Shown: in pieces, positions 1 through 64,000 of the stretch | Layout: each line of letters opens with the position of its first letter | Position numbering within the stretch: the first letter of the stretch is position 1 | Source: a virus | Direction: 5' to 3' (one strand) | Length of the DNA stretch: 64,000 nucleotides | IMG/VR virus record: IMGVR_UViG_3300042870_001427 | Span: 1-64,000 of that record | Translations under genes and position numbers: made by a program | The notes under the pieces: generated by a model | The model's input: only the letters and a program-made list of their open reading frames with translations | What the model was told of the DNA's origin: nothing | The model's database searches: none

Positions 1-2
1 CT

Positions 3-176
3 CTATCAGAAAAAGAAATTCTAGATAGTTACTTTCCCCACTGGTTGTCACTCATGGCCAAGGCAGGAAAAGATCTTCCCCCTAATGCCGAACAAGTATG
101 CATTGACGATTGGGTGGTTGTTCACTGGGCAATAGAATCTGATGCCAATGGTGTTATGCTGGATAAACGTAACTAG
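3..176 (+). CDS. hypothetical protein, 3' end only
   Basis: An open frame enters from the left edge and ends at TAG 174-176, giving 57 C-terminal residues (ending VMLDKRN). No motif is recognised. It is the end of an operon, since a promoter begins 11 nt after the stop. The start lies outside the window, so length and family are unknown. Confidence 0.6.
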   Translation, partial: LSEKEILDSYFPHWLSLMAKAGKDLPPNAEQVCIDDWVVVHWAIESDANGVMLDKRN

Positions 177-186
177 TAATAGTTAC

Positions 187-215
187 TTGACTTATTTACG
201 GATATAGACTATAAT
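187..215 (+). promoter_or_regulatory. sigma70-type promoter with overlapping inverted repeat
   Basis: -35 TTGACT (187-192), 17-nt spacer, -10 TATAAT (210-215). An 8-bp inverted repeat, ACGGATAT (198-205) and ATATCCGT (214-221), flanks the -10 and could be an operator or an RNA hairpin. The ATG of the next gene is 6 nt after the -10, so the transcript is probably leaderless. Confidence 0.85.
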
Positions 216-221
216 ATCCGT

Positions 222-581
222 ATGAGCACTTATCACATTGGCACCTACGTCGAAATTCAATGCCGGGTTAGAAATAATTTTCTATTCCGTACCGATGACT
301 ATAATACTGTTACTATCAAAGGTACAGTTATTAGACCTCCATATAAACTAGATTCACCAGCAGTATGCTTAAGAACCGATGATGAGAATGTACCTGTTCG
401 TGTTATTGATAGTTCTATTATTGTGGGAAGCATTGAGGGGGCCGCAGATAAACTCTCGGGTGAGATCCGAGCTTATGATACCGGAGAGTATATCGTCACC
501 AAGCTTAACGGAAAAGTAAATTGTACCTGTGTAGGATTTCAATTCCGTCGTTATTGCAAACATTCTGATCGTTACAAGTAA
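222..581 (+). CDS. SWIM-type zinc-finger-like small protein
   Basis: 119 aa. The C-terminus (about residues 100-114) reads CTC followed by ten residues and CKH, which matches the CxCx(n)CxH pattern of SWIM zinc fingers; SWIM domains bind nucleic acid or protein partners. The rest is unrecognised beta-rich sequence. No Shine-Dalgarno is visible and the ATG sits 6 nt behind the -10, so translation probably begins on a leaderless mRNA. The next gene follows after 10 nt with a good AAGGAG. The zinc site is seen in the sequence; the function is inference. Confidence 0.65.
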   Translation: MSTYHIGTYVEIQCRVRNNFLFRTDDYNTVTIKGTVIRPPYKLDSPAVCLRTDDENVPVRVIDSSIIVGSIEGAADKLSGEIRAYDTGEYIVTKLNGKVNCTCVGFQFRRYCKHSDRYK

Positions 582-591
582 AGGAGCACCT

Positions 592-1020
592 ATGGAAGAC
601 TATGAAGATGGAGAAGTTACGGTTAACTACCAAGCTGTTCTCAAACAAAAAGATTACATGGCAGTTACTCGGTTACTAGCGGCAAATTTAATTTCTGAGC
701 CGTACATGACTATGAGGGACTTTCTTATGGGTCTATCTGATAATGATCTGAAGTCGCTTTTAGAGATTTTGGATTCAGGTATGGGTAGTGAGGAGGATGC
801 AGATCCAAGACTTGAAGAAGCCGTTCTCATCGTAGTCATGCTATCCCAGGCCGAAGGCCTTAGTGCTGGTGATTCACAAACCGTTTCTAATAGACTAAAT
901 GCCTTTGCAATGATCCTGGCTATTGAATCGCTGTTCAGGAAGAAGTTAGTTAAGATCTACCGTGAAAATATGACGCTTGGTGAAGACTACGGCTCAAAAA
1001 TTATTTGTGAGAAACTATGA
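592..1020 (+). CDS. hypothetical protein
   Basis: 142 aa with AAGGAG just upstream. Mostly helical and acidic, with no catalytic motif recognised. Its last codons overlap the start of the nucleotidase by 4 nt (ATGA), so the two are translationally coupled. Confidence 0.7.
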   Translation: MEDYEDGEVTVNYQAVLKQKDYMAVTRLLAANLISEPYMTMRDFLMGLSDNDLKSLLEILDSGMGSEEDADPRLEEAVLIVVMLSQAEGLSAGDSQTVSNRLNAFAMILAIESLFRKKLVKIYRENMTLGEDYGSKIICEKL

Positions 1021-1514
1021 AGAAGATATTTGTAGACATGGACGGTGTTCTTTGTGACTTCAACAAGAGGTATACGGAGAAGTTTGGACGTACCCCGGCA
1101 GAAATTAAAGCCGATAGGGTGAATAAACTATATTCCAAACATTGGCATCAGTTCGTAGATGATGCAGAATTTACCGGTTTGGAGAAGATGGGTCATGCAA
1201 ATGAGTTGCTAAGCATCCTACGTAGTATTGATAATCGTTTTGAGATTTGTATTCTCAGCTCTGCCGGCGGCTTTGATCGTCAGCGAGAGGTACAGGAGCA
1301 GAAACTGGCGTGGTTGGAGATGCACGATATCTACTGGCCTGCTGTTATCGTTCCTGGTCGCAAGTATAAGACTGGGTTTGCCGGTGTAGATGCACTTATG
1401 ATTGATGACACATACGATGTAGTAGAATCATTCATTAAAGCCGGTGGTAACGGGGTATGGTATAAAGATGGTGGTGAAAACGCATTAGGTTTAATTCGAG
1501 GGCATGTACAGTGA
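1017..1514 (+). CDS. 5'(3')-deoxyribonucleotidase-like HAD phosphatase
   Basis: 165 aa. The N-terminus carries HAD motif I, DMDGVLCDF, with nucleophile D7 and acid/base D9; the downstream segment ALMIDDTYDV (about 130-139) fits the acidic motif that completes the magnesium site. Length and order match the NT5C family, which dephosphorylates dNMPs. In T4-like phages such genes trim nucleotide pools beside dCMP deaminase, ThyX and NrdAB, all present in this window. Starts and stops overlap its neighbours by 4 nt on both sides. Confidence 0.8.
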   Translation: MKKIFVDMDGVLCDFNKRYTEKFGRTPAEIKADRVNKLYSKHWHQFVDDAEFTGLEKMGHANELLSILRSIDNRFEICILSSAGGFDRQREVQEQKLAWLEMHDIYWPAVIVPGRKYKTGFAGVDALMIDDTYDVVESFIKAGGNGVWYKDGGENALGLIRGHVQ

Positions 1515-1996
1515 ATGAAACATTTAGTATTACATCTGACCAGATCAGTAAACTGCATAATGCATACTGGCTGTTAAGCAATGAAATAGCTGAACTTGAA
1601 GATGTTTTTAGTACTAGTAAAATTACTTCATTACGAAAAGGACTATCAATTCTTAAGGACGCATATTCACCTTTGAGTGAAGAAAAAGACAAAGAGTGGG
1701 ATCGCCGTAATTCATACTATGACGATATTAAACAGGCCAATAAGTTTAAATCAGTATGGTCTATATACGAAGTGGTTAGTTTTCAGGCAAGTAGCGGGTT
1801 TGGGAATGGAATCCTGAAGTATGATAACGTTAAAGTTTCTATGCGCGAAGATACCAATCTTGGATGTATTACATGGATGGATATGTGGAAGTTTGCCGAA
1901 CAAGCTATTAGAGAATCGGGGGATGATCATCATATGTTCATCGAAAGGTTCTATGACAGAGGTGACGGTGTTATAGAGTTAATTACAGGAAGTTAA
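1511..1996 (+). CDS. hypothetical protein
   Basis: 161 aa, start GTGAATGA overlap with the preceding stop. The first half is helical with a coiled-coil-like leucine/glutamate pattern; the second half is mixed. No family recognised. The stop overlaps the next ATG by one base (TAATG). Confidence 0.65.
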   Translation: MNETFSITSDQISKLHNAYWLLSNEIAELEDVFSTSKITSLRKGLSILKDAYSPLSEEKDKEWDRRNSYYDDIKQANKFKSVWSIYEVVSFQASSGFGNGILKYDNVKVSMREDTNLGCITWMDMWKFAEQAIRESGDDHHMFIERFYDRGDGVIELITGS

Positions 1997-2220
1997 TGCT
2001 TTACCGTACCTTAAATTTCTTACAGACAATACTACCCTATTGGTTTGGCTTCTTCATCATAATGGTTGCCTACGGGTATATGTCTAATGAGGACTTTAAA
2101 AGCAGTTCTAACCAGGACACGGTTACGTTTAAGGTTTCATGCAACACCGTTCTTGCCGATCCCATGAGGTATCCGGAATATGTTTACGAGCACTGTAGAA
2201 AAATTACATCGAAGAGATAA
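1996..2220 (+). CDS. small single-pass membrane protein
   Basis: 74 aa. Residues about 8-28 (LQTILPYWFGFFIIMVAYGY) form one hydrophobic segment; two cysteines lie in the C-terminal tail. Likely an inner-membrane or exported protein. Function unknown. Confidence 0.6.
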   Translation: MLYRTLNFLQTILPYWFGFFIIMVAYGYMSNEDFKSSSNQDTVTFKVSCNTVLADPMRYPEYVYEHCRKITSKR

Positions 2221-2223
2221 ATA
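2216..2223 (+). promoter_or_regulatory. possible T4-type late promoter (GATAAATA)
   Basis: GATAAATA resembles the T4 late -10 box TATAAATA. It is followed by a small hairpin (AGTTG/CAACT, 2223-2240) with the AGGGG ribosome-binding site in its loop, just before the ATG at 2241. Confidence 0.4.
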
Positions 2224-2240
2224 GTTGCAGGGGTACAACT

Positions 2241-2459
2241 ATGCAATTAGAAACAAAATTAGGTGATGTTGACACTTTCTCAAAAATTGAGGTTAGAAAA
2301 GCCGTAGGTACGGTTAGAGATGAATTGATTAGAAAGCACGGGCTGCCTTACACAGTAGGGTACCTTGAAGGCACTGTACTCAAAGCATTTCAACAGCTAC
2401 CTGAAAGTGATAAGAGTAGAATTATAAGTCAGATGTTAGATAAGGTTAATTTGCTATGA
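2241..2459 (+). CDS. hypothetical protein
   Basis: 72 aa, mainly helical, AGGGG ribosome-binding site. No recognised family. Ends overlapping the next start by 4 nt (ATGA). Confidence 0.65.
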   Translation: MQLETKLGDVDTFSKIEVRKAVGTVRDELIRKHGLPYTVGYLEGTVLKAFQQLPESDKSRIISQMLDKVNLL

Positions 2460-2653
2460 AACTAGATGCATTCGTAAAAACAAAACGTAACTTCGACGTC
2501 AACTCAAAAAAAGATATCGAGATCTTTACCGAGTTCATGAAAAAATCAGCATGGGGACCTGACTGCTGCCCCTTCCTTCTGGAATTCCCATTCCTGTCAG
2601 TTCCAGACATGATCAAATCAAAGCTAGTCAACAAAGTACTAAAGCTTACGTGA
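2456..2653 (+). CDS. hypothetical protein
   Basis: 65 aa, basic at both ends, with a CC pair (residues about 37-38) in a hydrophobic centre. Coupled to the gene before it. Function unknown. Confidence 0.6.
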   Translation: MKLDAFVKTKRNFDVNSKKDIEIFTEFMKKSAWGPDCCPFLLEFPFLSVPDMIKSKLVNKVLKLT

Positions 2654-2654
2654 G

Positions 2655-2683
2655 TTGATTTTCTTCTCTATATAGTATATAAT
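2655..2683 (+). promoter_or_regulatory. sigma70-type promoter
   Basis: -35 TTGATT (2655-2660), 17-nt spacer, -10 TATAAT (2678-2683). It drives a small basic protein gene with an AGGAG site at 2693-2697. Confidence 0.8.
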
Positions 2684-2705
2684 AACTATGTTAGGAGAAA
2701 AGAAT

Positions 2706-2861
2706 ATGAAACGAGCTGCTGTTCATCGCGACCTTCGTACCCCGAAGTACCGCATGCGTGTGGTTGAACTTAAGACCGCATATAAACGAAAATCAAAGAA
2801 CCAACGTGAATCTCAATACTATGATACTGACCTCTCCAACTCCAGACGGATATATTTTTAA
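2706..2861 (+). CDS. small basic protein
   Basis: 51 aa (starts MKRAAVHRDLRTPKYR), strongly basic with about 14 Lys/Arg, which suggests nucleic-acid binding. AGGAG lies 8 nt before the ATG and a consensus promoter just upstream, so it is probably an early, strongly expressed gene. It overlaps the following gene by 41 nt in another frame. Confidence 0.65.
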   Translation: MKRAAVHRDLRTPKYRMRVVELKTAYKRKSKNQRESQYYDTDLSNSRRIYF

Positions 2862-3123
2862 TCTCCATGGAGAGGTTATAGGTGTGGGTACGTATGTAGA
2901 GGGAGACTTCTTCCTACTTGAGACCAACAATGATACGTCTAACCATTCGAACGGAATGGCAGCCCTTGGGTATCTACGCATGAAGTATACCCCAGAGTAT
3001 TATAAAGTACCTTTAAAGAGCTATAATATAATTGAACCTCGTGTCTCAGAAACTAGGCACGACCTTTCGAAATTTAAGCACCACCAGTCACTGGTTGGGG
3101 TGCATCCACTTGCTAAGGAATGA
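2821..3123 (+). CDS. hypothetical protein
   Basis: 100 aa from ATG 2821 (MILTSPTPDGYIFNLHGEVI). An earlier in-frame start near 2758 lies deep inside the upstream gene and lacks a ribosome-binding site, so 2821 is preferred. Beta-rich; no family recognised. Confidence 0.6.
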   Translation: MILTSPTPDGYIFNLHGEVIGVGTYVEGDFFLLETNNDTSNHSNGMAALGYLRMKYTPEYYKVPLKSYNIIEPRVSETRHDLSKFKHHQSLVGVHPLAKE

Positions 3124-3124
3124 T

Positions 3125-4009
3125 ATGAAAATTGCATTGATGTCGGACGTTCATCTAGAATTTGCCGATCTACCTATTGAGCCTGTTGAGGCTGATGTGC
3201 TCCTATTGGCTGGAGATATTTTTGTGGCCACCGACCTGACTGTTGATAATCATAGGAAGGAAAGATTTGTTAGCTTTATTGAGAATGCCTGTTCAAAGTT
3301 CAAGCACGTTATCTTCATTTGCGGTAATCATGAACATTACCACGGCGACATTGCTCGCTCTTATGGTATCATCCGTGAGACGTTCAAAGACCTTTCCAAC
3401 CTCTATGTACTGGATAATGAAGTAAAAGTCATTGATGACGTTACATTTATTGGTGGTACTCTTTGGACGGATATGAACCGAGAACAGCCCCATACATTGT
3501 TTGCAATTAAAAACTACATGAATGACTACCGTATCATTGCTGATTCGGATGCAAGGGTGGTTTTCAGTGAACCAATCTATGCCGTAAAAGAAGATGGTAC
3601 TAATGATCTTACAAAGGTGGTTAGCAAGAAGTTCCACGAAAGATCAGGTAAGTTTACCCCCGAAAGATCGGTAACGTTACATAAGGTAATGCTTGACGTT
3701 ATTCGTAAGACGGCGGCTGAAAATCTTTCTGGTAAGTTAGTAGTAGTTGGTCATCATGCACCAAGTAAAATATCTACTAAGCCGGAATACGAAAATGATA
3801 CCATGGTCAATGGTGCATACAGTTCTGATCTGTCAGAGTTGATTTTAGATAACCCACAGATTAAACTATGGGTACATGGCCATACACACAGTCAGTTTGA
3901 TTACATGATTGCATCTACTCGTATTGTGGCCAATCCACGCGGTTATGTTGGTTACGAAAGAAACGAGCATGCTAGTGAGCCGTATTTTGCAAAAGTAATG
4001 GAGATTTAA
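3125..4009 (+). CDS. calcineurin-like metallophosphoesterase
   Basis: 294 aa from ATG 3125. It has the full two-metal signature: DVH (D8, H10), GD (D31), GNHEH (N68, H69), GHH in VVVGHHAP and a final HGHTH. This family cleaves phosphomonoesters or diesters; the phage substrate is unknown. The start at 3125 places the DxH motif at the very N-terminus as usual. It abuts the next gene. Confidence 0.85.
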   Translation: MKIALMSDVHLEFADLPIEPVEADVLLLAGDIFVATDLTVDNHRKERFVSFIENACSKFKHVIFICGNHEHYHGDIARSYGIIRETFKDLSNLYVLDNEVKVIDDVTFIGGTLWTDMNREQPHTLFAIKNYMNDYRIIADSDARVVFSEPIYAVKEDGTNDLTKVVSKKFHERSGKFTPERSVTLHKVMLDVIRKTAAENLSGKLVVVGHHAPSKISTKPEYENDTMVNGAYSSDLSELILDNPQIKLWVHGHTHSQFDYMIASTRIVANPRGYVGYERNEHASEPYFAKVMEI

Positions 4010-4477
4010 ATGAAGGTGAAACCGAAAAGTCATATCGTTGAATTGGAAAAGGATCCTGTAACTGGTGATCTTATCCTCCCCTTATCTGATGAATTGCTGG
4101 CCGAGGCTGGATGGAATACCGGGGATACTATTAATTGGACCGATAACAAGGATGGGAGCTGGACTATGTCTAAAGTAGAAGAACCAACAGAATTGGTTTT
4201 GGTTGAAGCTATTCAATCGTATCGCATGCGCTATGTTATTGAGGTGCCTGTTGGTAAGAAAGAATGGGCTGAAGATACTGTAGTAATGCAGCAATATGAT
4301 GTCTTACAGGAATTCTCCCAGCTGTCTCTTGGTGAACAAATTACATCTTCACGTGTAGTTACTGAGGCCGAGGTTCTGGCTTTATGTGATACCGATAATA
4401 ACTATTGCAGTGAATGGGGAAATGATAAAAAATTAGAAGTGTTTGTAACAAAATGGAAGGATATTAAAGATGCCTAA
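4010..4477 (+). CDS. hypothetical protein with AbrB/MazE-like N-terminus
   Basis: 155 aa. Residues about 15-55 (GDLILPLSDELLAEAGW, then GDTINW) look like the swapped-hairpin AbrB/SpoVT fold used by transition-state regulators and MazE antitoxins. The remainder (60-155) is unrecognised. The start abuts the phosphoesterase stop. The fold call is tentative. Confidence 0.55.
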   Translation: MKVKPKSHIVELEKDPVTGDLILPLSDELLAEAGWNTGDTINWTDNKDGSWTMSKVEEPTELVLVEAIQSYRMRYVIEVPVGKKEWAEDTVVMQQYDVLQEFSQLSLGEQITSSRVVTEAEVLALCDTDNNYCSEWGNDKKLEVFVTKWKDIKDA

Positions 4478-4775
4478 ATTTACATTTACATGCGAGCATG
4501 ATTCTAAACATAAATCGACTATGGAGTATGAAGCTGACTTTCTCCAGGATGTTGTTTCTGAATTTGAATTGTTCTTGAGAGGCTGTGGATTTTTCTTCGA
4601 CGGCAATCTCGAATTCGTAACAGAAGAAAAAGAAGAGGTGTTTGATTTTGGGCACAAAATGGATAATTCAGAGGCAGCAGAAGTGGGATGGCCGTTTCCT
4701 AAAACTCGCCAAAGAAGTGGCGAATTGGTCCCAGGATCCGTCGACGAAGGTGGGGTCGGTAATAACAACGAATGA
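4470..4775 (+). CDS. hypothetical protein
   Basis: 101 aa. The first 65 residues (MPKFTFTCEHDS...EEKEEVFDFG) resemble a small conserved T4-like phage protein of unknown role. The last 40 residues run in the +1 frame through the start of the dCMP deaminase gene and look less protein-like, so the overlap of about 128 nt is notable. Confidence 0.6.
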   Translation: MPKFTFTCEHDSKHKSTMEYEADFLQDVVSEFELFLRGCGFFFDGNLEFVTEEKEEVFDFGHKMDNSEAAEVGWPFPKTRQRSGELVPGSVDEGGVGNNNE

Positions 4776-5139
4776 TCATCGGATTCTGTCGTTGGGGTAT
4801 AATGGGTTTCCAAAAGGAGTAGAGGATACATTAAAGAGGTATGAAAATAAACCTCTTAAGTATAAACTGGTATGCCACGCCGAACGTAATGCATTAGATA
4901 ATGCGTACTTTGATCTTACTGGCGCCACCCTCTACTCCACCCTCTTCACCTGCAACGAGTGCGCTAAATCCATCATACAACGTGGGATACGAAGGGTCGT
5001 CACCCCCACACCTGATCTCAACAACAAGCTATACAACTGGGATGAAGCATTGTTAATGTACAAGGAAGCTGAACTCCAAATTAAGTTTATTGACACTAAT
5101 GACGCCGATAGGAATAATCAATTGAAAACTCAAAGTTAA
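4648..5139 (+). CDS. dCMP deaminase
   Basis: Deaminates dCMP to dUMP, the substrate of thymidylate synthase (ThyX is at 30230). The zinc site is visible: HAE (H77, E79) and CNEC (C102, C105) counted from a TTG start at 4648. Homologues begin close to the KWDGRFLKLA segment (residue 12), and AGAGGTG at 4634-4640 spaces well to TTG 4648; a TTG at 4642 is also possible. No ATG is available. About 163 aa, normal for the family. Confidence 0.85.
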   Translation: MGTKWIIQRQQKWDGRFLKLAKEVANWSQDPSTKVGSVITTNDHRILSLGYNGFPKGVEDTLKRYENKPLKYKLVCHAERNALDNAYFDLTGATLYSTLFTCNECAKSIIQRGIRRVVTPTPDLNNKLYNWDEALLMYKEAELQIKFIDTNDADRNNQLKTQS

Positions 5140-5143
5140 TACA

Positions 5144-5150
5144 CTAAATA
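5144..5150 (+). promoter_or_regulatory. possible late promoter (CTAAATA)
   Basis: CTAAATA lies 40 nt before the rubredoxin gene. The same heptamer occurs before genes at 18145 and 21704, so it may be this phage's variant of the T4 late box. Confidence 0.4.
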
Positions 5151-5190
5151 TATTATGTTAACCTAGTTAATGTATTATAAAGGAGGTATT

Positions 5191-5340
5191 ATGAAAGAGT
5201 ATGTTTGTACAGTTTGTGGTCATATACACGACGAAAATATAGATGGTAAGTTTGAAGATTTACCAAAGTATCACAATTGTCCAGAATGTGGAACCGCTAA
5301 AGAAGACTATCAAATGGTCAGTGACCAGCAGATGTATTGA
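5191..5340 (+). CDS. rubredoxin-like protein
   Basis: 49 aa, AGGAGGT ribosome-binding site. It has two knuckles, YVCTVCG (C6, C9) and CPECG (C36, C39), spaced as in rubredoxins, which hold one Fe-S4 centre and shuttle electrons. The aromatic and acidic residues between the knuckles (DLPKY) also fit the fold. A redox partner in the window could be the diiron NrdB or the oxygenases, but that is speculation. A zinc ribbon is the alternative. Confidence 0.75.
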   Translation: MKEYVCTVCGHIHDENIDGKFEDLPKYHNCPECGTAKEDYQMVSDQQMY

Positions 5341-5341
5341 T

Positions 5342-5349
5342 TATAAATA
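5342..5349 (+). promoter_or_regulatory. T4-type late promoter (TATAAATA)
   Basis: Perfect TATAAATA directly after the rubredoxin stop, within the palindrome GATTATAAATAATC. It would drive the 71-aa gene and Hsp20. Confidence 0.55.
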
Positions 5350-5362
5350 ATCATTCAGCAGT

Positions 5363-5420
5363 CCGAGGTTAAGGCTGAAAAAAATTCCTCGGGCCTACGC
5401 CTTTTAGGGTAGGATTTATT
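5363..5420 (+). terminator. two hairpins, possible terminator or leader structure
   Basis: CCGAGG (5363-5368) pairs with CCTCGG (5387-5392); CCTAC (5394-5398) pairs with GTAGG (5409-5413) and is followed by ATTTATTTT. They lie between the late promoter and the next gene, so they may be a leader rather than a true terminator. Confidence 0.4.
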
Positions 5421-5445
5421 TTAACTCGCTTAATAAGGAGCAATT

Positions 5446-5661
5446 ATGCTAATCTATGCAGACATGGCTATTGATGCCATCCAATCGACCAAGAGCACTT
5501 GGCTTAAAACTTTCATCTCTGATGAACAGGTCCGTAAACCCCTACAACAATTCGTAGATGCACAAACTGCATTCACCAAACAAGTCGCAAAGACTTTTTG
5601 GGATGTAACTGGTGCTGCAGCTGAGGTTGCAGTATCAAAAGTGTTCACTGCTAAGAAGTGA
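5446..5661 (+). CDS. hypothetical protein, phasin-like composition
   Basis: 71 aa, amphipathic helices with alanine, threonine and glutamine (FVDAQTAFTKQVAKTFWDVT). The pattern resembles phasin or other surface-coating helical proteins but no family can be asserted. AAGGAG ribosome-binding site. It sits in a short operon with Hsp20. Confidence 0.6.
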   Translation: MLIYADMAIDAIQSTKSTWLKTFISDEQVRKPLQQFVDAQTAFTKQVAKTFWDVTGAAAEVAVSKVFTAKK

Positions 5662-5674
5662 TAGGAGGTTCATA

Positions 5675-6169
5675 ATGACATATCTCAAAGACGTTTTTGG
5701 ACGCGACATGTTCAAAGATTTTGATAAGTTTTATGTAGGATTTGATGATCAATATAATCGCCTTTCGAAAATTCACGACGACCTTACTAAAAACATCCCC
5801 AACTATCCACCTTACAATATCAAAAAAGTCGGTGACAATACCTACGTGGTTGAAATCGCCGTTGCTGGTTTTGCAAGACAGGATATTGAGATCGAACTTG
5901 CCAATAACACCATGGTTATCAAAGGCAATACTTCAACTGATGAGGATGACAATAACTTTTTGTTTAAAGGTATTGCTAATCGTAACTTCACTCGTTCCTT
6001 TACATTAGATGATCAGATTGAAGTTAAGGATGCAGAAATGCTCAACGGTATGTTGAAGGTATTCCTTGAACGTATTATCCCAGAGCACAAAAAGCCAAAG
6101 AAAATTGAGGTTAAAGAAAAAGCTGCAAAAGCTGCTTCCAAGCCCGAACTACTTACAGAAGACTCATAA
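5675..6169 (+). CDS. Hsp20 / alpha-crystallin small heat-shock protein
   Basis: 164 aa from ATG 5675 (AGGAGGT 9 nt upstream; the longer frame from 5612 overlaps the previous gene). The alpha-crystallin core spans about residues 45-135: NTYVVEIAVAGF, DIEIELANNTMVIKG, then the conserved NGMLKVFLER. Holds unfolding proteins in an ATP-independent way. Hsp20 genes are common in T4-like phages of aquatic bacteria. A strong terminator follows. Confidence 0.88.
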   Translation: MTYLKDVFGRDMFKDFDKFYVGFDDQYNRLSKIHDDLTKNIPNYPPYNIKKVGDNTYVVEIAVAGFARQDIEIELANNTMVIKGNTSTDEDDNNFLFKGIANRNFTRSFTLDDQIEVKDAEMLNGMLKVFLERIIPEHKKPKKIEVKEKAAKAASKPELLTEDS

Positions 6170-6186
6170 GGTCTAATCTGTAACCA

Positions 6187-6210
6187 AAGCCGGCGATCGC
6201 CGGCTTTTTT
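6187..6210 (+). terminator. rho-independent terminator
   Basis: AAGCCGGCGATCGCCGGCTT, a perfect palindrome, followed by TTTT. Ends the Hsp20 transcript. Confidence 0.9.
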
Positions 6211-6244
6211 ATTCACCAATACACCTAACAAAGGAGTAAATGTT

Positions 6245-6343
6245 ATGAGAGTAATTAGACTGCTTAAATATTTCTTTAATACTATGACAGAATTTATCGT
6301 CGCTGCAAGAAAAAGCAAACAACGCTTTCCCCGCGGCTCTTGA
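6245..6343 (+). CDS. small basic peptide gene
   Basis: 32 aa (MRVIRLLKYFFNTMTEF...), AAGGAG 8 nt before the ATG. Amphipathic and basic. Its TGA overlaps the -35 of the DNA polymerase promoter. It may be a real micro-gene or a translated leader. Confidence 0.45.
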   Translation: MRVIRLLKYFFNTMTEFIVAARKSKQRFPRGS

Positions 6344-6368
6344 TTTTTAATTTGATATTCTATATAAT
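6340..6368 (+). promoter_or_regulatory. sigma70-type promoter of DNA polymerase
   Basis: -35 TTGATT (6340-6345), 17-nt spacer, -10 TATAAT (6363-6368), then 6 nt to the ATG. No ribosome-binding site fits between, so the mRNA would be leaderless. Confidence 0.85.
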
Positions 6369-6374
6369 GTACTG

Positions 6375-8912
6375 ATGGCGTTTTATACTAATGTGCATTT
6401 GCACAAAAATGAGTTTCTTATTCGCGGCTATGAAGATGGCAGGCGTGTTCAATATACCGTGCCTTGTGAGCCCTGGCTTTTTACTAATGATAGAATAGGG
6501 CTTGATGAATACAAGACTCTAGACGGTAAGTCGGTTTATAAAAAGACCTTCAATAGTATATACGATGCCAGAAATTATGTGAGAGAGAATACGGGTGTAT
6601 CTGGTAAAGTCGTCTACGGAATGACTAACTGGGTATACCCTTTTATTAATGATCACTTCCCCGGTGTTATTGACTACGATGCTAAGTCAATTGCCGTAAC
6701 CACCATTGACATTGAGACAGACTCGAGTGGTGGCTTTCCTGATATTTCATTAGCTGATAAACAAGTAACAGCTATCACCCTCCGTAAAGGTGATAAGTCT
6801 GTTGTAATGGGTTACTTCCCATACGAGCCAGAATCAGATAACATAACATACATTCAATGCGATACCGAACAGGCGTTGCTGGAGATGTTCATTAAGTGTT
6901 GGAGATCGGAGCAATACAACCCAGATATTATCACCGGTTGGAATTGTGAGTTCTTCGACATGCCGTATCTTATTAATAGGATTACGCGCATCATTGGTCC
7001 AGAATCAGCCAAACGTCTCTCACCGTGGGGCATGTTGTCCGAGCGTGAGGTTGAGATCAATGGGCGCACCTTCAATATACCAATCATCGTTGGTATTACC
7101 ATTCTTGACTACCTACAGTTGTATCGTAAGTTCTCCTTTACCATGCAGGAGAGTTATAAACTCGACCACATTGCATTTGTAGTCTTAGGTGAACGTAAAT
7201 TGGACTACACCGAACTAGGTTATGAGAACCTGGATGAGTTTTATAGAAAAGACTTCCGTAATTACATTAACTATAACATCAGGGACGTAGACCTAGTATA
7301 TCGGATGGATGATAAACTCAAGTTCATCGATCAAGTATACGCACTGGCATATGACGGTAAGGTAAACTACCTGGATACGTTTACATCGGTACGTATGTGG
7401 GATGTTATCATACACAACTACCTTATCGACCATAAAATTGTTGTACCAATGTTTGACCCTGGTGAGAGGGAAGGACAAGAGGGTATTGAAGGTGCATATG
7501 TTAAAGACCCCCAGGTTGGGTTACATAAGTGGGTGGTATCGTTTGACCTTAACAGTCTGTATCCCCACCTCATCATGCAGTACAACATTAGCCCTGAAAC
7601 GTATAAGGGAATGTTTGCCTCCCTAAACACCGATACCGGTGTCGACAAGATTCTTAACGGTGCATTAAACGATATAGGTATTCGTCGGGAGATGCTTGCC
7701 CAGAATTATACCGTGGCTGCAACTGGTTGTTACTTCGATCGAGATAGACAAGGCTTCTTACCTAAGCTAATGGAGAAGATGTACAACGATCGAGTGCATT
7801 TCAAGAATGAAATGATTGCAGCAAAGAAGAAGTACGAGGCAAATCCTAGCTACGAGTTTGAGAAAGAGATCTCACGTTGCCACAATATGCAGCTGGCCAA
7901 GAAGATTCAACTTAACTCAGCTTATGGAGCCCTTGGTAATAGGTTCTTTAGATGGTTCGATCCTAAGTACGCCGAGTCGATTACCAAGTCCGGTCAGTTA
8001 TCTATCCGCTGGATGGAAGAACGTATTAACAAGTATTTGAATAAAATACTTAAAACTGATAATAGAGACTATGTAATAGCGGTTGATACTGACTCCATGT
8101 ACATAACCTTGGATAGCCTGGTGCAACAGGTCATGCCAAAGGCTGATAACGATAAGGTGGTTAAGTTTCTAGATGAAGTGTGTGAGAAGAAACTAGAACC
8201 ATACATTGATAAATGCTATGATGAGTTAGCAGTCTACGTAAATGCTTACTCACAGAAGATGAAGATGAAGCGTGAGGCAATTGCCAACAAGGGCATCTTT
8301 ACTGCTAAGAAGAGATACATCTTAAACGTGTATAATAACGAAGGTGTTCAGTATACCGAACCTAAGTTAAAGATGATGGGTATTGAGGCGGTTCGCTCCT
8401 CAACCCCGGCTGCTATTAGATCCAATTTCAAAGAGGCTATCATCATTATTATGAATAGTAGTGAAGAGGACTTACAGCAGTACGTGGCAAGACAGAGGGA
8501 AGAGTTTAAAAAGCTTCCGTACGAAGATGTTGCATTTCCGAGAGGGTGTAAGGAGTTAGAGAAATGGCAAGACATTAACTCCGGTGGTAAGATATTTAAA
8601 CTAGGTACACCTATGCACGTTAAAGGGGCTATATTGTATAACTTCTTTATCAAGCAAAAGAAGCTTGAGTCAAAGTATGAAGTTGTGCATCGTGGTTCAA
8701 AGGTTAAGTTCTGCTATCTAAAGATGCCTAACTACCTCGGCGAACATGTTATTGCCACTCCAGGCAAATTACCTAAAGAATTAGAGCTCGATCATCTGAT
8801 CGATTACGACAAACAATTCGACAAAGCCTTCCTTGAACCACTTGGTACCATCTTAGGTGTCATAGGATGGGAGGCTGAAAAACGAAGCACACTAGAAGGA
8901 TTCTTTCTATGA
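6375..8912 (+). CDS. 43: family B DNA polymerase (T4 gp43 type)
   Basis: 845 aa. The exonuclease domain carries DIETDSS (D112, E114), GWNCEFFDMPY (about 188-198) and YNIRDVDLVYR (300-310). The polymerase domain carries motif A DLNSLYPHLI (391-400), motif B KKIQLNSAYGALG (509-521) and motif C DTDS (571-574). All catalytic residues are present, so it should be the replicative, proofreading enzyme working with gp32, gp41/59/61 from this window. Shorter than T4 gp43 (898 aa), as in related aquatic phages. No Shine-Dalgarno precedes the ATG, which lies 6 nt after the -10. Confidence 0.97.
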   Translation: MAFYTNVHLHKNEFLIRGYEDGRRVQYTVPCEPWLFTNDRIGLDEYKTLDGKSVYKKTFNSIYDARNYVRENTGVSGKVVYGMTNWVYPFINDHFPGVIDYDAKSIAVTTIDIETDSSGGFPDISLADKQVTAITLRKGDKSVVMGYFPYEPESDNITYIQCDTEQALLEMFIKCWRSEQYNPDIITGWNCEFFDMPYLINRITRIIGPESAKRLSPWGMLSEREVEINGRTFNIPIIVGITILDYLQLYRKFSFTMQESYKLDHIAFVVLGERKLDYTELGYENLDEFYRKDFRNYINYNIRDVDLVYRMDDKLKFIDQVYALAYDGKVNYLDTFTSVRMWDVIIHNYLIDHKIVVPMFDPGEREGQEGIEGAYVKDPQVGLHKWVVSFDLNSLYPHLIMQYNISPETYKGMFASLNTDTGVDKILNGALNDIGIRREMLAQNYTVAATGCYFDRDRQGFLPKLMEKMYNDRVHFKNEMIAAKKKYEANPSYEFEKEISRCHNMQLAKKIQLNSAYGALGNRFFRWFDPKYAESITKSGQLSIRWMEERINKYLNKILKTDNRDYVIAVDTDSMYITLDSLVQQVMPKADNDKVVKFLDEVCEKKLEPYIDKCYDELAVYVNAYSQKMKMKREAIANKGIFTAKKRYILNVYNNEGVQYTEPKLKMMGIEAVRSSTPAAIRSNFKEAIIIIMNSSEEDLQQYVARQREEFKKLPYEDVAFPRGCKELEKWQDINSGGKIFKLGTPMHVKGAILYNFFIKQKKLESKYEVVHRGSKVKFCYLKMPNYLGEHVIATPGKLPKELELDHLIDYDKQFDKAFLEPLGTILGVIGWEAEKRSTLEGFFL

Positions 8913-9160
8913 GTAACCCAGAAGACGATTTTGACTTTGGTTTTACAACCGTCAGTGAGGAAGTAATTACTAAAGGTCAGCAAGAGTTGAACACCCAATT
9001 ACAACAATTATATAATGCTATTATTCCTTTGCTTAAAAACCTCCAAGCAAACCCCGACAAGGAATACATCCTCTGGCCCAACAGGGTCGAAAAGGTTAAG
9101 GAATTTAAAGCAAAGATCGATTCTATTGTCGGTGATTCAGTTACAAAGAAAAAATTATGA
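8909..9160 (+). CDS. hypothetical protein conserved in T4-like phages
   Basis: 83 aa, acidic start (MSNPEDDFDFGFTT), then helices and the segment YILWPNRVEKVKEF. It resembles a small T4-like phage protein usually found between gp43 and UvsX; role unknown. ATGA overlap with the polymerase stop. Confidence 0.7.
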   Translation: MSNPEDDFDFGFTTVSEEVITKGQQELNTQLQQLYNAIIPLLKNLQANPDKEYILWPNRVEKVKEFKAKIDSIVGDSVTKKKL

Positions 9161-9342
9161 GTAATGACTTCGAAGTACACGCCATAGGTACATCTACAGA
9201 ATTAAGACTGTCACGTGACCTGTCTAGAGAGATAGCACAAACATTACACCAATTCGGTGAAGTGTTGCCTAGTAATGTGAGATTAGCGTATAATAGGCTT
9301 AATGAGCATTATGCCAAACAAATTCAAATGGAGAACATATGA
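9157..9342 (+). CDS. hypothetical protein
   Basis: 61 aa, helical, ATGA overlap with the gene before and ATG/TGA overlap with the gene after. No family recognised. Confidence 0.6.
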   Translation: MSNDFEVHAIGTSTELRLSRDLSREIAQTLHQFGEVLPSNVRLAYNRLNEHYAKQIQMENI

Positions 9343-9518
9343 AAAAACCTAAGATTGTTAAGTACGAGGAAGCCCCTTATAAACAAGGCTACGATCAAGC
9401 ATTAGCAGGTACAAAATATTCTAACCCTTATGAAAATGTAGATGGTGAAGAGGCTGATGCTGAGGATTTTGAGCGCGGGTTTAACAATGGTATAGAATTA
9501 TTTGAGGAAACAGAATGA
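9339..9518 (+). CDS. RMF/CrpP-like small protein
   Basis: 59 aa. [20 protein letters not shown] (about 13-32) and FERGFNNG (about 46-53) reproduce the G-Y-x-A-L-A-G-x-x-x-x-N-P-Y ... GW/F-x-x-G pattern seen in ribosome modulation factor-type small proteins, which bind ribosomes in hibernation. Short and acidic here, whereas RMF is basic, so ribosome binding is not assured. Overlaps UvsX by 4 nt. Confidence 0.6.
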
Positions 9519-10558
9519 GTTTTTTTAGAGACCTTATTAACGAGATAAAAGATGAAGATACTTCTATTGCCGCTGACGGTGCCGGCTCTGCTGAGTTTGG
9601 TGGTTTTATTGATACTGGCAGCTATATTCTCAACGGTGTTCTCTCTGGTAGCCTCTATGGCGGCGTACCTGATAACAAAATTACTGCTTTTGCAGGAGAA
9701 TCTGCTACTGGTAAAACTTACTTCGTTCTTGGTATCGTTAGAGCCTTCCTTGACAAGAACCCAGAAGGAGCAGTCGTCTACTACGACACCGAGGCCGCAG
9801 TCACCAAGGGAATGATGGAAGCAAGAGGCATAGATACTAACCGTGTTATTTTGGCCGAACCTGATACAATTCAAAAGTTTCGAACTCATGCATTGAAGAT
9901 GCTTGAGGCGTATGATAAACACCCCCTGGGCAAACGACCACCAATGATGATGGTGTTAGACAGCCTAGGATTACTATCAACCACCAAGGAGATGGAAGAT
10001 AGTACCGAGGGTAAAGAAACACGTGATATGACAAAGGCCCAAACCATTAAGGCCGCATTCCGTGTCTTGACACTCAAGCTTGCAAAAGTTAAAGTGCCAA
10101 TGCTTGTGACCAATCACGTTTACGAGATGGTCGGTTCTTACATACCTCAAAAGGAGATGGGCGGTGGTTCAGGACTCAAATACGCAGCTAGCACGATTGC
10201 TTACCTCGGAAAAAAGAAGGAAAGAGATGGAGACGAGATCGTTGGCAATATTATCAAAGTCAACATGCACAAATCCAGACTCTCAAAAGAGAATTGCAAA
10301 GTCGAAGTGCTTCTTACTTACGACAAAGGCCTCGACAAATACTATGGTCTTTTAGACTTAGCTGAAAAGCATAAGATCTTTAATAAGGTATCTACACGGT
10401 ATGAACTACCTGATGGGTCAAAGGTTTTTGGTAAGACTATTAACGAGAACCCAGAGAAGTATTTCACTGAAGAAATCATGGCAAGGCTTGAAGAGGCCGC
10501 TAAAACTGAATTTAGTTATGGAGTAAATGATGGGCAATTACAAGACAGTGACGGTTGA
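9515..10558 (+). CDS. uvsX: UvsX RecA-like recombinase
   Basis: 347 aa. Walker A GESATGKT (61-68); Walker B region [13 protein letters not shown] (about 143-155); the loop that follows ([14 protein letters not shown]) and [12 protein letters not shown] fit RecA/UvsX motif order. It forms the presynaptic filament on gp32-coated DNA for recombination-dependent replication. Part of a tightly overlapping operon from DNA polymerase to helicase. Confidence 0.93.
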
Positions 10559-10745
10559 TGTAGATATTGAACTGGATAGCTTTGATGACGATGACATCAG
10601 AGAAGAGTATATTTCCAGATTTGGTGTCGGCGGTGGCGGCGGTGACTGGTCACAAATATACGAAAAAAGACGTAGTTTATCCCGTGAGAACTTTCTTGCA
10701 TGGTTAGATATTATTATACAGAATAAAACGGGCCGTATTCTGTGA
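10527..10745 (+). CDS. hypothetical protein with glycine loop
   Basis: 72 aa, acidic N-terminus (ELDSFDDDD) and a GGGGG run near residue 36. Overlaps the UvsX end by 32 nt in another frame and the next GTG start by 4 nt. Unknown. Confidence 0.55.
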
Positions 10746-11902
10746 GTAGTGATATTAGTCAAATCTTTAGAGAGTTAAGAATGATAGGTCTTTCGCCTTC
10801 AATGCACTGGCCACCTCCATCACTTAAAGGCAAACGATCTTTGAATAGAAGAAGACGGTCGAGATTTTTTAAGAAGTATACATGGGATGCTTTGGATACA
10901 GGAAAAAGAGATATGAGTACAAGTGATATATTTTTAGGTGCGTCTGACGTCAGTGATTACATTACCGGTCAGATGATGTTTGATCGTAATGAGAGGGCTA
11001 TTGAGACCCATCATAAAGAGTTTACTCTTATTGCTACAAGAGTGGAATGGCATAAGGTTGTAGTTACCAGCAAACTCAGATTTATTCAAATCCGTGAAGA
11101 TGTTGGGCTTATGATTGAAGATGAAACTAAGTCATACGTTGAGTACAGCATTAACTCATCTTCCATCGTCATTAAGATCTGGGGTGACTCAGACTTTGTT
11201 TACTCTTGGTATTATAAACTAGCCGAGCAGTTCGAAGAAGTAAAGAATGTAATTGAATGGATTTACAGCGGGGATGGACAGAGTATTGATGTACCTGTAC
11301 GCGCCGATAGAGTACCTGTAGAGGAGATGTACCCCTTTCTAAACGGGGAATCTCTTGGAGACTACTATGATCGCTTTCTAAGCTCATCAGCCTCTATCCT
11401 GCTTTTGATCGGACCACCAGGTACTGGTAAGACAACCTTCATCCGTGGGCTTTTGCAGCACGCAGAACTATCTGCAATGGTTACTTACGATACCAGTATC
11501 CTTTCAAAGGACCATATCTTCGCCAACTTCATTGAAGGTGATCGTAACGTAATGATTATTGAGGATGCAGATAACTTCCTAGGTGCACGTAGTGATGGTA
11601 ATGACTTCATGCATAAGTTCCTTAACGTTGGTGACGGGTTAGTCACTACAAAGAACAAGAAGATGATCTTTTCAACCAACCTACCTTCTATCCGTGACGT
11701 AGACCCAGCCCTTATTCGTCCAGGTCGTTGTTTTGATATTCTCAACTTTGACACCCTTAATGACGAGCAAGCTACTAAGTTGGCTGCCCGTCTAGAAGTA
11801 AATCTGGAACGTAAAGATGACGGTAAGTACAGCATTGCTGATATCTTCCACAAACAAGTCGAGGCACCTAAAGCACAGAGACGTAAGGTGGGGTTTGTAT
11901 GA
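10742..11902 (+). CDS. AAA+ ATPase, BCS1-like
   Basis: 386 aa from GTG 10742 (GTGA overlap). The ATPase domain is C-terminal: Walker A GPPGTGKT (224-231), Walker B VMIIEDADN (268-276), sensor 1 IFSTNLP and the arginine segment DPALIRPGRCF. The first 200 residues, basic then beta-rich, resemble the N-terminal part of BCS1-type AAA proteins. Such proteins occur in T4-like phages between UvsX and gp41; their job is unknown. All ATPase residues are intact. Confidence 0.8.
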   Translation: MSSDISQIFRELRMIGLSPSMHWPPPSLKGKRSLNRRRRSRFFKKYTWDALDTGKRDMSTSDIFLGASDVSDYITGQMMFDRNERAIETHHKEFTLIATRVEWHKVVVTSKLRFIQIREDVGLMIEDETKSYVEYSINSSSIVIKIWGDSDFVYSWYYKLAEQFEEVKNVIEWIYSGDGQSIDVPVRADRVPVEEMYPFLNGESLGDYYDRFLSSSASILLLIGPPGTGKTTFIRGLLQHAELSAMVTYDTSILSKDHIFANFIEGDRNVMIIEDADNFLGARSDGNDFMHKFLNVGDGLVTTKNKKMIFSTNLPSIRDVDPALIRPGRCFDILNFDTLNDEQATKLAARLEVNLERKDDGKYSIADIFHKQVEAPKAQRRKVGFV

Positions 11903-12117
11903 GGACCTTTATAGTTGAATACTCGTCAGAGGGAAATCAATTTGAAGGTGAGATGGTTATACAATCCAATACCCTGTCTCATGCACAGGATAGATTTTTA
12001 ACATGGCTTAAATTCGAATCACATTGGCAGCATCTCTGGCAGTTGAGTTTCAAGTTTAGAGAGGTTAAAATGTGTATGTTGGGATTGCCATTACAAACAG
12101 ATACAAAAGATGATTGA
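11899..12117 (+). CDS. hypothetical protein
   Basis: 72 aa, rich in W, F and H (about residues 32-52). Overlaps both neighbours by 4 and 8 nt. No family recognised. Confidence 0.6.
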   Translation: MRTFIVEYSSEGNQFEGEMVIQSNTLSHAQDRFLTWLKFESHWQHLWQLSFKFREVKMCMLGLPLQTDTKDD

Positions 12118-13498
12118 ACAGTTAATTTTTAGTAACTTAATTTTCAATGAGACTTATGCCCGTAAGTCTCTTCCTTTTTTAAAGGATGATTACTTTCAAT
12201 CCCGTACCGATAAGACTCTATTTAATCTGGTATCGGACTATGTTGAGAAGTACAATAGCCTTCCTACAAAGGAGGCGCTTGCAATTGAAATTAGCAATGT
12301 TAAAGGGCTGAGTGATGATGAAGTTAAACTTCTTAAACAGCAAGTAACCGATGTAAGTGAAGATAAGACCGATATTGAATGGTTGTACGACCAGACGGAA
12401 AAATTCTGTCAAGACAAGGCCGTATATAATGCGGTCATGGATTCAATTAATATCTTAGACGGTAAGGGTGGTCAAGACAAGGGTGCAATTCCAGACATCC
12501 TATCTAAAGCACTTGCTGTTTCATTTGATACTCATATTGGTCACGATTTCTTAGAGGACTCTGACGAACGATATGAATATTATCACCGTAAGGAGTCGCG
12601 GCTACCTTTTGACTTAGATTACTTTAATCTTATCACTAAAGGTGGATTGCCAAAGAAGACTCTTAATATTGCATTAGCCGGTACCGGGGTTGGTAAGTCT
12701 CTATTCATGTGCCACTGCGCCGCGGCCAATCTCAGCCAAGGAAGCAATGTGTTGTACATCACAATGGAGATGGCTGAGGAGAAGATAGCTGAACGTATAG
12801 ATGCCAACCTCCTAAATGAAGCCATCGATATGCTATCCATGCTTCCTAAAGATGTGTATGATAAGAAAATCGAACGAATTAAAAGTAAGACACCAGGTAA
12901 ATTGATCATTAAGGAATACCCTACAGCATCGGCTGGTTCTAATCATTTTAGACATTTACTTAACGAACTTAAATTAAAGCGTAACTTTAAACCAGATATC
13001 ATCTACATTGACTATCTTAATATCTGTATGTCATCCAGACTTAAGTTCGGGGCCAATGTTAACTCGTATACTTACGTTAAGTCAATAGCCGAGGAGTTAA
13101 GAGGATTGGCAGTAGAGTTCAATGTACCTATTGTATCTGCAACTCAGACCACGCGCTCGGGTTATTCTAATACCGATGTTGGTTTGGAAGATACGAGCGA
13201 ATCCTTTGGATTGCCTGCAACTGCTGACCTTATGTTCGCACTCATTACGTCTGAGGAATTGGAAGGTCTTGGACAAATTATGGTTAAACAGTTAAAGAAT
13301 AGATATAATGATCCGTTCTTTCATAGGAAATTTGTGGTCGGTGTAGACAAGTCTAAGATGAAACTATATAATGTAGAGCAATCTGCCCAAGACGATATAT
13401 CAGACGACAAGCCCCTTTTTGATAGTACTGACACTGGAAACAGGCTGAAGGCAGAGAATAAAAAATTTAACAAGGATGTATTCTCAGGATTTCAGTAA
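12110..13498 (+). CDS. 41: replicative DNA helicase, DnaB-like gp41
   Basis: 462 aa. N-terminal helical domain (1-130) and a RecA-type domain with Walker A AGTGVGKS (190-197), Walker B DIIYIDYLNI (about 296-305) and the arginine-rich end typical of DnaB hexamers. It unwinds the fork and is loaded by gp59 (59265) onto gp32-coated DNA, and it pairs with the gp61 primase (29023). ATG overlaps the previous gene by 8 nt. Confidence 0.92.
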   Translation: MIEQLIFSNLIFNETYARKSLPFLKDDYFQSRTDKTLFNLVSDYVEKYNSLPTKEALAIEISNVKGLSDDEVKLLKQQVTDVSEDKTDIEWLYDQTEKFCQDKAVYNAVMDSINILDGKGGQDKGAIPDILSKALAVSFDTHIGHDFLEDSDERYEYYHRKESRLPFDLDYFNLITKGGLPKKTLNIALAGTGVGKSLFMCHCAAANLSQGSNVLYITMEMAEEKIAERIDANLLNEAIDMLSMLPKDVYDKKIERIKSKTPGKLIIKEYPTASAGSNHFRHLLNELKLKRNFKPDIIYIDYLNICMSSRLKFGANVNSYTYVKSIAEELRGLAVEFNVPIVSATQTTRSGYSNTDVGLEDTSESFGLPATADLMFALITSEELEGLGQIMVKQLKNRYNDPFFHRKFVVGVDKSKMKLYNVEQSAQDDISDDKPLFDSTDTGNRLKAENKKFNKDVFSGFQ

Positions 13499-13662
13499 TG
13501 TCATTAATTCAAAAAGTTATAATATGGTGTATTTCTTTTCCTATCTCCCTTTTTGTGATCTCCGTGCTTTCGGCGTTAGAATATATCAACCTGGTGTTTA
13601 GCATGCCTTTAGATATCTGGAATATAATTAGCGGGGAAGTAGATGAAAAAGAAGACTCTTAG
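13498..13662 (+). CDS. small membrane protein
   Basis: 54 aa, hydrophobic from residue 6 to 37 (VIIWCISFPISLFVISVLSA), acidic C-terminus. Start overlaps the helicase stop (TAATG). Overlaps the next gene by 20 nt. Unknown function. Confidence 0.55.
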   Translation: MSLIQKVIIWCISFPISLFVISVLSALEYINLVFSMPLDIWNIISGEVDEKEDS

Positions 13663-14161
13663 ATATTCCAAACTCCATAAATATCCCTATAGAAAAGGGA
13701 ACCTTATGGAAGTTTCTGTTGAAGGTATTAGGTCTAAGAAGACAAAAAAACTTCTCGCTCAAGCGGCAGAATTTTACGGCGGGTTATTACTTAACAAACG
13801 TACCGCCAACATAGTTAATCTTACCATTAACCTTAAGCGTAAGCTTGATGGGGATGCTGAAGGTTATTGCCAGTATATGTCTCAATCCGTAGGTGTACGC
13901 GAATTTGATATAGAAATAGAAAAAGACAGACCTATTGATGAACTACTGGTTACCCTTGCCCATGAGATGGTTCATCTCAAACAATTTGCAACACGCGAAT
14001 TAACTAGTTCTCATGTACCTGCACATATATCAAGATGGCAGGGAAGGGAGGTAAATGAAAACCTCGTTAACTACTGGGATCTACCTTGGGAGATAGAAGC
14101 ACACGGTAGAGAACGAGGTCTCTTTTATCGATTTACCGACAAAGTCGATATCTACAAATAA
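13643..14161 (+). CDS. SprT-like zinc metalloprotease
   Basis: 172 aa. AHEMVHLKQ gives the HExxH zinc site (H107, E108, H111), with a possible third ligand further on (EIEAHGRE). The order of elements fits SprT-type minimal metalloproteases, which in cells cut DNA-bound or crosslinked proteins. The substrate here is unknown. It meets the reverse-strand gene with no gap. Confidence 0.75.
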   Translation: MKKKTLRYSKLHKYPYRKGNLMEVSVEGIRSKKTKKLLAQAAEFYGGLLLNKRTANIVNLTINLKRKLDGDAEGYCQYMSQSVGVREFDIEIEKDRPIDELLVTLAHEMVHLKQFATRELTSSHVPAHISRWQGREVNENLVNYWDLPWEIEAHGRERGLFYRFTDKVDIYK

Positions 14162-14527
14162 TTACTTCTTAGTAGGCTTACGGCCTCTTTTCTTTGGCGC
14201 AGCAGCAGGGGGTGCTTTAATAGCAGGTGCTGCCTTCTTTACCTCTTGTTTGACATGTGTAAGTTCTACAGGTGGCACCACTGGTTCTGGCGCCTTTACT
14301 ACAACTGGTGCAGGTTCTGGTGCCTTGACAGGTTCTGGTACTTTGACGGGTTCAGGTGTAGGAACAGCAGGCGATTCTGCATCCAATTTTTCCTCAGTCT
14401 TGATGATGAAGAGTGCAATAATTCCAATTAGTACACCAAACCCAAAAATTGCAAGGTTTGCATTAACAATACCTAGTAGAGCAACTAATACACCTGCAGC
14501 TAAAATTATATTTTTAAAATTAAACAT
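14162..14527 (-). CDS. membrane-anchored Pro/Ala-rich protein with basic tail
   Basis: 121 aa. Two short hydrophobic stretches at residues 6-42 anchor the protein; residues 52-90 are a PEP/KVPEPVKAPEP repeat linker; the end KKRGRKPTKK resembles an AT-hook. The layout suggests a membrane anchor with an extended arm and a nucleic-acid-binding tail. Low-complexity sequence makes function uncertain. Confidence 0.65.
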   Translation of the reverse strand: MFNFKNIILAAGVLVALLGIVNANLAIFGFGVLIGIIALFIIKTEEKLDAESPAVPTPEPVKVPEPVKAPEPAPVVVKAPEPVVPPVELTHVKQEVKKAAPAIKAPPAAAPKKRGRKPTKK

Positions 14528-14555
14528 AAAAACTCCAATTCAGTTTAAACACAAA

Positions 14556-14870
14556 TTATATAGCATTCTTTCTAGATATCTTAACATCAGCCTTTATAGT
14601 TTGTTTACAACTATTAGATCTATTCATAGAGGTTATGCTGATACTACCACCCTCACTGCACTTATATCTACAGACGTGAATGTTATTAGACGTAATAAAA
14701 TCTGCCTCTAACTCACAAGTAGCCTTAACTACCTCTGTATGCTTACCAGACTTACTATTTTCCCTTACCTCTGGCTGGGTAATATTAATGCCTACCTTAT
14801 ATTTGTCAGGTACTAAAGGTACTGCTATAGAAATAACTATTGCAGAATATAACAAGATTTTTTTAGACAT
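14556..14870 (-). CDS. secreted Cys-containing protein
   Basis: 104 aa. N-terminal signal-like segment (KKILLYSAIVISIAVPLV). Four cysteines (about 52, 67, 71, 88) could make two disulfides in the periplasm. No family recognised. Confidence 0.6.
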   Translation of the reverse strand: MSKKILLYSAIVISIAVPLVPDKYKVGINITQPEVRENSKSGKHTEVVKATCELEADFITSNNIHVCRYKCSEGGSISITSMNRSNSCKQTIKADVKISRKNAI

Positions 14871-14873
14871 TAA

Positions 14874-15017
14874 TTAGCTTTTAGTGTAAAAATAAACCCC
14901 CGCAAGCACTGCTAATGATATTAGTAAGAAAAATAAATATATTAATAAAATAAATTTTGAAAATCCTACATCATCAAATACCCATTCCAAAAACGTGTAT
15001 TTGTTATTGTTTTTCAT
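14874..15017 (-). CDS. small single-pass membrane protein
   Basis: 47 aa, hydrophobic from about residue 20 to 43 (FILLIYLFFLLISLAVLAGV). Its start overlaps the end of the 276-aa gene by 14 nt, so the four reverse-strand genes form one operon. Confidence 0.55.
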   Translation of the reverse strand: MKNNNKYTFLEWVFDDVGFSKFILLIYLFFLLISLAVLAGVYFYTKS

Positions 15018-15834
15018 TTTGAGGTATTATTAAATCCTTATTTTTTTGATAGTTTTGCTCATCAAGATATCGAATTGCATCTAAGATTTTTTCTTTTCTT
15101 AATTTTCTTTCTTTTTCTATTTCATCTTGATAGGTCTTTTGTTCTAATTCCGGCCATCTTCTTTTTTTATCATAGTGAATCCAGGTAAACATTAATCCCA
15201 TAACTGTAAAGACTGTTATTATACCTATTACTATTGCAACCTCAAAGTGAATGTTCTCCAATCTTTTTTTACGTCTAGCTGCCCTAATTGCGTCTTCTTT
15301 TTCTTTTATTACTCTAGCGACTTTTTGTTCTTCAATGATCCTACCGCGCATATCTTGGAACCGTGTCCATAGATCCTTAAGATCTGCCGGAACGTGGTAA
15401 ATCATTTGTTCGCGTAATTCTACCTCCATCTGTTCAAGTCTGGAGCGAATCAATACTCTTTGCAATGCCCTACGACTTAGTGATACATCGCCGGTATATA
15501 CTTCTTTAGCTTTCTTTTCTTCTTCATAAAACAGTTCTTCAATCTTATCCATTGCATCGAAGAATGTTCCTAGTTGATCACCAATAATAGACATAACATC
15601 ATTGGGATCTTTTTCTATGTCTGCTCTTACTTCTTTTTTCTTTTGTTCAAACTGCTGGCGCTGTTCCTTAGTTGGAGGCTTATCTTCATGCTTTTTAGCA
15701 AACTGCTTATCCAGGTCATCTAACACACCCTTTACATCACCGGCGGCTGATTTGATGTCTTTGTATAGTTGGCAGCCTTTCTTTATGGCGGCTACCGCGC
15801 CATTGGCAAGGGCAAGGAGGGTAAGTGGATCCAT
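15004..15834 (-). CDS. coiled-coil membrane protein
   Basis: 276 aa. Long charged helices, a transmembrane segment near residues 198-217 (VAIVIGIITVFTVMGLMFTW) and charged helices again to the C-terminus. Conserved-looking but unnamed; possibly virion- or envelope-associated. It is first in the reverse-strand operon. Confidence 0.65.
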   Translation of the reverse strand: MDPLTLLALANGAVAAIKKGCQLYKDIKSAAGDVKGVLDDLDKQFAKKHEDKPPTKEQRQQFEQKKKEVRADIEKDPNDVMSIIGDQLGTFFDAMDKIEELFYEEEKKAKEVYTGDVSLSRRALQRVLIRSRLEQMEVELREQMIYHVPADLKDLWTRFQDMRGRIIEEQKVARVIKEKEDAIRAARRKKRLENIHFEVAIVIGIITVFTVMGLMFTWIHYDKKRRWPELEQKTYQDEIEKERKLRKEKILDAIRYLDEQNYQKNKDLIIPQNEKQ

Positions 15835-15869
15835 GATTCTATAAAATTTTGCATTATAAAATCACCAGC

Positions 15870-15898
15870 TTGCTATATTTTTCAATCTACACTATAAT
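15870..15898 (+). promoter_or_regulatory. sigma70-type promoter
   Basis: -35 TTGCTA (15870-15875, weak), 17-nt spacer, -10 TATAAT (15893-15898), in the divergent gap between 15834 and 15926. Confidence 0.65.
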
Positions 15899-15925
15899 AG
15901 TATATCACTTATTTAGGGTAATCAC

Positions 15926-16147
15926 ATGCTTAAAGTAAAGTCTCCTTCTGAAATTAACCGAATGATTAACGGTAGTAGTATTCCCGTGCACATATTAGTA
16001 CGATTCTTAAGAGACGCTCAGGCGGCCTTAGAATCTCGTAAGGAAGAAGACTCGGCCCTGCGATTTGAATGCTTTGCCGATTACTTAGAGCAAGATCATA
16101 AATCCGGTCAGACTCTTAAGTTCTCCCCTAGATCTATAGGAATGTAG
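15926..16147 (+). CDS. hypothetical protein
   Basis: 73 aa, helical (IPVHILVRFLRDAQAALES). Downstream of the divergent promoter. No family recognised. Confidence 0.6.
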   Translation: MLKVKSPSEINRMINGSSIPVHILVRFLRDAQAALESRKEEDSALRFECFADYLEQDHKSGQTLKFSPRSIGM

Positions 16148-16154
16148 GGGTTTA

Positions 16155-16184
16155 CCTCTCTATAAATAGTAATTATTAGAGAGG
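16155..16184 (+). promoter_or_regulatory. late promoter overlapped by ribosome-binding-site hairpin
   Basis: CCTCTCTA (16155-16162) pairs with TAGAGAGG (16177-16184), which contains the ribosome-binding site of the gene at 16189. TATAAATA (16161-16168) overlaps the 5' arm. A transcript starting from this late box would begin in the loop and lack the 5' arm, freeing the site; read-through RNA would keep it closed. Confidence 0.65.
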
Positions 16185-16188
16185 GTTT

Positions 16189-16911
16189 ATGAGCGCTGCG
16201 TCAGACAAGTATGAAAAGGATGTTGCTGCCAACATCAACAAGATACCAGGAGTGAAAGCCGAAAGGCCTTCCGTAGGTGTGGATTACCCTGATGTTAAAG
16301 TAACATTTAAAGGGGAAACAACGTGGGTTGAGGTAAAGATGAATCATACCGATAATCTATCTAATCCAAGAGTATACTATGAAGGTGGTAAGTGGCAAAC
16401 CACCTATACAACCCCGGCGGCCAAGGCAGCAGTAAAGATCTTAAATGAATCTCTCCAAACAGAAAAGTTTCTAAAAGACCTTGCTAAGTTCACCGGTATT
16501 CCATTAAAGAGTATAAAGATACCTACTACTAAAGGTGGATTGAAGGAGCCAGGTGCAGTACCCTTGGCAATCATGAAACAGTACTTTAACCAACCTAGTA
16601 TTAACAGGTACATTGCTAATAAAGAGAATGTCGATCTAGGTAAGGTAGTTACCGAACATTATACTTTAGGTAAGACAGCACCGGCTTACTACATGCAAGC
16701 TGGTGATGATTTTTATAGAATTTCTGATAAAGATCCTTTTAAACTGGGCGATAAAGTACCTCTCTTAAAAGGTAGAGGTGACTTTAAAGTTCGTATAGGT
16801 ACCAGATCGGAATTTTACGAAGTGCAAGCAGAAATAAAAATTACAGATATGCCTGATAGTAAATACTCAGTCAAGCCAGGCACCAATAAACTTAATCCAT
16901 TCACAAAATGA
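16189..16911 (+). CDS. PD-(D/E)XK nuclease-like protein
   Basis: 240 aa. Residues about 30-53 read YPDVKVTF ... TWVEVKMN, the P-D ... E-x-K core of PD-(D/E)XK nucleases. The C-terminal half is unrecognised. It sits first in the late gene group and overlaps the next start by 4 nt. Nuclease activity is inference from the motif. Confidence 0.6.
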   Translation: MSAASDKYEKDVAANINKIPGVKAERPSVGVDYPDVKVTFKGETTWVEVKMNHTDNLSNPRVYYEGGKWQTTYTTPAAKAAVKILNESLQTEKFLKDLAKFTGIPLKSIKIPTTKGGLKEPGAVPLAIMKQYFNQPSINRYIANKENVDLGKVVTEHYTLGKTAPAYYMQAGDDFYRISDKDPFKLGDKVPLLKGRGDFKVRIGTRSEFYEVQAEIKITDMPDSKYSVKPGTNKLNPFTK

Positions 16912-18095
16912 ACTTTCTATCCTTTCTAACTGAAGCAGCATCCGAAGAAAAACTTAAGCATTTAGAGCATGCAGAAGACCATGTTATTAATGCAGGTGAT
17001 AAGGGATTTGCTCATGCATTTCACAACCTTCAAGACGTGCATTCGCATTTGCACGGCAAGCACAACAACACCAAGATTACCACAAAGTACGATGGTTCGC
17101 CATCTGTAGTTTTTGGTCATCACCCAGAGACTGGTAAATTCTTTGTTGCTACTAAGTCAGCGTTCAATAAAGATCCTAAGATTAATTACAGCAGCAAAGA
17201 CATTGATGCCAATCACGGTAATGCACCAGGTCTAGCGACTAAATTAAAACACGCACTTAAACATCTACCTAAAATCTCTCCTGGTAAGGGTGTATATCAA
17301 GGTGACTTAATGCACTCAGGTGTAAAGTCAAAAGATAATCCAGAAGGTGATGTAGAGAGCCATGGTGGTAAATTTCACTTTAAACCTAATACTATATCTT
17401 ATTCCACCAAACATAAGACTGAAGAAGGTAAAAAAATAGAACATTCAAAGATAGGTATTGCCGTTCATACAGCATACGAAGGTAAGCATTTTGATTCAAT
17501 GAAAGCAAGATATGCACCTGATCTATCCCACTTTAAAAAACATCCTGACGTTCATAATATCGATACACAAGATGACGTGCATCACGCCAAGATGACCCCT
17601 GAACAGCACGATACCTATACCAAACATATTCATGCTGCAACAAAGACATTTAATGAGACTCCAAAAGAGGCACATAAAGCAATCGAAGGTCATCAAGAGC
17701 ATTTAAAGACATATATTAATAGTACCGTTCGCGATAATTCTACACCAACGACTAAAGGGTATGCCGATCATCTTAAACAAAAACACCTTAAAGAAATAGG
17801 TAAAGTTAAGACTGAAAAGACTATTAATCAGAAAAAAGAAAACATGAATAATGATCTTAGTCATGTTGAGAAAAATAAAGAGCATTTTTCAAGCGTTTTA
17901 AAAATGCATCATCACCTTGAGCATGCTAAGAATCAATTAGTTCACGCACTTTCTGCAAAACCAAAATTTGATCATCACATAGCAGGTGTTGCCACAAAAC
18001 CTGAAGGTTATGTAGTAGTTAGAAATAACCGTCCAACTAAACTAGTTGATAGAGCAGAATTTAGTAGAGCTAACTTCCTTAAGAACGCGAAATAA
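16908..18095 (+). CDS. DUF6267-like phage protein with ligase-type KYDGSP motif
   Basis: 395 aa, very rich in histidine and lysine. TKYDGSPSVVFG (about 58-69) matches motif I (K-x-D-G) of ATP-dependent ligases and RNA-capping nucleotidyltransferases; GVYQGDLMHSG (about 126-136) is a candidate for a later motif. Proteins of this type are found in T4-like phages of aquatic hosts next to a nucleotidyltransferase, as here. Whether it adenylates anything is unknown. Confidence 0.65.
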   Translation: MNFLSFLTEAASEEKLKHLEHAEDHVINAGDKGFAHAFHNLQDVHSHLHGKHNNTKITTKYDGSPSVVFGHHPETGKFFVATKSAFNKDPKINYSSKDIDANHGNAPGLATKLKHALKHLPKISPGKGVYQGDLMHSGVKSKDNPEGDVESHGGKFHFKPNTISYSTKHKTEEGKKIEHSKIGIAVHTAYEGKHFDSMKARYAPDLSHFKKHPDVHNIDTQDDVHHAKMTPEQHDTYTKHIHAATKTFNETPKEAHKAIEGHQEHLKTYINSTVRDNSTPTTKGYADHLKQKHLKEIGKVKTEKTINQKKENMNNDLSHVEKNKEHFSSVLKMHHHLEHAKNQLVHALSAKPKFDHHIAGVATKPEGYVVVRNNRPTKLVDRAEFSRANFLKNAK

Positions 18096-18112
18096 TATAA
18101 AACGTAGATTAC

Positions 18113-18119
18113 CTAAATA
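18113..18119 (+). promoter_or_regulatory. possible late promoter (CTAAATA)
   Basis: CTAAATA 26 nt before the nucleotidyltransferase-domain gene; same heptamer as at 5144 and 21669. Confidence 0.45.
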
Positions 18120-18144
18120 TTCTATCAAATTTTAGGATTTAACC

Positions 18145-19734
18145 ATGCCACTAGACGATTATGTTTCAACATCAGCCCCTGTAAGCCAGTCGGCAACCCG
18201 CGCATTACCGCAACAAGGTAAGAAAAAAGCGTCTAAAAATTCGGTTAAAGATGAGATAATTGTAAATCCAAAAGATACACAAATAGTTCAAGAGGCCGCC
18301 GAAAAGCATTATGTAATGGCTTTTGGTCGTATGAATCCTATTACTTCCGGCCACGAGGCTGTAGTCCAGAAGATTCACGATGTTGCAAAAGAACATAATG
18401 CCGGGCACACACTGATTGTATCTCATTCACAGGATGCAAAAAAGAATCCGCTTTCAGCCGAACAAAAAGTAAAGCATGCATCACGCGCCTTTCCTGATAC
18501 TAACGTAAAGGCAGCCAGTAAGGATGCACCAACCATTTTACACCATGCCGCCCAACTTCATAAACAGGGTGTAAAGCACCTTCATGTAGTGGCTGGGTCG
18601 GACAGACAAGATGAGATGAACACCCTGCTACACAAGTATAACACCGGTGAAAAGCATGGTCATGGCGCCTATCATTTTAAATCTATTACCGTGCATTCAT
18701 CAGGTGAAAGAGACCCTGACGCCGAAGGCACAAAAGGAATGTCTGCTAGTAAGATGCGCGAACATGCATCATCAGGCAATAAAAAAGAATTTCATAAAGG
18801 TGCACCTTCAAAAATGAGTAATGAGCATAAAGATGAAATGTACCAAGATGTAAGAAAAGGCATGGGATTACACGAGAGTGTGGATCTTGAGGAACGAGTA
18901 GTCTCTCAACAGCAGCGTCGTGCAAGAGGGGTGCTAATGAGACGCATGCAATCTCGTCTTACCCGTGCACGTAATATTATGAAAACTAAGACCGCAAATC
19001 CAGCCCAGTTAACAAGACGTGCATACAAACAGGCTAAACAGAATTTACGTAGAAGATTTGCCGGTTCAAGAGGAATTGAATATCAACATCTAGGCCCATC
19101 GGGTAAGGTAGCAGTAGATACTCAAATAGATCCCAAAGTAAAAAATATTAAGGCGCTGGTACAACGTATCATGCCTAGAATTAAACAATCTGATTTTAGA
19201 CGCTTACAGGCTACAAGATCAGGTAAGGCATATCATTCTAATCCTATGCAGTTTAATTCGGTTGAATTAGACATTAAGAAATTCAATAAGCTTTATGAGG
19301 CGGCATTTAAAGATAAGGTAGGTAACTCCGATCCAGGCGAACATCAAGCCAATGTATTAAAGTTAAAAGCCCAAGTAAAGAAAATTGAAGGTAAGAAACC
19401 AAAGACAGTTTGGAATCCTGAGACTCGTAGATATAAAGTAGTGTATGAAGAAGTTCAAGCACCTAAACTATTAGATTTAAACGAGAGTTTTGGTACTTTT
19501 TATACTGCTAAGGATTTAGGTATAGTAGCAGAGGGTGGATTTGCAATGCACCCCTCTGTTCAAAGTCAGTTAGATGAGGATGCAGCCGGTCACTTAATAC
19601 AAGCCTCTGTCATGCAAAGAACGGGCAAACTACAAAAAGCCTCCCAGCATAGAAAAATAGCAGCGGCATTGCAAAGAGGTGATGCTACAGGCGCAAAAGC
19701 ATTAAAAACTGAATTAGGTACTCTGAAGGATTAA
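18145..19734 (+). CDS. nucleotidyltransferase-domain protein, multidomain
   Basis: 529 aa. Residues about 55-215 form a nucleotidyltransferase (HxGH-type) domain: FGRMNPITSGHE carries the T/SxGH site, VVAGSDRQDEM the middle strand, and MSASKMREH the C-terminal ISxTxxR-like motif. A basic, arginine-rich segment follows (245-310), then a domain without match (310-529). It may nucleotidylate a small molecule or protein. Gene order KYDG protein, nucleotidyltransferase, Dps suggests a late accessory module. Confidence 0.7.
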   Translation: MPLDDYVSTSAPVSQSATRALPQQGKKKASKNSVKDEIIVNPKDTQIVQEAAEKHYVMAFGRMNPITSGHEAVVQKIHDVAKEHNAGHTLIVSHSQDAKKNPLSAEQKVKHASRAFPDTNVKAASKDAPTILHHAAQLHKQGVKHLHVVAGSDRQDEMNTLLHKYNTGEKHGHGAYHFKSITVHSSGERDPDAEGTKGMSASKMREHASSGNKKEFHKGAPSKMSNEHKDEMYQDVRKGMGLHESVDLEERVVSQQQRRARGVLMRRMQSRLTRARNIMKTKTANPAQLTRRAYKQAKQNLRRRFAGSRGIEYQHLGPSGKVAVDTQIDPKVKNIKALVQRIMPRIKQSDFRRLQATRSGKAYHSNPMQFNSVELDIKKFNKLYEAAFKDKVGNSDPGEHQANVLKLKAQVKKIEGKKPKTVWNPETRRYKVVYEEVQAPKLLDLNESFGTFYTAKDLGIVAEGGFAMHPSVQSQLDEDAAGHLIQASVMQRTGKLQKASQHRKIAAALQRGDATGAKALKTELGTLKD

Positions 19735-19735
19735 C

Positions 19736-20173
19736 ATGGATGAATTAATTAATAGAATGAACAGGCTGTTGGCAGACAGCTATCAAATTTACCTTAAAGC
19801 TCATTTCTTTCATTGGAATGTTACTGGCCCTAATTTCCCTCAGTACCACGAGTTCTTAGGCAATTTTTACGAAGAGGTTTATGGTAGTATAGACCCTATT
19901 GCCGAATTCATTAGAACACTGGATGGTACACCTCAAAATTCACCCAGCATGTTAAAGCAGAACTCGACTGTTGTTGAAACTAATGAAGTTAGAAGTGCAG
20001 GGGAAATGATGGATGAACTTCTTTTTGATACCGGTATTGCAGTCAAGGATATTATGCTTGCAATGGAAATGGCAGACAAATTTAATGAAGTTGGTCTTTC
20101 TAATTACCTTCAAGAAAGACATGCTGCATTCAAGAAGCATGCCTGGATGCTAAAATCTATTCAAAAGAAATAA
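19736..20173 (+). CDS. Dps-like ferritin-family protein
   Basis: 145 aa. KAHFFHWNVTGPNFPQYHEFL (H-x-x-x-W-N) followed by YEEVYGSIDPIAEFIRTLDG gives the Dps intersubunit ferroxidase ligands (His, Asp, Glu). Dps dodecamers oxidise iron with peroxide and may protect DNA. Slightly shorter than bacterial Dps (about 160-170 aa) and without a lysine-rich N-terminal tail, so DNA binding is not assured. Confidence 0.85.
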   Translation: MDELINRMNRLLADSYQIYLKAHFFHWNVTGPNFPQYHEFLGNFYEEVYGSIDPIAEFIRTLDGTPQNSPSMLKQNSTVVETNEVRSAGEMMDELLFDTGIAVKDIMLAMEMADKFNEVGLSNYLQERHAAFKKHAWMLKSIQKK

Positions 20174-20174
20174 A

Positions 20175-20795
20175 ATGAAATTCAAGACTCTTGAACGCGT
20201 AATTAGAGATGTTGCTTGCGGCCTTAGAGGCAGTAGTAAGTACATTACAATGGAGCATGCTATTAGAAACGTAATGGAGAAGAAGTCTAATTACGTTGAG
20301 ACTGACCCTAACGATCAGATAGTTGCCGGTACTTACAAGACAAAGAGTTTTGAGCAAAGCCCAGAAGCACAAAAACTATACTCCAGTCTCCCTAAAAACA
20401 TAGACCCCGAGGCTATTGAGCAGTCTGCTATTCTTCACGACAAACTATTTGACCTTCATAAGAATGCAGTATCGTCTGGCAGATCAACAGATGAAAATAT
20501 GAAAACTGCCAATGAGTTATCAAATAAGATCAAAAGTATTGCAAAGTCTCTAAACCTTGAAAAAGAGCACGGATACATAGACAGGATAGTAAGTGATATC
20601 AACACACATCTAGATACCTCAGGTAACATTATGGATGCCGATAAGCTGGATGTAGAAAAAATTGCCGGTAGGTTTGCATCACCCGCTAAAGAGCAAACTA
20701 AAGAGAAGAAAGATAATGACATCGATAATTCAAGATTTGCTATTTCAAGAAGTATCAAGGGTCAACGTAAAATAAAAATTATAGATGCAGACTAA
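20175..20795 (+). CDS. hypothetical helical protein
   Basis: 206 aa, helical and charged with a lysine-rich end (QRKIKIIDAD). One base after the Dps stop, so same operon. No family recognised. Confidence 0.65.
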   Translation: MKFKTLERVIRDVACGLRGSSKYITMEHAIRNVMEKKSNYVETDPNDQIVAGTYKTKSFEQSPEAQKLYSSLPKNIDPEAIEQSAILHDKLFDLHKNAVSSGRSTDENMKTANELSNKIKSIAKSLNLEKEHGYIDRIVSDINTHLDTSGNIMDADKLDVEKIAGRFASPAKEQTKEKKDNDIDNSRFAISRSIKGQRKIKIIDAD

Positions 20796-20804
20796 GGAGC
20801 AACC

Positions 20805-21290
20805 ATGTTAAGATCAGAAAACAATCCCAAAGTTCTGGCCGCAATTACAGAGATTGTAAAAGGCAACAGAACTACAGCTGAGCCTCAGGCAACAAAGGTA
20901 AGTGAGGCACTTGCCTCCCGCTATTCTACCTTTAAACCTGTTGTAGAGCAAAAGCCAGTTGCGTTACAAGAAGAACTATCTCCAAAGCAAAAGAAGCATA
21001 TAGACAAGAATAAAAATGGCAAGATTGATGCTCATGACTTTAAGTTGATTCGTAAAGAAGAAAAAGATACCCCTGGTAACAGCTATAAACATCAGTGTGC
21101 AATCCACGTCAAATCAGAGCAATTTGGTGAAGGCCGTACATTGACAAGCCAACACGCCGAACCTGACGAACACGGTAACATTGCATGGTACGATGTTATG
21201 TTTGAGCACGGTATTGAAAAGCAGGTCTCCACAGATGAGTTGGAAGTCCTTATGTCCGAGAGTCACGGTAATCACAAAAAGAAAGCCTAA
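20805..21290 (+). CDS. hypothetical protein with EF-hand-like loop
   Basis: 161 aa, AAGGAG site. DKNKNGKIDAHDF (about 66-78) matches a calcium-binding EF-hand loop (D-x-N-x-N-G-x-I-D-x-x-D). The second half (YKHQCAIHVKSEQFGEGR...) is beta-rich and resembles a recurrent T4-like phage segment. Possibly virion or internal protein. Confidence 0.6.
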   Translation: MLRSENNPKVLAAITEIVKGNRTTAEPQATKVSEALASRYSTFKPVVEQKPVALQEELSPKQKKHIDKNKNGKIDAHDFKLIRKEEKDTPGNSYKHQCAIHVKSEQFGEGRTLTSQHAEPDEHGNIAWYDVMFEHGIEKQVSTDELEVLMSESHGNHKKKA

Positions 21291-21291
21291 T

Positions 21292-21657
21292 ATGAAGTCA
21301 ATTAAAGAAATTTTTGAAGAAGGACGTGGTCGTCCTCGTAAAAATCCACTACCTGCATCAAAAGAAAATGATGAGTACGGTGCTGGTAATGGCAAGGAGC
21401 CAGATCAACATATTCACGTTCAGTTAAAGACTGCAGCAGATATGTCCCATCACGAGGTAAAAGGCAAGGATGGCTTCAAGACCAAAGGTGGTACTGATGT
21501 TAAATTTGAAGGTGGAACCCATTTTGTACATGCTGATCATGCTAAAAAAGTATTATCTGCTCTAGACAAACTCAAACCAGCCGATCGCGAAAAAATGCAT
21601 GCCCATATCCAGCAATCCCATGCTAACTTTATGGCCGTTCATAAGTTAGTCAGCTGA
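21292..21657 (+). CDS. hypothetical protein with AT-hook-like start
   Basis: 121 aa from ATG 21292. EGRGRPRKNP (about 10-19) resembles an AT-hook; the rest is His- and Lys-rich. The longer frame from 21181 lies inside the previous gene. Unknown. Confidence 0.6.
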   Translation: MKSIKEIFEEGRGRPRKNPLPASKENDEYGAGNGKEPDQHIHVQLKTAADMSHHEVKGKDGFKTKGGTDVKFEGGTHFVHADHAKKVLSALDKLKPADREKMHAHIQQSHANFMAVHKLVS

Positions 21658-21668
21658 TATTAGTTAAC

Positions 21669-21675
21669 CTAAATA
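21669..21675 (+). promoter_or_regulatory. possible late promoter (CTAAATA)
   Basis: CTAAATA 28 nt before a virion-type gene with a strong AAGGAGG site. Confidence 0.45.
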
Positions 21676-21703
21676 AAATAACAATAATCCTAAGGAGGAA
21701 AAC

Positions 21704-22552
21704 ATGTCACAATGGGGAACAAGTGACGCTGCTTCTAACAGCGTCTTATGGGCACCAACATCAGTAAATTTGGCGCCAACTAGAACTAATGCTAATAACC
21801 TGTATACTAATACAACACCAGATGCCTTTGTCTCTGGGGAAGCTATAGGTGTTTTTGCTATTGATAGTACAGAAGAGGCTGCAGCAACAGCCAGACTAGC
21901 TGTATTAAGAGTAGTTTCTGCAGGTTCAGGTTATGCTGCAAATGCTACACTGACTTTTTCTGCTAACAACACCGGTACTGGTGCAGCAGGTAATACAACT
22001 GCTAATACTGCAACAGGAAGAATTCAAGTCGCAACCGTTTCTTCAAACGGCTCTGGCTACACAACAAACCCTACAGTTACAGTATCTGCTCCAGCCGCAG
22101 TTAACATCACTGCCAATACAGCTGGTGTTAGTAATACTGCCGATGTTATCTTAATGGGCACTGCAAATAGCAAGTTCCTAGTCGGTGACAGAGTATACTA
22201 CACAGTACCTACTGGTAACACAGCAATTCCTAATTTGACTGGTAACTCATTCTACTTCGTCTCTTTCTCCAACACTACGTCCCTTGCTCTTTCTGAAACA
22301 AAGAATGGCGCAAATATTGATATTGCTGAGACAAGAACAACTGCAACAGGTCAAGTTCACACTATTACAGGTGAGACAGCTGTAGTACAGGCCGTTGTTG
22401 GTGGTACTAAAAATCGCGGTATTGCGCATACCGGATGGGTTATGAGAACAGAAGGTTCTGGTGGTCGTGCTGGTCGCGTTCAATATGAAGTTCTAGTTGC
22501 CGGTGGTATTACAACCGACGGCTCTGACGATCAGTTCATTCACGACGCGTAA
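21704..22552 (+). CDS. virion structural protein, probable
   Basis: 282 aa, rich in Thr, Ala, Asn and Gly, with two repeats of the form VVSAGSGYAANATLTFS / TVSSNGSGYTTNPTVTVS (about 67-85 and 110-128). The composition and the strong AAGGAGG site suit an abundant phage particle protein of the kind seen in T4-like aquatic phages. Exact location in the particle is unknown. Confidence 0.65.
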   Translation: MSQWGTSDAASNSVLWAPTSVNLAPTRTNANNLYTNTTPDAFVSGEAIGVFAIDSTEEAAATARLAVLRVVSAGSGYAANATLTFSANNTGTGAAGNTTANTATGRIQVATVSSNGSGYTTNPTVTVSAPAAVNITANTAGVSNTADVILMGTANSKFLVGDRVYYTVPTGNTAIPNLTGNSFYFVSFSNTTSLALSETKNGANIDIAETRTTATGQVHTITGETAVVQAVVGGTKNRGIAHTGWVMRTEGSGGRAGRVQYEVLVAGGITTDGSDDQFIHDA

Positions 22553-22556
22553 TTAA

Positions 22557-23909
22557 ATGACAGATCGCGCTAAAAAGATATCAGAACTAGATAGCATTAC
22601 CAGTGCTACGGCCAATGACTTAATCGTCATTGTAAACCAGCCTGGTACTGCTAACGTGGCTACAAAGAAAATTACAGTTGCTAATTTTCTTGCCAACTCT
22701 ATTTCTACTTTGTCAGGATTGGCTGTCTCTAATACAGCCAACATTGTTAATCTGAACGTCACAAATAACGCGGTCATAAGCAATACAACAATTACATCTG
22801 CAAATGTAATTACACTTCGTATATCAACAGGTACAGCAAACGTACTTACTGTAACAACGGCTAACGTTAACACATTGACTGTTAACTCAATTACAGCTAA
22901 TTCGTTTAATTTCTTAAGTACCAATTATACAAACGTAGTATCTGATTACATTACAGCCACCCAGGCTACTCTCAGTACTGCAACATCTGTTACCTTTTCA
23001 ACCAATACGTTTACTGCTATCAGCAATGCAACGTTTGGTAACAGTTCAGTTAATACCTTTATAACCCCGACCCTGGTTAAGACTGCAGTTGCTAACGTAT
23101 CGTCAAGTATTAATGTTGGCGCAAACGTTAACCTATCTACCACATACATTAATGTTGGTAACAGTACTGTTAATACCTACATTACTTCGGGTGCAATTGA
23201 TACTGATGGGACATTAGCTGTCTTAGGTGCTGCCACTTTCTCCAATACTGTTAATATTACAGGATTGTTAACTGGTAGTAATGCAAGCATCTCAGGTACT
23301 GCAAACGTTGGTTCAGTTATTAACGTAGGTGCAAATTCCTTTGTTAATACTACTGCCCACTTCGTAGGTAATTCAACGTCGAATTCATCGGTTAATTCTA
23401 CAGCTATTTTTACCAGCGGAATATTACAAGCCCAGGGTAATACTACCTTATACAGCAATACCGGTATCGGTGGTATACTAACGGTATCTAATAACTTCTC
23501 AGTTACAGGTACGGCCACGTTCTCTGGGGGTACAGTTTCTACTACCTCCAATACTACCCTATCAGTCAGCGGTATGATTACCGCAGCAAATAACTTAACT
23601 GTTATTGGATATGCAAACGTTACAAGTTATATTTACGTTGGTTCTAATACCTACATTAATACAACTGCCGTACAGGTTGGTAACTCAACTGTAGGCTTCA
23701 CCGCCAACAGTACTACTGTATCACTGGCAAATGTTACTATATTTACAGGATCGGCAAATACAAGAACAGATGTACTATCACAGGTGGGTAATACAAGCTC
23801 TAACGGCTCAATGTACTTAAGTACAGCCGGTAAGATGTATTTAAAGGTAAATTCAACCGGAGTTTCATCCGTAGACTGGCAAAAGGTTACAACGTCAGCA
23901 GCTGATTAA
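22557..23909 (+). CDS. repeat-rich tail-fibre-like protein
   Basis: 450 aa. After a 50-residue start (ISELDSITSATANDLIVIVN, a segment shared by phage fibre proteins) the chain is a series of short beta repeats rich in NTT/NVG/NST, for example VGNSTVNTYIT recurring about every 60-70 residues. This suggests an elongated beta-structured fibre. The ORF on the opposite strand is a shadow. Confidence 0.7.
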   Translation: MTDRAKKISELDSITSATANDLIVIVNQPGTANVATKKITVANFLANSISTLSGLAVSNTANIVNLNVTNNAVISNTTITSANVITLRISTGTANVLTVTTANVNTLTVNSITANSFNFLSTNYTNVVSDYITATQATLSTATSVTFSTNTFTAISNATFGNSSVNTFITPTLVKTAVANVSSSINVGANVNLSTTYINVGNSTVNTYITSGAIDTDGTLAVLGAATFSNTVNITGLLTGSNASISGTANVGSVINVGANSFVNTTAHFVGNSTSNSSVNSTAIFTSGILQAQGNTTLYSNTGIGGILTVSNNFSVTGTATFSGGTVSTTSNTTLSVSGMITAANNLTVIGYANVTSYIYVGSNTYINTTAVQVGNSTVGFTANSTTVSLANVTIFTGSANTRTDVLSQVGNTSSNGSMYLSTAGKMYLKVNSTGVSSVDWQKVTTSAAD

Positions 23910-23914
23910 TTTTT

Positions 23915-24310
23915 ATGCATAATGATCAAATTGATGAAACTAACTTTATGTTGTATGCCGCAAAACATTACGATAACCCGTCTTGTTTTGATACGTTAGA
24001 GTTTTATGAGGACCTTAACAGGTTTAAGTATATAAAGAGACTTCTCAGTCGGTACGAGGAGACTGGGGAGCTTAAAGAAAGGCTAATTCTTAACCACATA
24101 ATTATTCTGTATAATTTATTTGGTGTAAGTGCAACAACCAGAATGCTTTTCTTCAAGCTCAAAGGGTACCACCATTACATAATTCCATTCTTGGGATTAT
24201 TAAACTTTCTTCCTGAAAAGGTTACTGGTATAGGTTTAGAGGGAAAGACTTACATTACCTCAGACATTATACCTGACCCCGGAGTTGAAACAGCCTTAAA
24301 GAACATATAA
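23915..24310 (+). CDS. conserved T4-like phage protein (DUF7207-like)
   Basis: 131 aa (FMLYAAKHYDNPSCFDTLEF, then FKYIKRLLSRY). The sequence resembles a small protein found widely in T4-like phages near structural genes; no biochemical role is known. ATG overlaps with the next gene by 1 nt (TAATG). Confidence 0.7.
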   Translation: MHNDQIDETNFMLYAAKHYDNPSCFDTLEFYEDLNRFKYIKRLLSRYEETGELKERLILNHIIILYNLFGVSATTRMLFFKLKGYHHYIIPFLGLLNFLPEKVTGIGLEGKTYITSDIIPDPGVETALKNI

Positions 24311-24825
24311 TGTCTAGCTCAACAATAGATTTATTTTTAACCTATCACTTCCTTAAAAGGCTATCCACCCCCTTTGAGGAATGGGATGCGTACAAGTTAA
24401 AAATTATCGATGCCGAGGGTAATGTTCTTAGAAAAGCAAAGACATTAACTAAGCCCGAGGAAATTAGTGCCTGGGGTTACTTTGATAGATTGGTTGCCAA
24501 TCTTAAAAAACTTCTTGCAAAAGTGCCTGGTGGTAAAACTAAGATTGCCTCTTATGCAGCAGCACTTCTACTAATCAAAGAACATAAAAATCCACGTGAC
24601 ATTGACGATGATGAACTACAGGTTCTAGTCGAAGATCTTTTTAATATGGAATACTCAAGGTTCATTGCCGAAGAGGGTGAAGGAATCACCAATAACGTAG
24701 GTAGTGGTAGAGTAGCTGGATTAGGAGTTGGTGCCCAGGGCGAGCCACCAAAGACTAAAAAAGTAAAAATTAATACCATGTTTAAAAGGAAGATGATTGA
24801 TGTGGATCCTAAAATTCCTTCCTGA
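24310..24825 (+). CDS. conserved T4-like phage protein
   Basis: 171 aa (IDLFLTYHFLKRLSTPFEEW ... ANLKKLLAKVPGGKTKIASY). It resembles a conserved but uncharacterised T4-like protein that accompanies the 131-aa gene. C-terminal tail GVGAQGEPPKTKK. Overlaps the next gene by 29 nt. Confidence 0.7.
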   Translation: MSSSTIDLFLTYHFLKRLSTPFEEWDAYKLKIIDAEGNVLRKAKTLTKPEEISAWGYFDRLVANLKKLLAKVPGGKTKIASYAAALLLIKEHKNPRDIDDDELQVLVEDLFNMEYSRFIAEEGEGITNNVGSGRVAGLGVGAQGEPPKTKKVKINTMFKRKMIDVDPKIPS

Positions 24826-25246
24826 CTGGATTTTTTACGCAATACTAGTTGCCGGATTACTTGGGTTGTTACTAACCTATGTAATGAAATTCATCCCATT
24901 CGTTTACATCTATAGAACCCCTATCCAGGTTGGTTCTATTTTAGCTATTGTAATTGGAACTTATATGGCCGGGGCCATATCCAATGAAGAAGCATGGCAA
25001 GCACGAGTAAAGGAAATGGAAGACAGGGTAGCAGCTGCCACTGTACAGTCTAATGAAGAGAATGTAAAGATAGTCGAAAAATTAGTTAAGAAGACTGAGT
25101 ACATTACACGTCGTGGACAGGATATAGTTCAATATGTAGATCGTGAGATAGTAAAGTACGATACTAAATTTGCACCTGGTGGTATTTGTGAAATACCAAA
25201 AGAATTTATTGAGGCTCATAATAGGGCGGCAGAGGCACCAAAATGA
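24797..25246 (+). CDS. inner-membrane spanin-like protein
   Basis: 149 aa. Two hydrophobic segments (about 12-30 and 42-60), then a long coiled-coil-like helix (65-130) facing the periplasm. Position directly before a lipoprotein gene that overlaps by 4 nt is the classic i-spanin/o-spanin arrangement. The two hydrophobic segments (one is usual) make this less certain. Confidence 0.65.
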   Translation: MMWILKFLPDWIFYAILVAGLLGLLLTYVMKFIPFVYIYRTPIQVGSILAIVIGTYMAGAISNEEAWQARVKEMEDRVAAATVQSNEENVKIVEKLVKKTEYITRRGQDIVQYVDREIVKYDTKFAPGGICEIPKEFIEAHNRAAEAPK

Positions 25247-25551
25247 GAAACGTTGAGAAACAACAAAGAATCAGCACAATACTATTTGTTATAGTGACAG
25301 CAATATTTTTTATTGCAATGTTCTCAGGATGCTCTACTACAGTACCGGTGACGGCTAAGTTTCCCTCTGTGCCAGAAGGGTTAACAGTAAAGTGCCCTCA
25401 ACTAGAAAAATTAAATAGCGAAGCTAAATTAAGCGACATAAGTAAGACCATTACTGTAAATTATACCACTTATTATGAATGTGCAGTAAAGAATGACTCG
25501 TGGATTGAATGGTACACAATTCAAAAAAATATATTTGAAAGTGTAAAGTAA
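25243..25551 (+). CDS. outer-membrane lipoprotein, o-spanin-like
   Basis: 102 aa. Signal helix (about 12-27) and lipobox FSGC with the acylated cysteine near residue 30, followed by a short proline-containing periplasmic domain. Overlap with the preceding coiled-coil membrane protein supports a two-component spanin that fuses inner and outer membranes at lysis. Confidence 0.7.
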   Translation: MRNVEKQQRISTILFVIVTAIFFIAMFSGCSTTVPVTAKFPSVPEGLTVKCPQLEKLNSEAKLSDISKTITVNYTTYYECAVKNDSWIEWYTIQKNIFESVK

Positions 25552-26856
25552 GTGGCACAATTTAGAACAGATCAACATAAGTTAGATTTCTCCAACAACA
25601 AGACCCGCTATGAGGTGATGATGTTGGATGATAGAATATCTCCGTCTGGTACGATGACGGATGCTTTTGGACGACTAAGAATATCTAGTCCGTTCACTAT
25701 TTTTGATAGCAATCATAGGTTTGCAGATAATGGATTATGGGCAACTTCTAATACAGCCGGAGGAACTTATGCTTTTATTACTAATCAGAGCACTGTAGGT
25801 CTTTCGGTTACCGCGGCAAGTGGTGCAGAGGTAATTAGAGAATCAAAACGAGTATTCTCTTATCAACCAGGTAAGTCATTACTGGTAATGAATACGTTTG
25901 TTATGAATACTCCACAAACTAATTTAAGACAAAGGGTTGGTTACTTTGGTGCCCAGAATGGGGTATATTTAGAAAACGATGGTGTTACTAATTATTTTGT
26001 TTTAAGAAGTTATATTTCGGGTAGTATAGTAGAACAAAGAATTGCGCAAGCAGACTGGAATCGTGATAAGTTTGATGGAACTGGCTATAGTGCTCAAACT
26101 GGAGGATCAGATCATACTGGTGGTATACGTGTTGATAGGTCAAATATTTTATGGTTTGATATTGAGTGGCTAGGTGTAGGTGATGTTCGGTGTGGGTTTG
26201 TGGTCGATGGTAAGATGGTTATTGCGCATGTGTTTCACAATGATAACGTAAACCTAACTCCATACATGACTACTGCATCTCTTCCAATACGGTACGAAAT
26301 CACAAATACTGGAGCAACCGCAGAGTTAAGTATGCTAAAACAAATTTGCTCTACAGTGATTTCTGAAGGTGGATATGAACTAAGAGGTACTCAGATATCT
26401 ATTGGTACAGATATTGTAACTCCTAAAACACTAGGTGCTGCTGGTGCCACCTACTCAATGGTGAGTATAAGATTAAAATCCACTAGATTAAATGCGGTAG
26501 TAATCCCATCTGCAGCCTCTGTACTTCCTGTATCGACAGGAAAATTTATGTGGAAATTAATTCAAAATGGAGTTACTTCGGGAGGGTCGTGGGTATCAGC
26601 TGGGAATGATTCAGCTGTAGAATATAATCTAACAGGCACATCTGTTACTGGCGGTCGAGTTGTTGCTAGTGGACTACTAACAACTACCAATCAATCAACT
26701 ATAAACGTTGATATATTGAGAGCTAGCCTTCTTAAATTTCAACTTGAAAGAGACAGTCTTGCAGGAACACCTGAGGAATTTATTATTGCAATGTCATCTG
26801 ATGGATCAGGCGACACAGCATATGCGACTTTAGATTGGGAAGAAGTGACAAGATAA
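25552..26856 (+). CDS. virion/adhesin-like protein
   Basis: 434 aa from GTG 25552, immediately after the spanin stop. Beta-rich, with DAFGRLRISSP near residue 39, WFDIEWLGVGDVRCGFV near 200 and a C-terminal jelly-roll-like pattern. This type occurs in aquatic T4-like phages as a particle or fibre-associated protein. Function is inference from composition and the neighbouring fibre and lysis genes. Confidence 0.55.
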   Translation: MAQFRTDQHKLDFSNNKTRYEVMMLDDRISPSGTMTDAFGRLRISSPFTIFDSNHRFADNGLWATSNTAGGTYAFITNQSTVGLSVTAASGAEVIRESKRVFSYQPGKSLLVMNTFVMNTPQTNLRQRVGYFGAQNGVYLENDGVTNYFVLRSYISGSIVEQRIAQADWNRDKFDGTGYSAQTGGSDHTGGIRVDRSNILWFDIEWLGVGDVRCGFVVDGKMVIAHVFHNDNVNLTPYMTTASLPIRYEITNTGATAELSMLKQICSTVISEGGYELRGTQISIGTDIVTPKTLGAAGATYSMVSIRLKSTRLNAVVIPSAASVLPVSTGKFMWKLIQNGVTSGGSWVSAGNDSAVEYNLTGTSVTGGRVVASGLLTTTNQSTINVDILRASLLKFQLERDSLAGTPEEFIIAMSSDGSGDTAYATLDWEEVTR

Positions 26857-26862
26857 TAAATA
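26855..26862 (+). promoter_or_regulatory. possible late promoter (AATAAATA)
   Basis: AATAAATA 19 nt before the endolysin ATG; TGAGGAA ribosome-binding site follows. One base from the T4 late consensus TATAAATA. Confidence 0.5.
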
Positions 26863-26880
26863 GTACAATGAGGAACTAAA

Positions 26881-27504
26881 ATGCAACTATCAAAAGAACA
26901 ATTAAAACAGTTACTACCTAAGAACCCTTACATCGATCAATGGCATCATGCCTTAGAGCAGTTACTACCAGATTATGAGATTAATACCGCCCAGCGTATT
27001 GCGGCTTTTATTGCCCAATGCGCCCATGAGTCCGGTGGGTTCACAGCACTACAAGAAAATTTAAACTACAAACCAGCAACACTACGTAAGCTGTTTAGTA
27101 AGTATTTTCCTACAGATGAGTTAGCCGCACAATATTGCGCAAGACCTAATAAACAGGAAGCTATTGCAAATAGAATCTATGCCTCTCGCATGGGTAATGG
27201 TGATGAGTCTTCTGGTGATGGATACAGATATCGTGGCCGCGGTTTAATTCAATTGACTGGTAAAGACAATTATACATTCTTTGCTGGTTCACTACAAATT
27301 TCTGTAGAAGAGGCTGCCGAATACATGGCAACGTTTGAAGGTGCAGCACAATCGGCATGCTGGTTCTGGGAGACAAATAACCTCAATCAATGGGCAGATA
27401 AAGGTGATATTGTAACCTTAACCAAACGTATCAACGGTGGTACTATTGGTCTTGATGATCGTATTAAGCATTACGAACATGCACTTCATGTCTTAGGAGT
27501 TTAA
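26881..27504 (+). CDS. GH19 chitinase-like endolysin
   Basis: 207 aa, no signal peptide, so release needs a holin. The catalytic acid lies in AHESGGF (E50); GDGYRYRGRGLIQLTG and NYTFF (about 119-140) are GH19 signatures; CWFWETNNLNQWAD and the segment KRINGG follow in family order. Cleaves peptidoglycan. A related GH19 domain is inside the virion protein at 60831. Lysis cassette: spanins before, membrane proteins after. Confidence 0.9.
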   Translation: MQLSKEQLKQLLPKNPYIDQWHHALEQLLPDYEINTAQRIAAFIAQCAHESGGFTALQENLNYKPATLRKLFSKYFPTDELAAQYCARPNKQEAIANRIYASRMGNGDESSGDGYRYRGRGLIQLTGKDNYTFFAGSLQISVEEAAEYMATFEGAAQSACWFWETNNLNQWADKGDIVTLTKRINGGTIGLDDRIKHYEHALHVLGV

Positions 27505-27505
27505 T

Positions 27506-27805
27506 ATGAATGATAGAAAATTATTTTATCTTGCTATTGGATTGCTTGTATTACCACTTGCATTAGCATTCTTTGGCGGTGATAGATTCCGTTATCCATG
27601 TCAAGACCCCGATAACTGGGAAAAAGATATTTGTAAACTACCAAAATGTGATGTGACAAGAACTTGTCCTGAACATATTTTTAAAGGTCAGCGTGACCCT
27701 AGACTAGGACCCCCAAAAGATGGACAAACTCAAGCACCTGCGCCAGTGGTTTCAACACCGGCTTGCCAAGCACTACCAACACAAGGAGCAAATTGTGGAA
27801 AATAA
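27506..27805 (+). CDS. secreted or membrane-anchored Cys-rich protein
   Basis: 99 aa. N-terminal hydrophobic segment (FYLAIGLLVLPLALAFFGG), then seven cysteines in a proline-rich tail, suggesting a periplasmic disulfide protein. One base after endolysin. Unknown; position suggests a lysis-related role. Confidence 0.6.
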   Translation: MNDRKLFYLAIGLLVLPLALAFFGGDRFRYPCQDPDNWEKDICKLPKCDVTRTCPEHIFKGQRDPRLGPPKDGQTQAPAPVVSTPACQALPTQGANCGK

Positions 27806-28289
27806 CGCGATCTATACTGAAGAACAATTAATGGCGAGACTGAAATTCTTTATTGGAATTTGCCTGGCCCTTACATTAACAGGTATTGTATTTGTTGTTC
27901 TTTATTCTATCATCTTTGTAACCCAGCCATTAAATGCTATTAGCCCTATTGACCAAAAATTCTTTGAGTTAATTATCCCTATCGCTACATTCCTGACTGG
28001 TACTCTGTCAGGTATTATGCTTGCCGGTGGCGATAAAGATGCACAAAAAGCTGCATTACAAGCTGCCAATAAAGGATGGGACAAACCACCAACACCGATA
28101 CAAAAAAATGAAACAACCAGCCCATCTTCCTTCTCTCCAGCACCTGGCTTTTCTCCAACAGTCACGAATTCGTGGGGATCACAATCCATGGGCGCAGGAG
28201 GCAGCTTTGGAAGCGTATCTCAACCCCAAGTCATCACAGGTTTTGGAGGCAAGCCAGCCCCAGCCCCAGCCCCACAACCAGAGCTCTAA
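27795..28289 (+). CDS. two-helix membrane protein, holin candidate
   Basis: 164 aa from GTG 27795, chosen because AAGGAG lies 6 nt upstream; the longer frame from 27720 overlaps the previous gene. Two transmembrane helices (about 16-42 and 58-80) and a cytoplasmic Pro/Ser/Gly-rich tail ending in a PAPAPAP repeat. Fits a class II holin layout, but the long tail is unusual. Confidence 0.55.
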   Translation: MENNAIYTEEQLMARLKFFIGICLALTLTGIVFVVLYSIIFVTQPLNAISPIDQKFFELIIPIATFLTGTLSGIMLAGGDKDAQKAALQAANKGWDKPPTPIQKNETTSPSSFSPAPGFSPTVTNSWGSQSMGAGGSFGSVSQPQVITGFGGKPAPAPAPQPEL

Positions 28290-28505
28290 ATGAACTTCTT
28301 TTCCAGTTTATTATCAGACGGTATAAATGGTACTGTCTCAAGCAAAAGAGTTGTTACACTATTAGCATTTCTAATATGTGCAGGAGGCTTTATTGCTATG
28401 GTATTAGGTTATCCATTAGACTCTAAAATTTATGATTCAATGATGTATATTGTGGTAGCAGGATTAGGGTTTACAGCATCAGAAAAATTCACTAAAAAGG
28501 AATAA
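28290..28505 (+). CDS. small two-helix membrane protein, holin-like
   Basis: 71 aa with two hydrophobic helices (about 22-40 and 48-63) and a basic end (EKFTKKE). Size and layout fit small holins. It directly follows the preceding candidate, so the two may act as holin and partner. Confidence 0.6.
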   Translation: MNFFSSLLSDGINGTVSSKRVVTLLAFLICAGGFIAMVLGYPLDSKIYDSMMYIVVAGLGFTASEKFTKKE

Positions 28506-28507
28506 AA

Positions 28508-28714
28508 ATGAAATCAGTAGTACTATCAATCGCATTGTTATTTGGTATGACAACCTCTGTGTACGCCGAGGCTGAAAAGACAAAGGTTTGTGTCGATGTT
28601 AAAGATAAAGAAGGCAAGCCTGTTAAAGATGCAAAAGGTAACGTCAAGCAGACATGTAAAGAAATGAAAGTGCATAAGAAGCTCGATGGAACCGCAGTAC
28701 CAGAGAAGAAATGA
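28508..28714 (+). CDS. small periplasmic protein
   Basis: 68 aa. Signal peptide with likely cleavage after VYA (about residue 20); the mature part is lysine-rich with two cysteines. Unknown. Confidence 0.6.
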   Translation: MKSVVLSIALLFGMTTSVYAEAEKTKVCVDVKDKEGKPVKDAKGNVKQTCKEMKVHKKLDGTAVPEKK

Positions 28715-28724
28715 GTTAAGGAAA

Positions 28725-28958
28725 ATGGAACTTTTCGATACAACTTCGAGGATTGCTGTCTTGGAAAATCAACTCAATAACTTAGGATCTGAATTGAAAG
28801 AATTCAGACAAGACTCGAAAGAGCAGCACAAACAAATGATGGAGAAGATCGACGACATAGATCAGCGTTTAAACACGATTGAGAGATGGCGTTGGATGAT
28901 CATCGGCGGTGCGGCTGTATTGGGGTTCTTACTTTCACACTTCATCAAGTATAATTGA
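28725..28958 (+). CDS. XhlA-like coiled-coil membrane protein
   Basis: 77 aa from ATG 28725 with TTAAGGA upstream; the frame from 28686 overlaps the previous gene. A charged coiled coil (5-52) followed by one C-terminal transmembrane helix (56-74, WMIIGGAAVLGFLLSHF), the layout of XhlA-type phage lysis proteins. Last of four membrane genes behind the endolysin. Confidence 0.7.
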   Translation: MELFDTTSRIAVLENQLNNLGSELKEFRQDSKEQHKQMMEKIDDIDQRLNTIERWRWMIIGGAAVLGFLLSHFIKYN

Positions 28959-28964
28959 GCAATA

Positions 28965-29031
28965 GTAGATTACAGATGTAGGTTAATATACAATCACTAT
29001 GTGATGACTGAAAACCTATATTATGATCTAC
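28965..29031 (+). promoter_or_regulatory. structured leader over the primase start codon
   Basis: Nested helices: GTAGAT (28965-28970) with ATCTAC (29026-29031), TGTAGGTT (28977-28984) with AACCTATA (29013-29020), and ATCAC (28993-28997) with GTGAT (29001-29005). The primase ATG (29023) lies between the outer two helices and no Shine-Dalgarno is visible, so folding may control translation. Confidence 0.45.
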
Positions 29032-30045
29032 ATTGACAACAAGTACATCGGGCTGATATCAGCCCGTCTTCCCCTGTTTAAACGCCGCAACGACTCCTAT
29101 AACTTTAGGTGTGTGCTATGCGGTGACTCACAAACACATAAACATAAGACCCGGGGATACATTTACAAGAAAGACAATAGTATGCTGTACTACTGTCACA
29201 ATTGTCATGCGTCGATGTCACTTGGTAACTTTCTAAAGATCATTGATCCGGAATTGTATAAGGAATATGTACAAGAGAATTTTATAGAGAAGAATGCCGC
29301 GGCAAATGTAATATCTAAACCTGATATTACCCAGATCGTCAGGCCTAAGTACATCACTGACTCACCATTGAAGAAACTCAAAAAGGTATCTCAACTAGAC
29401 TGGGACCATCCAGTCAAGAAGTATGTCAGCAAGAGAAAGATCCCAACCAAGTTCCACGCCAAGTTATTCTATGCACCTAAATTTAAAAGGTGGATCAATG
29501 AGATCATACCTGATAAGTTTAGTGATGTAGAGCATGATGAGCCGAGATTAATTATTCCGTTGATTGATAATGAGCAGAATTGTTTTGGTATACAGGGTAG
29601 GGGGTTTAAGTCTGACGGTATACGTTACATCACAATTATATTTGATGATACAAAGCCAAAGATTTACGGATTAGATGCGGTAGATTTTAATCAAAGAGTT
29701 TACGTGACCGAGGGTCCTATCGACTCTATGTTTCTACCAAATGCAATTGCCATGGCAGGTTCGGATGGGGTTAGAGTTATCAATGAGTTAGCAGGTAATA
29801 ATAAAAAGAATATTGTGTTCGTTTATGATAATGAACCACGCAATAAAGATATTTGCAAGATAATGGATAAAGTGATAGAGATGGGTTATAATACCACTTT
29901 CTGGCCCGATCATATCGAACAGAAAGATATTAACGATATGGTGTTGGCCGGTATTAAGCCAGTCGACATTAAATTAATTATAGACAACAATACATACGTA
30001 GACCTACAGGCGAAGATGAAAATGGTTACATGGAGGAAGTCATGA
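29023..30045 (+). CDS. 61: DNA primase, T4 gp61 type
   Basis: 340 aa. N-terminal zinc module: CVLC (C30, C33) and CHNC (C58, C61). The TOPRIM core follows: VTEGPIDSM (about 227-235) with the conserved glutamate and VFVYDNEPRN (about 265-274) with the D-x-N/D site. It makes RNA primers with the gp41 helicase encoded at 12110. Located far from gp41, as in many T4-like genomes. Confidence 0.9.
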   Translation: MIYIDNKYIGLISARLPLFKRRNDSYNFRCVLCGDSQTHKHKTRGYIYKKDNSMLYYCHNCHASMSLGNFLKIIDPELYKEYVQENFIEKNAAANVISKPDITQIVRPKYITDSPLKKLKKVSQLDWDHPVKKYVSKRKIPTKFHAKLFYAPKFKRWINEIIPDKFSDVEHDEPRLIIPLIDNEQNCFGIQGRGFKSDGIRYITIIFDDTKPKIYGLDAVDFNQRVYVTEGPIDSMFLPNAIAMAGSDGVRVINELAGNNKKNIVFVYDNEPRNKDICKIMDKVIEMGYNTTFWPDHIEQKDINDMVLAGIKPVDIKLIIDNNTYVDLQAKMKMVTWRKS

Positions 30046-30233
30046 GAATATTAAGTGAATTTATAAGTGATGATGGGGAGAGATCGGCTACTGTTCTTTA
30101 CGCCAACGAAACATCTTTCTGTATAGAGATGTATGAACATAAAGATATAAAAGAACGCAGGTACATTGATAATCATAGTCTTCAATACTGTGAAGATTGT
30201 GCAGAGAATTGGGTCAATGGGGTCATTAGATGA
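30042..30233 (+). CDS. hypothetical protein
   Basis: 63 aa from ATG 30042 (GGAGGA upstream, ATGA overlap with the primase stop). A pair CEDC near residues 51-54 could bind metal with other ligands. Unknown. Confidence 0.6.
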   Translation: MRILSEFISDDGERSATVLYANETSFCIEMYEHKDIKERRYIDNHSLQYCEDCAENWVNGVIR

Positions 30234-30919
30234 AGGTAAGAGTAATAAGCTTTTCAAAGCCAACCAGGGAGTTACAAAATGAAGGTCTCTACGACGTACA
30301 AGAACTCATCGCATTCTGTGCAAGAGTCTCGAACCCTGCAAACCAACTCAACCTCCAGACCTCAGAAAAACTCATCAAATACCTCATCAAGCACCAACAC
30401 TGGAGCCCCCTTGAGATGTGCAGCGCCTGTCTTGAAATCGAAACCACAAGAGATATCGCGCGGCAAATCCTCCGACATAGAAGTTTTAGTTTCCAGGAGT
30501 TCAGCCAGCGTTACGCAGACCCAACAAAAGATCTACAATTCGTACATCGAGAATTACGTCTTCAAGACCACAACAATAGACAGAACAGCATAGAGGTAGA
30601 CCTTAGGGATGATGAGTATAGATTTAAGGCGTACCAGTGGGAGAACATGCAGAAACGGGTGATCGAGGCAGCTTTAGATGCCTACAACTGGGCAACTGAC
30701 AACGGGGTAGCCAAGGAGCAAGCAAGGGCAGTTCTACCGGAAGGCCTGACCATGTCACGTATGTACATGAACGGAACTCTGCGTTCATGGATCCACTATA
30801 TACAACTACGATCATCCAACGGCACCCAAAAAGAACATATTGAAGTAGCTAGAGCATGCGCCGAGGTGATATCAGAAGTGTTTCCTCTAACACAACAACT
30901 AATACAAAACGGAGAATAA
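30230..30919 (+). CDS. thyX: flavin-dependent thymidylate synthase ThyX
   Basis: 229 aa. The ThyX signature RHRSFSFQEFSQRY (about 82-95) is intact (R-H-R-x-x-S-x-x-x-x-S-x-R). It makes dTMP from dUMP with FAD and methylene-tetrahydrofolate. It overlaps its neighbours and forms an operon with NrdA, linking dCMP deaminase, ribonucleotide reductase and thymidylate synthesis. Confidence 0.95.
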   Translation: MKVRVISFSKPTRELQNEGLYDVQELIAFCARVSNPANQLNLQTSEKLIKYLIKHQHWSPLEMCSACLEIETTRDIARQILRHRSFSFQEFSQRYADPTKDLQFVHRELRLQDHNNRQNSIEVDLRDDEYRFKAYQWENMQKRVIEAALDAYNWATDNGVAKEQARAVLPEGLTMSRMYMNGTLRSWIHYIQLRSSNGTQKEHIEVARACAEVISEVFPLTQQLIQNGE

Positions 30920-32734
30920 ATGGAACAGATAGTTCATGGTATCAGGGTAGACTATTCTCGCGATGCTTTGTTTGATGACTTGGGTATCAAACGATTACGC
31001 GAATCATACATGAAAGAGGACGAAAAATCACCGCAGGAGAGATTTGCGTATGTTTCTAAAGCGTTTGGTACAAATGATGCGCATGCCCAAAAACTTTACG
31101 AATACTCTAGTAAACATTGGCTGTCTTATTCTACCCCCATTCTTTCTTTTGGTAGGAGCTCCCGTGGTCTTCCTATTTCTTGTTTTCTTCCATATCTACA
31201 TGACAGCAGCGCGGGCTTGGTCGATACTTTGGCAGAAGTTAACTGGCTGAGCATGCTTGGCGGAGGAGTTGGAATTGGTATTGGGATTCGTTCTGCTGAT
31301 GATAAATCTGTTGGTGTTATGCCTCATCTTCGCACTTATGATGCATCCTCACTCGCCTACCGCCAAGGGCGGACTCGCCGCGGTAGTTATGCTGCTTACC
31401 TGGATATCTCTCATCCCGACATTCTCATATTTCTTGAAATGAGAAAGCCTACGGGTGATCCAAATATGAGAACCCAGAACTTACATCACGGTATTAACAT
31501 CACCGATGACTTTATGGTTAAGGTTGAAAAGAGTATGTTAGACCCTCTTGCCGATGACACCTGGGAGTTAAAAGACCCACACAACGGTGAGGTAAGGGAG
31601 GTAGTATCAGTCAGGGACTTGTGGCAGCGTATCTTAGAGACAAGAATGCTTACAGGTGAACCATACATTCACTTCATTGATACAAGTAATCGAATGATGC
31701 CTCAGTTCCAGAAGGATCTTGGGCTGAGTATCAAACAATCTAACCTGTGTTCGGAAATCATTCTACCAACAGATAAAGATAGGACGGCTGTATGCTGTCT
31801 ATCATCAGTTAACTTGGAGTACTATGATGAGTGGAAAAATGATCCTGACTTCCTTCTTGTTGTTGCTGAAATGCTTGACAATGTTCTTCAGTATTTTATT
31901 GATCATGCACCTTCCGCCGTTGAACGTGCAAGGTATTCTGCCGGTCGTGAGCGCAGCATTGGTGTCGGTGCTTTGGGCTGGCATGCTTATTTACAACGTA
32001 ATAATATACCGTGGGAATCAGCCATGGCAGTTGGAAGAAACCACCAAATCTTCAAGCACATAAAGAGTAAACTAGATGAAGCTAACCTATCACTCGGCAG
32101 TATTAGGGGCGAGGCTCCTGATTGTCATAACACTGGTCGTAGATTCGCTCATGTTATGGCTATTGCCCCTAATGCTAGCTCTTCCATTCTTATGGGCAAT
32201 ACAAGTCCTTCTATTGAACCTTATCGCGCAAACGCATATAGACAAGACACCCTAAGTGGTTCATCGTTGAATAAGAACAAGTGGTTTGATAAAGTTATCA
32301 TTAAATATTTACAACAAGGTAATCCAGAGCAGGCGTGTGACCAAGCAGAGGTGGATGAAATTTGGTCATCCATTATTGCCAATGATGGTAGTGTTCAGCA
32401 TCTGGATTGGTTGGATGATTGGACAAAGGATGTATTTAAGACGGCTATGGAAATTGACCAGCGCTGGGTAATACAACACGCCGCCGACAGACAGCAGTAT
32501 ATCGATCAAGCACAATCACTCAACATATTCTTCCGTCCTGATGTTAACATTAAGTACTTACACGCCGTTCATTTCCAGGCATGGAAGCAAGGACTAAAGA
32601 CACTTTACTACTGCCGTAGTGAGAAACTTGCCAAGGCCGATAAAGTATCTAAGAGAATTGAACGAATGGTCATACAGGAGTTAGATCTTAAAGCACTTAC
32701 CGAAGGTGATGTTTGTCTTGCATGTGAGGGGTAA
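30920..32734 (+). CDS. nrdA: class I ribonucleotide reductase large subunit
   Basis: 604 aa. Active-site NLCSEI (about 274-279: N, C, E), radical-path tyrosines in LYYCRSEK (about 563-570) and the C-terminal redox pair C599/C602. It is about 150 residues shorter than E. coli NrdA and begins at the catalytic domain, so the N-terminal ATP-cone that mediates dATP inhibition is missing. Works with NrdB at 34447; three small genes lie between. Confidence 0.95.
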   Translation: MEQIVHGIRVDYSRDALFDDLGIKRLRESYMKEDEKSPQERFAYVSKAFGTNDAHAQKLYEYSSKHWLSYSTPILSFGRSSRGLPISCFLPYLHDSSAGLVDTLAEVNWLSMLGGGVGIGIGIRSADDKSVGVMPHLRTYDASSLAYRQGRTRRGSYAAYLDISHPDILIFLEMRKPTGDPNMRTQNLHHGINITDDFMVKVEKSMLDPLADDTWELKDPHNGEVREVVSVRDLWQRILETRMLTGEPYIHFIDTSNRMMPQFQKDLGLSIKQSNLCSEIILPTDKDRTAVCCLSSVNLEYYDEWKNDPDFLLVVAEMLDNVLQYFIDHAPSAVERARYSAGRERSIGVGALGWHAYLQRNNIPWESAMAVGRNHQIFKHIKSKLDEANLSLGSIRGEAPDCHNTGRRFAHVMAIAPNASSSILMGNTSPSIEPYRANAYRQDTLSGSSLNKNKWFDKVIIKYLQQGNPEQACDQAEVDEIWSSIIANDGSVQHLDWLDDWTKDVFKTAMEIDQRWVIQHAADRQQYIDQAQSLNIFFRPDVNIKYLHAVHFQAWKQGLKTLYYCRSEKLAKADKVSKRIERMVIQELDLKALTEGDVCLACEG

Positions 32735-32737
32735 GCA

Positions 32738-33364
32738 ATGTCATTCCTAGTAGCTAATCTACCTACGGTTAAATGCTTTGTACGTAAAGAGTTTCTCTAT
32801 GATTTCGAAAAGGGGTTTGGAGAGCTTGTACCGTGCTGGTGGGTAAGCATAAAGTCACTACGGGGCCAAGCATTTCGTATTGAGGCATACTTAAACGAGT
32901 ACGGTGCACTCTACGATAAGTTACCGATACATGCATTCTGCTGGAAACAAATTGAAGGTGATCCATTACCCCTTGACTACCTACAATTATGGGATTGCAT
33001 TTCATACGATATAACTGTTATCAAAAAAGCACAACTTCAATCCATGAAGTGTAAGTTTAAAACTAAAGCAGGGAGTTGGATGTATGGGGAGTATCTATTT
33101 ACTGTGGATTCTTGTCATCCTGATTTCAACGTTCTAGACACTGGACTATCTGAAGACGTTGAAGATCACAAATCGTTTAATATCATTAAGTGTGATAACG
33201 GCCAGTTTGCTGCTCAACCTAACAATCGTCTTATTGTACTTGAACCAAGTAGTAACCCTAAAGAACTAAAGATGCCAGACTTTAGAGTGGCTACCAAGCG
33301 TTGGTCAGTTGAGACAGATCCAAAATGGGCGTTAGGGAGCACCAGTACAGTGATGTATGAGTAA
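32738..33364 (+). CDS. hypothetical protein conserved in T4-like phages
   Basis: 208 aa, with VPCWWVSIKSLRGQAF (about 30-45) and FRIEAYLNEYGALYDKLPIH. It resembles an uncharacterised T4-like phage protein often found near nrd genes. No catalytic motif visible. Confidence 0.65.
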   Translation: MSFLVANLPTVKCFVRKEFLYDFEKGFGELVPCWWVSIKSLRGQAFRIEAYLNEYGALYDKLPIHAFCWKQIEGDPLPLDYLQLWDCISYDITVIKKAQLQSMKCKFKTKAGSWMYGEYLFTVDSCHPDFNVLDTGLSEDVEDHKSFNIIKCDNGQFAAQPNNRLIVLEPSSNPKELKMPDFRVATKRWSVETDPKWALGSTSTVMYE

Positions 33365-33998
33365 ACCGGTCATCGCATTATTTTTACATCAACCTAAATG
33401 CTCGGTTCAATGTGGAAATGGTATGATGAAGGCACTAGGTGATAACTATAGATTTAAAATATTTGCCAAGCAAGAAATAGAGGATGACTTTTTCGATGAC
33501 GTTGACATAGTCGCATTCCCAGGCGGTGTTGGAGATTCTGATAGCTGGGATTACTTACTTAAAGGTAATTTAAACCTCATTCGTAAATACATTAAGGGTG
33601 GGGGAAGGTATCTTGGTATTTGTATGGGTGCATACTGGGCAGGAAAAGAATACTTTAATATTTTAGACCACGTAAAAGTAGAACAATACATTAAAAGACC
33701 AAACACCGATACCAGAAGACCTCATGCCAAGGCTATGAAGGTTAACTGGTTGGGTAAAGAGGAGAGAATGTTCTTCTTCGATGGATGTGCATTTGAGGGG
33801 GACAATTATGATACTGTTGCTACCTATCCCAACGGCGATGCAATGGCTATCATACAAGGAAGAATTGGATTGATCGGATGTCATCCAGAGAGTGAACCGG
33901 GATGGTATACATATCACTCATGGATGAAAAGCCATTATCATAATGGTGAACACCATAAACTACTGTTAGATTTTGTAGACAAATTAATAAAAAAATAA
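33357..33998 (+). CDS. class I glutamine amidotransferase-like (BPL_N type) protein
   Basis: 213 aa. GGRYLGICMGAYWAG (about 81-95) carries the nucleophile elbow cysteine; FPGGVGDSD sits upstream; GCHPESEPGWY (about 172-182) supplies a His and Glu. The order matches the BPL_N amidotransferase-like family. Substrate unknown. Overlaps the preceding gene by 8 nt. Confidence 0.7.
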   Translation: MSKPVIALFLHQPKCSVQCGNGMMKALGDNYRFKIFAKQEIEDDFFDDVDIVAFPGGVGDSDSWDYLLKGNLNLIRKYIKGGGRYLGICMGAYWAGKEYFNILDHVKVEQYIKRPNTDTRRPHAKAMKVNWLGKEERMFFFDGCAFEGDNYDTVATYPNGDAMAIIQGRIGLIGCHPESEPGWYTYHSWMKSHYHNGEHHKLLLDFVDKLIKK

Positions 33999-34006
33999 AG
34001 GACAAA

Positions 34007-34447
34007 ATGAAAAGAATAATTACAATCCTTATAGCAGCATGCATGGTATTACCTGCATTAGCGCAGAAACAAAAAATAGGAGTTACTTACGACGCTAACA
34101 TTACAAGAGTCATAGATGGTGATACAGTAGCATTTGAGGCTAATTGGTTACCTGAGCCACTAAAGAAAGAATTGTCTATAAGAGTATTCGGCGTCGATAC
34201 TCCTGAAAAAGGATTTAGAGCCAAGTGTGCAAGTGAGGATGCAAGAGGTCAAGCAGCATCTGCATTTACCAAACAGATGATTAACCAATCACAGAAAAGA
34301 CAAGTCGTTTTAATGGACTGGGACAAGTACGGGGGTAGAGTACTTGGTGATGTGTTGCTTAATGGGCAGAGTTTGCGTATAATGTTAATTCAAAACGGAT
34401 ACGCTCGAGAATATTATGGTGATGCAAAAACAAGCTGGTGTGAATAA
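34007..34447 (+). CDS. secreted thermonuclease-like (SNase) protein
   Basis: 146 aa with signal peptide (cleavage after ALA, about residue 20). SNase core: VIDGDTVAF (D of the active site), RVFGVDTPE (R, D, E) and DKYGGRVLGD (second R). All catalytic positions of Staphylococcal nuclease appear present. A phage-encoded exported nuclease could degrade host or competitor DNA in the periplasm; that role is inference. Stop overlaps nrdB start. Confidence 0.82.
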   Translation: MKRIITILIAACMVLPALAQKQKIGVTYDANITRVIDGDTVAFEANWLPEPLKKELSIRVFGVDTPEKGFRAKCASEDARGQAASAFTKQMINQSQKRQVVLMDWDKYGGRVLGDVLLNGQSLRIMLIQNGYAREYYGDAKTSWCE

Positions 34448-35436
34448 TGATTACTAAAAAGAAAACAAACTTAACTGACGAACGAACTTACTTCAAGCCC
34501 TTTAACTATCCCTGGGCCTATGATGCATGGTTGAAGCATGAGCAGAGTCATTGGCTTCACACCGAGGTGCCGATGCTTGAAGACGTTCAGGATTGGAAGA
34601 AAAAACTATCTAAAGAAGAGAAGCAATTTCTTACCCATATCTTTAGATTCTTTACCCAGGGTGATATTGACGTAGCTGGTGGTTATGTTAACAATTACTT
34701 ACCCCACTTCCCTCAACCAGAAGTCAGGATGATGCTTGCCGGATTTGCTGCACGTGAAGCATTACACATTGCCGCATATAGTCACTTGATTGAGACCCTT
34801 GGGCTACCGGAGTCAATGTATAATCAGTTTTTAGAATACCAGGAGATGAAAGACAAGCATGACTATGTGCTTGAGATCTCAAGTAAGAACGGTACATTAG
34901 AATCCACCGCCACCCACATTGCTGTATTCTCTGCATTCACCGAAGGCATGCAACTGTTCAGTTCATTTATTATGTTACTGAACTTCCCACGCCACGGTAA
35001 AATGAAGGGTATGGGTCAGATTGTGACATGGTCTATCGTAGACGAGACAATGCATGCAGAATCAATGATCAAACTATTCAGAACATACATAGAAGAAAAT
35101 AAAGAAATCTGGAACGATGAACTCAAAGGTAAAATTTACACCATCGCCGAAAAAATGGTGGAGTTGGAAGAGAAGTTCATTGATCTGGCTTTTGCTATGG
35201 GTCCTATGGATGACTTGGATGCTAATGACGTTAAACAATATATACGTTACATTACCGATCGTCGTCTTATTAGCTTGGGCCTTAAGGGGATAATGAAGGT
35301 AAAAAGAAACCCTCTGCCTTGGGTAGAGAATATGATTAACGCACCGACCCACACCAATTTCTTTGAGAACCGTGCAACAGATTATGCAAAGGGAGCATTG
35401 AATGGTAGTTGGTCAGAAGTATGGGCTAAACAATGA
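34447..35436 (+). CDS. nrdB: class I ribonucleotide reductase small subunit
   Basis: 329 aa. Diiron ligands: E104, H107, E166, E200 and H203, with an acidic residue near 73-75 as the first ligand. The radical tyrosine is present as Y111 in REALHIAAYSHL, so this is a class Ia type subunit. Pairs with NrdA at 30920. Confidence 0.93.
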   Translation: MITKKKTNLTDERTYFKPFNYPWAYDAWLKHEQSHWLHTEVPMLEDVQDWKKKLSKEEKQFLTHIFRFFTQGDIDVAGGYVNNYLPHFPQPEVRMMLAGFAAREALHIAAYSHLIETLGLPESMYNQFLEYQEMKDKHDYVLEISSKNGTLESTATHIAVFSAFTEGMQLFSSFIMLLNFPRHGKMKGMGQIVTWSIVDETMHAESMIKLFRTYIEENKEIWNDELKGKIYTIAEKMVELEEKFIDLAFAMGPMDDLDANDVKQYIRYITDRRLISLGLKGIMKVKRNPLPWVENMINAPTHTNFFENRATDYAKGALNGSWSEVWAKQ

Positions 35437-35618
35437 CAGAAAAGATCCCCCACATATGTTATGAATGTGATAGTGAGTTTTACGTGTTTCCAACTTATGA
35501 GGAAAGTGAGATGCCTGATATCTCATTTTGCCCATATTGCGGATCCGAGCTAGAGTCAATTGAAGAAGATGAGCCGGAGATTGACGAGGAATATTTCGAA
35601 GATCCTGACGAGGAGTGA
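35433..35618 (+). CDS. small zinc-ribbon protein
   Basis: 61 aa. CYEC (about 9-12) and CPYC (about 33-36) form a four-cysteine zinc ribbon; the tail is strongly acidic (EEDEPEIDEEYFEDPDEE). Overlaps nrdB by 4 nt. The sequence also resembles rubredoxin-like knuckles, but the loop is short of its aromatic core. Confidence 0.65.
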   Translation: MTEKIPHICYECDSEFYVFPTYEESEMPDISFCPYCGSELESIEEDEPEIDEEYFEDPDEE

Positions 35619-35642
35619 TACATAGTCATCTAAAGGATGGCT

Positions 35643-36200
35643 ATGAGTATACTTGGAATCGATTTATCATTAACTTCTCCCTCACTTTGTATATTTGATA
35701 GCAAAGGTACATTCGACATTAATCGGTGTACCTTTTATTACTTTACAAGTCTTAAAAAGACAATCACCGATAACGAGATGTTCAAGGGTGAATTGTATCC
35801 AGAGTTTACATACCCAGAAGAACGATATGATAACATTTCAAACTGGATATTGGACAAGGTAGTTAAACATGATGTGGAGTGCGTATACATTGAAGGCTAC
35901 GCGTTTAACGCTGTAGGAAGGGTGTTCCAAATTGCCGAGAACACCGGAGTTCTAAAGTACAGGTTATGGTCAAAGGGACTTAACTGTATTACTGTACCTC
36001 CAACGGTCATTAAGAAGTTTGCAACCGGCAAAGGCAACGCAAACAAAGAAGCCATGGAAACCAGTTTTATTTCTGAGACTGGCATTAATTTAAAAAGTAT
36101 CCTACAATTGACAGACAAGCAATGGAATCCATCTTCGGATATCATTGATAGTTACTATGTCTGTAAGTACGGAGTTTTTGAAAATGGCAAAGAAAAGTAG
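35643..36200 (+). CDS. RuvC-like Holliday-junction resolvase
   Basis: 185 aa from ATG 35643 (AAAGGA 6 nt before; an ATG at 35637 overlaps the site). RNase H-fold acidic residues: GIDLSLTSP (D at about 6), VYIEGYAF (E at about 79) and SSDIIDSYYV (D pair at about 165-170). Likely cuts branched DNA before packaging. Overlaps the next gene by 17 nt. Confidence 0.72.
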   Translation: MSILGIDLSLTSPSLCIFDSKGTFDINRCTFYYFTSLKKTITDNEMFKGELYPEFTYPEERYDNISNWILDKVVKHDVECVYIEGYAFNAVGRVFQIAENTGVLKYRLWSKGLNCITVPPTVIKKFATGKGNANKEAMETSFISETGINLKSILQLTDKQWNPSSDIIDSYYVCKYGVFENGKEK

Positions 36201-36429
36201 CAGCGGTGTTCCTTACGTTATCCCATCAGGAAAGCCTACATATAATTTCGTAAAAGATGCAATAAATATCAAGGTATACTACAATAGCAAACTTGTAGAG
36301 ATATTTCAGACTGCATCAGGTCATACCCAGCGTATGACTATGAATCATAACGATTACGAAAATTTTGAGAATAGACTAAAGAATAACGGATTTAAACCAC
36401 TGGCGTTAGTTCAACGGACAGAACAGTAG
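36184..36429 (+). CDS. hypothetical protein whose 3' end lies inside tRNA-Arg
   Basis: 81 aa from ATG 36184. Unknown beta-rich protein (PYVIPSGKPTYNFVKDAINI). Its last ten codons plus stop (36400-36429) are also the acceptor and D arm of tRNA-Arg(TCT), so RNase P processing would cut this mRNA. Confidence 0.6.
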   Translation: MAKKSSSGVPYVIPSGKPTYNFVKDAINIKVYYNSKLVEIFQTASGHTQRMTMNHNDYENFENRLKNNGFKPLALVQRTEQ

Positions 36430-36474
36430 CCTTCTAAGCTATTAATAGAGGTTCGATTCCTCTACGCCGGACCA
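36400..36474 (+). tRNA. tRNA-Arg(TCT)
   Basis: Acceptor CTGGCGT/ACGCCGG, D stem GTTC/GAAC, anticodon loop CTTCTAA, T arm AGAGG-TTCGATT-CCTCT, A73 and encoded CCA. Reads AGA. It overlaps the CDS before it by 30 nt on the same strand. Confidence 0.92.
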
Positions 36475-36480
36475 TATATC

Positions 36481-36690
36481 ATGCAAACATATCGTAAACA
36501 TCCTACCTTCAATGTTAAGGAAAACGTTATACTTTTCAATAAGATTACCAGTGATTCGTTTATTGGTGACATCGTAAACGAAGACGAAATTGAAGGTCGT
36601 CAATACTGGGTATTTTATTCTTACAATCGTCCTAAAAGCCGTTTACTAATGGCTAAGGACTCCTATACAATAACTAAAGCTAAGAAATAG
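36481..36690 (+). CDS. hypothetical protein
   Basis: 69 aa beginning 6 nt after the CCA of tRNA-Arg, no clear ribosome-binding site. Beta-rich SH3-like pattern (VIEGRQYWVFYSYN). Unknown. Confidence 0.5.
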   Translation: MQTYRKHPTFNVKENVILFNKITSDSFIGDIVNEDEIEGRQYWVFYSYNRPKSRLLMAKDSYTITKAKK

Positions 36691-36719
36691 TTGATTTTAA
36701 CTACGAACTAAGCTATCAT
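36691..36719 (+). promoter_or_regulatory. sigma70-type promoter
   Basis: -35 TTGATT (36691-36696), 17-nt spacer, -10 TATCAT (36714-36719), 43 nt before the HTH gene. Confidence 0.7.
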
Positions 36720-36761
36720 CGAGACTGCCTAAAGGCAAACATTTATTATGAAAGGTAAATT

Positions 36762-37016
36762 ATGAACCAAAAATCTAAACTACGTAAGGCTTTCTTCGAA
36801 GGCCGTTCTTTGACTGCCAAGCAAATTACCGCCCAGTTCGGTATTGCATCTCCTGGCAAGGTCGTCAGCCTTCTTCGTATGGAAGATGGCTTGCCAATCT
36901 ATAACGACCGTAGCGTCGATACCAAAGGCCGTGTAACCAACAAGTACCACATGGGTACTCCAAGCCGCAAGATCATTGCTGCTGGCTACCGTGCACAAGC
37001 CCTGGGTCTTGTTTAA
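36762..37016 (+). CDS. small helix-turn-helix protein
   Basis: 84 aa. LTAKQITAQFGIASPGKVVSL (about 17-37) fits a helix-turn-helix, with basic flanks. Own promoter and own terminator, so a monocistronic, probably early, regulator-like gene. Target unknown. Confidence 0.65.
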   Translation: MNQKSKLRKAFFEGRSLTAKQITAQFGIASPGKVVSLLRMEDGLPIYNDRSVDTKGRVTNKYHMGTPSRKIIAAGYRAQALGLV

Positions 37017-37038
37017 TTTAGCGTAAGCTAGTATAATT

Positions 37039-37063
37039 GGGGGACCTAGTGTCCCCCTTTTTT
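37039..37063 (+). terminator. rho-independent terminator
   Basis: GGGGGAC (37039-37045), loop CTAGT, GTCCCCC (37051-37057), then six T. Ends the HTH transcript. TATAAT at 37032-37037 just before it has no good -35. Confidence 0.9.
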
Positions 37064-37073
37064 ATGGATGTAT

Positions 37074-37367
37074 ATGGATAATAATATTCAACTTAGAGAA
37101 GCAGCCCCTCTTGATACCCCCGAAGGTCGTCAGTGGTTAATTGATATGCTTAAGATAGGACCTGCAAGTATTTCCTTTATAAAAGCAGATGGTACCAAAC
37201 GTATCATGCTCTGCACACTACAGGAAGATGTAGTACCAGTTGTAGAAAAGAAAACAGATAAGGTTAAGACTGTTAGCACCGAGGTACTTCCAGTTTATGA
37301 CCTTGAGGCAAAAGGCTGGAGATCGTTCCGCCTAGATAGCATATTGACAGTTACTTTTGATTTGTAA
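37074..37367 (+). CDS. DUF2693-like small protein
   Basis: 97 aa from ATG 37074 (ATG 37068 is also possible). ISFIKADGTKRIMLCTL and YDLEAKGWRSFRLDSI match the DUF2693 pattern of small phage proteins that may bind nucleic acid. The function is not known. The stop is immediately followed by the next gene. Confidence 0.65.
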   Translation: MDNNIQLREAAPLDTPEGRQWLIDMLKIGPASISFIKADGTKRIMLCTLQEDVVPVVEKKTDKVKTVSTEVLPVYDLEAKGWRSFRLDSILTVTFDL

Positions 37368-37786
37368 TGAAAACAGGAATTACCTTTGGTGCGTTTGATC
37401 TTTGTCATACCGGTCACGTTCTTATGTTCGCCGAATGTAAGCAACTCTGTGACTATCTAATAGTAGGTCTACAAGTAGATCCTAGTTTAGAACGTAAAGA
37501 AAAAAACACCCCAGTACAATCGTTATACGAGCGCTATGTTCAGCTTAATGCAATTAAATACATTGATGAGATTATTCCTTATGCGTATGAGCATGAGATT
37601 ATCCAAATACTACAATCACGCAGTCTTAATGTCCGCTTTGTGGGTACTGATTACATTGATCGCGATTTTACTGGTAAAGACTGTTGCGTCAGCAGATCAA
37701 TCGATCTATACTTTAACAATAGAGATCATGGATTCAGCACAACTGAATTGAGGAAGAGAATTGAAAGTTCTAATAACCGGAAGTAG
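37367..37786 (+). CDS. cytidylyltransferase-like (TagD/RfaE type) enzyme
   Basis: 139 aa. GAFDLCHTGHVLM (about 8-20) is the HxGH nucleotide-binding motif and STTELRKRI (about 125-133) the C-terminal signature of small nucleotidyltransferases that activate sugars or polyols with CTP/ATP. First gene of a five-gene sugar cluster; it probably activates the heptose made by the kinase and isomerase downstream. Substrate is inference. Confidence 0.78.
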   Translation: MKTGITFGAFDLCHTGHVLMFAECKQLCDYLIVGLQVDPSLERKEKNTPVQSLYERYVQLNAIKYIDEIIPYAYEHEIIQILQSRSLNVRFVGTDYIDRDFTGKDCCVSRSIDLYFNNRDHGFSTTELRKRIESSNNRK

Positions 37787-38735
37787 AGGTTATATTGGCT
37801 CAGTACTGGCCAAAACCTTACATGAACAAAACATAATTCCTTTTGGAATAGATCATGACGGTAGACCGAATGGGTCAGCTATCTACGGCATGTTCTCAAT
37901 TGGATGTATTACAGACGACTTGATCATTGAATGTATTATGGATCAAGGTATAGATACAATCTTCCACCTTGCCGCTTATGCCGATGTTGGTGATAGTGTA
38001 AAGCATCCCGCCTTGTACTATGAGAATAACATTGGCAAAACCTCTTTGATGCTGTTAAAGCTTCTCGAGAAAGGGTGGAGAGGTAAAATAATATTTTCTT
38101 CTACTGCTGCCGTATACAAAGAACAATCTATGCCAGTATACGAGGGTTGCGAGATAGGTTCCCCTAATCCATACGGTAAGAGTAAGTATGCATGCGAACA
38201 ATTACTTCATGACATTAGTGCTGCCTACGACATACCGGTAGCTATTTTTAGATACTTTAACGTAGCAGGTGCATGGGATGATGTTGGCGATCATATTGAC
38301 GCCAGCCATATTATCTCAAGACTGTGTGATAGTACGTATAATAAAAAACCATTTATGTTATATGGTACTGATAAGAACACCCCTGACGGTACGTGTATAA
38401 GAGACTATGTACATGTGAGGGACGTTTGCGATGCACACATACATGTGGCTAAATTCTTAGATCATGTGATTCCCAATGTGTGGACGTTTAACCTAGGTAC
38501 TGGTGCCGGTCATTCAAACCTGGAAATCATTAAGGCGTTTGAAAGATTTAGCGGTCATAAGCCAACTATTATTAATGGCCCCGGACGTGCCGGTGATCCA
38601 GATCATTTAGTAGCCGGCACCGTTAAATTTGTTAATCAAACGAAGTATAGATATAATCATAGTAGTTTAGAGCAAATCATAACTACAGCATGGAATTATT
38701 ATTGCAATAAAATGGAGTCACAAAATGGCATTTGA
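37761..38735 (+). CDS. NAD-dependent epimerase/dehydratase, GalE-like
   Basis: 324 aa from TTG 37761 (GAGGAA upstream). Rossmann motif GSRGYIGS (7-14); catalytic S-T-A (SSTAAVY, about 114-120) and PYGKSKYACE with Y-x-x-x-K (about 138-146). The closest well-known relative is UDP-glucose 4-epimerase. Acts on a nucleotide sugar in the cytoplasm. Overlaps both neighbours, so part of the sugar operon. Confidence 0.82.
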   Translation: MKVLITGSRGYIGSVLAKTLHEQNIIPFGIDHDGRPNGSAIYGMFSIGCITDDLIIECIMDQGIDTIFHLAAYADVGDSVKHPALYYENNIGKTSLMLLKLLEKGWRGKIIFSSTAAVYKEQSMPVYEGCEIGSPNPYGKSKYACEQLLHDISAAYDIPVAIFRYFNVAGAWDDVGDHIDASHIISRLCDSTYNKKPFMLYGTDKNTPDGTCIRDYVHVRDVCDAHIHVAKFLDHVIPNVWTFNLGTGAGHSNLEIIKAFERFSGHKPTIINGPGRAGDPDHLVAGTVKFVNQTKYRYNHSSLEQIITTAWNYYCNKMESQNGI

Positions 38736-39729
38736 TGAGAATGAGATTTCCGCTAAGTCACAAGGCGGTACAGAGATGATGAAGCGTGGATTGGCCGAAC
38801 GCCTTCCTAAAGAACTAACAGATGACTTTCAGATTATCTGTTCACGGGTTCGTGAAATAGAAGAAGAAAAGATTCGAGTATACTGGTTACATGATCTACC
38901 AGAAGATCCAGAAACCAACCACCTGACTGATGCAACAAGCCGGGATAGGTTTCACAAGCACGTATTCTGCGGTCAATGGCAGTACTATCGTTACCAGCAT
39001 ATCCTAGGGATGCCGTACGATGAGAACAGTACAGTTATTGAGACTGCCATTGAGCCAATGCCAAGTGTGGTTAAGTCAAAGGATGAGATTAGACTAATCT
39101 ATACATCAACCCCCCAGCGTGGACTGGCCCTATTGGTCCCTGTATTTGAAAAGCTAGCAGAAAAGTATGATAACATTTACCTAGATGTTTTCTCGAGCTT
39201 TAAGATCTATGGATGGGATCATGCCGACAAACAATTTGAACCTATCTTCGAACGCTGTCGTAACCATCCCCGTATTAACTATCATGCATACGCATCAAAT
39301 GAGGTAGTAAGAGAGTCATTACTCAAAGCACACATTCATGCATACCCATCCATCTGGTTGGAATGTAATAGTCGTAGTGTTATCGAGGCTATGTCAGCTG
39401 GTGCCTTATGTGTACATCCTAACTACGGCGGTCTAATTGATACGTCTGGTGGTATGAACTTTATGTACCAAGGTAACAGTGATCCACAAAAGCATGTCAA
39501 CACATTCTACCAGGTCATGGAGAATGCTATTGAGACCGTTAATACTGAACAGCTACAGACATACCTGCAATTGGTGAAGATGTATGCCGATAATAGATAC
39601 AACTGGGGTAAGGTAACCCAGCAATGGGAAGACCTGCTTGTCGGTCTTAAGAAACAATACAGCACGGTTGAAAGCCGTAAACTAGCACCCTCAGGTCCTA
39701 TCTTTTCCTATGATACCAACCGTCGATGA
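38725..39729 (+). CDS. GT-B glycosyltransferase
   Basis: 334 aa. RLIYTSTPQRGLALL (about 122-136) and the donor-binding E-x7-E region SIWLECNSRSVIEAMSAGAL (about 208-227) place it in the GT4-like group. It could add the activated sugar to a surface glycan, a protein or DNA. The acceptor cannot be read from sequence. Confidence 0.75.
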   Translation: MAFDENEISAKSQGGTEMMKRGLAERLPKELTDDFQIICSRVREIEEEKIRVYWLHDLPEDPETNHLTDATSRDRFHKHVFCGQWQYYRYQHILGMPYDENSTVIETAIEPMPSVVKSKDEIRLIYTSTPQRGLALLVPVFEKLAEKYDNIYLDVFSSFKIYGWDHADKQFEPIFERCRNHPRINYHAYASNEVVRESLLKAHIHAYPSIWLECNSRSVIEAMSAGALCVHPNYGGLIDTSGGMNFMYQGNSDPQKHVNTFYQVMENAIETVNTEQLQTYLQLVKMYADNRYNWGKVTQQWEDLLVGLKKQYSTVESRKLAPSGPIFSYDTNRR

Positions 39730-40706
39730 TCTTAACTAGAACACCCCTACGGGTTAGTCTCTTTGGTGGTGGGAGTGACATACCATCCTACTACGAAAGA
39801 GAGCCCGGTAGAGTACTGTCATTTACTATTGACAAGTACATGTACATTGCCCTGTGTCGTACTGCCTTTAAGGGTGTGAAGGTGGTATACAATGAGGTTG
39901 AGCTTGCCGATTCAGTAAGTAGTGTTAAGCATTCAAGAGTAAGAGAATGTCTGCGTGGATTTGGTATATCATCACACGTTGAAATTAGTTCTTTTTGTGA
40001 GATACCAACCAAGGGTACAGGTCTAGGATCTTCATCAACATTTACTGTTGGTTTAATTAACGCATTATCTAATCTGTTAAACATGCCCATGGGTAAGTAT
40101 GATATCGCAAACCTTGCCTGCTTAATAGAGATAGAATCATGTAAGGAACCGATAGGTAAACAAGATCAGTTTGCTGCTGCATTTGGTGGTGCTAATGTAT
40201 TTGGATTTCACAAAGACGGAGTACTGATAGTTAAACCTGCAGTGTCAAATGTAATCATAGAACGTCTCAATAACAATCTCATGATGTTCTATACCGGGCT
40301 AACAAGAAATACTTCTGATATCTTAAGTGTACAGAGTAAGAGTAAGACCAATGACTCATTGCTTAAGAGAATGGTAGGTATGACTATAGATGCAGAGATT
40401 GCACTTGAGTTAGGTAACTTAGATGATATCGGTGAAATGTTAGATGAGGGGTGGCAATTAAAGCGTCAACTAGCGTATAATGTATCTAACGACTTCATCG
40501 ATATGCATTATAAGAAAGCAATGCAGGCTGGAGCCCTTGGTGGTAAAATACTAGGGGCCGGTGGTGGTGGGTACTTACTGTTCTATGTGCCTTTGGATAA
40601 ACAAGAGGCAGTAAGACAGTCGTTGAGTAACTTGGAAGAGTTTAAATTTAAATTTGAGGATACTGGTACTACAGTAGTATATAATGAAAGCAAGCGAACA
40701 CTTTAA
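39726..40706 (+). CDS. hddA: heptose-7-phosphate kinase-like GHMP kinase
   Basis: 326 aa. RTPLRVSLFGGGSD at the N-terminus and the phosphate loop GTGLGSSSTFTVG (97-109) are GHMP motifs; GKILGAGGGGYLLFY (about 280-294) is the third motif. Closest to D-glycero-D-manno-heptose 7-phosphate kinase (HddA), which supplies GDP-heptose for surface polysaccharide. GmhA encoded next supports that assignment. Confidence 0.8.
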   Translation: MILTRTPLRVSLFGGGSDIPSYYEREPGRVLSFTIDKYMYIALCRTAFKGVKVVYNEVELADSVSSVKHSRVRECLRGFGISSHVEISSFCEIPTKGTGLGSSSTFTVGLINALSNLLNMPMGKYDIANLACLIEIESCKEPIGKQDQFAAAFGGANVFGFHKDGVLIVKPAVSNVIIERLNNNLMMFYTGLTRNTSDILSVQSKSKTNDSLLKRMVGMTIDAEIALELGNLDDIGEMLDEGWQLKRQLAYNVSNDFIDMHYKKAMQAGALGGKILGAGGGGYLLFYVPLDKQEAVRQSLSNLEEFKFKFEDTGTTVVYNESKRTL

Positions 40707-41271
40707 AGAGTATGTAACACAACTTATTGACGGTCTGGTTGAACTCGATAAGAAGAATCTAGATCTAGCAGTAGATGAGTTGGTGGCAGCTTATGCAAAT
40801 GGCAAGAACGTCTTTGTATGTGGTAATGGAGGATCGGCTGCTATAAGTGAGCACTTTACCTGCGACCATTCCAAGGGCGTATGTTTTGATACTGGTATGC
40901 TTCCACAGGTTCAGTCTCTCTCGTCTAATATGTCTTTAGTTACTGCTATTGCAAACGACATGGGATACGAGAAAGTATTCTCCTACCAACTTAACATGAA
41001 GGCAAACGAGGGAGACGTTTTAGTTGTAGTATCTAGTAGTGGTAATTCACCAAACATTGTTGAGGTGTTGAGAGTTGCCAAGCTCAAGAAACTATCAACC
41101 ATTGCCCTGGTTGGATTCGACGGCGGTGAGGCTAAAGAACTTGCCGACATCGTTCTACATGTTAAAAATAATAATTATGGTGTAGTAGAAGATGCCCATC
41201 AGGCAATCATGCACATCATGGCCCAGTCAATCAGACTATCGTACCTAAATAGATTCACTATTAAACTATAA
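40684..41271 (+). CDS. gmhA: sedoheptulose-7-phosphate isomerase
   Basis: 195 aa SIS-domain protein: CGNGGSAAISEHF (46-58) and VVVSSSGNSPNIV (about 115-127) bind the sugar phosphate; DAHQAIMHI near the end carries the conserved histidine. Converts sedoheptulose 7-phosphate to manno-heptose 7-phosphate, the substrate of the kinase before it. The two overlap by 23 nt. Confidence 0.85.
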   Translation: MKASEHFKEYVTQLIDGLVELDKKNLDLAVDELVAAYANGKNVFVCGNGGSAAISEHFTCDHSKGVCFDTGMLPQVQSLSSNMSLVTAIANDMGYEKVFSYQLNMKANEGDVLVVVSSSGNSPNIVEVLRVAKLKKLSTIALVGFDGGEAKELADIVLHVKNNNYGVVEDAHQAIMHIMAQSIRLSYLNRFTIKL

Positions 41272-41277
41272 CATGTT

Positions 41278-42132
41278 ATGATACTACTTGACTTTAACCA
41301 GGTTTGTATTGCTAACCTAATGGCGCAATTAGGTAATCATACGAATACTGAAATAGAAGAAAATCTTCTTAGACATATGGTACTTAATACCATCAGGTCT
41401 TTGAGATCAAAATTCTGTGAGGAATATGGCGAACTTATCATCTGCTGTGATGATAAGAAGGTGTGGCGCAAAGAGGTGTTTAAGTACTACAAAGCCAATA
41501 GAAAGAAGGCTCGTGAAGAGTCTGAACTCGATTGGAACGCAGTATTCAATGCACTCAATCATATCAAGGCAGAGCTTAAAGAATTCTTCCCATACAGAGT
41601 TGTACAGATTGAGGGTGCCGAGGCAGATGATGTTATTGGCGCTATTACTATTGCCAACGGTAATATGCTAAATACTGGTGAGAAGATCCTTATTCTCTCT
41701 GGGGATAAAGACTTCGGACAGTTACAAGTTTTTGGTAACGTTAAACAGTATGATCCTGTCAGAAAAAAAGATATTAAGCATGCAGACCCTGTCAAGTTCA
41801 CTAGAGAACTTATCCTAAAGGGTGACATAGGGGATGGTATTCCTAACATACTTTCACCAGATGACTGCCTTGTTAACAAGGTCAGGCAAAAGCCTATGCG
41901 GCTTGAAAAATACTCCCATCTTAGAAACCCCCGTCAAGAGCTCAAAGAAGAGCAGCTCCGTAACTGGATTCGTAACGAACAACTCATTGATCTTACATTC
42001 ATTCCAGAAGACATTCAAAACAAGATTCTCCAATTATATGAAAGTGAAGCAGGCAAGGGTCGCTCCAAGCTCTTTAACTACTTTGTGTCCCATAAACTTA
42101 AATTATTAATTGAAAGTATAAATGAGTTTTAA
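41278..42132 (+). CDS. rnh: RNase H, T4 rnh type 5'-3' exonuclease
   Basis: 284 aa FEN-family nuclease: LDFNQV (D4-like), CCDDKKVWRK, EGAEADDVIG (acidic cluster) and LSGDKDFGQL (about 140-149). Removes Okazaki RNA primers and trims lagging-strand ends with gp32. All acidic positions appear present. Confidence 0.88.
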   Translation: MILLDFNQVCIANLMAQLGNHTNTEIEENLLRHMVLNTIRSLRSKFCEEYGELIICCDDKKVWRKEVFKYYKANRKKAREESELDWNAVFNALNHIKAELKEFFPYRVVQIEGAEADDVIGAITIANGNMLNTGEKILILSGDKDFGQLQVFGNVKQYDPVRKKDIKHADPVKFTRELILKGDIGDGIPNILSPDDCLVNKVRQKPMRLEKYSHLRNPRQELKEEQLRNWIRNEQLIDLTFIPEDIQNKILQLYESEAGKGRSKLFNYFVSHKLKLLIESINEF

Positions 42133-42561
42133 ATGAAAAAATCGTTATATGAAGTCTTGGAGGAATGCTCCAAAGGTAAAAATGTTGAAGAGAGAGTTGC
42201 GCTTTTGCAAAAGAATGGGACAGCTCCAATCCAAACTATCCTGCAATATGCACTTGACCCGCGTATTAAGTTTCTACTACCTGATACCGATCCCCCTTAT
42301 AAGCCTACTGATTTCCTTGACCAAGAAAATCGATTGTATAGTGAACTCAGAAGACTATATCTCTTCATCGAGGGTGGTAACCCTAACTTAACCAAGCTGA
42401 AAAGAGAAAACCTATTCATTCAGCTTCTAGAATCTATTGATAAGAATGATGCAGTACTCTTGTGTCATGTCAAGAATAAGACCCTACCCTTTAAAGAACT
42501 TACTGCAAAGGTGGTAAGAAAAGCATTTCCTGAATTATTGCCAGAGGAGATTAAGCAGTAA
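42133..42561 (+). CDS. conserved T4-like phage protein (DUF6433-like)
   Basis: 142 aa, helical, matching a protein that follows rnh in many T4-like phages. No catalytic motif visible; role unknown. Abuts rnh directly. Confidence 0.7.
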   Translation: MKKSLYEVLEECSKGKNVEERVALLQKNGTAPIQTILQYALDPRIKFLLPDTDPPYKPTDFLDQENRLYSELRRLYLFIEGGNPNLTKLKRENLFIQLLESIDKNDAVLLCHVKNKTLPFKELTAKVVRKAFPELLPEEIKQ

Positions 42562-42565
42562 GAAA

Positions 42566-42742
42566 ATGAGTAAAACTTTAAAAAAGAACGTTAAGCGTTC
42601 ATCTAATAATGTTTTCGAAGACGGTTATCATACAAAACAAAAAACACGGGCTGTTGAGAATAGAAAGCAGCTTAAACAATTTGAGAACGCGCTTAGGTCG
42701 CGCGATCTTAAAAAAATCTTAATTTATGAGGACCAGCTGTAA
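42566..42742 (+). CDS. small basic protein
   Basis: 58 aa, lysine/arginine-rich N-terminus (MSKTLKKNVKRSSNN). Overlaps the next gene by one base (TAATG). Possibly nucleic-acid binding. Confidence 0.6.
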   Translation: MSKTLKKNVKRSSNNVFEDGYHTKQKTRAVENRKQLKQFENALRSRDLKKILIYEDQL

Positions 42743-42978
42743 TGCCATATTACATTTTTAGAGATATTAATACAGAAGAAACTTTTGAGAAGCTGATGAA
42801 GATCTCTGAGCTGGATCAATATAAGTTAGATAACCCGCACCTACAAACTGTTCCTCAAGCCCCCGGTTTTAGTGATCCAGTTAGACTTGGTCGCTTAAAA
42901 CCTTCAGATGGGTTTAGGGATGTTTTACAAAAAGTTAAACAGGGCAGTCCTAGGAGTAGAATTAACACTTACAAGTAA
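42742..42978 (+). CDS. FmdB-like conserved phage protein lacking zinc cysteines
   Basis: 78 aa. MPYYIFRDINTEETFEKLM resembles the FmdB zinc-ribbon start, but no cysteine is present. LGRLKPSDGFRDVL (about 52-65) is the conserved end seen in T4-like phages. Unknown function. Confidence 0.65.
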   Translation: MPYYIFRDINTEETFEKLMKISELDQYKLDNPHLQTVPQAPGFSDPVRLGRLKPSDGFRDVLQKVKQGSPRSRINTYK

Positions 42979-42987
42979 AGGGTCTTA

Positions 42988-43758
42988 ATGAGCAAAGCAG
43001 CAAGAAGAAATATAAGAGCGCTCAAGGAAACAGGAGTAGTTTTAGATTTTGAACCAAAGCAAACTAAAACAAATCTGTCATTAAAAGAAATTGAACCTTT
43101 AACGGAGAACCAAAACCTAACTTTCAAAGCTTTCGATAAGAACAAGAACATTTTGCTGCATGGACTTGCAGGTACAGGAAAGACATTTATTTCCATGTAC
43201 CTAGGTTTGAAAGAGGTATTAGAGAGGGGTAGTAGATATAAGAAAGTATTGATCATACGATCAGTTGTACCTACCAGGGACATGGGATTTTTACCTGGTA
43301 ATACAAAAGAGAAGACAAAGGTATATGAGGCACCTTACTATGCCATATGCTCCGAACTCTTTGGTAGAGGTGATTCTTATGAAATACTTAAGTCAAGAAA
43401 CGTCGTTGACTTTATATCAACCTCTTTCATTCGTGGATTAACCATCAACAATACGATTATAATTGTTGATGAGATTAATAACATGACCTTCCACGAATTG
43501 GATAGTGTTATAACTAGGATGGGTCACAATTGCAAACTCATGCTTTGCGGTGACTTTAGACAAAGCGACTTAACCAAGTCAAGTGATAGAAGTGGACTTC
43601 CCCACTTCATGAGAATTTTAGATAGGATGGGTAATTTTGAACATGTTGAATTCCAAGAAGACGACATTGTCAGATCCGGTCTTGTCAAGGAGTATATAAT
43701 TGCTAAAGACCGACTTGGCTATTCGTCAGGAACCCTTCAAGTATCAGCATTTGCCTGA
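42988..43758 (+). CDS. phoH: PhoH-like ATPase
   Basis: 256 aa. Walker A GLAGTGKT (59-66), Walker B IIIVDEINN (about 154-162) and GDFRQ sensor region (about 189-193). PhoH family is very common in marine and freshwater T4-like phages; linked to RNA metabolism in bacteria, though its phage role is unsettled. Confidence 0.9.
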   Translation: MSKAARRNIRALKETGVVLDFEPKQTKTNLSLKEIEPLTENQNLTFKAFDKNKNILLHGLAGTGKTFISMYLGLKEVLERGSRYKKVLIIRSVVPTRDMGFLPGNTKEKTKVYEAPYYAICSELFGRGDSYEILKSRNVVDFISTSFIRGLTINNTIIIVDEINNMTFHELDSVITRMGHNCKLMLCGDFRQSDLTKSSDRSGLPHFMRILDRMGNFEHVEFQEDDIVRSGLVKEYIIAKDRLGYSSGTLQVSAFA

Positions 43759-44386
43759 ACATGATCTAAAGACTGTATACAGGGACGGGAAGAGATACTA
43801 CGATGTAGATGGTGATCTCTTTCCCTCCGTAACCACCGTTCTTTCCTCATTACCTAAACCCGGGCTTGATGCCTGGAAACAAAAAGTAGGTCACGCCGAA
43901 GCCACCCGTATTATGACGGAGGCGGCCACAAGAGGTACCAAGGCCCACAAGATGTGGGAGGAGTATCTTCGTAACGATGTTGACTTTGCAAAAGGTATGA
44001 TGCCTACGTCTATCATGCTTTTTAAACAACTTCAGCCCTGGCTAGACCGGAACATTGATTTCCTGTATGGCAATGAGATCGCTTTGTTCTCCAAGGCTCT
44101 CCGTACTGCCGGCAGGTGTGATGCCATTGCATCCGTTAACGGGCGTCCGGCAATCGTAGACTTCAAGACATCTACCAATCCAAAGAAAGAAGAATGGATT
44201 GAGACATACTTTTATCAGGTTACGGCTTATGCTATAATGGTGGAGGAGATGTACGGTATAGTGGTCGAAGACGCATACATCCTTATTGCCGTTGCCGATG
44301 GGTCACCTCAGAGTTTCCCCATCAGGACCAGACATTACAAAACAAAAGTAAAAGGCATATTTAATAGTTACATTACTAACAGTTGA
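43700..44386 (+). CDS. PD-(D/E)XK exonuclease, RecB/Cas4-like
   Basis: 228 aa from TTG 43700 (AAGGAG 8 nt upstream). TRGTKAHKMWEEY (helix with conserved H), GRCDAI (D), AIVDFKTS (D-x-K) and YFYQVTAYA (Q-x-x-x-Y) give the complete nuclease site of the RecB family. Likely recombination or host-DNA degradation. Overlaps PhoH by 59 nt. Confidence 0.82.
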   Translation: MLKTDLAIRQEPFKYQHLPEHDLKTVYRDGKRYYDVDGDLFPSVTTVLSSLPKPGLDAWKQKVGHAEATRIMTEAATRGTKAHKMWEEYLRNDVDFAKGMMPTSIMLFKQLQPWLDRNIDFLYGNEIALFSKALRTAGRCDAIASVNGRPAIVDFKTSTNPKKEEWIETYFYQVTAYAIMVEEMYGIVVEDAYILIAVADGSPQSFPIRTRHYKTKVKGIFNSYITNS

Positions 44387-44411
44387 CTTAATTTACGTGT
44401 CCTTGTATAAT
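44383..44411 (+). promoter_or_regulatory. sigma70-type promoter
   Basis: -35 TTGACT (44383-44388), 17-nt spacer, -10 TATAAT (44406-44411). Drives the 161-aa gene. Confidence 0.88.
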
Positions 44412-44435
44412 TGAAAAACATTAAGAAAGGATGCT

Positions 44436-44921
44436 ATGATAGCAACTGATAAATTGATGACCAAGCTCGATTTGAGTAAGGGAATGTCTGTTAACCGTGC
44501 CATTGTACAAACCAGTGAGTACATCGATAGTCAATCTGATCCCCTAAAGGTTTCAAATTCTATCCTTAAGACTCTAGGTATGTCAGGGTTCAGTTATACA
44601 GAGCCTTCACAGGCAAAGATCATGGCTTTGGCCTCGATTGAGCAGGTGTTGTTGATGGAGGTATTTGATCCTAGTAAGGCTGAAGAAATAGCTATTACAA
44701 AGTTCGAACGTATCCTAAAGAGAATGCCTTATGCAGTCAAGGGTACAGCGGTATCAAAGGCTCGTAAAGGCTCAAAGAGAGAGGTTGCTCGTCAGATCTA
44801 CTTAGAGAATAAGGGAAAAGACGAGAAGGAAATAATTGCAATAGTTTCCAAAGAAATGGAAGTAACTTTGCAAAACGCGTATACATACATATATCTAGTT
44901 AAGAAAGACTTAAAGTCGTAA
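44436..44921 (+). CDS. hypothetical protein with helix-turn-helix-like end
   Basis: 161 aa. The last 40 residues (KEIIAIVSKEMEVTLQNAYTY) resemble the corresponding part of the 112-aa protein at 54258, both ending in a V-T-x-x-N-A-x-x-Y pattern typical of a short HTH. Own promoter. It lies just before the stable-RNA array. Confidence 0.6.
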   Translation: MIATDKLMTKLDLSKGMSVNRAIVQTSEYIDSQSDPLKVSNSILKTLGMSGFSYTEPSQAKIMALASIEQVLLMEVFDPSKAEEIAITKFERILKRMPYAVKGTAVSKARKGSKREVARQIYLENKGKDEKEIIAIVSKEMEVTLQNAYTYIYLVKKDLKS

Positions 44922-44926
44922 GATAG

Positions 44927-44955
44927 TTGACTTTATTAGCTACATATAGTATAAT
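44927..44955 (+). promoter_or_regulatory. sigma70-type promoter of the tRNA array
   Basis: -35 TTGACT (44927-44932), 17-nt spacer, -10 TATAAT (44950-44955). Followed by ACATGTTAAG, a string also found after the promoter at 47850. Confidence 0.9.
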
Positions 44956-44961
44956 ACAAAC

Positions 44962-45134
44962 ATGTTAAGGATAAAAGGTATAAATGCTCAGTTGTAATCA
45001 ACGATCAGAATCAATTAATTGGAATCATCTATCCGATGAGGCCGGTTATCCTTTTATCTCGGGGTCTTGTAAGTTGTAATCGTACAGCTTATCCCAACAA
45101 GACCCCAGGCCTAAACACCCTGGGGTTCTTTTTT
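44962..45134 (+). ncRNA. structured leader RNA with terminator/antiterminator pair
   Basis: Between the promoter and the first tRNA. A 10-bp helix joins 44969-44978 with 45050-45059. GGGGTCTTGT (45061-45070) pairs perfectly with ACAAGACCCC (45097-45106). The terminator hairpin CCCCAGG (45103-45109)/CCTGGGG (45119-45125) with a T-rich tail shares CCCC with the previous hairpin, so the two exclude each other. This is the layout of a transcription attenuator that would gate the tRNA operon. No protein-coding frame with a ribosome-binding site is evident. Confidence 0.6.
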
Positions 45135-45161
45135 GCTCTTTTAAAATTTAAGCAGGTATTT

Positions 45162-45236
45162 GCACCTATCGTCTATCGGTTAGGACGCTGCCCTTTCAAG
45201 GCGGAAAGAGGAGTTCGATTCTCCTTAGGTGTACCA
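45162..45236 (+). tRNA. tRNA-Glu(TTC)
   Basis: Acceptor GCACCTA/TAGGTGT, anticodon loop CTTTCAA, T loop TTCGATT, A73, encoded CCA. Its CC is also the start of the long stem of the next structured RNA. Confidence 0.93.
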
Positions 45237-45346
45237 TATTAGAATACATTTCAGGTTGAGTTAGATTCGCGGTCTAACTATTTGGGAAGAAAGACGGTGG
45301 AGATATCTGCCAAACACTTCTAAGATACGAAGTGTGTTCTAATATG
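45235..45346 (+). ncRNA. long-stem structured RNA 1 between tRNA-Glu and tRNA-Cys
   Basis: An 18-bp stem, 45235-45252 with 45329-45346 (two G-U pairs), encloses a hairpin AGTTAGA-TTCGCGG-TCTAACT and a GGTG...TGCC helix. The stem begins within the CCA of tRNA-Glu. No ORF. Function unknown. Confidence 0.6.
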
Positions 45347-45351
45347 ATAAT

Positions 45352-45427
45352 GTAGGTGTGACCCGAAAGGCTAGGGAGCAGATTGCAAATCTGTTATATG
45401 CAGGTTCAACTCCTGTCACCTACTCCA
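45352..45427 (+). tRNA. tRNA-Cys(GCA)
   Basis: Acceptor GTAGGTG/CACCTAC, anticodon loop TTGCAAA, T arm GCAGG-TTCAACT-CCTGT, U73, CCA. Confidence 0.92.
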
Positions 45428-45432
45428 GATAC

Positions 45433-45525
45433 GGAGCAATTGATGCTAAGGCGTGTGCATCGGCGGACTGTAAATCCGTCCCCTCGTGGTAAACATTCTT
45501 GGTTCGACTCCAAGTTGCTCCACCA
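45433..45525 (+). tRNA. tRNA-Tyr(GTA)
   Basis: Acceptor GGAGCAA/TTGCTCC, D stem GATGC/GCATC, anticodon loop CTGTAAA, long variable arm, A73, CCA. Confidence 0.92.
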
Positions 45526-45530
45526 AATTT

Positions 45531-45606
45531 GGTCTTAAAGTGTTTATGGACGCACGCTAGCTTGTCACGCTAGAAGAGTGGAGATCGTTACTCCCTAAGA
45601 CCGCCA
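45531..45606 (+). tRNA. tRNA-Asp(GTC) with non-standard T loop
   Basis: Acceptor GGTCTTA/TAAGACC, anticodon loop TTGTCAC, identity base G73, CCA. The T loop is ATCGTTA, so the usual T54-A58 pair is replaced by A54-T58. Confidence 0.85.
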
Positions 45607-45612
45607 AGTTTT

Positions 45613-45686
45613 ACCCCGTTAGCTCAAAGGTAGAGCACCCGGCTGATAACCGGGAGACAGAGGATCGTTACCTCTACAGGGTACCA
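45613..45686 (+). tRNA. tRNA-Ile(GAT) with non-standard T loop
   Basis: Acceptor ACCCCGT/ACAGGGT with one mismatch, anticodon stem CCCGG/CCGGG, loop CTGATAA, T loop ATCGTTA, A73, CCA. Confidence 0.87.
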
Positions 45687-45689
45687 AGT

Positions 45690-45762
45690 TTTAGAGTAGG
45701 TTCAGCAACACTAAAGACTACCAAAATGTTAATTTGTCTTAGTCGACAAAACTACTCTGTTG
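45690..45762 (+). ncRNA. Y-RNA-like element 1
   Basis: 7-bp closing stem AGAGTAG (45693-45699)/CTACTCT (45752-45758); conserved GTTCAGCAA after the 5' arm and GTTG after the 3' arm. An inner hairpin TTGTC/GACAA precedes the 3' arm, as in element 2. Belongs to an eight-copy family; see findings. Confidence 0.7.
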
Positions 45763-45766
45763 TATT

Positions 45767-45843
45767 GCCCTGGTGACGGAATAGGTATACGTACTGGTCT
45801 TAGAAACCAGGTTCTGAGAGTTCGAGTCTCTCCTAGGGCACCA
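45767..45843 (+). tRNA. tRNA-Leu(TAG) with short variable region
   Basis: Acceptor GCCCTGG/CTAGGGC, anticodon loop CTTAGAA, Leu-like D arm, T arm GAGAG-TTCGAGT-CTCTC, A73, CCA. The variable region is only 5 nt, whereas bacterial tRNA-Leu is normally class II. Confidence 0.88.
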
Positions 45844-45893
45844 AAACTCGCCTTGACTTATGGCGTATAATAGGAAAAGTAGTAAGTCAATCT

Positions 45894-45968
45894 GGGCTGT
45901 TAGTGATAATGGTAGCACGGGGGCTTTGCACGTCTCAGGTAAGAGTTCGATTCTCTTACGGTCCACCA
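45894..45968 (+). tRNA. tRNA-Ala(TGC)
   Basis: Acceptor GGGCTGT/ACGGTCC with the Ala identity pair G3-U70, anticodon loop TTTGCAC, A73, CCA. A hairpin TTGACTTA/TAAGTCAA (45853-45860/45883-45890) lies just upstream. Confidence 0.87.
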
Positions 45969-45974
45969 GAATTT

Positions 45975-46049
45975 GGGTCCTTAGTAAAATGAATATTACA
46001 CAACGCTACGAACGTTGAGGTGGGAGTTTGATTCTCTCAGGACCCTCCA
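45975..46049 (+). tRNA. tRNA-Arg(ACG)
   Basis: Acceptor GGGTCCT/AGGACCC, anticodon stem CAACG/CGTTG, loop CTACGAA, T loop TTTGATT, U73, CCA. Confidence 0.88.
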
Positions 46050-46056
46050 ATTTTAT

Positions 46057-46130
46057 GCAGGTAAGCCCGAGGTGGGACGCCAGCCTTCCAAGCTGTGCTG
46101 AGTGGAGTTCGATTCTCCCTACCTGCTCCA
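46057..46130 (+). tRNA. tRNA-Gly(TCC)
   Basis: Acceptor GCAGGTA/TACCTGC, anticodon loop CTTCCAA, U73 as in Gly tRNAs, CCA. Confidence 0.9.
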
Positions 46131-46133
46131 TGT

Positions 46134-46200
46134 TTTAGGATAGTTACAGCAAACTTAAAGCTAAACTTATGGTTGTCTAGCGACAAAAGCTATCCTGTTG
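46134..46200 (+). ncRNA. Y-RNA-like element 2
   Basis: Closing stem AGGATAG (46137-46143)/CTATCCT (46190-46196), TTACAGCAA after the 5' arm, GTTG (46197-46200) then six T. Inner hairpin TTGTC-TAGC-GACAA. The smallest complete copy, about 64 nt. Confidence 0.72.
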
Positions 46201-46206
46201 TTTTTT

Positions 46207-46282
46207 CTCCGTAAAGTGTTACCAGGTAGCATCCGTGATTTGGGGTCATGTGGTCTAGGTTCGAATCCTAGTACGGAGACCA
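46207..46282 (+). tRNA. tRNA-Pro(TGG)
   Basis: Acceptor CTCCGTA/TACGGAG, anticodon loop TTTGGGG, T arm CTAGG-TTCGAAT-CCTAG, A73, CCA. Confidence 0.9.
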
Positions 46283-46286
46283 AGTT

Positions 46287-46409
46287 TTGTCATAGTGTAA
46301 TGAGAATGCATGGGATCGCCACATAAGTCTATGCCGAAAGGCAACACTAGTATTCTAGTGCAATAGCGGTGGAACAAGGTTCAGGTGTGGTAAAAACCCA
46401 CAACGACAA
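46287..46409 (+). ncRNA. structured RNA between tRNA-Pro and tRNA-Gln, part A
   Basis: No CDS. A TTGTC/GACAA pair (46287-46291/46405-46409) may close it; inside are TGCC-GAAA-GGCA and CACTAG-TATT-CTAGTG hairpins. It has no tRNA arms. Possible stable RNA, lower confidence than the Y-like copies. Confidence 0.4.
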
Positions 46410-46415
46410 TCAAGT

Positions 46416-46608
46416 TTTGTAAGTGTCAGCAAGAAAAAGACACTAAATTGAGTAGATGGCCATCCAAAGATTTAGTAGAGCACAGGCGGCGTGATTCCGT
46501 GCAAAACTAAGAATCTGTGGTTGAGTATCCCAAGTGACGTACCGAGTCCCGCTCGAGCTTGTTACACGGGTGAATGGTTGCTATAACGATGGGGCAACTA
46601 CTTACAAA
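46416..46608 (+). ncRNA. structured RNA between tRNA-Pro and tRNA-Gln, part B
   Basis: A perfect 9-bp stem TTTGTAAGT (46416-46424)/ACTTACAAA (46600-46608) encloses about 175 nt with hairpins AGTGTC/GACACT (with AGCAAG in the loop) and TTAGT/ACTAA. No coding frame with a ribosome-binding site. Function unknown. Confidence 0.45.
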
Positions 46609-46616
46609 TTCATTGT

Positions 46617-46690
46617 TGGGGTATTGTGTAGTGGTAGCACACCGGTCTTTGAAGCCGTTAGTAGTAGTTCGATTCTACTTACCCCTGCCA
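46617..46690 (+). tRNA. tRNA-Gln(TTG)
   Basis: Acceptor TGGGGTA/TACCCCT with open first pair, anticodon loop CTTTGAA, T loop TTCGATT, G73 typical for Gln, CCA. Confidence 0.88.
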
Positions 46691-46713
46691 GTTTTTTAAA
46701 AGGAGAGCCTGTT

Positions 46714-46845
46714 ATGGCTAGTGTCAAGAAGGGGACGTTAACTCGTCCACCACAATGGTGGAAACACCTAAGAGAGTATAAGAAGTTTTTCTGGAAATCA
46801 GAAAGACAGGCTTATAAGAAAGAAATTAGCGGGGGTATAACTTAA
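46714..46845 (+). CDS. small basic protein inside the tRNA array
   Basis: 43 aa from ATG 46714 with AGGAG at 46701-46705. Basic and aromatic (PPQWWKHLREYKKFFW). The stop TAA (46843-46845) lies within the first 15 nt of tRNA-Lys, so message and tRNA compete. It is the only clear protein gene among the 18 tRNAs of the first cluster. Confidence 0.6.
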   Translation: MASVKKGTLTRPPQWWKHLREYKKFFWKSERQAYKKEISGGIT

Positions 46846-46905
46846 CGGCTAAAGTAGTAGGCTTTTAACCTATTAATCAGAGTTCGATTCTCTGTACCCC
46901 TACCA
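46831..46905 (+). tRNA. tRNA-Lys(TTT)
   Basis: Acceptor GGGGGTA/TACCCCT, anticodon loop CTTTTAA, T arm CAGAG-TTCGATT-CTCTG, A73, CCA. Overlaps the end of the 43-aa ORF and the stem of the next RNA. Confidence 0.92.
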
Positions 46906-46995
46906 TATAAAAACACATTCAACTAATGACACGGGTGGTAGCTGTGTATCTTAGTGGGCTAACGAACTACTACGCCTGAGTGTGTTTTTATATGG
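46903..46995 (+). ncRNA. long-stem structured RNA 2
   Basis: A 19-bp stem, 46903-46921 with 46977-46995 (one G-U), begins with the CCA of tRNA-Lys. Inside are GTGGTAG/CTACTAC (7 bp) and TTAG-TGGG-CTAA. No ORF. Confidence 0.62.
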
Positions 46996-46998
46996 TTT

Positions 46999-47079
46999 AC
47001 GCATTATTAGTAACGCATGAGCAGGTTACTAACTTCCGCTGGTTACGTCTAGACCGTAAGTGAGTGAAGGATAATGCGT
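46999..47079 (+). ncRNA. structured RNA 3 between long-stem RNA 2 and tRNA-His
   Basis: Closing stem ACGCATTAT (46999-47007)/ATAATGCGT. Inside are an 8-bp hairpin TTAGTAAC/GTTACTAA and TTACG-TCTAGAC-CGTAA. Three-way junction layout. No ORF. Confidence 0.5.
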
Positions 47080-47094
47080 TCCTATATGGTTTAT

Positions 47095-47169
47095 GTGGTT
47101 GTTAGTTTAGTGGTAAAACCGCGGGTTGTGATTCCGCTATCACGGGTTCGATTCCCGTACATCCACCCA
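47095..47169 (+). tRNA. tRNA-His(GTG)
   Basis: Acceptor with G-1 (47095) facing C73, the His identity pair; anticodon stem GCGGG/TCCGC, loop TTGTGAT; T arm ACGGG-TTCGATT-CCCGT; CCA. Confidence 0.92.
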
Positions 47170-47174
47170 AATTA

Positions 47175-47249
47175 GGATGATTAGCTCAGTGGTAGAGCAC
47201 CGCCTTGACATGGCGTAGGTCAGTAGTTCGAATCCACTATCATCCACCA
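47175..47249 (+). tRNA. tRNA-Val(GAC)
   Basis: Acceptor GGATGAT/ATCATCC, D stem GCTC/GAGC, anticodon loop TTGACAT, A73, CCA. Confidence 0.92.
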
Positions 47250-47253
47250 ATAT

Positions 47254-47329
47254 GCCAGGATAGCTCAGTCGGTAGAGCAGTAGACTGAAAATCTATGTGT
47301 GGGCGGTTCGATCCCGTCTCCTGGTACCA
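47254..47329 (+). tRNA. tRNA-Phe(GAA)
   Basis: Acceptor GCCAGGA/TCCTGGT, D stem GCTC/GAGC, anticodon loop CTGAAAA, A73, CCA. Confidence 0.93.
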
Positions 47330-47332
47330 AGT

Positions 47333-47431
47333 TTTAGGATAGTTACAGCAAACAATACTAGTCAATGGTTGACACTTTGCCTTCTAAGCAAACTTTGCCG
47401 GTTCGAATCCGGTAGTTAATCTATCCTGTTG
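47333..47431 (+). ncRNA. Y-RNA-like element 3 enclosing a tRNA-Arg(TCT)-like body
   Basis: Closing stem AGGATAG (47336-47342)/CTATCCT (47421-47427), TTACAGCAA, GTTG. Inside, in normal order, are a D arm GTCA/TGAC, an anticodon arm TTTGC-CTTCTAA-GCAAA (TCT) and a T arm GCCGG-TTCGAAT-CCGGT. The seven bases after the T arm do not pair with the bases before the D arm, so no acceptor stem forms and no CCA is present. The Y-like stem replaces it. Confidence 0.7.
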
Positions 47432-47436
47432 TATAT

Positions 47437-47513
47437 ACCCAAGTGACGGAATTGGTATACGTACTTGTCTCAAAAGCAAGGTTATGTGGGCTCGAATCCC
47501 ACCTTGGGTACCA
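47437..47513 (+). tRNA. tRNA-Leu(CAA) with short variable region
   Basis: Acceptor ACCCAAG/CTTGGGT, anticodon loop CTCAAAA, T arm GTGGG-CTCGAAT-CCCAC, A73, CCA. Variable region of 5 nt, as in tRNA-Leu(TAG) here. Confidence 0.88.
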
Positions 47514-47656
47514 TAGATAAACATACTTCAAAACCCCGGAACCGACTGTAAAGTAGATGTACACGAAACACAGAAGGCAACGTAGTAGATACGGTAAGAT
47601 CCGCAAGGGTGGGGTAGTCGCTTGTGAAAGCCAAGGCGAAGTATGTTTTTCTATGG
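47511..47656 (+). ncRNA. long-stem structured RNA 4
   Basis: A 19-bp stem with one T-T mismatch, 47511-47529 with 47638-47656, starting at the CCA of tRNA-Leu(CAA). The 108-nt interior contains further short helices. No ORF on the plus strand. Confidence 0.6.
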
Positions 47657-47674
47657 TTAGTATTATCATATTAT

Positions 47675-47748
47675 ATCTCGCTGGTGTAATGGCAGCATAG
47701 CGGTCTCCAAAACCGTTGGTTGGGGTTCGAGTCCCTAGCGGGGTGCCA
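47675..47748 (+). tRNA. tRNA-Trp(CCA)
   Basis: Acceptor ATCTCGC/GCGGGGT, anticodon stem GCGGT/ACCGT, loop CTCCAAA, G73 as in Trp, CCA. Confidence 0.9.
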
Positions 47749-47753
47749 AATAA

Positions 47754-47843
47754 GGAAGTGTGGCAGAGTCCGGTTTATTGCTACAGTCTTGAAAACTGTC
47801 GGTCCGAAAGGGTCCGTGAGTTCGAATCTCACCGCTTCCACCA
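47754..47843 (+). tRNA. tRNA-Ser(TGA)
   Basis: Acceptor GGAAGTG/CGCTTCC, anticodon arm ACAGT-CTTGAAA-ACTGT, long variable arm with GGTCC-GAAA-GGGTCC, A73... CCA encoded. Confidence 0.92.
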
Positions 47844-47849
47844 TATCAG

Positions 47850-47878
47850 TTGCAATTATTTCAGTAATATGTTATAAT
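47850..47878 (+). promoter_or_regulatory. sigma70-type promoter of Y-RNA-like array and Ro60-like gene
   Basis: -35 TTGCAA (47850-47855), 17-nt spacer, -10 TATAAT (47873-47878). Transcription would start about 47885, 11 nt before element 4. No terminator with a GC stem is seen before the Ro60-like gene. Confidence 0.82.
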
Positions 47879-47895
47879 TGGAACATGTTAAGAAT

Positions 47896-48046
47896 TTAGA
47901 GTAGTTACAGCAGCAAAAAAAACATGATTAGTCGCTAGCTGATACTTGCTGGAGCTTTATTGCTTTGAAGGTAGGTATCGTAAGGCAAGGCGACGAGGTG
48001 AGTTATATTTTTCACTGTAATAAAAAAATAAAAAGCTACTCTGCGG
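47896..48046 (+). ncRNA. Y-RNA-like element 4 (largest)
   Basis: Closing stem AGAGTAG (47898-47904)/CTACTCT (48036-48042), TTACAGCAG after the 5' arm and GCGG in place of GTTG. Interior of about 130 nt with GTCGC/GCGAC and GTGA/TCAC helices, no tRNA arms. First element behind the 47850 promoter. Confidence 0.6.
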
Positions 48047-48050
48047 ATAT

Positions 48051-48118
48051 TAGGTTAGGTTCAGCAAATAAAATGCATCAAACTTGTAATTTGAAAAAGC
48101 AAAAAAACTAACCTGTTG
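48051..48118 (+). ncRNA. Y-RNA-like element 5
   Basis: Closing stem AGGTTAG (48052-48058)/CTAACCT (48108-48114), GTTCAGCAA, GTTG. Inner hairpin CAAA-CTTGTAA-TTTG. Confidence 0.68.
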
Positions 48119-48121
48119 ATT

Positions 48122-48234
48122 TTAGGATACTTACAGCAAATTACAACTCACGTTGTGTAGGTGGTTCGATCCCATCATTTCGCGTTAGCGAGATTAGCTC
48201 ATCTGGTAGAGCAAACGAAAAGAGTATCCTGTTG
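48122..48234 (+). ncRNA. Y-RNA-like element 6 with permuted tRNA body
   Basis: Closing stem AGGATAC (48124-48130)/GTATCCT (48224-48230), TTACAGCAA, GTTG. Inside, in permuted order: hairpin ACAAC/GTTGT; T arm GGTGG-TTCGATC-CCATC (48160-48176); acceptor 3' strand ATTTCGC; loop GTTA; acceptor 5' strand GCGAGAT (48188-48194); TA; D arm GCTC-ATCTGGTA-GAGC. The anticodon arm is replaced by the outer stem. Known bacterial YrlA RNAs also carry a tRNA-like module, which is the basis of the Y-RNA comparison. Confidence 0.78.
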
Positions 48235-48239
48235 TTTTT

Positions 48240-48346
48240 AGATTGGGTTCTGCAATAAAAAAATTAATCACCAGAGGCCTCGGCCTCACCAAAAACCCCG
48301 AATCTGGGTGGATTGCCTGATAGCACCAATGATGACCAATCTGTTG
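48240..48346 (+). ncRNA. Y-RNA-like element 7
   Basis: Closing stem AGATTGG (48240-48246)/CCAATCT (48336-48342), GTTCTGCAA (one change from CAGCAA), GTTG. Interior has GAGGCC-TC-GGCCTC and a GGTG/CACC helix. Confidence 0.62.
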
Positions 48347-48350
48347 TTTT

Positions 48351-48410
48351 TAGGTTGATTTCAGCAATCAAAAAACTTTACTGGAAATAAAGCAAAAGTT
48401 CAACCTGTTG
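48351..48410 (+). ncRNA. Y-RNA-like element 8, in the Ro60-like 5' leader
   Basis: Closing stem AGGTTGA (48352-48358)/TCAACCT (48400-48406), TTTCAGCAA, GTTG (48407-48410). Inner hairpin CTTTA/TAAAG. It ends 8 nt before the AAGGAG of the Ro60-like gene, so it may also regulate that gene. Confidence 0.68.
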
Positions 48411-48428
48411 ATAAAAAAGGAGTTTATA

Positions 48429-49835
48429 ATGTCAACATTTGTAGAAGCCGTTAAAAACCAAACTGCGCGCACAGAAAACGGCATGCGTGCTCGTAAGTCT
48501 ACTGCAAATGCCTGTGTAGACTTGTTCTTCAAAATTGGTGCATCGCGTGGTAAGGATATTACCAAAGACTTTGTAGCAGCTTATGTCGAGGACAAAGACG
48601 TGGCGTTGCGTATTGCCCTGTGGGCTCGTGACGTGCGTGGTGGTTCTGGCGAACGTGAGTTGTTCCGTCAAATTCTTTCGTACTTGGAAAAGCACGATAA
48701 GGACGCAGCTGCAAAACTGTTGATGAAGACTCCTGAAATCGGTCGTTGGGATGACATCTTTGTTTTCTCCGACCAGGACTTGAAAGTTCAAGCTTTCAAC
48801 TTGTTAGGTGACGCTCTGCGTAGCCGTAACGGGTTGGCTGCTAAATGGACTCCTCGTCAAGGCCCTCTTGCTGCAGAAATTCGTAAGCACTTTGGTATGT
48901 CGCCAAAGTTCTATCGTAAGTCATTGGTTGAATTGACCAATGTTGTTGAGCAGCAAATGTGTGCTGGTAAGTGGGATGACATTAATCATTCTCATGTTCC
49001 TTCTCTTGCAGCTTCTCGCTACAAAAAAGCATTCACACGCCACGGCGCAAAGTTTGCTGAGTATGTGGAAAAGCTTAAGGCAGGAGATGCGGATGTTAAA
49101 GTTAACGCCGCTGCCGTGTACCCATACGATGTACTGAAAGGTATCAGCTCGTACTCTAACTCTTATGGTAAGACTGAATTGGATCACATTGTGGCTCAAT
49201 GGGAAGCATTACCAAACTACGTTGGAGATGCAAGCATCCTACCTTTGGTAGACGTGTCTGGGTCTATGTCAACTCACATTGGTGGTGGTAAAACTACCGC
49301 AATGGACGTTGCAGTTTCTTTAGGTTTGTACTTGTCTGAGAAAAACAAGGGTAAGTTCAAGGATACGTTCTTGACCTTCTCTTCAAAGCCAGAACTGTTA
49401 CATCTTAAAGGTAACGTTGTACAAAAGATGCAACAAATGGTTAAGTCTAATTGGGATATGTCTACAGACTTGCACGCAGCATTGAATAAAATCCTTGCTA
49501 CTGCTGTTCAAGGCAAAGTACCTCAAGAAGAATTGCCAGCAATGTTGCTGATTTTGTCAGACATGCAGTTTAACGCTTGTGTCAAGCATGATAATTCTGC
49601 GATTGAGATGATCAACCGTAAGTATGAAAGTGCTGGATACACCGCACCTGCAATCGTGTTCTGGAACTTGAACGCCAAGGACAATGTTCCAGTTAAACAT
49701 GACGCATCTGGTGTTGCGCTGGTCTCCGGATTCAGCCCAGCAGTTGTGAAATCGGTTCTGTCTTCTGACATGGATCAATTCACTCCAGAAGGTATCATGC
49801 TTAAGACCGTAATGGTCGACCGCTACGCTCTTTGA
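48429..49835 (+). CDS. Ro60-like TROVE/vWA protein (DUF2828-type)
   Basis: 468 aa from ATG 48429 (AAGGAG 10 nt upstream). The N-terminal two thirds are helical repeats with the family markers LWARDVRGGSGERELF (65-80) and IGRWDDI; the C-terminal vWA domain has a complete MIDAS: DVSGSMS (274-280), MSTDL (about 344) and LSDMQF (about 375). TROVE proteins form a ring that binds Y RNAs and damaged or misfolded RNAs; DUF2828 proteins share this layout but have no proven RNA partner. Here five structured RNAs lie directly upstream on the same transcript. Ends before a terminator. Confidence 0.8.
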   Translation: MSTFVEAVKNQTARTENGMRARKSTANACVDLFFKIGASRGKDITKDFVAAYVEDKDVALRIALWARDVRGGSGERELFRQILSYLEKHDKDAAAKLLMKTPEIGRWDDIFVFSDQDLKVQAFNLLGDALRSRNGLAAKWTPRQGPLAAEIRKHFGMSPKFYRKSLVELTNVVEQQMCAGKWDDINHSHVPSLAASRYKKAFTRHGAKFAEYVEKLKAGDADVKVNAAAVYPYDVLKGISSYSNSYGKTELDHIVAQWEALPNYVGDASILPLVDVSGSMSTHIGGGKTTAMDVAVSLGLYLSEKNKGKFKDTFLTFSSKPELLHLKGNVVQKMQQMVKSNWDMSTDLHAALNKILATAVQGKVPQEELPAMLLILSDMQFNACVKHDNSAIEMINRKYESAGYTAPAIVFWNLNAKDNVPVKHDASGVALVSGFSPAVVKSVLSSDMDQFTPEGIMLKTVMVDRYAL

Positions 49836-49842
49836 GCGGCTT

Positions 49843-49866
49843 GAGGACTCCTAGAGTCCTCATTTT
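49843..49866 (+). terminator. terminator hairpin after the Ro60-like gene
   Basis: GAGGACTC (49843-49850), loop CTA, GAGTCCTC (49854-49861), then ATTTT. A second stem CATTTTGAA (49861-49869)/TTCAAAATG (49889-49897) leads into tRNA-Ser. Confidence 0.75.
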
Positions 49867-49896
49867 GAAGCATATGGTTATCGTGTGTTTCAAAAT

Positions 49897-49986
49897 GGAA
49901 GACGGGCAGGACGGTAATGCAGCAGATTGCTAATCTGTAGATTCTAGTAATAGGGTCATAGGGTTCGACTCCCTAGTCTTCCACCA
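49897..49986 (+). tRNA. tRNA-Ser(GCT)
   Basis: Acceptor GGAAGAC/GTCTTCC, anticodon loop TTGCTAA, long variable arm, T arm TAGGG-TTCGACT-CCCTA, CCA. Confidence 0.9.
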
Positions 49987-50002
49987 TATAAGTAAAGAAC
50001 AT

Positions 50003-50078
50003 TCCCTAGTAGCACAGCGGTAGTTGCACTTGACTGTTAATCAAGGTGTCCGTGGTTCGATCCCACGCTGGGGAGCCA
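50003..50078 (+). tRNA. tRNA-Asn(GTT)
   Basis: Acceptor TCCCTAG/CTGGGGA, anticodon arm CTTGA-CTGTTAA-TCAAG, G73, CCA. Confidence 0.92.
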
Positions 50079-50084
50079 AATTTC

Positions 50085-50158
50085 GCCCTATTAGTATAAT
50101 GGTATTACACCTGTTTTGTAATCAGGTTACGGCAGTTCGATTCTGTCATGGGGCACCA
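50085..50158 (+). tRNA. tRNA-Thr(TGT)
   Basis: Acceptor GCCCTAT/ATGGGGC, anticodon loop TTTGTAA, A73, CCA. Confidence 0.9.
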
Positions 50159-50162
50159 ATAT

Positions 50163-50239
50163 CGCAGAGTATGGAAGAGGTCTATCCGTCCGGTCTCATA
50201 AGCCGGGAATCGCAGGTTCGAATCCTGCCTCTGCAACCA
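50163..50239 (+). tRNA. initiator-like tRNA-fMet(CAT)
   Basis: Acceptor CGCAGAG/CTCTGCA with the C1-A72 mismatch diagnostic of bacterial initiators, anticodon loop CTCATAA, A73, CCA. The anticodon stem CCGGT/GCCGG lacks the three consecutive G-C pairs usually next to the loop. Confidence 0.8.
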
Positions 50240-50242
50240 ACT

Positions 50243-50317
50243 GGATGTATAGCACAGTGGTAGTGCATCTCCTTCATACGGAGCAGGTCAGTAGTTCGAA
50301 TCTACTTACATCCACCA
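50243..50317 (+). tRNA. tRNA-Met(CAT), elongator
   Basis: Acceptor GGATGTA/TACATCC, anticodon loop TTCATAC, T loop TTCGAAT, A73, CCA. The loop form resembles elongator Met tRNAs. Confidence 0.8.
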
Positions 50318-50326
50318 AGGAGTTAT

Positions 50327-50860
50327 ATGAGTAACTTTAGATTCATTGATAGAAACGTAGACGTCAGTAAAATACTTAAACAGGTCCTAGACAATCCTAA
50401 AGATTGGCAGGCGGTCACTGCGTTTAAGAATACAGCCGGTGATAAGAACCCCTATGGCTTTTTACCTATGGTGATGGCTGTAGTCAGAAACGCAAATGAC
50501 GATCCAAAGAATACAGAATTACAAATGAACACTCCTTTGTATAAAAAATATACAGAGATTAGGAAGTGGCTTCGTAACCAAGGTATCTACAATACCTCCA
50601 GGGCTGCTTTTTTTAGACTCAAGCCTGGTGATGGTGTTGGTAGACATATAGATGATGGTACGTACTATTTGACTAGAGATAGATACCACCTTGCACTTCA
50701 AGGGACATATCTGTATACAGTAGATGATGAAGAACATCAGATCACACCAGGAACCTTTTTCTGGTTTGACAATAAAAAATATCATTCAGCATTCAACAAC
50801 GGTGATGTAGATCGACTTACATTTGTATTCGATGTCCCTCATTCACCAAAGAATCCTTAA
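50327..50860 (+). CDS. Asp/Asn beta-hydroxylase-like oxygenase
   Basis: 177 aa, AAGGAG before the ATG. RLKPGDGVGRHIDDGTYYL supplies the Fe ligand H-x-D (about 107-109); YHLALQG and HSAFNNGDVDRLTFVFDV supply the distal His and the Arg that binds 2-oxoglutarate. Matches the aspartyl/asparaginyl hydroxylase family. Substrate unknown. Embedded among tRNA genes. Confidence 0.75.
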   Translation: MSNFRFIDRNVDVSKILKQVLDNPKDWQAVTAFKNTAGDKNPYGFLPMVMAVVRNANDDPKNTELQMNTPLYKKYTEIRKWLRNQGIYNTSRAAFFRLKPGDGVGRHIDDGTYYLTRDRYHLALQGTYLYTVDDEEHQITPGTFFWFDNKKYHSAFNNGDVDRLTFVFDVPHSPKNP

Positions 50861-50879
50861 TGCCTGGTAGCTACAGAAC

Positions 50880-50953
50880 GGGTCCTTAGTTTAAAAGTAG
50901 AACACCCTCCTTACAAGTGGGATACGGCGGAGCGTTACCGTCAGGACCTACCA
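50880..50953 (+). tRNA. tRNA-Val(TAC) with non-standard T loop
   Basis: Acceptor GGGTCCT/AGGACCT, anticodon loop CTTACAA, T arm GGCGG-AGCGTTA-CCGTC, A73, CCA. One T-T mismatch in the anticodon stem. Confidence 0.82.
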
Positions 50954-50974
50954 AAGCCAGGTACCATTACTTAC

Positions 50975-51003
50975 TTGACTTAATTATCGTAATATAGTAT
51001 AAT
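50975..51003 (+). promoter_or_regulatory. sigma70-type promoter
   Basis: -35 TTGACT (50975-50980), 17-nt spacer, -10 TATAAT (50998-51003). Drives the 172-aa gene. Confidence 0.9.
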
Positions 51004-51034
51004 CACTGTACATTAATTCTTTATGAGGTGAGTT

Positions 51035-51553
51035 GTGAAAGGTACTACTAAAATGTTCTTGACGGGTATGGTTGTGACTATCCTGGTCATGAAACCATCG
51101 GTAGGTGTAGCTTTTGTTACTGCTATTTCTAACGGTATATCTACTGTTGCGAATGCAATGCATGAACCTACTGTACGCCATGAGCCTCCTGTTGTTGTGC
51201 AGGCTAATGATGATGAGTTTAAGGTCAAGATTATGTCTCTGTTTGATAAACTATTCGAACGTCTAGATAAGAAAGAAGAACCTAAAGAGGAATTTATTAC
51301 CTCCGGGCCACTTGCACCTGATGATACTCCTGTAGTTGTTACCCCTAGTTCTAAGGAGGTAGCATATAACCAGGCCTTGGCCGAGCAGGCTATTCTTGAG
51401 CGTCATGAACGGTATACAGGTGAAGATCCTATTGTTCGTAAACGGCTCAACCTACCTCCTAAACTTAAATCTATCGATCAGTTCGAGTATAAGGACGAGG
51501 TGAGTGCTGCAACGTTTGATAAAGAGTTTGCTGCAAAGGTGGGTAAGAAATAA
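51035..51553 (+). CDS. membrane-anchored protein
   Basis: 172 aa from GTG 51035 with GAGGTGA upstream. N-terminal hydrophobic segment (about 8-35), then charged, proline-containing periplasmic or cytoplasmic tail (DKLFERLDKKEEPKEE). Unknown. Stop overlaps the next ATG. Confidence 0.6.
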   Translation: MKGTTKMFLTGMVVTILVMKPSVGVAFVTAISNGISTVANAMHEPTVRHEPPVVVQANDDEFKVKIMSLFDKLFERLDKKEEPKEEFITSGPLAPDDTPVVVTPSSKEVAYNQALAEQAILERHERYTGEDPIVRKRLNLPPKLKSIDQFEYKDEVSAATFDKEFAAKVGKK

Positions 51554-51885
51554 TGGATCCGTCTCTTGCAGTATCTCTAGCTGGACTGGCCTTCACATTG
51601 TTTGCCGGTCCGAGTTACGCATATAAATATCAGGAGTTAGAAGGTAGCAAGTTATGTGACTTCTCTAACATCCAGGTCTTGCAAAAGAACGATCAAAAGA
51701 TCTATCTTAAGTATGATCAAACAGTCTTTGTAATGTATCAGAAGCCTACTAACAAGGGTGTTAAGAACGTTAAAAGATTTGAAACGACTAATGGCGGGGT
51801 TGTATTTTTACAGTTACCTGAAAAGGCAATGTTGCTTGATAACGTAAGAATGAAACCTATATTAAACGAATGTAAGAATATATGA
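51553..51885 (+). CDS. secreted protein
   Basis: 110 aa. Signal peptide (SLAVSLAGLAFTLFAGPSYA, cleavage about residue 23), then a beta-rich domain with two cysteines (about 34 and 107). Same operon as the gene before. Unknown. Confidence 0.6.
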   Translation: MDPSLAVSLAGLAFTLFAGPSYAYKYQELEGSKLCDFSNIQVLQKNDQKIYLKYDQTVFVMYQKPTNKGVKNVKRFETTNGGVVFLQLPEKAMLLDNVRMKPILNECKNI

Positions 51886-51892
51886 GGTGGAT

Positions 51893-52105
51893 ATGTCAGA
51901 TGGTGGTAAAGGATCAAAGCCTAGACCCATAAGCATAACTCAACATGAATACGATACTAGGTGGGATGCTATATTTGGCCGTGATATACCAGAGGATAAC
52001 ACGGGTACAGATAAGAATGAGTACTCAGATGTACTAACCACTGAAGATTGTATCATTAATATGCCAGGCACAATTGGAAGTGCCAAGATGGTTTTTAAAG
52101 AATAA
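51893..52105 (+). CDS. hypothetical phage protein
   Basis: 70 aa from ATG 51893 (GAGGTGG upstream). MSDGGKGSKPRPISITQHEY, then RWDAIFGRD, is a recurrent small phage protein of unknown role. A GTG at 51887 is less well placed. Confidence 0.65.
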   Translation: MSDGGKGSKPRPISITQHEYDTRWDAIFGRDIPEDNTGTDKNEYSDVLTTEDCIINMPGTIGSAKMVFKE

Positions 52106-52109
52106 TAAT

Positions 52110-52183
52110 ATCTCGTTGGTGTAATGGTAGCACAAGAAACTCCAAATCTCTTGGCGGGAGTTCGATTCTCTCACGGGATACCA
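52110..52183 (+). tRNA. tRNA-Trp(CCA), second, divergent copy
   Basis: Acceptor ATCTCGT/ACGGGAT, anticodon loop CTCCAAA, CCA. Same D-arm length and layout as the tRNA-Trp at 47675 but with an A-C mismatch in the anticodon stem and A73 instead of G73, so charging as Trp is uncertain. Confidence 0.7.
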
Positions 52184-52194
52184 GTAGGATAGTT

Positions 52195-52878
52195 ATGGAA
52201 TATATTGATCGCTTTGACTTGTTCCCAACCCCGGTATTGAGGTATGGATTCAAGGACATTGAACTTCATCATGAAAACCTTGTCAAGTACCTTGCAAGAG
52301 ACGACTTGTATTTCAAGGACAAGGAACGTAACGGCGTTCAAACAACCGATGGTGATCTCTTTAACCACAAAGAGATGGAACCAGTATACAACTTATTTAC
52401 CGAATGCTTCAATGATGCTATGGATAAGTTAGGTTACGAAAAAGATCACGGTATTATTTCAATGTGGGCCACCAGACAAAGGGATGGCGGATTCCATCAT
52501 CAGCACATTCATAAGAATACTTTTCTTGCCGCTGTACTCTATCTCTTTGACATAGACGGTACAGCCAGCGGTACCACATTTCATAATCTTAATCGTAACC
52601 TTCATCAAATTGATCCGCGTCATAAAAAAGATGCTGATCGGTTCTTCAAAGATAGTGAAAATGTTCCATTCATAAACGGTACAGTGTTGGTGTTTCCTGG
52701 ATGGGCATCCCATTCAACCATTCCTTCACCAAGCCGCTATAGAATAATGGTAGCTGCTAATATGATGCCGATTGGTCGTACGACCTCCGATCATTACGAT
52801 CAGTACTACTACCATGACCCCAAGGAAAAGGGTTACCTAAATCTAGTAGATCATATCAAAGAAGGATACAGTAAGTAA
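52195..52878 (+). CDS. 2-oxoglutarate/Fe(II) oxygenase-like protein
   Basis: 227 aa. HHQHIHKNTFLAAVLYLF (about 101-118) and PGWASHSTIPSPSRYRIMVAAN (about 181-202) provide the Fe-binding histidines and the arginine of putative 2OG-Fe(II) oxygenases found in T4-like phages. Second oxygenase in the tRNA region, of a different subfamily from the gene at 50327. Confidence 0.72.
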   Translation: MEYIDRFDLFPTPVLRYGFKDIELHHENLVKYLARDDLYFKDKERNGVQTTDGDLFNHKEMEPVYNLFTECFNDAMDKLGYEKDHGIISMWATRQRDGGFHHQHIHKNTFLAAVLYLFDIDGTASGTTFHNLNRNLHQIDPRHKKDADRFFKDSENVPFINGTVLVFPGWASHSTIPSPSRYRIMVAANMMPIGRTTSDHYDQYYYHDPKEKGYLNLVDHIKEGYSK

Positions 52879-52879
52879 T

Positions 52880-52955
52880 GCGGGTGTAGCTCAGTTGGTA
52901 GAGCATTACCTTGCCAAGGTAAATGTCGTCGGTTCGAACCCGATCGCCCGCTCCA
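52880..52955 (+). tRNA. tRNA-Gly(GCC)
   Basis: Acceptor GCGGGTG/CGCCCGC, D stem GCTC/GAGC, anticodon loop TTGCCAA, U73, CCA. Confidence 0.94.
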
Positions 52956-52976
52956 TTTTTTACCTGCTTAAATTTA

Positions 52977-53050
52977 GCTCCTATAGTTAAATGGTATAAC
53001 ACGTCCTTGGTAAGGACGAATTCCAAGTTCAATTCTCGGTGGGAGCACCA
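52977..53050 (+). tRNA. tRNA-Thr(GGT)
   Basis: Acceptor GCTCCTA/TGGGAGC, anticodon arm CGTCC-TTGGTAA-GGACG, T loop TTCAATT, A73, CCA. One mismatch in the T stem. Confidence 0.9.
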
Positions 53051-53051
53051 G

Positions 53052-53080
53052 TTGCATTAAATTACGGTATGAGTTATAAT
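53052..53080 (+). promoter_or_regulatory. sigma70-type promoter
   Basis: -35 TTGCAT (53052-53057), 17-nt spacer, -10 TATAAT (53075-53080). An ATG follows after 6 nt and tRNA-Ile starts after 13 nt. Confidence 0.8.
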
Positions 53081-53086
53081 CTAAGT

Positions 53087-53302
53087 ATGAAACAGGCTGG
53101 TAGCTTAATGGTAAAGCAGGGAACTCATAATTCCTTGAGTGGGGGTTCAATTCCCTCCCAGCCTACCATTGACGAGCTTAGGAAACTAGGCAAGTGGCCA
53201 TTCCCTCAATGGGAGAATGGTAGTATAGTCCAATTAAAGGTTAAGACACCTCGTGTGCCAAAGCCGGATTGGTTTAAAGAAGCAGGTGAAGCACCTTTTT
53301 GA
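53087..53302 (+). CDS. small protein ORF that contains a tRNA gene
   Basis: 71 aa from ATG 53087, exactly 6 nt after the -10, so possibly leaderless. The complete tRNA-Ile (53094-53168) lies in frame inside it and encodes about residues 3-27. The part after the tRNA looks coding (KTPRVPKPDWFKEAGEAPF). Translation could also begin inside or after the tRNA. TGA is followed closely by the next ribosome-binding site. Confidence 0.5.
   Translation: MKQAGSLMVKQGTHNSLSGGSIPSQPTIDELRKLGKWPFPQWENGSIVQLKVKTPRVPKPDWFKEAGEAPF
53094..53168 (+). tRNA. tRNA-Ile(CAT), lysidine type, or Met
   Basis: Acceptor AGGCTGG/CCAGCCT, anticodon arm GGGAA-CTCATAA-TTCCT, T loop TTCAATT, A73, CCA. The anticodon-arm pattern is like tRNA-Ile(CAT) that needs lysidine at C34; initiator and elongator Met are encoded at 50163 and 50243. 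Confidence 0.82.
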
Positions 53303-53309
53303 GGTCAAT

Positions 53310-53789
53310 ATGAAGAATCTAGATTTAGAAGAAGTAAAGGCATACATTCAAGCCCAGAGCCCAGAAACCAAGATATACATTGGTGCTGACTCCGAACGTT
53401 ATCAAAAAATAGTTAACGGTCGTAATGAATGGTTTGCCGATTACATTCTTGTAGTTGTAGTTCATATTGACGGTTGCCATGGATGTAAGATCTTTGGTGA
53501 AGTTCAAACTGAACGTGACTTCGATAGAAAAGCAAGCCGTCCATCAACTCGTCTTATGACTGAGGTATACAAAGTTGCAGAACTGTACCTTAGAATGGAA
53601 GAGGTGTTGGATGGTAGAGATGTTGAAGTTCACCTGGACATTAACCCTAATGAAATGTACAACAGCAGCATTGTGGTGCAGCAAGCTATTGGATACATCA
53701 AGGGTGTGTGTAGTGTAACTCCAAAAGTCAAACCTCAGGCTTTTGCAGCTTCGTATGCAGCTGATAGATTTAAATCAGTGATGAATTAA
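53310..53789 (+). CDS. RNase H-like protein (DUF458 / YkuK type)
   Basis: 159 aa from ATG 53310 (AGGTCA upstream; the longer frame overlaps the prior gene). IYIGADSERY (first Asp), VEVHLDINPNEMYNSS (acidic strand) and VKPQAFAASYAAD match the DUF458 RNase H-like family. Nuclease activity unproven. Confidence 0.72.
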   Translation: MKNLDLEEVKAYIQAQSPETKIYIGADSERYQKIVNGRNEWFADYILVVVVHIDGCHGCKIFGEVQTERDFDRKASRPSTRLMTEVYKVAELYLRMEEVLDGRDVEVHLDINPNEMYNSSIVVQQAIGYIKGVCSVTPKVKPQAFAASYAADRFKSVMN

Positions 53790-53797
53790 CATCTGTT

Positions 53798-53880
53798 GCG
53801 GGTGTGGTGGAAAGGTAGACACAGGAGACTTAAAATCTCCCGCCTAGAGCGTGCCGGTTCGAATCCGGCCACCCGTACCA
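53798..53880 (+). tRNA. tRNA-Leu(TAA)
   Basis: Acceptor GCGGGTG/CACCCGT, anticodon arm GGAGA-CTTAAAA-TCTCC, variable arm of about 12 nt, T arm GCCGG-TTCGAAT-CCGGC, A73, CCA. Confidence 0.92.
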
Positions 53881-53919
53881 ATAAATAGTGGTATACTTTG
53901 AAATCTCAAAGGAGATACC
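53881..53919 (+). promoter_or_regulatory. late promoter with ribosome-binding-site hairpin
   Basis: ATAAATA (53881-53887) followed at once by a hairpin: GGTAT (53890-53894)/ATACC (53915-53919) and CTTTG (53896-53900)/CAAAG (53907-53911), which traps AAAGGAG and touches the ATG at 53920. A start about 6 nt after the late box would remove the 5' arm. Confidence 0.55.
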
Positions 53920-54159
53920 ATGAAGCTTACTGCATCCGAACGCAACCATCTCAACGAGATGATTGAAACCCAAACGTTCTACGGAATCCCGCTGGAACAG
54001 GTTACCCAGGAAATACTGGAAGAAATCGACCACACCGAGGCACGTACCCTTTACATCGTCGCCTGCATGCTTGGATGGGATATGAGGGACAAGGAATCCC
54101 TGGATCACTTTCCCTACGAGGCAGAAGAATACCTCAAGAAATTCCAACTAATTCAGTAA
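53920..54159 (+). CDS. hypothetical protein
   Basis: 79 aa, acidic and helical. AAAGGAG site inside the leader hairpin. No family recognised. Confidence 0.65.
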   Translation: MKLTASERNHLNEMIETQTFYGIPLEQVTQEILEEIDHTEARTLYIVACMLGWDMRDKESLDHFPYEAEEYLKKFQLIQ

Positions 54160-54183
54160 TAAAAAATAGTTACTTTTCGTAAG

Positions 54184-54212
54184 TTGCCTTAATTTCGTAA
54201 TGTCGTTATAAT
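54184..54212 (+). promoter_or_regulatory. sigma70-type promoter
   Basis: -35 TTGCCT (54184-54189), 17-nt spacer, -10 TATAAT (54207-54212). Drives the 112-aa gene. Confidence 0.85.
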
Positions 54213-54257
54213 CATAGTGTGGACTCTGAAACCCACAAACTTTAGAAAGACTTTATT

Positions 54258-54596
54258 ATGAATAAACTTGAAACTGCAATTGAGATCGTTAAGGCCGGTA
54301 ATGGTGATAAGAAACTTCTGCTGGCTAATATCCAGAACGCTTTGGGCGTGACTCGTGCTAACGCATCTGTCTATCTCTTCAAAGCTAATAAGGTAATTGA
54401 GACTGGTGAGCCTGTAGAGGTGAAAGAAACTAAGGTGAAGGCTGTTAAGGTCGAGCCTACTGTTGAGTTCGAGGTATCTGAAGAAGATCAACTTGCCTAC
54501 CATGAATCTATGGCCGAACGCTCTGCCTCTGGCCTCTCCGTTATGTCTATCCAGGAATGGAAAGAGATGACTGAGAATCTTAAGGCCTTTGCATGA
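54258..54596 (+). CDS. small HTH-like protein
   Basis: 112 aa. ALGVTRANASVYLFKANK (about 28-45) resembles the end of the 161-aa protein at 44436, both with an N-A-x-x-Y pattern of a short helix-turn-helix. Acidic tail. Coupled to the next gene by ATGA. Confidence 0.6.
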   Translation: MNKLETAIEIVKAGNGDKKLLLANIQNALGVTRANASVYLFKANKVIETGEPVEVKETKVKAVKVEPTVEFEVSEEDQLAYHESMAERSASGLSVMSIQEWKEMTENLKAFA

Positions 54597-54784
54597 GATT
54601 CCGCTCCAAGAAAATGATGGAGTATGAGCATCACTTCGAACAAGAGGAGATGCTCAAGTACGCCAGCAACCTGATCTATGAATCTAATATGGATCGGGAC
54701 CAGGTTACTGCTAACTTTGCCGAGGCATACGGTGAAGAAAATCTCTACCTTATCGATGAGATTCTAGATGAAGAATTCAGTTGA
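54593..54784 (+). CDS. hypothetical acidic protein
   Basis: 63 aa, helical, ends in an acidic cluster (IDEILDEEFS). Stop overlaps the -35 of the next promoter. Unknown. Confidence 0.6.
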   Translation: MRFRSKKMMEYEHHFEQEEMLKYASNLIYESNMDRDQVTANFAEAYGEENLYLIDEILDEEFS

Positions 54785-54809
54785 TTTATTTTCGTGACTA
54801 ATCTATAAT
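54781..54809 (+). promoter_or_regulatory. sigma70-type promoter
   Basis: -35 TTGATT (54781-54786), 17-nt spacer, -10 TATAAT (54804-54809). Drives the DUF932 gene. Confidence 0.87.
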
Positions 54810-54840
54810 AGATATATCTTAACTTAAATTGGAGTAACAA

Positions 54841-55785
54841 ATGTCTCATTTAGTAGAAACTATGGCATATGCTGGTGAAGTTCCATGGCATGGACTTGGT
54901 AAGTCTGTACCTGCAGATCTTTCGCCTGAGCAGATGTTGAAGGCAGCCGATCTTGACTGGACGGTCAGCAAGGTTCCTGCATTTGCAAAGATTGGTAACG
55001 AAAATAAACCTGTGGGTTGGTCAGCCCTGGTTCGTTCTTCTGACGATCGTATTCTCGATGTTGTATCTGATGAATGGAATCCTATTCAGAATTCAGAAGC
55101 ATTTGAGTTCTTTCACGAGTATTGCCAGAATGGTGATATGGAGATGCATACTGCTGGTTCCCTTAAGAACGGTCAAGTAGTTTGGGCTCTTGCTAAGGTG
55201 AAGGAATCATTCGAATTGTTTAAAGGTGATCAAGTTGACTCTTACCTCCTATTTACTAATCCTCACCGCTTTGGCCAGTGTATTGATATTCGCTTTACTC
55301 CTATTCGTGTGGTATGTAATAATACGCTTACCCTTAGCCTGTCTGAGAATTCTGATCGTATGGTCAAGAAAAATCACCGTAGCCTCTTCGATGCCTCAAA
55401 GGTAAAGGAAGAGTTAGGTATTGCTACGAATAAACTTGCCAAGTATAAGGAGATGGCTGAATTCCTTGGAAGCAAGCGCTATACCGATGACACCATCAAG
55501 AATTACTTCCGTGAGGTATTTCCTACTCTCTCTAAGAATAAAGAGAATGATTCGGAGACTCTGTCGCGTGGTGCTAAGTCAGCCCTGGCCGTCCTCGAGA
55601 CCCAGCCTGGTGCTAACTTTGCCGAAGGTAGTTGGTGGCAGGCATTCAATGCGGTTACTTTCTTGACCGATCATAAGATTGGACGTTCGGCTGATACCCG
55701 ACTACAATCGGCATGGTTCGGTCCTAATAAGAACCTCAAGATCAAGGCTCTTGAGACCGCAATCGAATACGCCGAAGCAGCATAA
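54841..55785 (+). CDS. DUF932 / phage-plasmid-like TIGR03299 protein
   Basis: 314 aa. PWHGLGKSVP (about 14-23), LYLLFTNPHRFG-like segment and RFTPIRVVCNNTL (about 151-163) match the DUF932 family of phage and plasmid proteins, whose function is unknown. Own promoter. Followed by a hairpin TGGGGAC-TGT-GTCCCCA (about 55790-55806) that may end the transcript. Confidence 0.82.
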   Translation: MSHLVETMAYAGEVPWHGLGKSVPADLSPEQMLKAADLDWTVSKVPAFAKIGNENKPVGWSALVRSSDDRILDVVSDEWNPIQNSEAFEFFHEYCQNGDMEMHTAGSLKNGQVVWALAKVKESFELFKGDQVDSYLLFTNPHRFGQCIDIRFTPIRVVCNNTLTLSLSENSDRMVKKNHRSLFDASKVKEELGIATNKLAKYKEMAEFLGSKRYTDDTIKNYFREVFPTLSKNKENDSETLSRGAKSALAVLETQPGANFAEGSWWQAFNAVTFLTDHKIGRSADTRLQSAWFGPNKNLKIKALETAIEYAEAA

Positions 55786-55805
55786 TAGATGGGGACTGTG
55801 TCCCC

Positions 55806-55834
55806 ATAAATATGGTATCTTTTGGAGATACCAT
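55806..55834 (+). promoter_or_regulatory. late promoter with start-codon hairpin
   Basis: ATAAATA (55806-55812) overlaps the 5' arm of a 9-bp hairpin, ATGGTATCT (55812-55820)/AGATACCAT (55826-55834), that holds the GGAG site and the ATG at 55833. A late transcript starting near 55818 would lose most of the 5' arm. Confidence 0.6.
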
Positions 55835-56249
55835 GCAACAGTTCAGAGATTTTTTAACAGAAGCAATGAAGCAAACTAAACTGCCTGAGCCAAAGAAGGA
55901 GGCGTCAGGCAAGCCTAAAGTAATGAGCGGTAAAGAAACAATGGAGCATTTTCCGCGCCCGACGATGGATGCAGTGATGAAACATCCACTATATCAACGT
56001 CACATTGCAGGAGCTGAACATAGAGGGTTTGCACATTCTGTTAATAAATCTTCTGTAGATAATAAATATGATACACATATTGTACATGCTGTAACAGGTG
56101 GTACTGGTATCCGTCACAGAATTGACTTTCATATTGGGTTAAGTGGTCGCAAGGTAACTCATACCGAGCATTTAATTAACAAAGATAATGAAAAGTATCC
56201 CGAAGGTCATCCAGCGGCTGGCCAAGTGAAGTGGAAACATATATCATAA
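55833..56249 (+). CDS. hypothetical protein
   Basis: 138 aa from ATG 55833 (MQQFRDFLTEAMKQT). TGGAG site at 55823. His/Lys-rich second half, similar in style to the late proteins at 16908-21657 (starts with FLTEA as the protein at 16908 does). Unknown. Confidence 0.6.
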   Translation: MQQFRDFLTEAMKQTKLPEPKKEASGKPKVMSGKETMEHFPRPTMDAVMKHPLYQRHIAGAEHRGFAHSVNKSSVDNKYDTHIVHAVTGGTGIRHRIDFHIGLSGRKVTHTEHLINKDNEKYPEGHPAAGQVKWKHIS

Positions 56250-56318
56250 GAGTTATTGCTGTATGAAGCAAAGAGAAAAATGTCCTGGACGGGGGTGCGA
56301 ATCCCCCCAGGTCCACCA
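56250..56318 (+). ncRNA. ssrA: tmRNA acceptor piece (permuted gene, 3' part of the mature RNA)
   Basis: T arm GGGGG-TGCGAAT-CCCCC (56291-56307), then CAGGTCC (56308-56314), A, CCA (56316-56318). CAGGTCC pairs with GGGCCTG (56491-56497) at the start of the coding piece to give a 7-bp acceptor stem with one G-U. TGTCC (56281-56285) can pair with GGACA (56531-56535). The 5' limit is estimated. The T loop departs from TTCRANY. Confidence 0.72.
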
Positions 56319-56330
56319 TAAAGGTTTTAA

Positions 56331-56489
56331 GTGGAAAATAAACTCAAGGAATTGCAAGAAAACTTAGCTAAAGATTTAGTTAAATGCGAAGTCCGTGAGG
56401 GAATAACACTTACAGAAGAGAACTTGGAAAAGATTTCAGAAACTTACTCCAAAGTGTATGATATCATTACAGAGATAAAATCTTTATGA
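56331..56489 (+). CDS. 52-aa ORF between the two tmRNA pieces
   Basis: GTG 56331 to TGA 56487-56489, with AAAGG 6 nt before the GTG. The ORF fills the intervening segment and ends one base before the coding piece begins. The protein is charged and helical (KLKELQENLAKDLVKCEV..., ending TEIKSL). No family recognised. Coding is supported by the ribosome-binding site and by the uninterrupted frame. Confidence 0.6.
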   Translation: MENKLKELQENLAKDLVKCEVREGITLTEENLEKISETYSKVYDIITEIKSL

Positions 56490-56490
56490 T

Positions 56491-56655
56491 GGGCCTGACC
56501 TAGATTCGACAGGGCAAAGAGTAACAGAGTGGACAGCACATCAGAGAAGATGTTAAAACTAAAACCACGTAAACGCAAACGACGAACAGTTCGCATTAGC
56601 AGCCTAAACGCTGCTTAGGGTTTCGGTAGGTTTCCTCGTAACAGAATAACCTACC
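56491..56655 (+). ncRNA. ssrA: tmRNA coding piece (permuted gene, 5' part of the mature RNA)
   Basis: Begins GGGCCTGACCTAGATTCGAC, close to the conserved tmRNA 5' end. The tag frame runs from GCA 56575 to TAA 56605-56607 and encodes ANDEQFALAA, with the tag stop in the loop of AGCAGC (56598-56603)/GCTGCT (56610-56615) as in known tmRNAs. A final 8-bp hairpin GGTAGGTT (56625-56632)/AACCTACC (56648-56655) closes it. Rescues stalled ribosomes and tags the peptide for proteolysis. Confidence 0.88.
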
Positions 56656-56678
56656 ACTTAACTTAAAGGAGTTTTATT

Positions 56679-57221
56679 TTGAAGAAGATCATTAGTGCAA
56701 CTTTGGTTGCTTTGTCATGCGCAGCATCTGCTGCAGATTATTTTAGCGTTGATATTGATTCGGTTAACGATCAAGTATCTGGTGCACGTAGCACCGCACA
56801 ATACATTCGCGCTGGTAAGGAACTTGTTGGCATTCAAATGGGTGTACAGGGACGTACTGCTATTTCCCAAGCCGGTGGAATGCTTAGTAGCCTAGAAGTA
56901 ACTGGTGGTAAGAACATCGGACCTTTCACACCCTTTGTTGGTGTTGGCTTTGATAACGGCGCAAACGGTGCACGGAATGCCGATTACAAATACGGTTTGG
57001 TTGGTGCAACAGCAGGCATGAAAGCTGGTCCAGGTTTTGCATTGGCCGGTGTTAAGACCCGTCTTGGTACTACAGCAGCAGTTGAGACCAAGCAAACGGT
57101 TGTATTCGGTACATACAGTGTTCCAGTTGCCAAAAACGTTGCAGTTAACTTGAATGCAAGCAAGAGCTATCAGGATATTCAAGAGAACGCATTCGGCCTT
57201 GGAGTCGGAATTAGCTTCTAA
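56679..57221 (+). CDS. outer-membrane beta-barrel protein
   Basis: 180 aa from TTG 56679 (AAAGGAG 8 nt upstream). Signal peptide with cleavage after SAA (about residue 20). The mature chain has alternating beta strands rich in Gly, Ala and aromatic residues and ends in GLGVGISF, the C-terminal phenylalanine signature of outer-membrane barrels. Only 24 nt separate it from the tmRNA. It could alter the cell surface during infection. Confidence 0.75.
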   Translation: MKKIISATLVALSCAASAADYFSVDIDSVNDQVSGARSTAQYIRAGKELVGIQMGVQGRTAISQAGGMLSSLEVTGGKNIGPFTPFVGVGFDNGANGARNADYKYGLVGATAGMKAGPGFALAGVKTRLGTTAAVETKQTVVFGTYSVPVAKNVAVNLNASKSYQDIQENAFGLGVGISF

Positions 57222-57229
57222 TATAAATA
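57222..57229 (+). promoter_or_regulatory. T4-type late promoter (TATAAATA)
   Basis: Perfect TATAAATA directly after the barrel-protein stop and 58 nt before the next gene; a small hairpin GATGG/CCATC follows. Confidence 0.6.
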
Positions 57230-57286
57230 TTCGAGGGTTGATGGATCCCAATAAAACCATCACACATCACACACAGGAGAAAATTT

Positions 57287-57550
57287 ATGAGTCTAACACC
57301 ATTCGAGATTCGTCTTGAGCTTTTAAAAATGGCAAAAGATATGGTAATGGATGATTTCCATACTAAGCGCAATCAAGCAAGTGAGGACTGGCAAGTAAAG
57401 GTCGAAAATTCTCGACACGCCGGTATATCACCTCCAGAACATCCCCCACTACCCCCATATCCTACTGAGAGTGATATTATTACTCGGGCAAATACCCTTA
57501 ATGGTTTTGTCAGTCAATTACCTCAATCAATCGTAACCAAAAAAGGTTAA
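57287..57550 (+). CDS. hypothetical protein
   Basis: 87 aa, CAGGAG site. N-terminal helix, then a proline run (PPEHPPLPPYP, about 45-55), then a helix. Behind a late promoter, so possibly a particle protein. Unknown. Confidence 0.6.
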   Translation: MSLTPFEIRLELLKMAKDMVMDDFHTKRNQASEDWQVKVENSRHAGISPPEHPPLPPYPTESDIITRANTLNGFVSQLPQSIVTKKG

Positions 57551-57610
57551 TCGGTAAGTGGATCTTGTCTTCAGGATCCACTATAATAGGGTATAAAAGA
57601 AAGGACAATT

Positions 57611-58180
57611 ATGTACGAAGAATACATTGAGAATGCAATGTTCATTATTTTAGCATTCATCAAAGCTTTATTCATTCTACTCTTAGGCTACTTTATCTAC
57701 ACCTGCATGTCATGGGCTGTAGGAAGAAGTGTCTATCAATATAACACCACCTACTCAACCCCAACCCAGGTGACGTTAAAAGAGCGTGAAAGACAATTAC
57801 AATGTCTTACTCAGAACATTTATTGGGAGGCAGCTAACGAGCCCTTCGAAGGCAAGGTGGCAGTAGCCCAGGTAACCCTCAACAGAGCTAAACACGATAA
57901 GTTTCCTAATGATGTTTGTAAGGTAGTATACCAGAAGAATATTTTTTATGAGAAAGTGATCTGCCAATTCTCATGGTATTGTGAGAACAATTACAAGATC
58001 AAACCTGTATACAAACCCATGTACGAAGAATCTGAGGCAGTAGCCAAGAAGGTTCTATTAGAGGGATTCAGGTTAGATGGATTGAAGGAGGCATTATACT
58101 ATCATGCCGATTACGTTAATCCAAAATGGCGTAAAGAGAAAATTACTACCATTGGTCGTCACATCTTCTATAAGGAATAA
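57611..58180 (+). CDS. SleB-like cell-wall hydrolase, membrane-anchored
   Basis: 189 aa. N-terminal hydrophobic anchor (about 8-35). The Hydrolase_2/SleB domain (60-187) has NIYWEAANEPFEGKVAVAQV (catalytic Glu), VICQFSWYC and a final GRHIFYK, in family order. Likely cleaves peptidoglycan; a third wall-lytic enzyme beside the GH19 proteins at 26881 and 60831. -10-like TATAAT at 57580 lacks a good -35. Confidence 0.85.
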   Translation: MYEEYIENAMFIILAFIKALFILLLGYFIYTCMSWAVGRSVYQYNTTYSTPTQVTLKERERQLQCLTQNIYWEAANEPFEGKVAVAQVTLNRAKHDKFPNDVCKVVYQKNIFYEKVICQFSWYCENNYKIKPVYKPMYEESEAVAKKVLLEGFRLDGLKEALYYHADYVNPKWRKEKITTIGRHIFYKE

Positions 58181-58182
58181 AA

Positions 58183-58482
58183 ATGTTAAAACTCGCAGCC
58201 TTCTATCTTAAGATAGTTGAACATCTTAAAAGCATCAGTACACAGACAATGGGATGGTTGGCTACGTTGCTATTGCACTGTGCCTTTATTCCTAACATCC
58301 TAACCGTACTACTAGGGGTATCTGATAGACTTCCTTCAGTAGATGTGGTATTGTTTATCTGGTCTGGACTCTTACTTATGTTCTTCAGATCAGTCTTTAC
58401 TAAAGACAACCTAGGTATTATTACCGGTGGTCTTGGATTCTTTATACAAGCATTGTTACTTGCGTTAGTGGTATTTAAATAA
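58183..58482 (+). CDS. small membrane protein
   Basis: 99 aa with three hydrophobic helices (about 24-43, 51-68, 79-98). Directly after the SleB-like gene; may assist its action or be a holin-like protein. Unknown. Confidence 0.6.
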   Translation: MLKLAAFYLKIVEHLKSISTQTMGWLATLLLHCAFIPNILTVLLGVSDRLPSVDVVLFIWSGLLLMFFRSVFTKDNLGIITGGLGFFIQALLLALVVFK

Positions 58483-58724
58483 TGGATGAGTTAGAATTAG
58501 CGTTCACAAAAACACCATCAGACTTTATGATGGAAATTGATAAGATAGCTGAGGACAAAAGACTCAGCTACATAGATGCTGTTATATACTTTTGTGAAAG
58601 GCATGGGGTGGAAATTGAAACTGCTGCATCATTGATCAAGGGTAGTGCCAAAATGAAAGCAAAGGTTCAGCTTGATGCTGAAGAACAAAATTATTTACCA
58701 AAGACAAGGAAACTTCCGTTATGA
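58482..58724 (+). CDS. 33: gp33-like late-transcription coactivator
   Basis: 80 aa. YIDAVIYFCERHGVEIETAASLI and the C-terminal NYLPKTRKLPL match the gp33 family of T4-like phages, which bridges RNA polymerase, gp55 and the sliding clamp at late promoters. Its presence agrees with the ATAAATA boxes in the window. Overlaps neighbours by 1 and 4 nt. Confidence 0.75.
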   Translation: MDELELAFTKTPSDFMMEIDKIAEDKRLSYIDAVIYFCERHGVEIETAASLIKGSAKMKAKVQLDAEEQNYLPKTRKLPL

Positions 58725-59287
58725 CTACATTACCACAACACCTGGGCGGGCATGAAAATGAAACACATATTGACGATGGCGCACTTAGTTACTTTATTGA
58801 AAATCTTGGCGTTAAGTCTATGGTCGATATTGGCTGTGGTCCTGGTGGTATGGTTGATCTTGCTAGGAGAAAGGGTCTCGATATTATTGGACTTGATGGA
58901 GACTATTCTATTGAGCGCCCATCCGAGATTAACGACCTGATTAAGATACATGACTTTGTTGCTGGGCCTTACCAGCTAGACAAGACCTATGACCTGGCCT
59001 GGACGGTTGAGTTCGTAGAGCACGTAGAAGAAAAATACATGGATAACTTTATCGATGTTATGAAGCAATGTAGATACGTGATTATGACTCATGCCTTCCC
59101 CGGGCAACCAGGTCATCATCACGTCAATTGTCAACATGCAACCTACTGGTTACGTGAAATGGAGAAACGTGGATTTCAATATGATAGCTTCACTACAATG
59201 GCCGTACGCAATGTCTCAACAATGCGTGAACGTTATATTAGACAACAGAGTTTATTCTTCGTAAATGGAAGCCTTTCAAGCGTATAA
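58721..59287 (+). CDS. SAM-dependent methyltransferase
   Basis: 188 aa. Motif I VDIGCGPGG (about 35-43), acidic end of strand 2 GLDGD (about 54-58), TVEFVEHVEEKYM (about 92-104). Class I fold of small-molecule or sugar methyltransferases. Substrate unknown. Overlaps gp59 by 23 nt. Confidence 0.75.
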   Translation: MTTLPQHLGGHENETHIDDGALSYFIENLGVKSMVDIGCGPGGMVDLARRKGLDIIGLDGDYSIERPSEINDLIKIHDFVAGPYQLDKTYDLAWTVEFVEHVEEKYMDNFIDVMKQCRYVIMTHAFPGQPGHHHVNCQHATYWLREMEKRGFQYDSFTTMAVRNVSTMRERYIRQQSLFFVNGSLSSV

Positions 59288-59852
59288 AACATATGTCGCG
59301 ATCAAAAATCACTTCACTTCTAAGTCGTATGACTTCTTTAAGTACGGCGGCAGAACAAAAGCTTCAAGAGCCACGTTTGAAAAAAGGAATGACAAATATT
59401 TCTTTCACAAACTCTCTAAGCGAAAAGACGTGGTCGACTACCTTGTCGCCAATTTCATATACAATGACAGTACCTCCTGGGTCGGCGACTTTATCAATAA
59501 TGAACAATCAGACAAACACTACCTTAGACTGGTCAAGGTCAGAGAGTCCCTATCGTATATCTTCAGTCAAGATCTCGATAGGCTCGAATCCGACTTTGAC
59601 CTTAATTTTCAAGTCCAAGAAGGACAACACCCGCTAGTATTACGTAAGTATTTACAGCAGGAGATTAATCTAGAAACGTTAATCATCTTAGACGATCTGG
59701 TATCTTTTATGAGGAAGTGGAATAGAAGAATACAGGATCCGATAGTATGGCCACAGGTCTACATGAGGTGTAAGAAGTACAGACCGTTCTTCGAATACGA
59801 CAAAGAAAAGATGAAGAAAATAGTGCTGGATAAATTTAGTGAAAGCCAGTAG
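59265..59852 (+). CDS. 59: helicase loader gp59
   Basis: 195 aa. FQAYKTYVAIKNHF and SYDFFKYGGRTKAS at the N-terminus and the Trp/Tyr-rich second half match T4 gp59, which loads gp41 onto gp32-covered forks. Gene order gp33, (methyltransferase), gp59, gp32 resembles T4. Confidence 0.9.
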   Translation: MEAFQAYKTYVAIKNHFTSKSYDFFKYGGRTKASRATFEKRNDKYFFHKLSKRKDVVDYLVANFIYNDSTSWVGDFINNEQSDKHYLRLVKVRESLSYIFSQDLDRLESDFDLNFQVQEGQHPLVLRKYLQQEINLETLIILDDLVSFMRKWNRRIQDPIVWPQVYMRCKKYRPFFEYDKEKMKKIVLDKFSESQ

Positions 59853-59854
59853 AA

Positions 59855-59862
59855 TATAAATA
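59855..59862 (+). promoter_or_regulatory. T4-type late promoter (TATAAATA)
   Basis: Perfect TATAAATA directly upstream of the gp32 sigma70 promoter, so gp32 could be made at both stages. Confidence 0.6.
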
Positions 59863-59863
59863 G

Positions 59864-59892
59864 TTGTATATCATGATAATGTGACATATAAC
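59864..59892 (+). promoter_or_regulatory. sigma70-type promoter of gp32
   Basis: -35 TTGTAT (59864-59869), 17-nt spacer, -10 TATAAC (59887-59892). Confidence 0.65.
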
Positions 59893-59930
59893 GCATACAA
59901 TTAATACATCGCATACAAGGAGCATAGAAT

Positions 59931-60830
59931 ATGGATTTCTCTCAACTCAAAAAGTCACGTCAATCTAACTTTGACAAGCTGACACAAGAAGTTTCAAAAC
60001 TTAACACCCCCCAAGGCTCATCAGACGATAATCGCTTTTGGTATCCAGAAGTAGATAAGGCAGGTAACGGTTATGCTGTTATTCGCTTTCTACCTGCACC
60101 AGGTGGCGAGGACATTCCGTTCGTTCGTGTCTGGGATCATGGCTTCCAAGGCCCAGGTGGATGGTATATTGAAAAGTCTTTGACCACTCTAGGTCAAAAA
60201 GATCCAGTATCAGAATACAACTCCCAGTTGTGGAACAATGGTACTGAGGCTGGTAAGGAGCAGGTACGTAAGCAAAAACGTCGTCTGACCTATTACAGCA
60301 ACATCTACGTTATTAAGGATACCGCACATCCTGAAAACGAAGGTAAGGTAGTTCTGTTTAAGTACGGAAAGAAAATCTGGGATAAACTTAACCTGGCAAT
60401 GAATCCAGAGTTCGAGGATGAGCAGCCAATCAATCCTTTCGATCTATGGGAAGGTGCCAACTTCAAGGTTAAGATTCGTAACGTTGAAGGGTATCGTAAC
60501 TACGATAAGTCTGAATTTGATACTGCCGGTCCGTTGTTTGAAGATGACGACAAGCTGGAATCAATTTGGAAGCAAGAGCATAAGCTTGGTGAATTCATCG
60601 ATCCAGCCAACTTCAAATCATACGATGAACTGAAGAACAAACTGTATCGTGTCTTAGGTCTTGCTGGTAATGTCAATCCCGCATCACGTGCTGAAGATAA
60701 TACCCCACCTTGGGATGAACCTAAAGCACAAGCACCTGCCAAGCCTATGAAAGAGGCATTTGCCCCTAAGGCTCAAGAAGATGATGATGACAGTATGGAG
60801 TTCTTTAAGAAGCTTGCTGCTGAAGAGTAA
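59931..60830 (+). CDS. 32: single-stranded DNA-binding protein gp32
   Basis: 299 aa. Basic N-terminal cooperativity segment (LKKSRQSNFDKL), OB-fold core with FWYPEVDKAGNGYAVIRFLP (about 36-55) and aromatic residues, and an acidic C-terminal tail (EDDDDSMEFFKKLAAEE) that binds gp59 and other partners. There is no cysteine at all, so the zinc site of T4 gp32 is absent. Stop abuts the stop of the convergent gene. Confidence 0.92.
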   Translation: MDFSQLKKSRQSNFDKLTQEVSKLNTPQGSSDDNRFWYPEVDKAGNGYAVIRFLPAPGGEDIPFVRVWDHGFQGPGGWYIEKSLTTLGQKDPVSEYNSQLWNNGTEAGKEQVRKQKRRLTYYSNIYVIKDTAHPENEGKVVLFKYGKKIWDKLNLAMNPEFEDEQPINPFDLWEGANFKVKIRNVEGYRNYDKSEFDTAGPLFEDDDKLESIWKQEHKLGEFIDPANFKSYDELKNKLYRVLGLAGNVNPASRAEDNTPPWDEPKAQAPAKPMKEAFAPKAQEDDDDSMEFFKKLAAEE

Positions 60831-62717
60831 TCAAGCGTAAGAGGTGCTATGTCGGGTGGCGATTCCTAGAGAACCACGCCCGGCAATAGGGCTAGGCATC
60901 GGTGGCGGCGGCTTAACACCCCCGCCATTTTCTTTGGCTGAATTATTATTACTTACTGATGCAACTTGGAAAGATGGTGTAGATGCCGCCTTCACACCCT
61001 GGGATGCTGATGCTATTGTGGCACCAGTTGTGGGTGCAGGAGGTACGGGGCTAGCACTGGTCAATGAGTAGGAAGAGCCGAGGTTGCTTTCATAAGCTGC
61101 AGCAAGCGTCTTACGTTCTTCTCTAGACTTCTCACTAGCTGACCCAACCATTTTGTTTACTACATCGATGTTTTCTAGATCCGGTGGTTTAGGTCTTCCA
61201 GAGGTAAAGAATACAGGAACCAGTCTTGCAGCAATGGCTGGGTCATTGGCAAGATCAGGATTACTTACTAAATCAACCCCGATGGCTTTACCAAGACGTG
61301 CATAATTATCCTTACCTGTAATTTGTAAGAATCCTCTACCGCGGTACTTGTAACCATCTCCTGGTTTATCATTACCCATTCTACCGCCGTAGATTACATC
61401 CCCTACAGCTTCTGGACCCTTGGCAACTAAGTCCTGAGCCTCTTGCATAGACTTAAATCTTACTTTATTATTCTTTTGTTCTGGTCCGTAAAGATTATAT
61501 AAGGTCTTTGCTGAGTACTTTTCTAGCTCCTCACTTCTAGGTCTGAATCCGCTTTCCTTGGCAACTTGTGCCATAACATTTGCTTGTGCCTTCTTACTAA
61601 AACCGGCGTTTTGTAATTCTGATAAAACCAGACCTTCATTACCAGAAGGCTTTAATCCAAGACCACCACCAGGTCTTATACCTTCCCCACCACCAGGTTT
61701 AAGTCCAGTTCCAGTAGGGGCGGGAGGTGGGGAGGCAGGGGTTGCAGAAGGAGGTGCTGATGGGGCAGGAGTGGCTACTGATGGTGGAGGAGTTGCAGGG
61801 GCAGCTACTGGTGCCTGGGCTGCTGGTGTTTCAGTAGCAGAGGGAGTTGGCTTAGCTTCAGGTTCAGATGGTGCCTCTTCAGGAGTCTCTTCACCCTCCA
61901 TCGATTTCATTACTGCATAACCAGCCGCGGCCCCTGCCCCTAGGGCAAGCATCTTCTTACCACTTATTTTTCTTAACGACTTAAAGATCTGGATGGTAGT
62001 AGTAATCGCACTAGCAATGCTACCAATTAACTTGGCACTGAATACGGTTGCAATGACCGCGGCTGCAATCTTAAGTGCAGTTCCCAGTCCCTTGATACCG
62101 CTATTTTCATCTTCACCAGCAGTACCCTTTAGTCCATCGGCGAAGCCACCAAGGAAGGCTTTTAACTTATCCTGGATGTCTTTAGGTAGAATGGTATATA
62201 CAATACCAGCTAATGCAGCAACCACGGCAGGGTTGGTGAATAGGGTCTTGAGCATACTAAAGATGCTTTCACCCTGTACAGGTTCCCCTCCTCTACCCTT
62301 ACCTCCAGTTGTCGCCGCTGTTGGCTTGGTCTCTTGTAATTGTTCAGATTTGTATGCAGCAGTCATATCTACTGCATTTAATTTTTCTAAGGACTTGTTT
62401 ACAGTAGCAAACGAACTGGCAATTGACTCCATTGCACCAACTATAGCAATTCCGGGCTTATCTTCTACTTGGGGTTCTTTTTCTTTGTAGACTTCATCTT
62501 CTAAATCACGTACTCTGTTTTCAACTGTCTTTACTTTGGCAGCGTTCCTTGCCAACACACCCACAACCATAGAGACTTTTTTACTTACAACAGCCACAGT
62601 CTCCTGTATAGTATCATACTTTTCACCCTCAGATACTTGTAAGTCTTTTACTTCAGTTAACTCTCTTGTTACCTGCTTTAATTTACTCTTGGTTGTTTTA
62701 GTTGTTCTTTTTGCCAT
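60831..62717 (-). CDS. virion-type protein with internal GH19 domain
   Basis: 628 aa. N-terminal charged coiled coil (1-110), hydrophobic segments (about 155-170 and 205-260), a Pro/Ala/Ser linker (about 270-345), then a GH19 domain (about 360-520) with QVAKESGFRP (catalytic Glu) and GDGYKYRGRGFLQITG, and a low-complexity tail. A tail-associated peptidoglycan hydrolase acting at infection is the best guess. Its start lies just after the stop of the next reverse-strand gene. Confidence 0.75.
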   Translation of the reverse strand: MAKRTTKTTKSKLKQVTRELTEVKDLQVSEGEKYDTIQETVAVVSKKVSMVVGVLARNAAKVKTVENRVRDLEDEVYKEKEPQVEDKPGIAIVGAMESIASSFATVNKSLEKLNAVDMTAAYKSEQLQETKPTAATTGGKGRGGEPVQGESIFSMLKTLFTNPAVVAALAGIVYTILPKDIQDKLKAFLGGFADGLKGTAGEDENSGIKGLGTALKIAAAVIATVFSAKLIGSIASAITTTIQIFKSLRKISGKKMLALGAGAAAGYAVMKSMEGEETPEEAPSEPEAKPTPSATETPAAQAPVAAPATPPPSVATPAPSAPPSATPASPPPAPTGTGLKPGGGEGIRPGGGLGLKPSGNEGLVLSELQNAGFSKKAQANVMAQVAKESGFRPRSEELEKYSAKTLYNLYGPEQKNNKVRFKSMQEAQDLVAKGPEAVGDVIYGGRMGNDKPGDGYKYRGRGFLQITGKDNYARLGKAIGVDLVSNPDLANDPAIAARLVPVFFTSGRPKPPDLENIDVVNKMVGSASEKSREERKTLAAAYESNLGSSYSLTSASPVPPAPTTGATIASASQGVKAASTPSFQVASVSNNNSAKENGGGVKPPPPMPSPIAGRGSLGIATRHSTSYA

Positions 62718-62718
62718 C

Positions 62719-64000
62719 TTATGTGCCTACGGATACGGAGTAAAAGGAATCAGAGGCCGAGCGTGCCATTTCTTTAGCAGCAACTACAAACTGATTGTTG
62801 TTTATATTGAGTAGCATTGTACCATAAGACTGGGTAGCGTCTCTTTCCATTTGATCTACCTTAACCGACTGAGATATTACTTCAGAGGATGATGCACTAG
62901 CCATTGGAGTTACACCAGATGAGGCAGGTGCAACTGGTTCGGCAACAGATGAGGAGGTAGTGGCTGCAGGAGGTGAAGGTTGACTTGCAGGTGAGGAGGT
63001 CGCAGCTGCCGGAGAGGAGGCAACAGGTGCAGTGCCTGATGGTGTTGCCTTAGTGGTGGCGGTTGCTGCAGCAGCTGCAGCAGGCGCAGGAGATGTGGTA
63101 TTAGCCGCTGGTTTAGTTTCTGATTCCGGTTTCTCTTCCTCATCATTACCAAAGAATACATCATAGACATCAGAACCAATGCTATAAAGTTCGTACAGTA
63201 CAAGTCCAATACCTAATATTGTTCCTACAATAGGAACAGCTTTAAGTATATTACCTGCCATGGATATTAATTTCGGTTTAACCTTATCAATCAGATACCT
63301 GGTCTTATCTAAAAATTTACCTATCTTAGTCTTACTCTTAGAACCGGCTTTCTTAGCCTTCTTAATTTCGTCTTTACCCTTCTTGACCTCATCCTTAGCA
63401 GTATCGGTACTCTTTTTAATATCTTCCTTTTCCTTATCAATCCTACCTTGTTCCTTTTTGACGTCTTTGTCTTTTTGGTTTACTGCCTGATCTTTCTTCT
63501 TGACTTCATCGTGGGCATCACCTGCCGCGGTGCCTGCAAGTCCTAATACCATGGCAAGTTTTCTTAAACTTTCAAATGCAGCAACCACCGGGGCCAGTGC
63601 GGCCATAGTAAACGATACAGCCAAAATTCCTAACAAGACAGCTATTGCTGGTTTAACTATAGCGATAGCATCATTACTTAATCCAATACCAGTAAGAAAT
63701 CCTTCGAAGAAGCCTTTAACGAGATTAAGTATCTCAGGGTTGGCAAGGAGGAGTGGGATGGCCATTGCTAATCCTAAAACACTTAATCCAGCTTTAGATA
63801 CTGCCCTGGTAGTCTCTTGAATAGTGTCATTGAGCCCAGGCTTCTCTTCTGCCCTTGCCTCTTCTAGTTTATATTCATTGCCCCCGGCACTTACCAATGA
63901 TTGAATCTTTGTGACCTTGGCTGCATTCTCTACGTTACTAGCTACAATAGACTGAACTTGTTCTACAATAGTTTTAAGTACGTTGAGTTTACCTACTATA
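62719..64000 (-). CDS. virion-type protein, 5' end cut by window edge
   Basis: At least 426 aa; the frame is open to the right edge, so the TTG at 63897 need not be the start. Alternating hydrophobic helices, a lysine-rich coiled coil (KKKDQAVNQKDKDVKKEQGR), a membrane-like segment and a Pro/Ala/Ser linker. It shares the segment DTIQETTRAVSKAGLSV-like with the GH19 protein (DTIQETVAVVSKKVSM), so the two are diverged relatives. Confidence 0.65.
   Translation of the reverse strand, partial: IVGKLNVLKTIVEQVQSIVASNVENAAKVTKIQSLVSAGGNEYKLEEARAEEKPGLNDTIQETTRAVSKAGLSVLGLAMAIPLLLANPEILNLVKGFFEGFLTGIGLSNDAIAIVKPAIAVLLGILAVSFTMAALAPVVAAFESLRKLAMVLGLAGTAAGDAHDEVKKKDQAVNQKDKDVKKEQGRIDKEKEDIKKSTDTAKDEVKKGKDEIKKAKKAGSKSKTKIGKFLDKTRYLIDKVKPKLISMAGNILKAVPIVGTILGIGLVLYELYSIGSDVYDVFFGNDEEEKPESETKPAANTTSPAPAAAAAATATTKATPSGTAPVASSPAAATSSPASQPSPPAATTSSSVAEPVAPASSGVTPMASASSSEVISQSVKVDQMERDATQSYGTMLLNINNNQFVVAAKEMARSASDSFYSVSVGT

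What the first reader, a model, noticed from the sequence alone, without database searches (positions are those of the whole stretch)
45690..48410. Eight-copy family of covarying stem RNAs interleaved with tRNAs
Eight elements share a 7-bp closing stem that is perfectly Watson-Crick in every copy but differs in sequence: AGAGTAG/CTACTCT (twice), AGGATAG/CTATCCT (twice), AGGTTAG/CTAACCT, AGGATAC/GTATCCT, AGATTGG/CCAATCT, AGGTTGA/TCAACCT. Bases right after the 5' arm (TACAGCAA or TTCAGCAA) and after the 3' arm (GTTG) are nearly invariant. Paired changes at five stem positions are strong evidence for selected RNA structure. Interiors vary from about 45 to 130 nt. I know of no named RNA family with this signature.
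Basis: seen in the sequence. Interest (0 to 1): 0.93.

Follow-up and report, generated by a model that had tools for sequence, protein, structure and literature searches.

The report
Phage Y-like RNAs with anticodon-arm heads
This phage carries eight small RNAs, next to a gene for a Ro60-like RNA-holding protein, that share one clamp-like stem but display different tRNA look-alike heads, many with a real-looking anticodon loop; they may act as decoys that protect tRNAs during infection.

Summary
Eight elements (45693-48410, all + strand) have a perfect 7-bp closing stem, a TWCAGCAA-type motif after the 5' arm and GTTG after the 3' arm (7 of 8). Four stem positions covary, not five. The family recurs beside the same gene in dozens of phage contigs: 117 of 181 motif sites have their own arm's partner, against 1.5% with swapped arms. 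That gene (48429-49835, DUF2828/DUF7788) encodes a Ro60-like ring protein: the best five PDB fold matches of its model are all Ro60. A covariance model of short copies hits 13 of 17 DUF2828 phages and, of 8 phages without DUF2828, one only marginally (E 0.049). So these are most likely phage Y RNAs, partners of Ro. One copy (48124-48234) matches Rfam YrlA full length, far below threshold. New here: the variable interiors are tRNA mimics, and many short copies are a bare anticodon stem-loop on the Y stem (60 of 207 elements have a strict anticodon arm, about 2 expected), with genuine anticodons (Arg UCU, Thr UGU, Lys UUU, Ser, Tyr and others); others are acceptor-less or circularly permuted tRNAs. 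Best mechanism (inferred, untested): Ro-bound decoys for anticodon nucleases. Rivals: exonuclease tether or RNA-repair platform.

The parts
45693..45762 (+). Element E1: arms 45693-45699 / 45752-45758; head with stem CAAA-ATGTTAA-TTTG (Asn GUU-like anticodon arm, 4 bp) inside a small possible pseudoknot GACTA..TGTC..TAGTC..GACA
   Evidence: 52.2 bits with model R1; training set
46137..46200 (+). Element E2: arms 46137-46143 / 46190-46196; short head with possible pseudoknot GCTA..TTGTC..TAGC..GACAA, no clear anticodon arm
   Evidence: 47.0 bits
47336..47431 (+). Element E3: arms 47336-47342 / 47421-47427; head = D arm, anticodon arm TTTGC-CTTCTAA-GCAAA (Arg UCU), T arm GCCGG-TTCGAAT-CCGGT, with the acceptor stem replaced by the Y stem
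   Evidence: (Rfam tRNA 28.0 bits, below gathering 29)
47898..48046 (+). Element E4: arms 47898-47904 / 48036-48042; large head of unknown type; followed by GCGG instead of GTTG
   Evidence: not hit by model R1
48052..48118 (+). Element E5: arms 48052-48058 / 48108-48114; bare anticodon stem-loop TCAAA-CTTGTAA-TTTGA (Thr UGU)
   Evidence: 73.0 bits; training set
48124..48234 (+). Element E6: arms 48124-48130 / 48224-48230; permuted tRNA mimic: hairpin, T arm, acceptor-like hairpin TTTCGC-GTTA-GCGAGA, D arm; full-length YrlA match
   Evidence: (RF02553 31.2 bits, gathering 69)
48240..48346 (+). Element E7: arms 48240-48246 / 48336-48342; long head of unresolved type
   Evidence: 33.5 bits
48352..48410 (+). 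Element E8: arms 48352-48358 / 48400-48406; bare anticodon stem-loop CTTTA-CTGGAAA-TAAAG (Ser GGA); lies in the leader of the Ro-like gene
   Evidence: 74.0 bits; training set
46417..46607 (+). Probable ninth, longer relative: TTGTAAG-TGT-CAGCAAG ... CTTACAA, 8-bp closing stem; similar element in L018 136-372
   Evidence: sequence shows directly; not hit by R1
48429..49835 (+). Gene for a Ro60-like RNA-binding protein, 468 aa (DUF2828/DUF7788, PHROG 850 'RNA-binding protein'); alpha-helical repeat part plus von Willebrand A-like part

Best explanation
The elements are phage-encoded Y-like RNAs, the partners of the Ro60-like protein encoded just downstream. The shared part (UUU-AGRWUNN-NUWCAGCAA ... 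complementary arm-GUUG) is the handle that the Ro ring holds; the head is a tRNA look-alike. Three head types recur: a bare anticodon stem-loop; D arm + anticodon arm + T arm with the acceptor stem replaced by the Y stem; and a circularly permuted tRNA (anticodon arm, T arm, acceptor hairpin, D arm). None should be chargeable, because none has a free acceptor end. Most likely the Ro-RNA particles present many different anticodon arms as decoys (competitive substrates or inhibitors) for host anticodon nucleases and similar tRNA-cutting defences, alongside the phage's own large tRNA set. Shown here: covarying stem, tRNA/anticodon-arm heads, Ro fold of the neighbour, co-occurrence with it. Inferred: binding to Ro (about 0.85), decoy function (about 0.4).
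For: Stem: swap test 117/181 vs 1.5%; in the model's alignment 11 of 12 pairs change on both sides, covariation score 0.72 against 0.18 in shuffles and at most 0.18 when slid. Ro partner: Foldseek of the AlphaFold2 model (pLDDT 78.7) gives Ro60 as the top five PDB matches, led by Ro60 of Thermus phage phiLo at 6.2e-6; PHROG 850 RNA-binding protein, 1.2e-141. Co-occurrence: model R1 hits 13 of 17 DUF2828 phages and none of 8 without it except one marginal 0.049 hit. Nearest copy often 14-51 nt upstream of the gene. In Listeria phage LP-125 and mycobacteriophage Faith1 the elements lie directly beside the Ro-like gene. Trans action: in Serratia phage BF the copies are about 200 kb from the gene. 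Heads: strict anticodon arms in 60 of 207 elements vs 2.2 in dinucleotide shuffles, 35 of 85 short ones vs 0.7; anticodon arm plus T arm at tRNA spacing in 21, 0 in shuffles; starting from the loop motif alone, 12 of 28 fully paired vs 1.9. Decoy: in Aeromonas LAh_9 and Pseudomonas Milchi phages a head carries TTTGACTTTTAATCAAA, sharing its 15 core bases with E. coli tRNA-Lys, while those phages' own tRNA-Lys stems differ. A competitive-inhibitor role against an anticodon nuclease was proposed for Salmonella YrlA (PMC7790460).
Against: No binding, expression or infection data for this phage. Four of 17 DUF2828 phages gave no R1 hit (phiM12, a Staphylococcus, an Enterococcus and a Bacillus phage). 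Pfam TROVE does not match the protein and TM-scores to Ro60 are only about 0.5. Salmonella YrlA was not cut by the anticodon nuclease tested (PMC7790460). Only about 30% of all elements, and about 40% of the short ones, carry a strict anticodon arm; E2, E4 and E7 heads are unexplained. 64 of 109 head anticodons (loose rule) are also carried by a tRNA in the same locus, which fits several functions.
Confidence: 0.55

Rival explanations
1. Classical Y RNA function: the stem ties the Ro-like ring to a host or phage exonuclease (PNPase, as in the Deinococcus RYPER machine); the tRNA-like head is only the docking piece, and the particle degrades structured RNA.
For: This is the studied role of a bacterial Y RNA (PMC8394870; PMC12282133). 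E6 has the YrlA head.
Against: It does not predict many copies with different, genuine anticodons, nor bare anticodon arms without T or D arms.
Confidence: 0.2
2. RNA-repair platform: Ro plus tRNA mimics gather tRNA-repair enzymes (RNA ligase, kinase, RtcB) and present or recognise cut tRNAs.
For: RNA ligase genes in 9 of 11 DUF2828 phages tested; RNA ligase just upstream of the gene in Serratia phage BF; RtcB and RNA ligase downstream in Listeria LP-125. Proposed for phage Ro/TROVE proteins (PMC7824862).
Against: No RNA_ligase or RtcB match in this phage's own record, which may be incomplete. RNA ligases are common in large phages anyway.
Confidence: 0.15
3. Control element: the copy in the leader of the Ro-like gene is bound by the protein and controls its own translation; the other copies titrate it.
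For: E8 ends 18 bases before the start codon, and the nearest copy is usually 14-51 nt upstream in relatives.
Against: Many copies are kilobases away, between tRNA genes, or about 200 kb away in phage BF; does not explain the heads. May hold in addition to another role.
Confidence: 0.07
4. A DNA-level repeat (recombination site, mobile element or integron attC-like site), not an RNA.
For: Inverted ends, varied cargo, several copies in an array.
Against: All 184 model matches in the viral contigs lie on the strand of the gene; the heads fold as tRNA parts; G-U pairs occur in the head stem. No attC feature was formally tested.
Confidence: 0.03

Closest known systems
Bacterial Y RNA YrlA (Rfam RF02553) and its Rsr/Ro60 partner
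   Same: Closing stem made by the two ends, tRNA-like head, gene beside a Ro-type protein; E6 aligns to the model over its full length, 31.2 bits.
   Different: Well below the gathering score of 69; only one of eight copies matches; different conserved stem motif (AGRWUNN..CAGCAA / GUUG); many copies per genome; heads include the anticodon arm, which YrlA lacks (it mimics D, T and acceptor arms: PMC8394870, and the Rfam structure).
Y RNAs and Ro-like proteins reported or suggested in phages (mycobacteriophages; Listeria phage CKA15)
   Same: Same protein family; elements of this family lie directly beside the Ro-like gene in mycobacteriophage Faith1 and in Listeria phages, including the CKA15 interval 25216-25617. 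Y RNAs were suggested in CKA15 but not identified (PMC12282133).
   Different: I could not read the original 2014 survey, so whether those Y RNAs equal these elements is untested. No anticodon-arm head is described in the papers I could read.
Ro60 of Thermus phage phiLo (PDB 9l5y) and Xenopus Ro (1yvp, 2i91)
   Same: Best fold matches of the neighbouring protein.
   Different: TM-score about 0.5, sequence identity 12-16%; Pfam TROVE does not match.
Phage tRNAs that evade tRNA-targeting defences
   Same: Same genomic array; possibly the same conflict (PMC10264068, PMC11555353).
   Different: Those are working tRNAs; these have no acceptor end. Neither paper mentions decoys or Y RNAs in its main text.

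Membership tests
Y RNA (general) | 5' and 3' ends pair into a closing stem | tested here: met
Y RNA (general) | Is bound by a Ro60/Rsr protein | not testable with these tools
   Only gene neighbourhood, Ro-like fold and co-occurrence
Y RNA (general) | Gene lies near a Ro-type gene or occurs with one | tested here: met
   13 of 17 DUF2828 phages hit, one marginal hit in 8 phages without it
YrlA (RF02553) | Reaches Rfam gathering score 69 | tested here: not met
   E6 31.2 bits; no other copy matched
YrlA (RF02553) | Head with T arm, acceptor hairpin and D arm in that order | tested here: met
   Only in E6 and in at least a dozen relatives; not in the short copies
YrlA (RF02553) | Conserved stem and internal-loop sequence of the Rfam consensus | tested here: not met
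   Different motif
tRNA (RF00005) | Full cloverleaf with free acceptor end, score at least 29 | tested here: not met
   E3 28.0 bits; acceptor replaced by Y stem
Ro60/TROVE protein | Pfam TROVE (PF05731) sequence match | tested here: not met
   No match in own record; DUF2828 and DUF7788 match instead
Ro60/TROVE protein | Ro60 fold (helical repeat ring plus von Willebrand A domain) | tested here: met
   Top five PDB matches all Ro60, E 6e-6 to 5e-4; moderate TM 0.46-0.53 by query length

The most novel reading that the evidence does not exclude
Ro-scaffolded anticodon decoys: large phages encode banks of Y-like RNAs, each showing the anticodon arm of a different tRNA, which a Ro60-like ring protects and presents so that host anticodon nucleases waste themselves on, or are blocked by, uncharged mimics.
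Probability: 0.38. Interest if true: 0.92.

Novelty: new variant of a known kind. Interest (0 to 1): 0.76.

Why it matters
Phage Ro-like proteins are common (682 records in the phage collection), yet their RNA partners are mostly unknown and Rfam misses them. A simple motif and covariance model now finds them across Kyanoviridae, Straboviridae, Herelleviridae, mycobacteriophages and others. If the anticodon-arm heads are decoys, this is a new class of RNA counter-defence and would give phage Y RNAs a concrete, testable job; it would also explain why they sit inside tRNA arrays.

Tried and rejected
(1) CAGCA pairing with UGUUG in addition to the arms: this would be a pseudoknot in which a 3-nt linker must span both stems, so rejected; the bases after the 3' arm also vary to GUAA in other phages. 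(2) Element = tRNA spacer processing site: rejected, copies occur beside the Ro-like gene in contigs without a detected tRNA such as L127. (3) G-U against A-C test on 6-of-7 arms to tell RNA from DNA: too few cases (5 G-U, 1 C-A of 15), only mildly in favour of RNA. (4) Sequence search of the protein against the PDB found no Ro60; only fold comparison worked. (5) The first count of anticodon arms (71 of 207) included T arms; corrected to 60. A looser rule added noise and is not used for the main claim. (6) The 46410-46616 element has no DNA relative in the phage collection. (7) The original Y RNA survey and reviews are not held.
Full report
What is there. The window is part of a 164-kb virus record whose DNA polymerase is closest to cyanophage-type T4-like phages (48-49% identity). 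Between 45162 and 47843 lies a dense tRNA array. E1-E3 sit between tRNA genes; E4-E8 form a block between tRNA-Ser and a 468-aa gene at 48429-49835. The closing arms are perfect in all eight. Four positions change in pairs within the window (3, 4, 6, 7), not five, and E4 lacks the GTTG.

Is it more than chance? I searched the viral contigs for relatives of the neighbouring protein (80 loci) and looked for the 5' motif without asking for pairing. Of 181 distinct sites on the gene's strand 117 had the exact complement of their own arm within about 200 bases; with arms swapped between sites 1.5% did, and on the reverse strand 2 of 55. Many of the unmatched sites look like chance motifs elsewhere in the loci. 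The consensus from 223 elements is TTT-AGRWTNN-NTWCAGCAA ... N'N'AWYCT-GTTG (the C[AT]GCA and the GT were required by the search itself). A covariance model (R1) from 47 short copies finds 184 matches in 66 sources, all on the + strand.

What the neighbour is. The protein matches DUF7788, DUF2828 and PHROG 850 'RNA-binding protein', not Pfam TROVE. Its AlphaFold2 model (mean pLDDT 78.7) has Ro60 as its best five matches in the PDB, first the Ro60 of Thermus phage phiLo (E 6.2e-6), then the Ro autoantigen entries 2i91, 1yvr and 1yvp. In other records relatives are annotated 'Ro-like RNA binding protein'. So a Ro60-type ring protein is well supported by fold, not by sequence.

Link between the two. 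In whole phage records R1 hits 13 of 17 DUF2828 phages: this one, Synechococcus BUCT-ZZ01, Stenotrophomonas DLP_6, Cronobacter S13, Aeh1, Felix O1 (weak), Faith1, Listeria LP-125, KVP40, Campylobacter CP81, Serratia BF, Pseudomonas Milchi and Aeromonas LAh_9 (nine copies). Of 8 phages without DUF2828 (T4, T5, phiKZ, S-SSM4, S-PM2, P-SSM2, SPO1, RaK2) only RaK2 gives a hit, at E 0.049, which is about chance. The control set is small. In most relatives the nearest copy ends 14-51 bases before the gene; in phage BF the copies lie 200 kb away, so they must be able to act in trans.

What the interiors are. E6 aligns over the full length of Rfam YrlA, the bacterial Y RNA (31.2 bits, gathering score 69): T arm, acceptor-like hairpin, D arm. 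Relatives of E6 add an anticodon arm in front, for example L058 4467-4584 (TTCGA-CTTGTAA-TCGAG, then T arm, acceptor hairpin, D arm), so they are circularly permuted tRNAs cut between D arm and anticodon arm. Mycobacteriophage Faith1 has the same layout beside its Ro-like gene (L086 10533-10658). E3 is another type: D arm, anticodon arm TTTGC-CTTCTAA-GCAAA (UCU, Arg), T arm, with the Y stem in place of the acceptor stem. In 21 elements an anticodon arm is followed by a T arm at tRNA spacing; shuffles give none. The short copies are the surprise: E5 is TCAAA-CTTGTAA-TTTGA (UGU, Thr) and E8 is CTTTA-CTGGAAA-TAAAG (GGA, Ser), that is, a bare anticodon stem-loop on the Y stem. With a strict rule (5 bp, 7-nt loop YUNNNAH, T loops left out) 60 of 207 elements and 35 of 85 short ones have such an arm; dinucleotide shuffles give 2.2 and 0.7. 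Starting from the loop motif CTNNNAA alone, 12 of 28 distinct sites have all five flanking pairs against 1.9 with shuffled flanks. In alignment A2 all five head pairs change on both sides; the sequences for A2 were chosen partly by eye, so the motif-only test is the less biased one. The 31 distinct anticodon arms carry 15 anticodons; in 30 of 31 position 36 is U or A. The tRNAs of the same loci have U or A there in 60%. Part of this bias may come from the rule asking for A37, and Asp GUC heads appear in some MAG contigs (L133, L134).

Mechanism. Shown: stem, motif, heads, Ro fold, co-occurrence. Strongly suggested: the elements are the Y RNAs of the phage Ro protein. Inferred: what the particle does. 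Because the heads show many real anticodons, yet should never be charged, decoy or competitive inhibition of tRNA-cutting enzymes is the reading I put first. In LAh_9 and Milchi the head TTTGA-CTTTTAA-TCAAA shares its 15 central bases with E. coli tRNA-Lys (checked against 5,395 E. coli genomes), while both phages' own tRNA-Lys have other stems (CGGA/TCCG and CAGA/TCTG). I did not check the tRNAs of the actual hosts. A competitive-inhibitor role for the YrlA head towards an anticodon nuclease was suggested, untested, for Salmonella, where YrlA was not cut (PMC7790460). Tethering to PNPase (the studied Deinococcus role) and an RNA-repair platform remain open.

Expression elsewhere. In Listeria phage CKA15 three non-coding regions within 2 kb upstream of the Ro-like gene are very highly transcribed, and the authors suggested Y RNAs (PMC12282133). 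The CKA15 stretch equivalent to the LP-125 elements is 25216-25617; the passages I read give coordinates only for one of the strongest regions, 26236-26727, so I cannot say that the elements are among the three. The Ro-like protein was also detected in purified particles, with the authors' caution.

Novelty. Phage Ro proteins and phage Y RNAs are known in outline. A multi-copy, motif-defined Y-like family with anticodon-arm heads is not described in any paper I could read; the key 2014 survey was not available, so priority is not certain. I rate it a new variant of a known kind.

Noticed in passing
45238-45345, 46904-46994, 46990-47085, 47511-47658: Four other spacers of the tRNA array fold into long hairpins closed by about 10-17 bp (e.g. 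CATATAAAAACACATTC...GAGTGTGTTTTTATATG); three share an A-rich ..ACA..TTC start. Possibly a second family of structured RNAs in the array.
   Followed up: partly
46283-46414: tRNA-free spacer with TTGTC...GACAA ends and several hairpins; not matched by Rfam or model R1.
   Followed up: no
46057-46129: A tRNA-Gly-like sequence (anticodon loop CTTCCAA) that ARAGORN did not call; Rfam gives only a weak tRNA-Sec match.
   Followed up: no
56257-56607: Phage-encoded permuted tmRNA (RF04321, 111.6 bits; tag ANDEQFALAA per ARAGORN); also present in BUCT-ZZ01 and Stenotrophomonas phage DLP_6 (L081, L082).
   Followed up: no
L087 7471-8022: A ROOL RNA (87.4 bits, gathering 99.1) lies between the tRNA array and the Y-like elements of Listeria phage LP-125; in the relative CKA15 the region 26236-26727, roughly where ROOL would fall, is among the most transcribed.
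   Followed up: partly
48352-48429: The last element lies in the leader of the Ro-like gene, as in most relatives; self-control of the gene is possible.
   Followed up: no
45715-45757 and 46153-46190: Heads of E1 and E2 and relatives L044 1786, L058 4115 seem to share a small pseudoknot (XXXX..GUC..X'X'X'X'..GAC) whose first stem covaries.
   Followed up: no
50327-50860, 52195-52878, 54841-55785: An Asp/Asn beta-hydroxylase-like protein, a 2OG-Fe(II) oxygenase and a DUF932 protein near the array.
   Followed up: no
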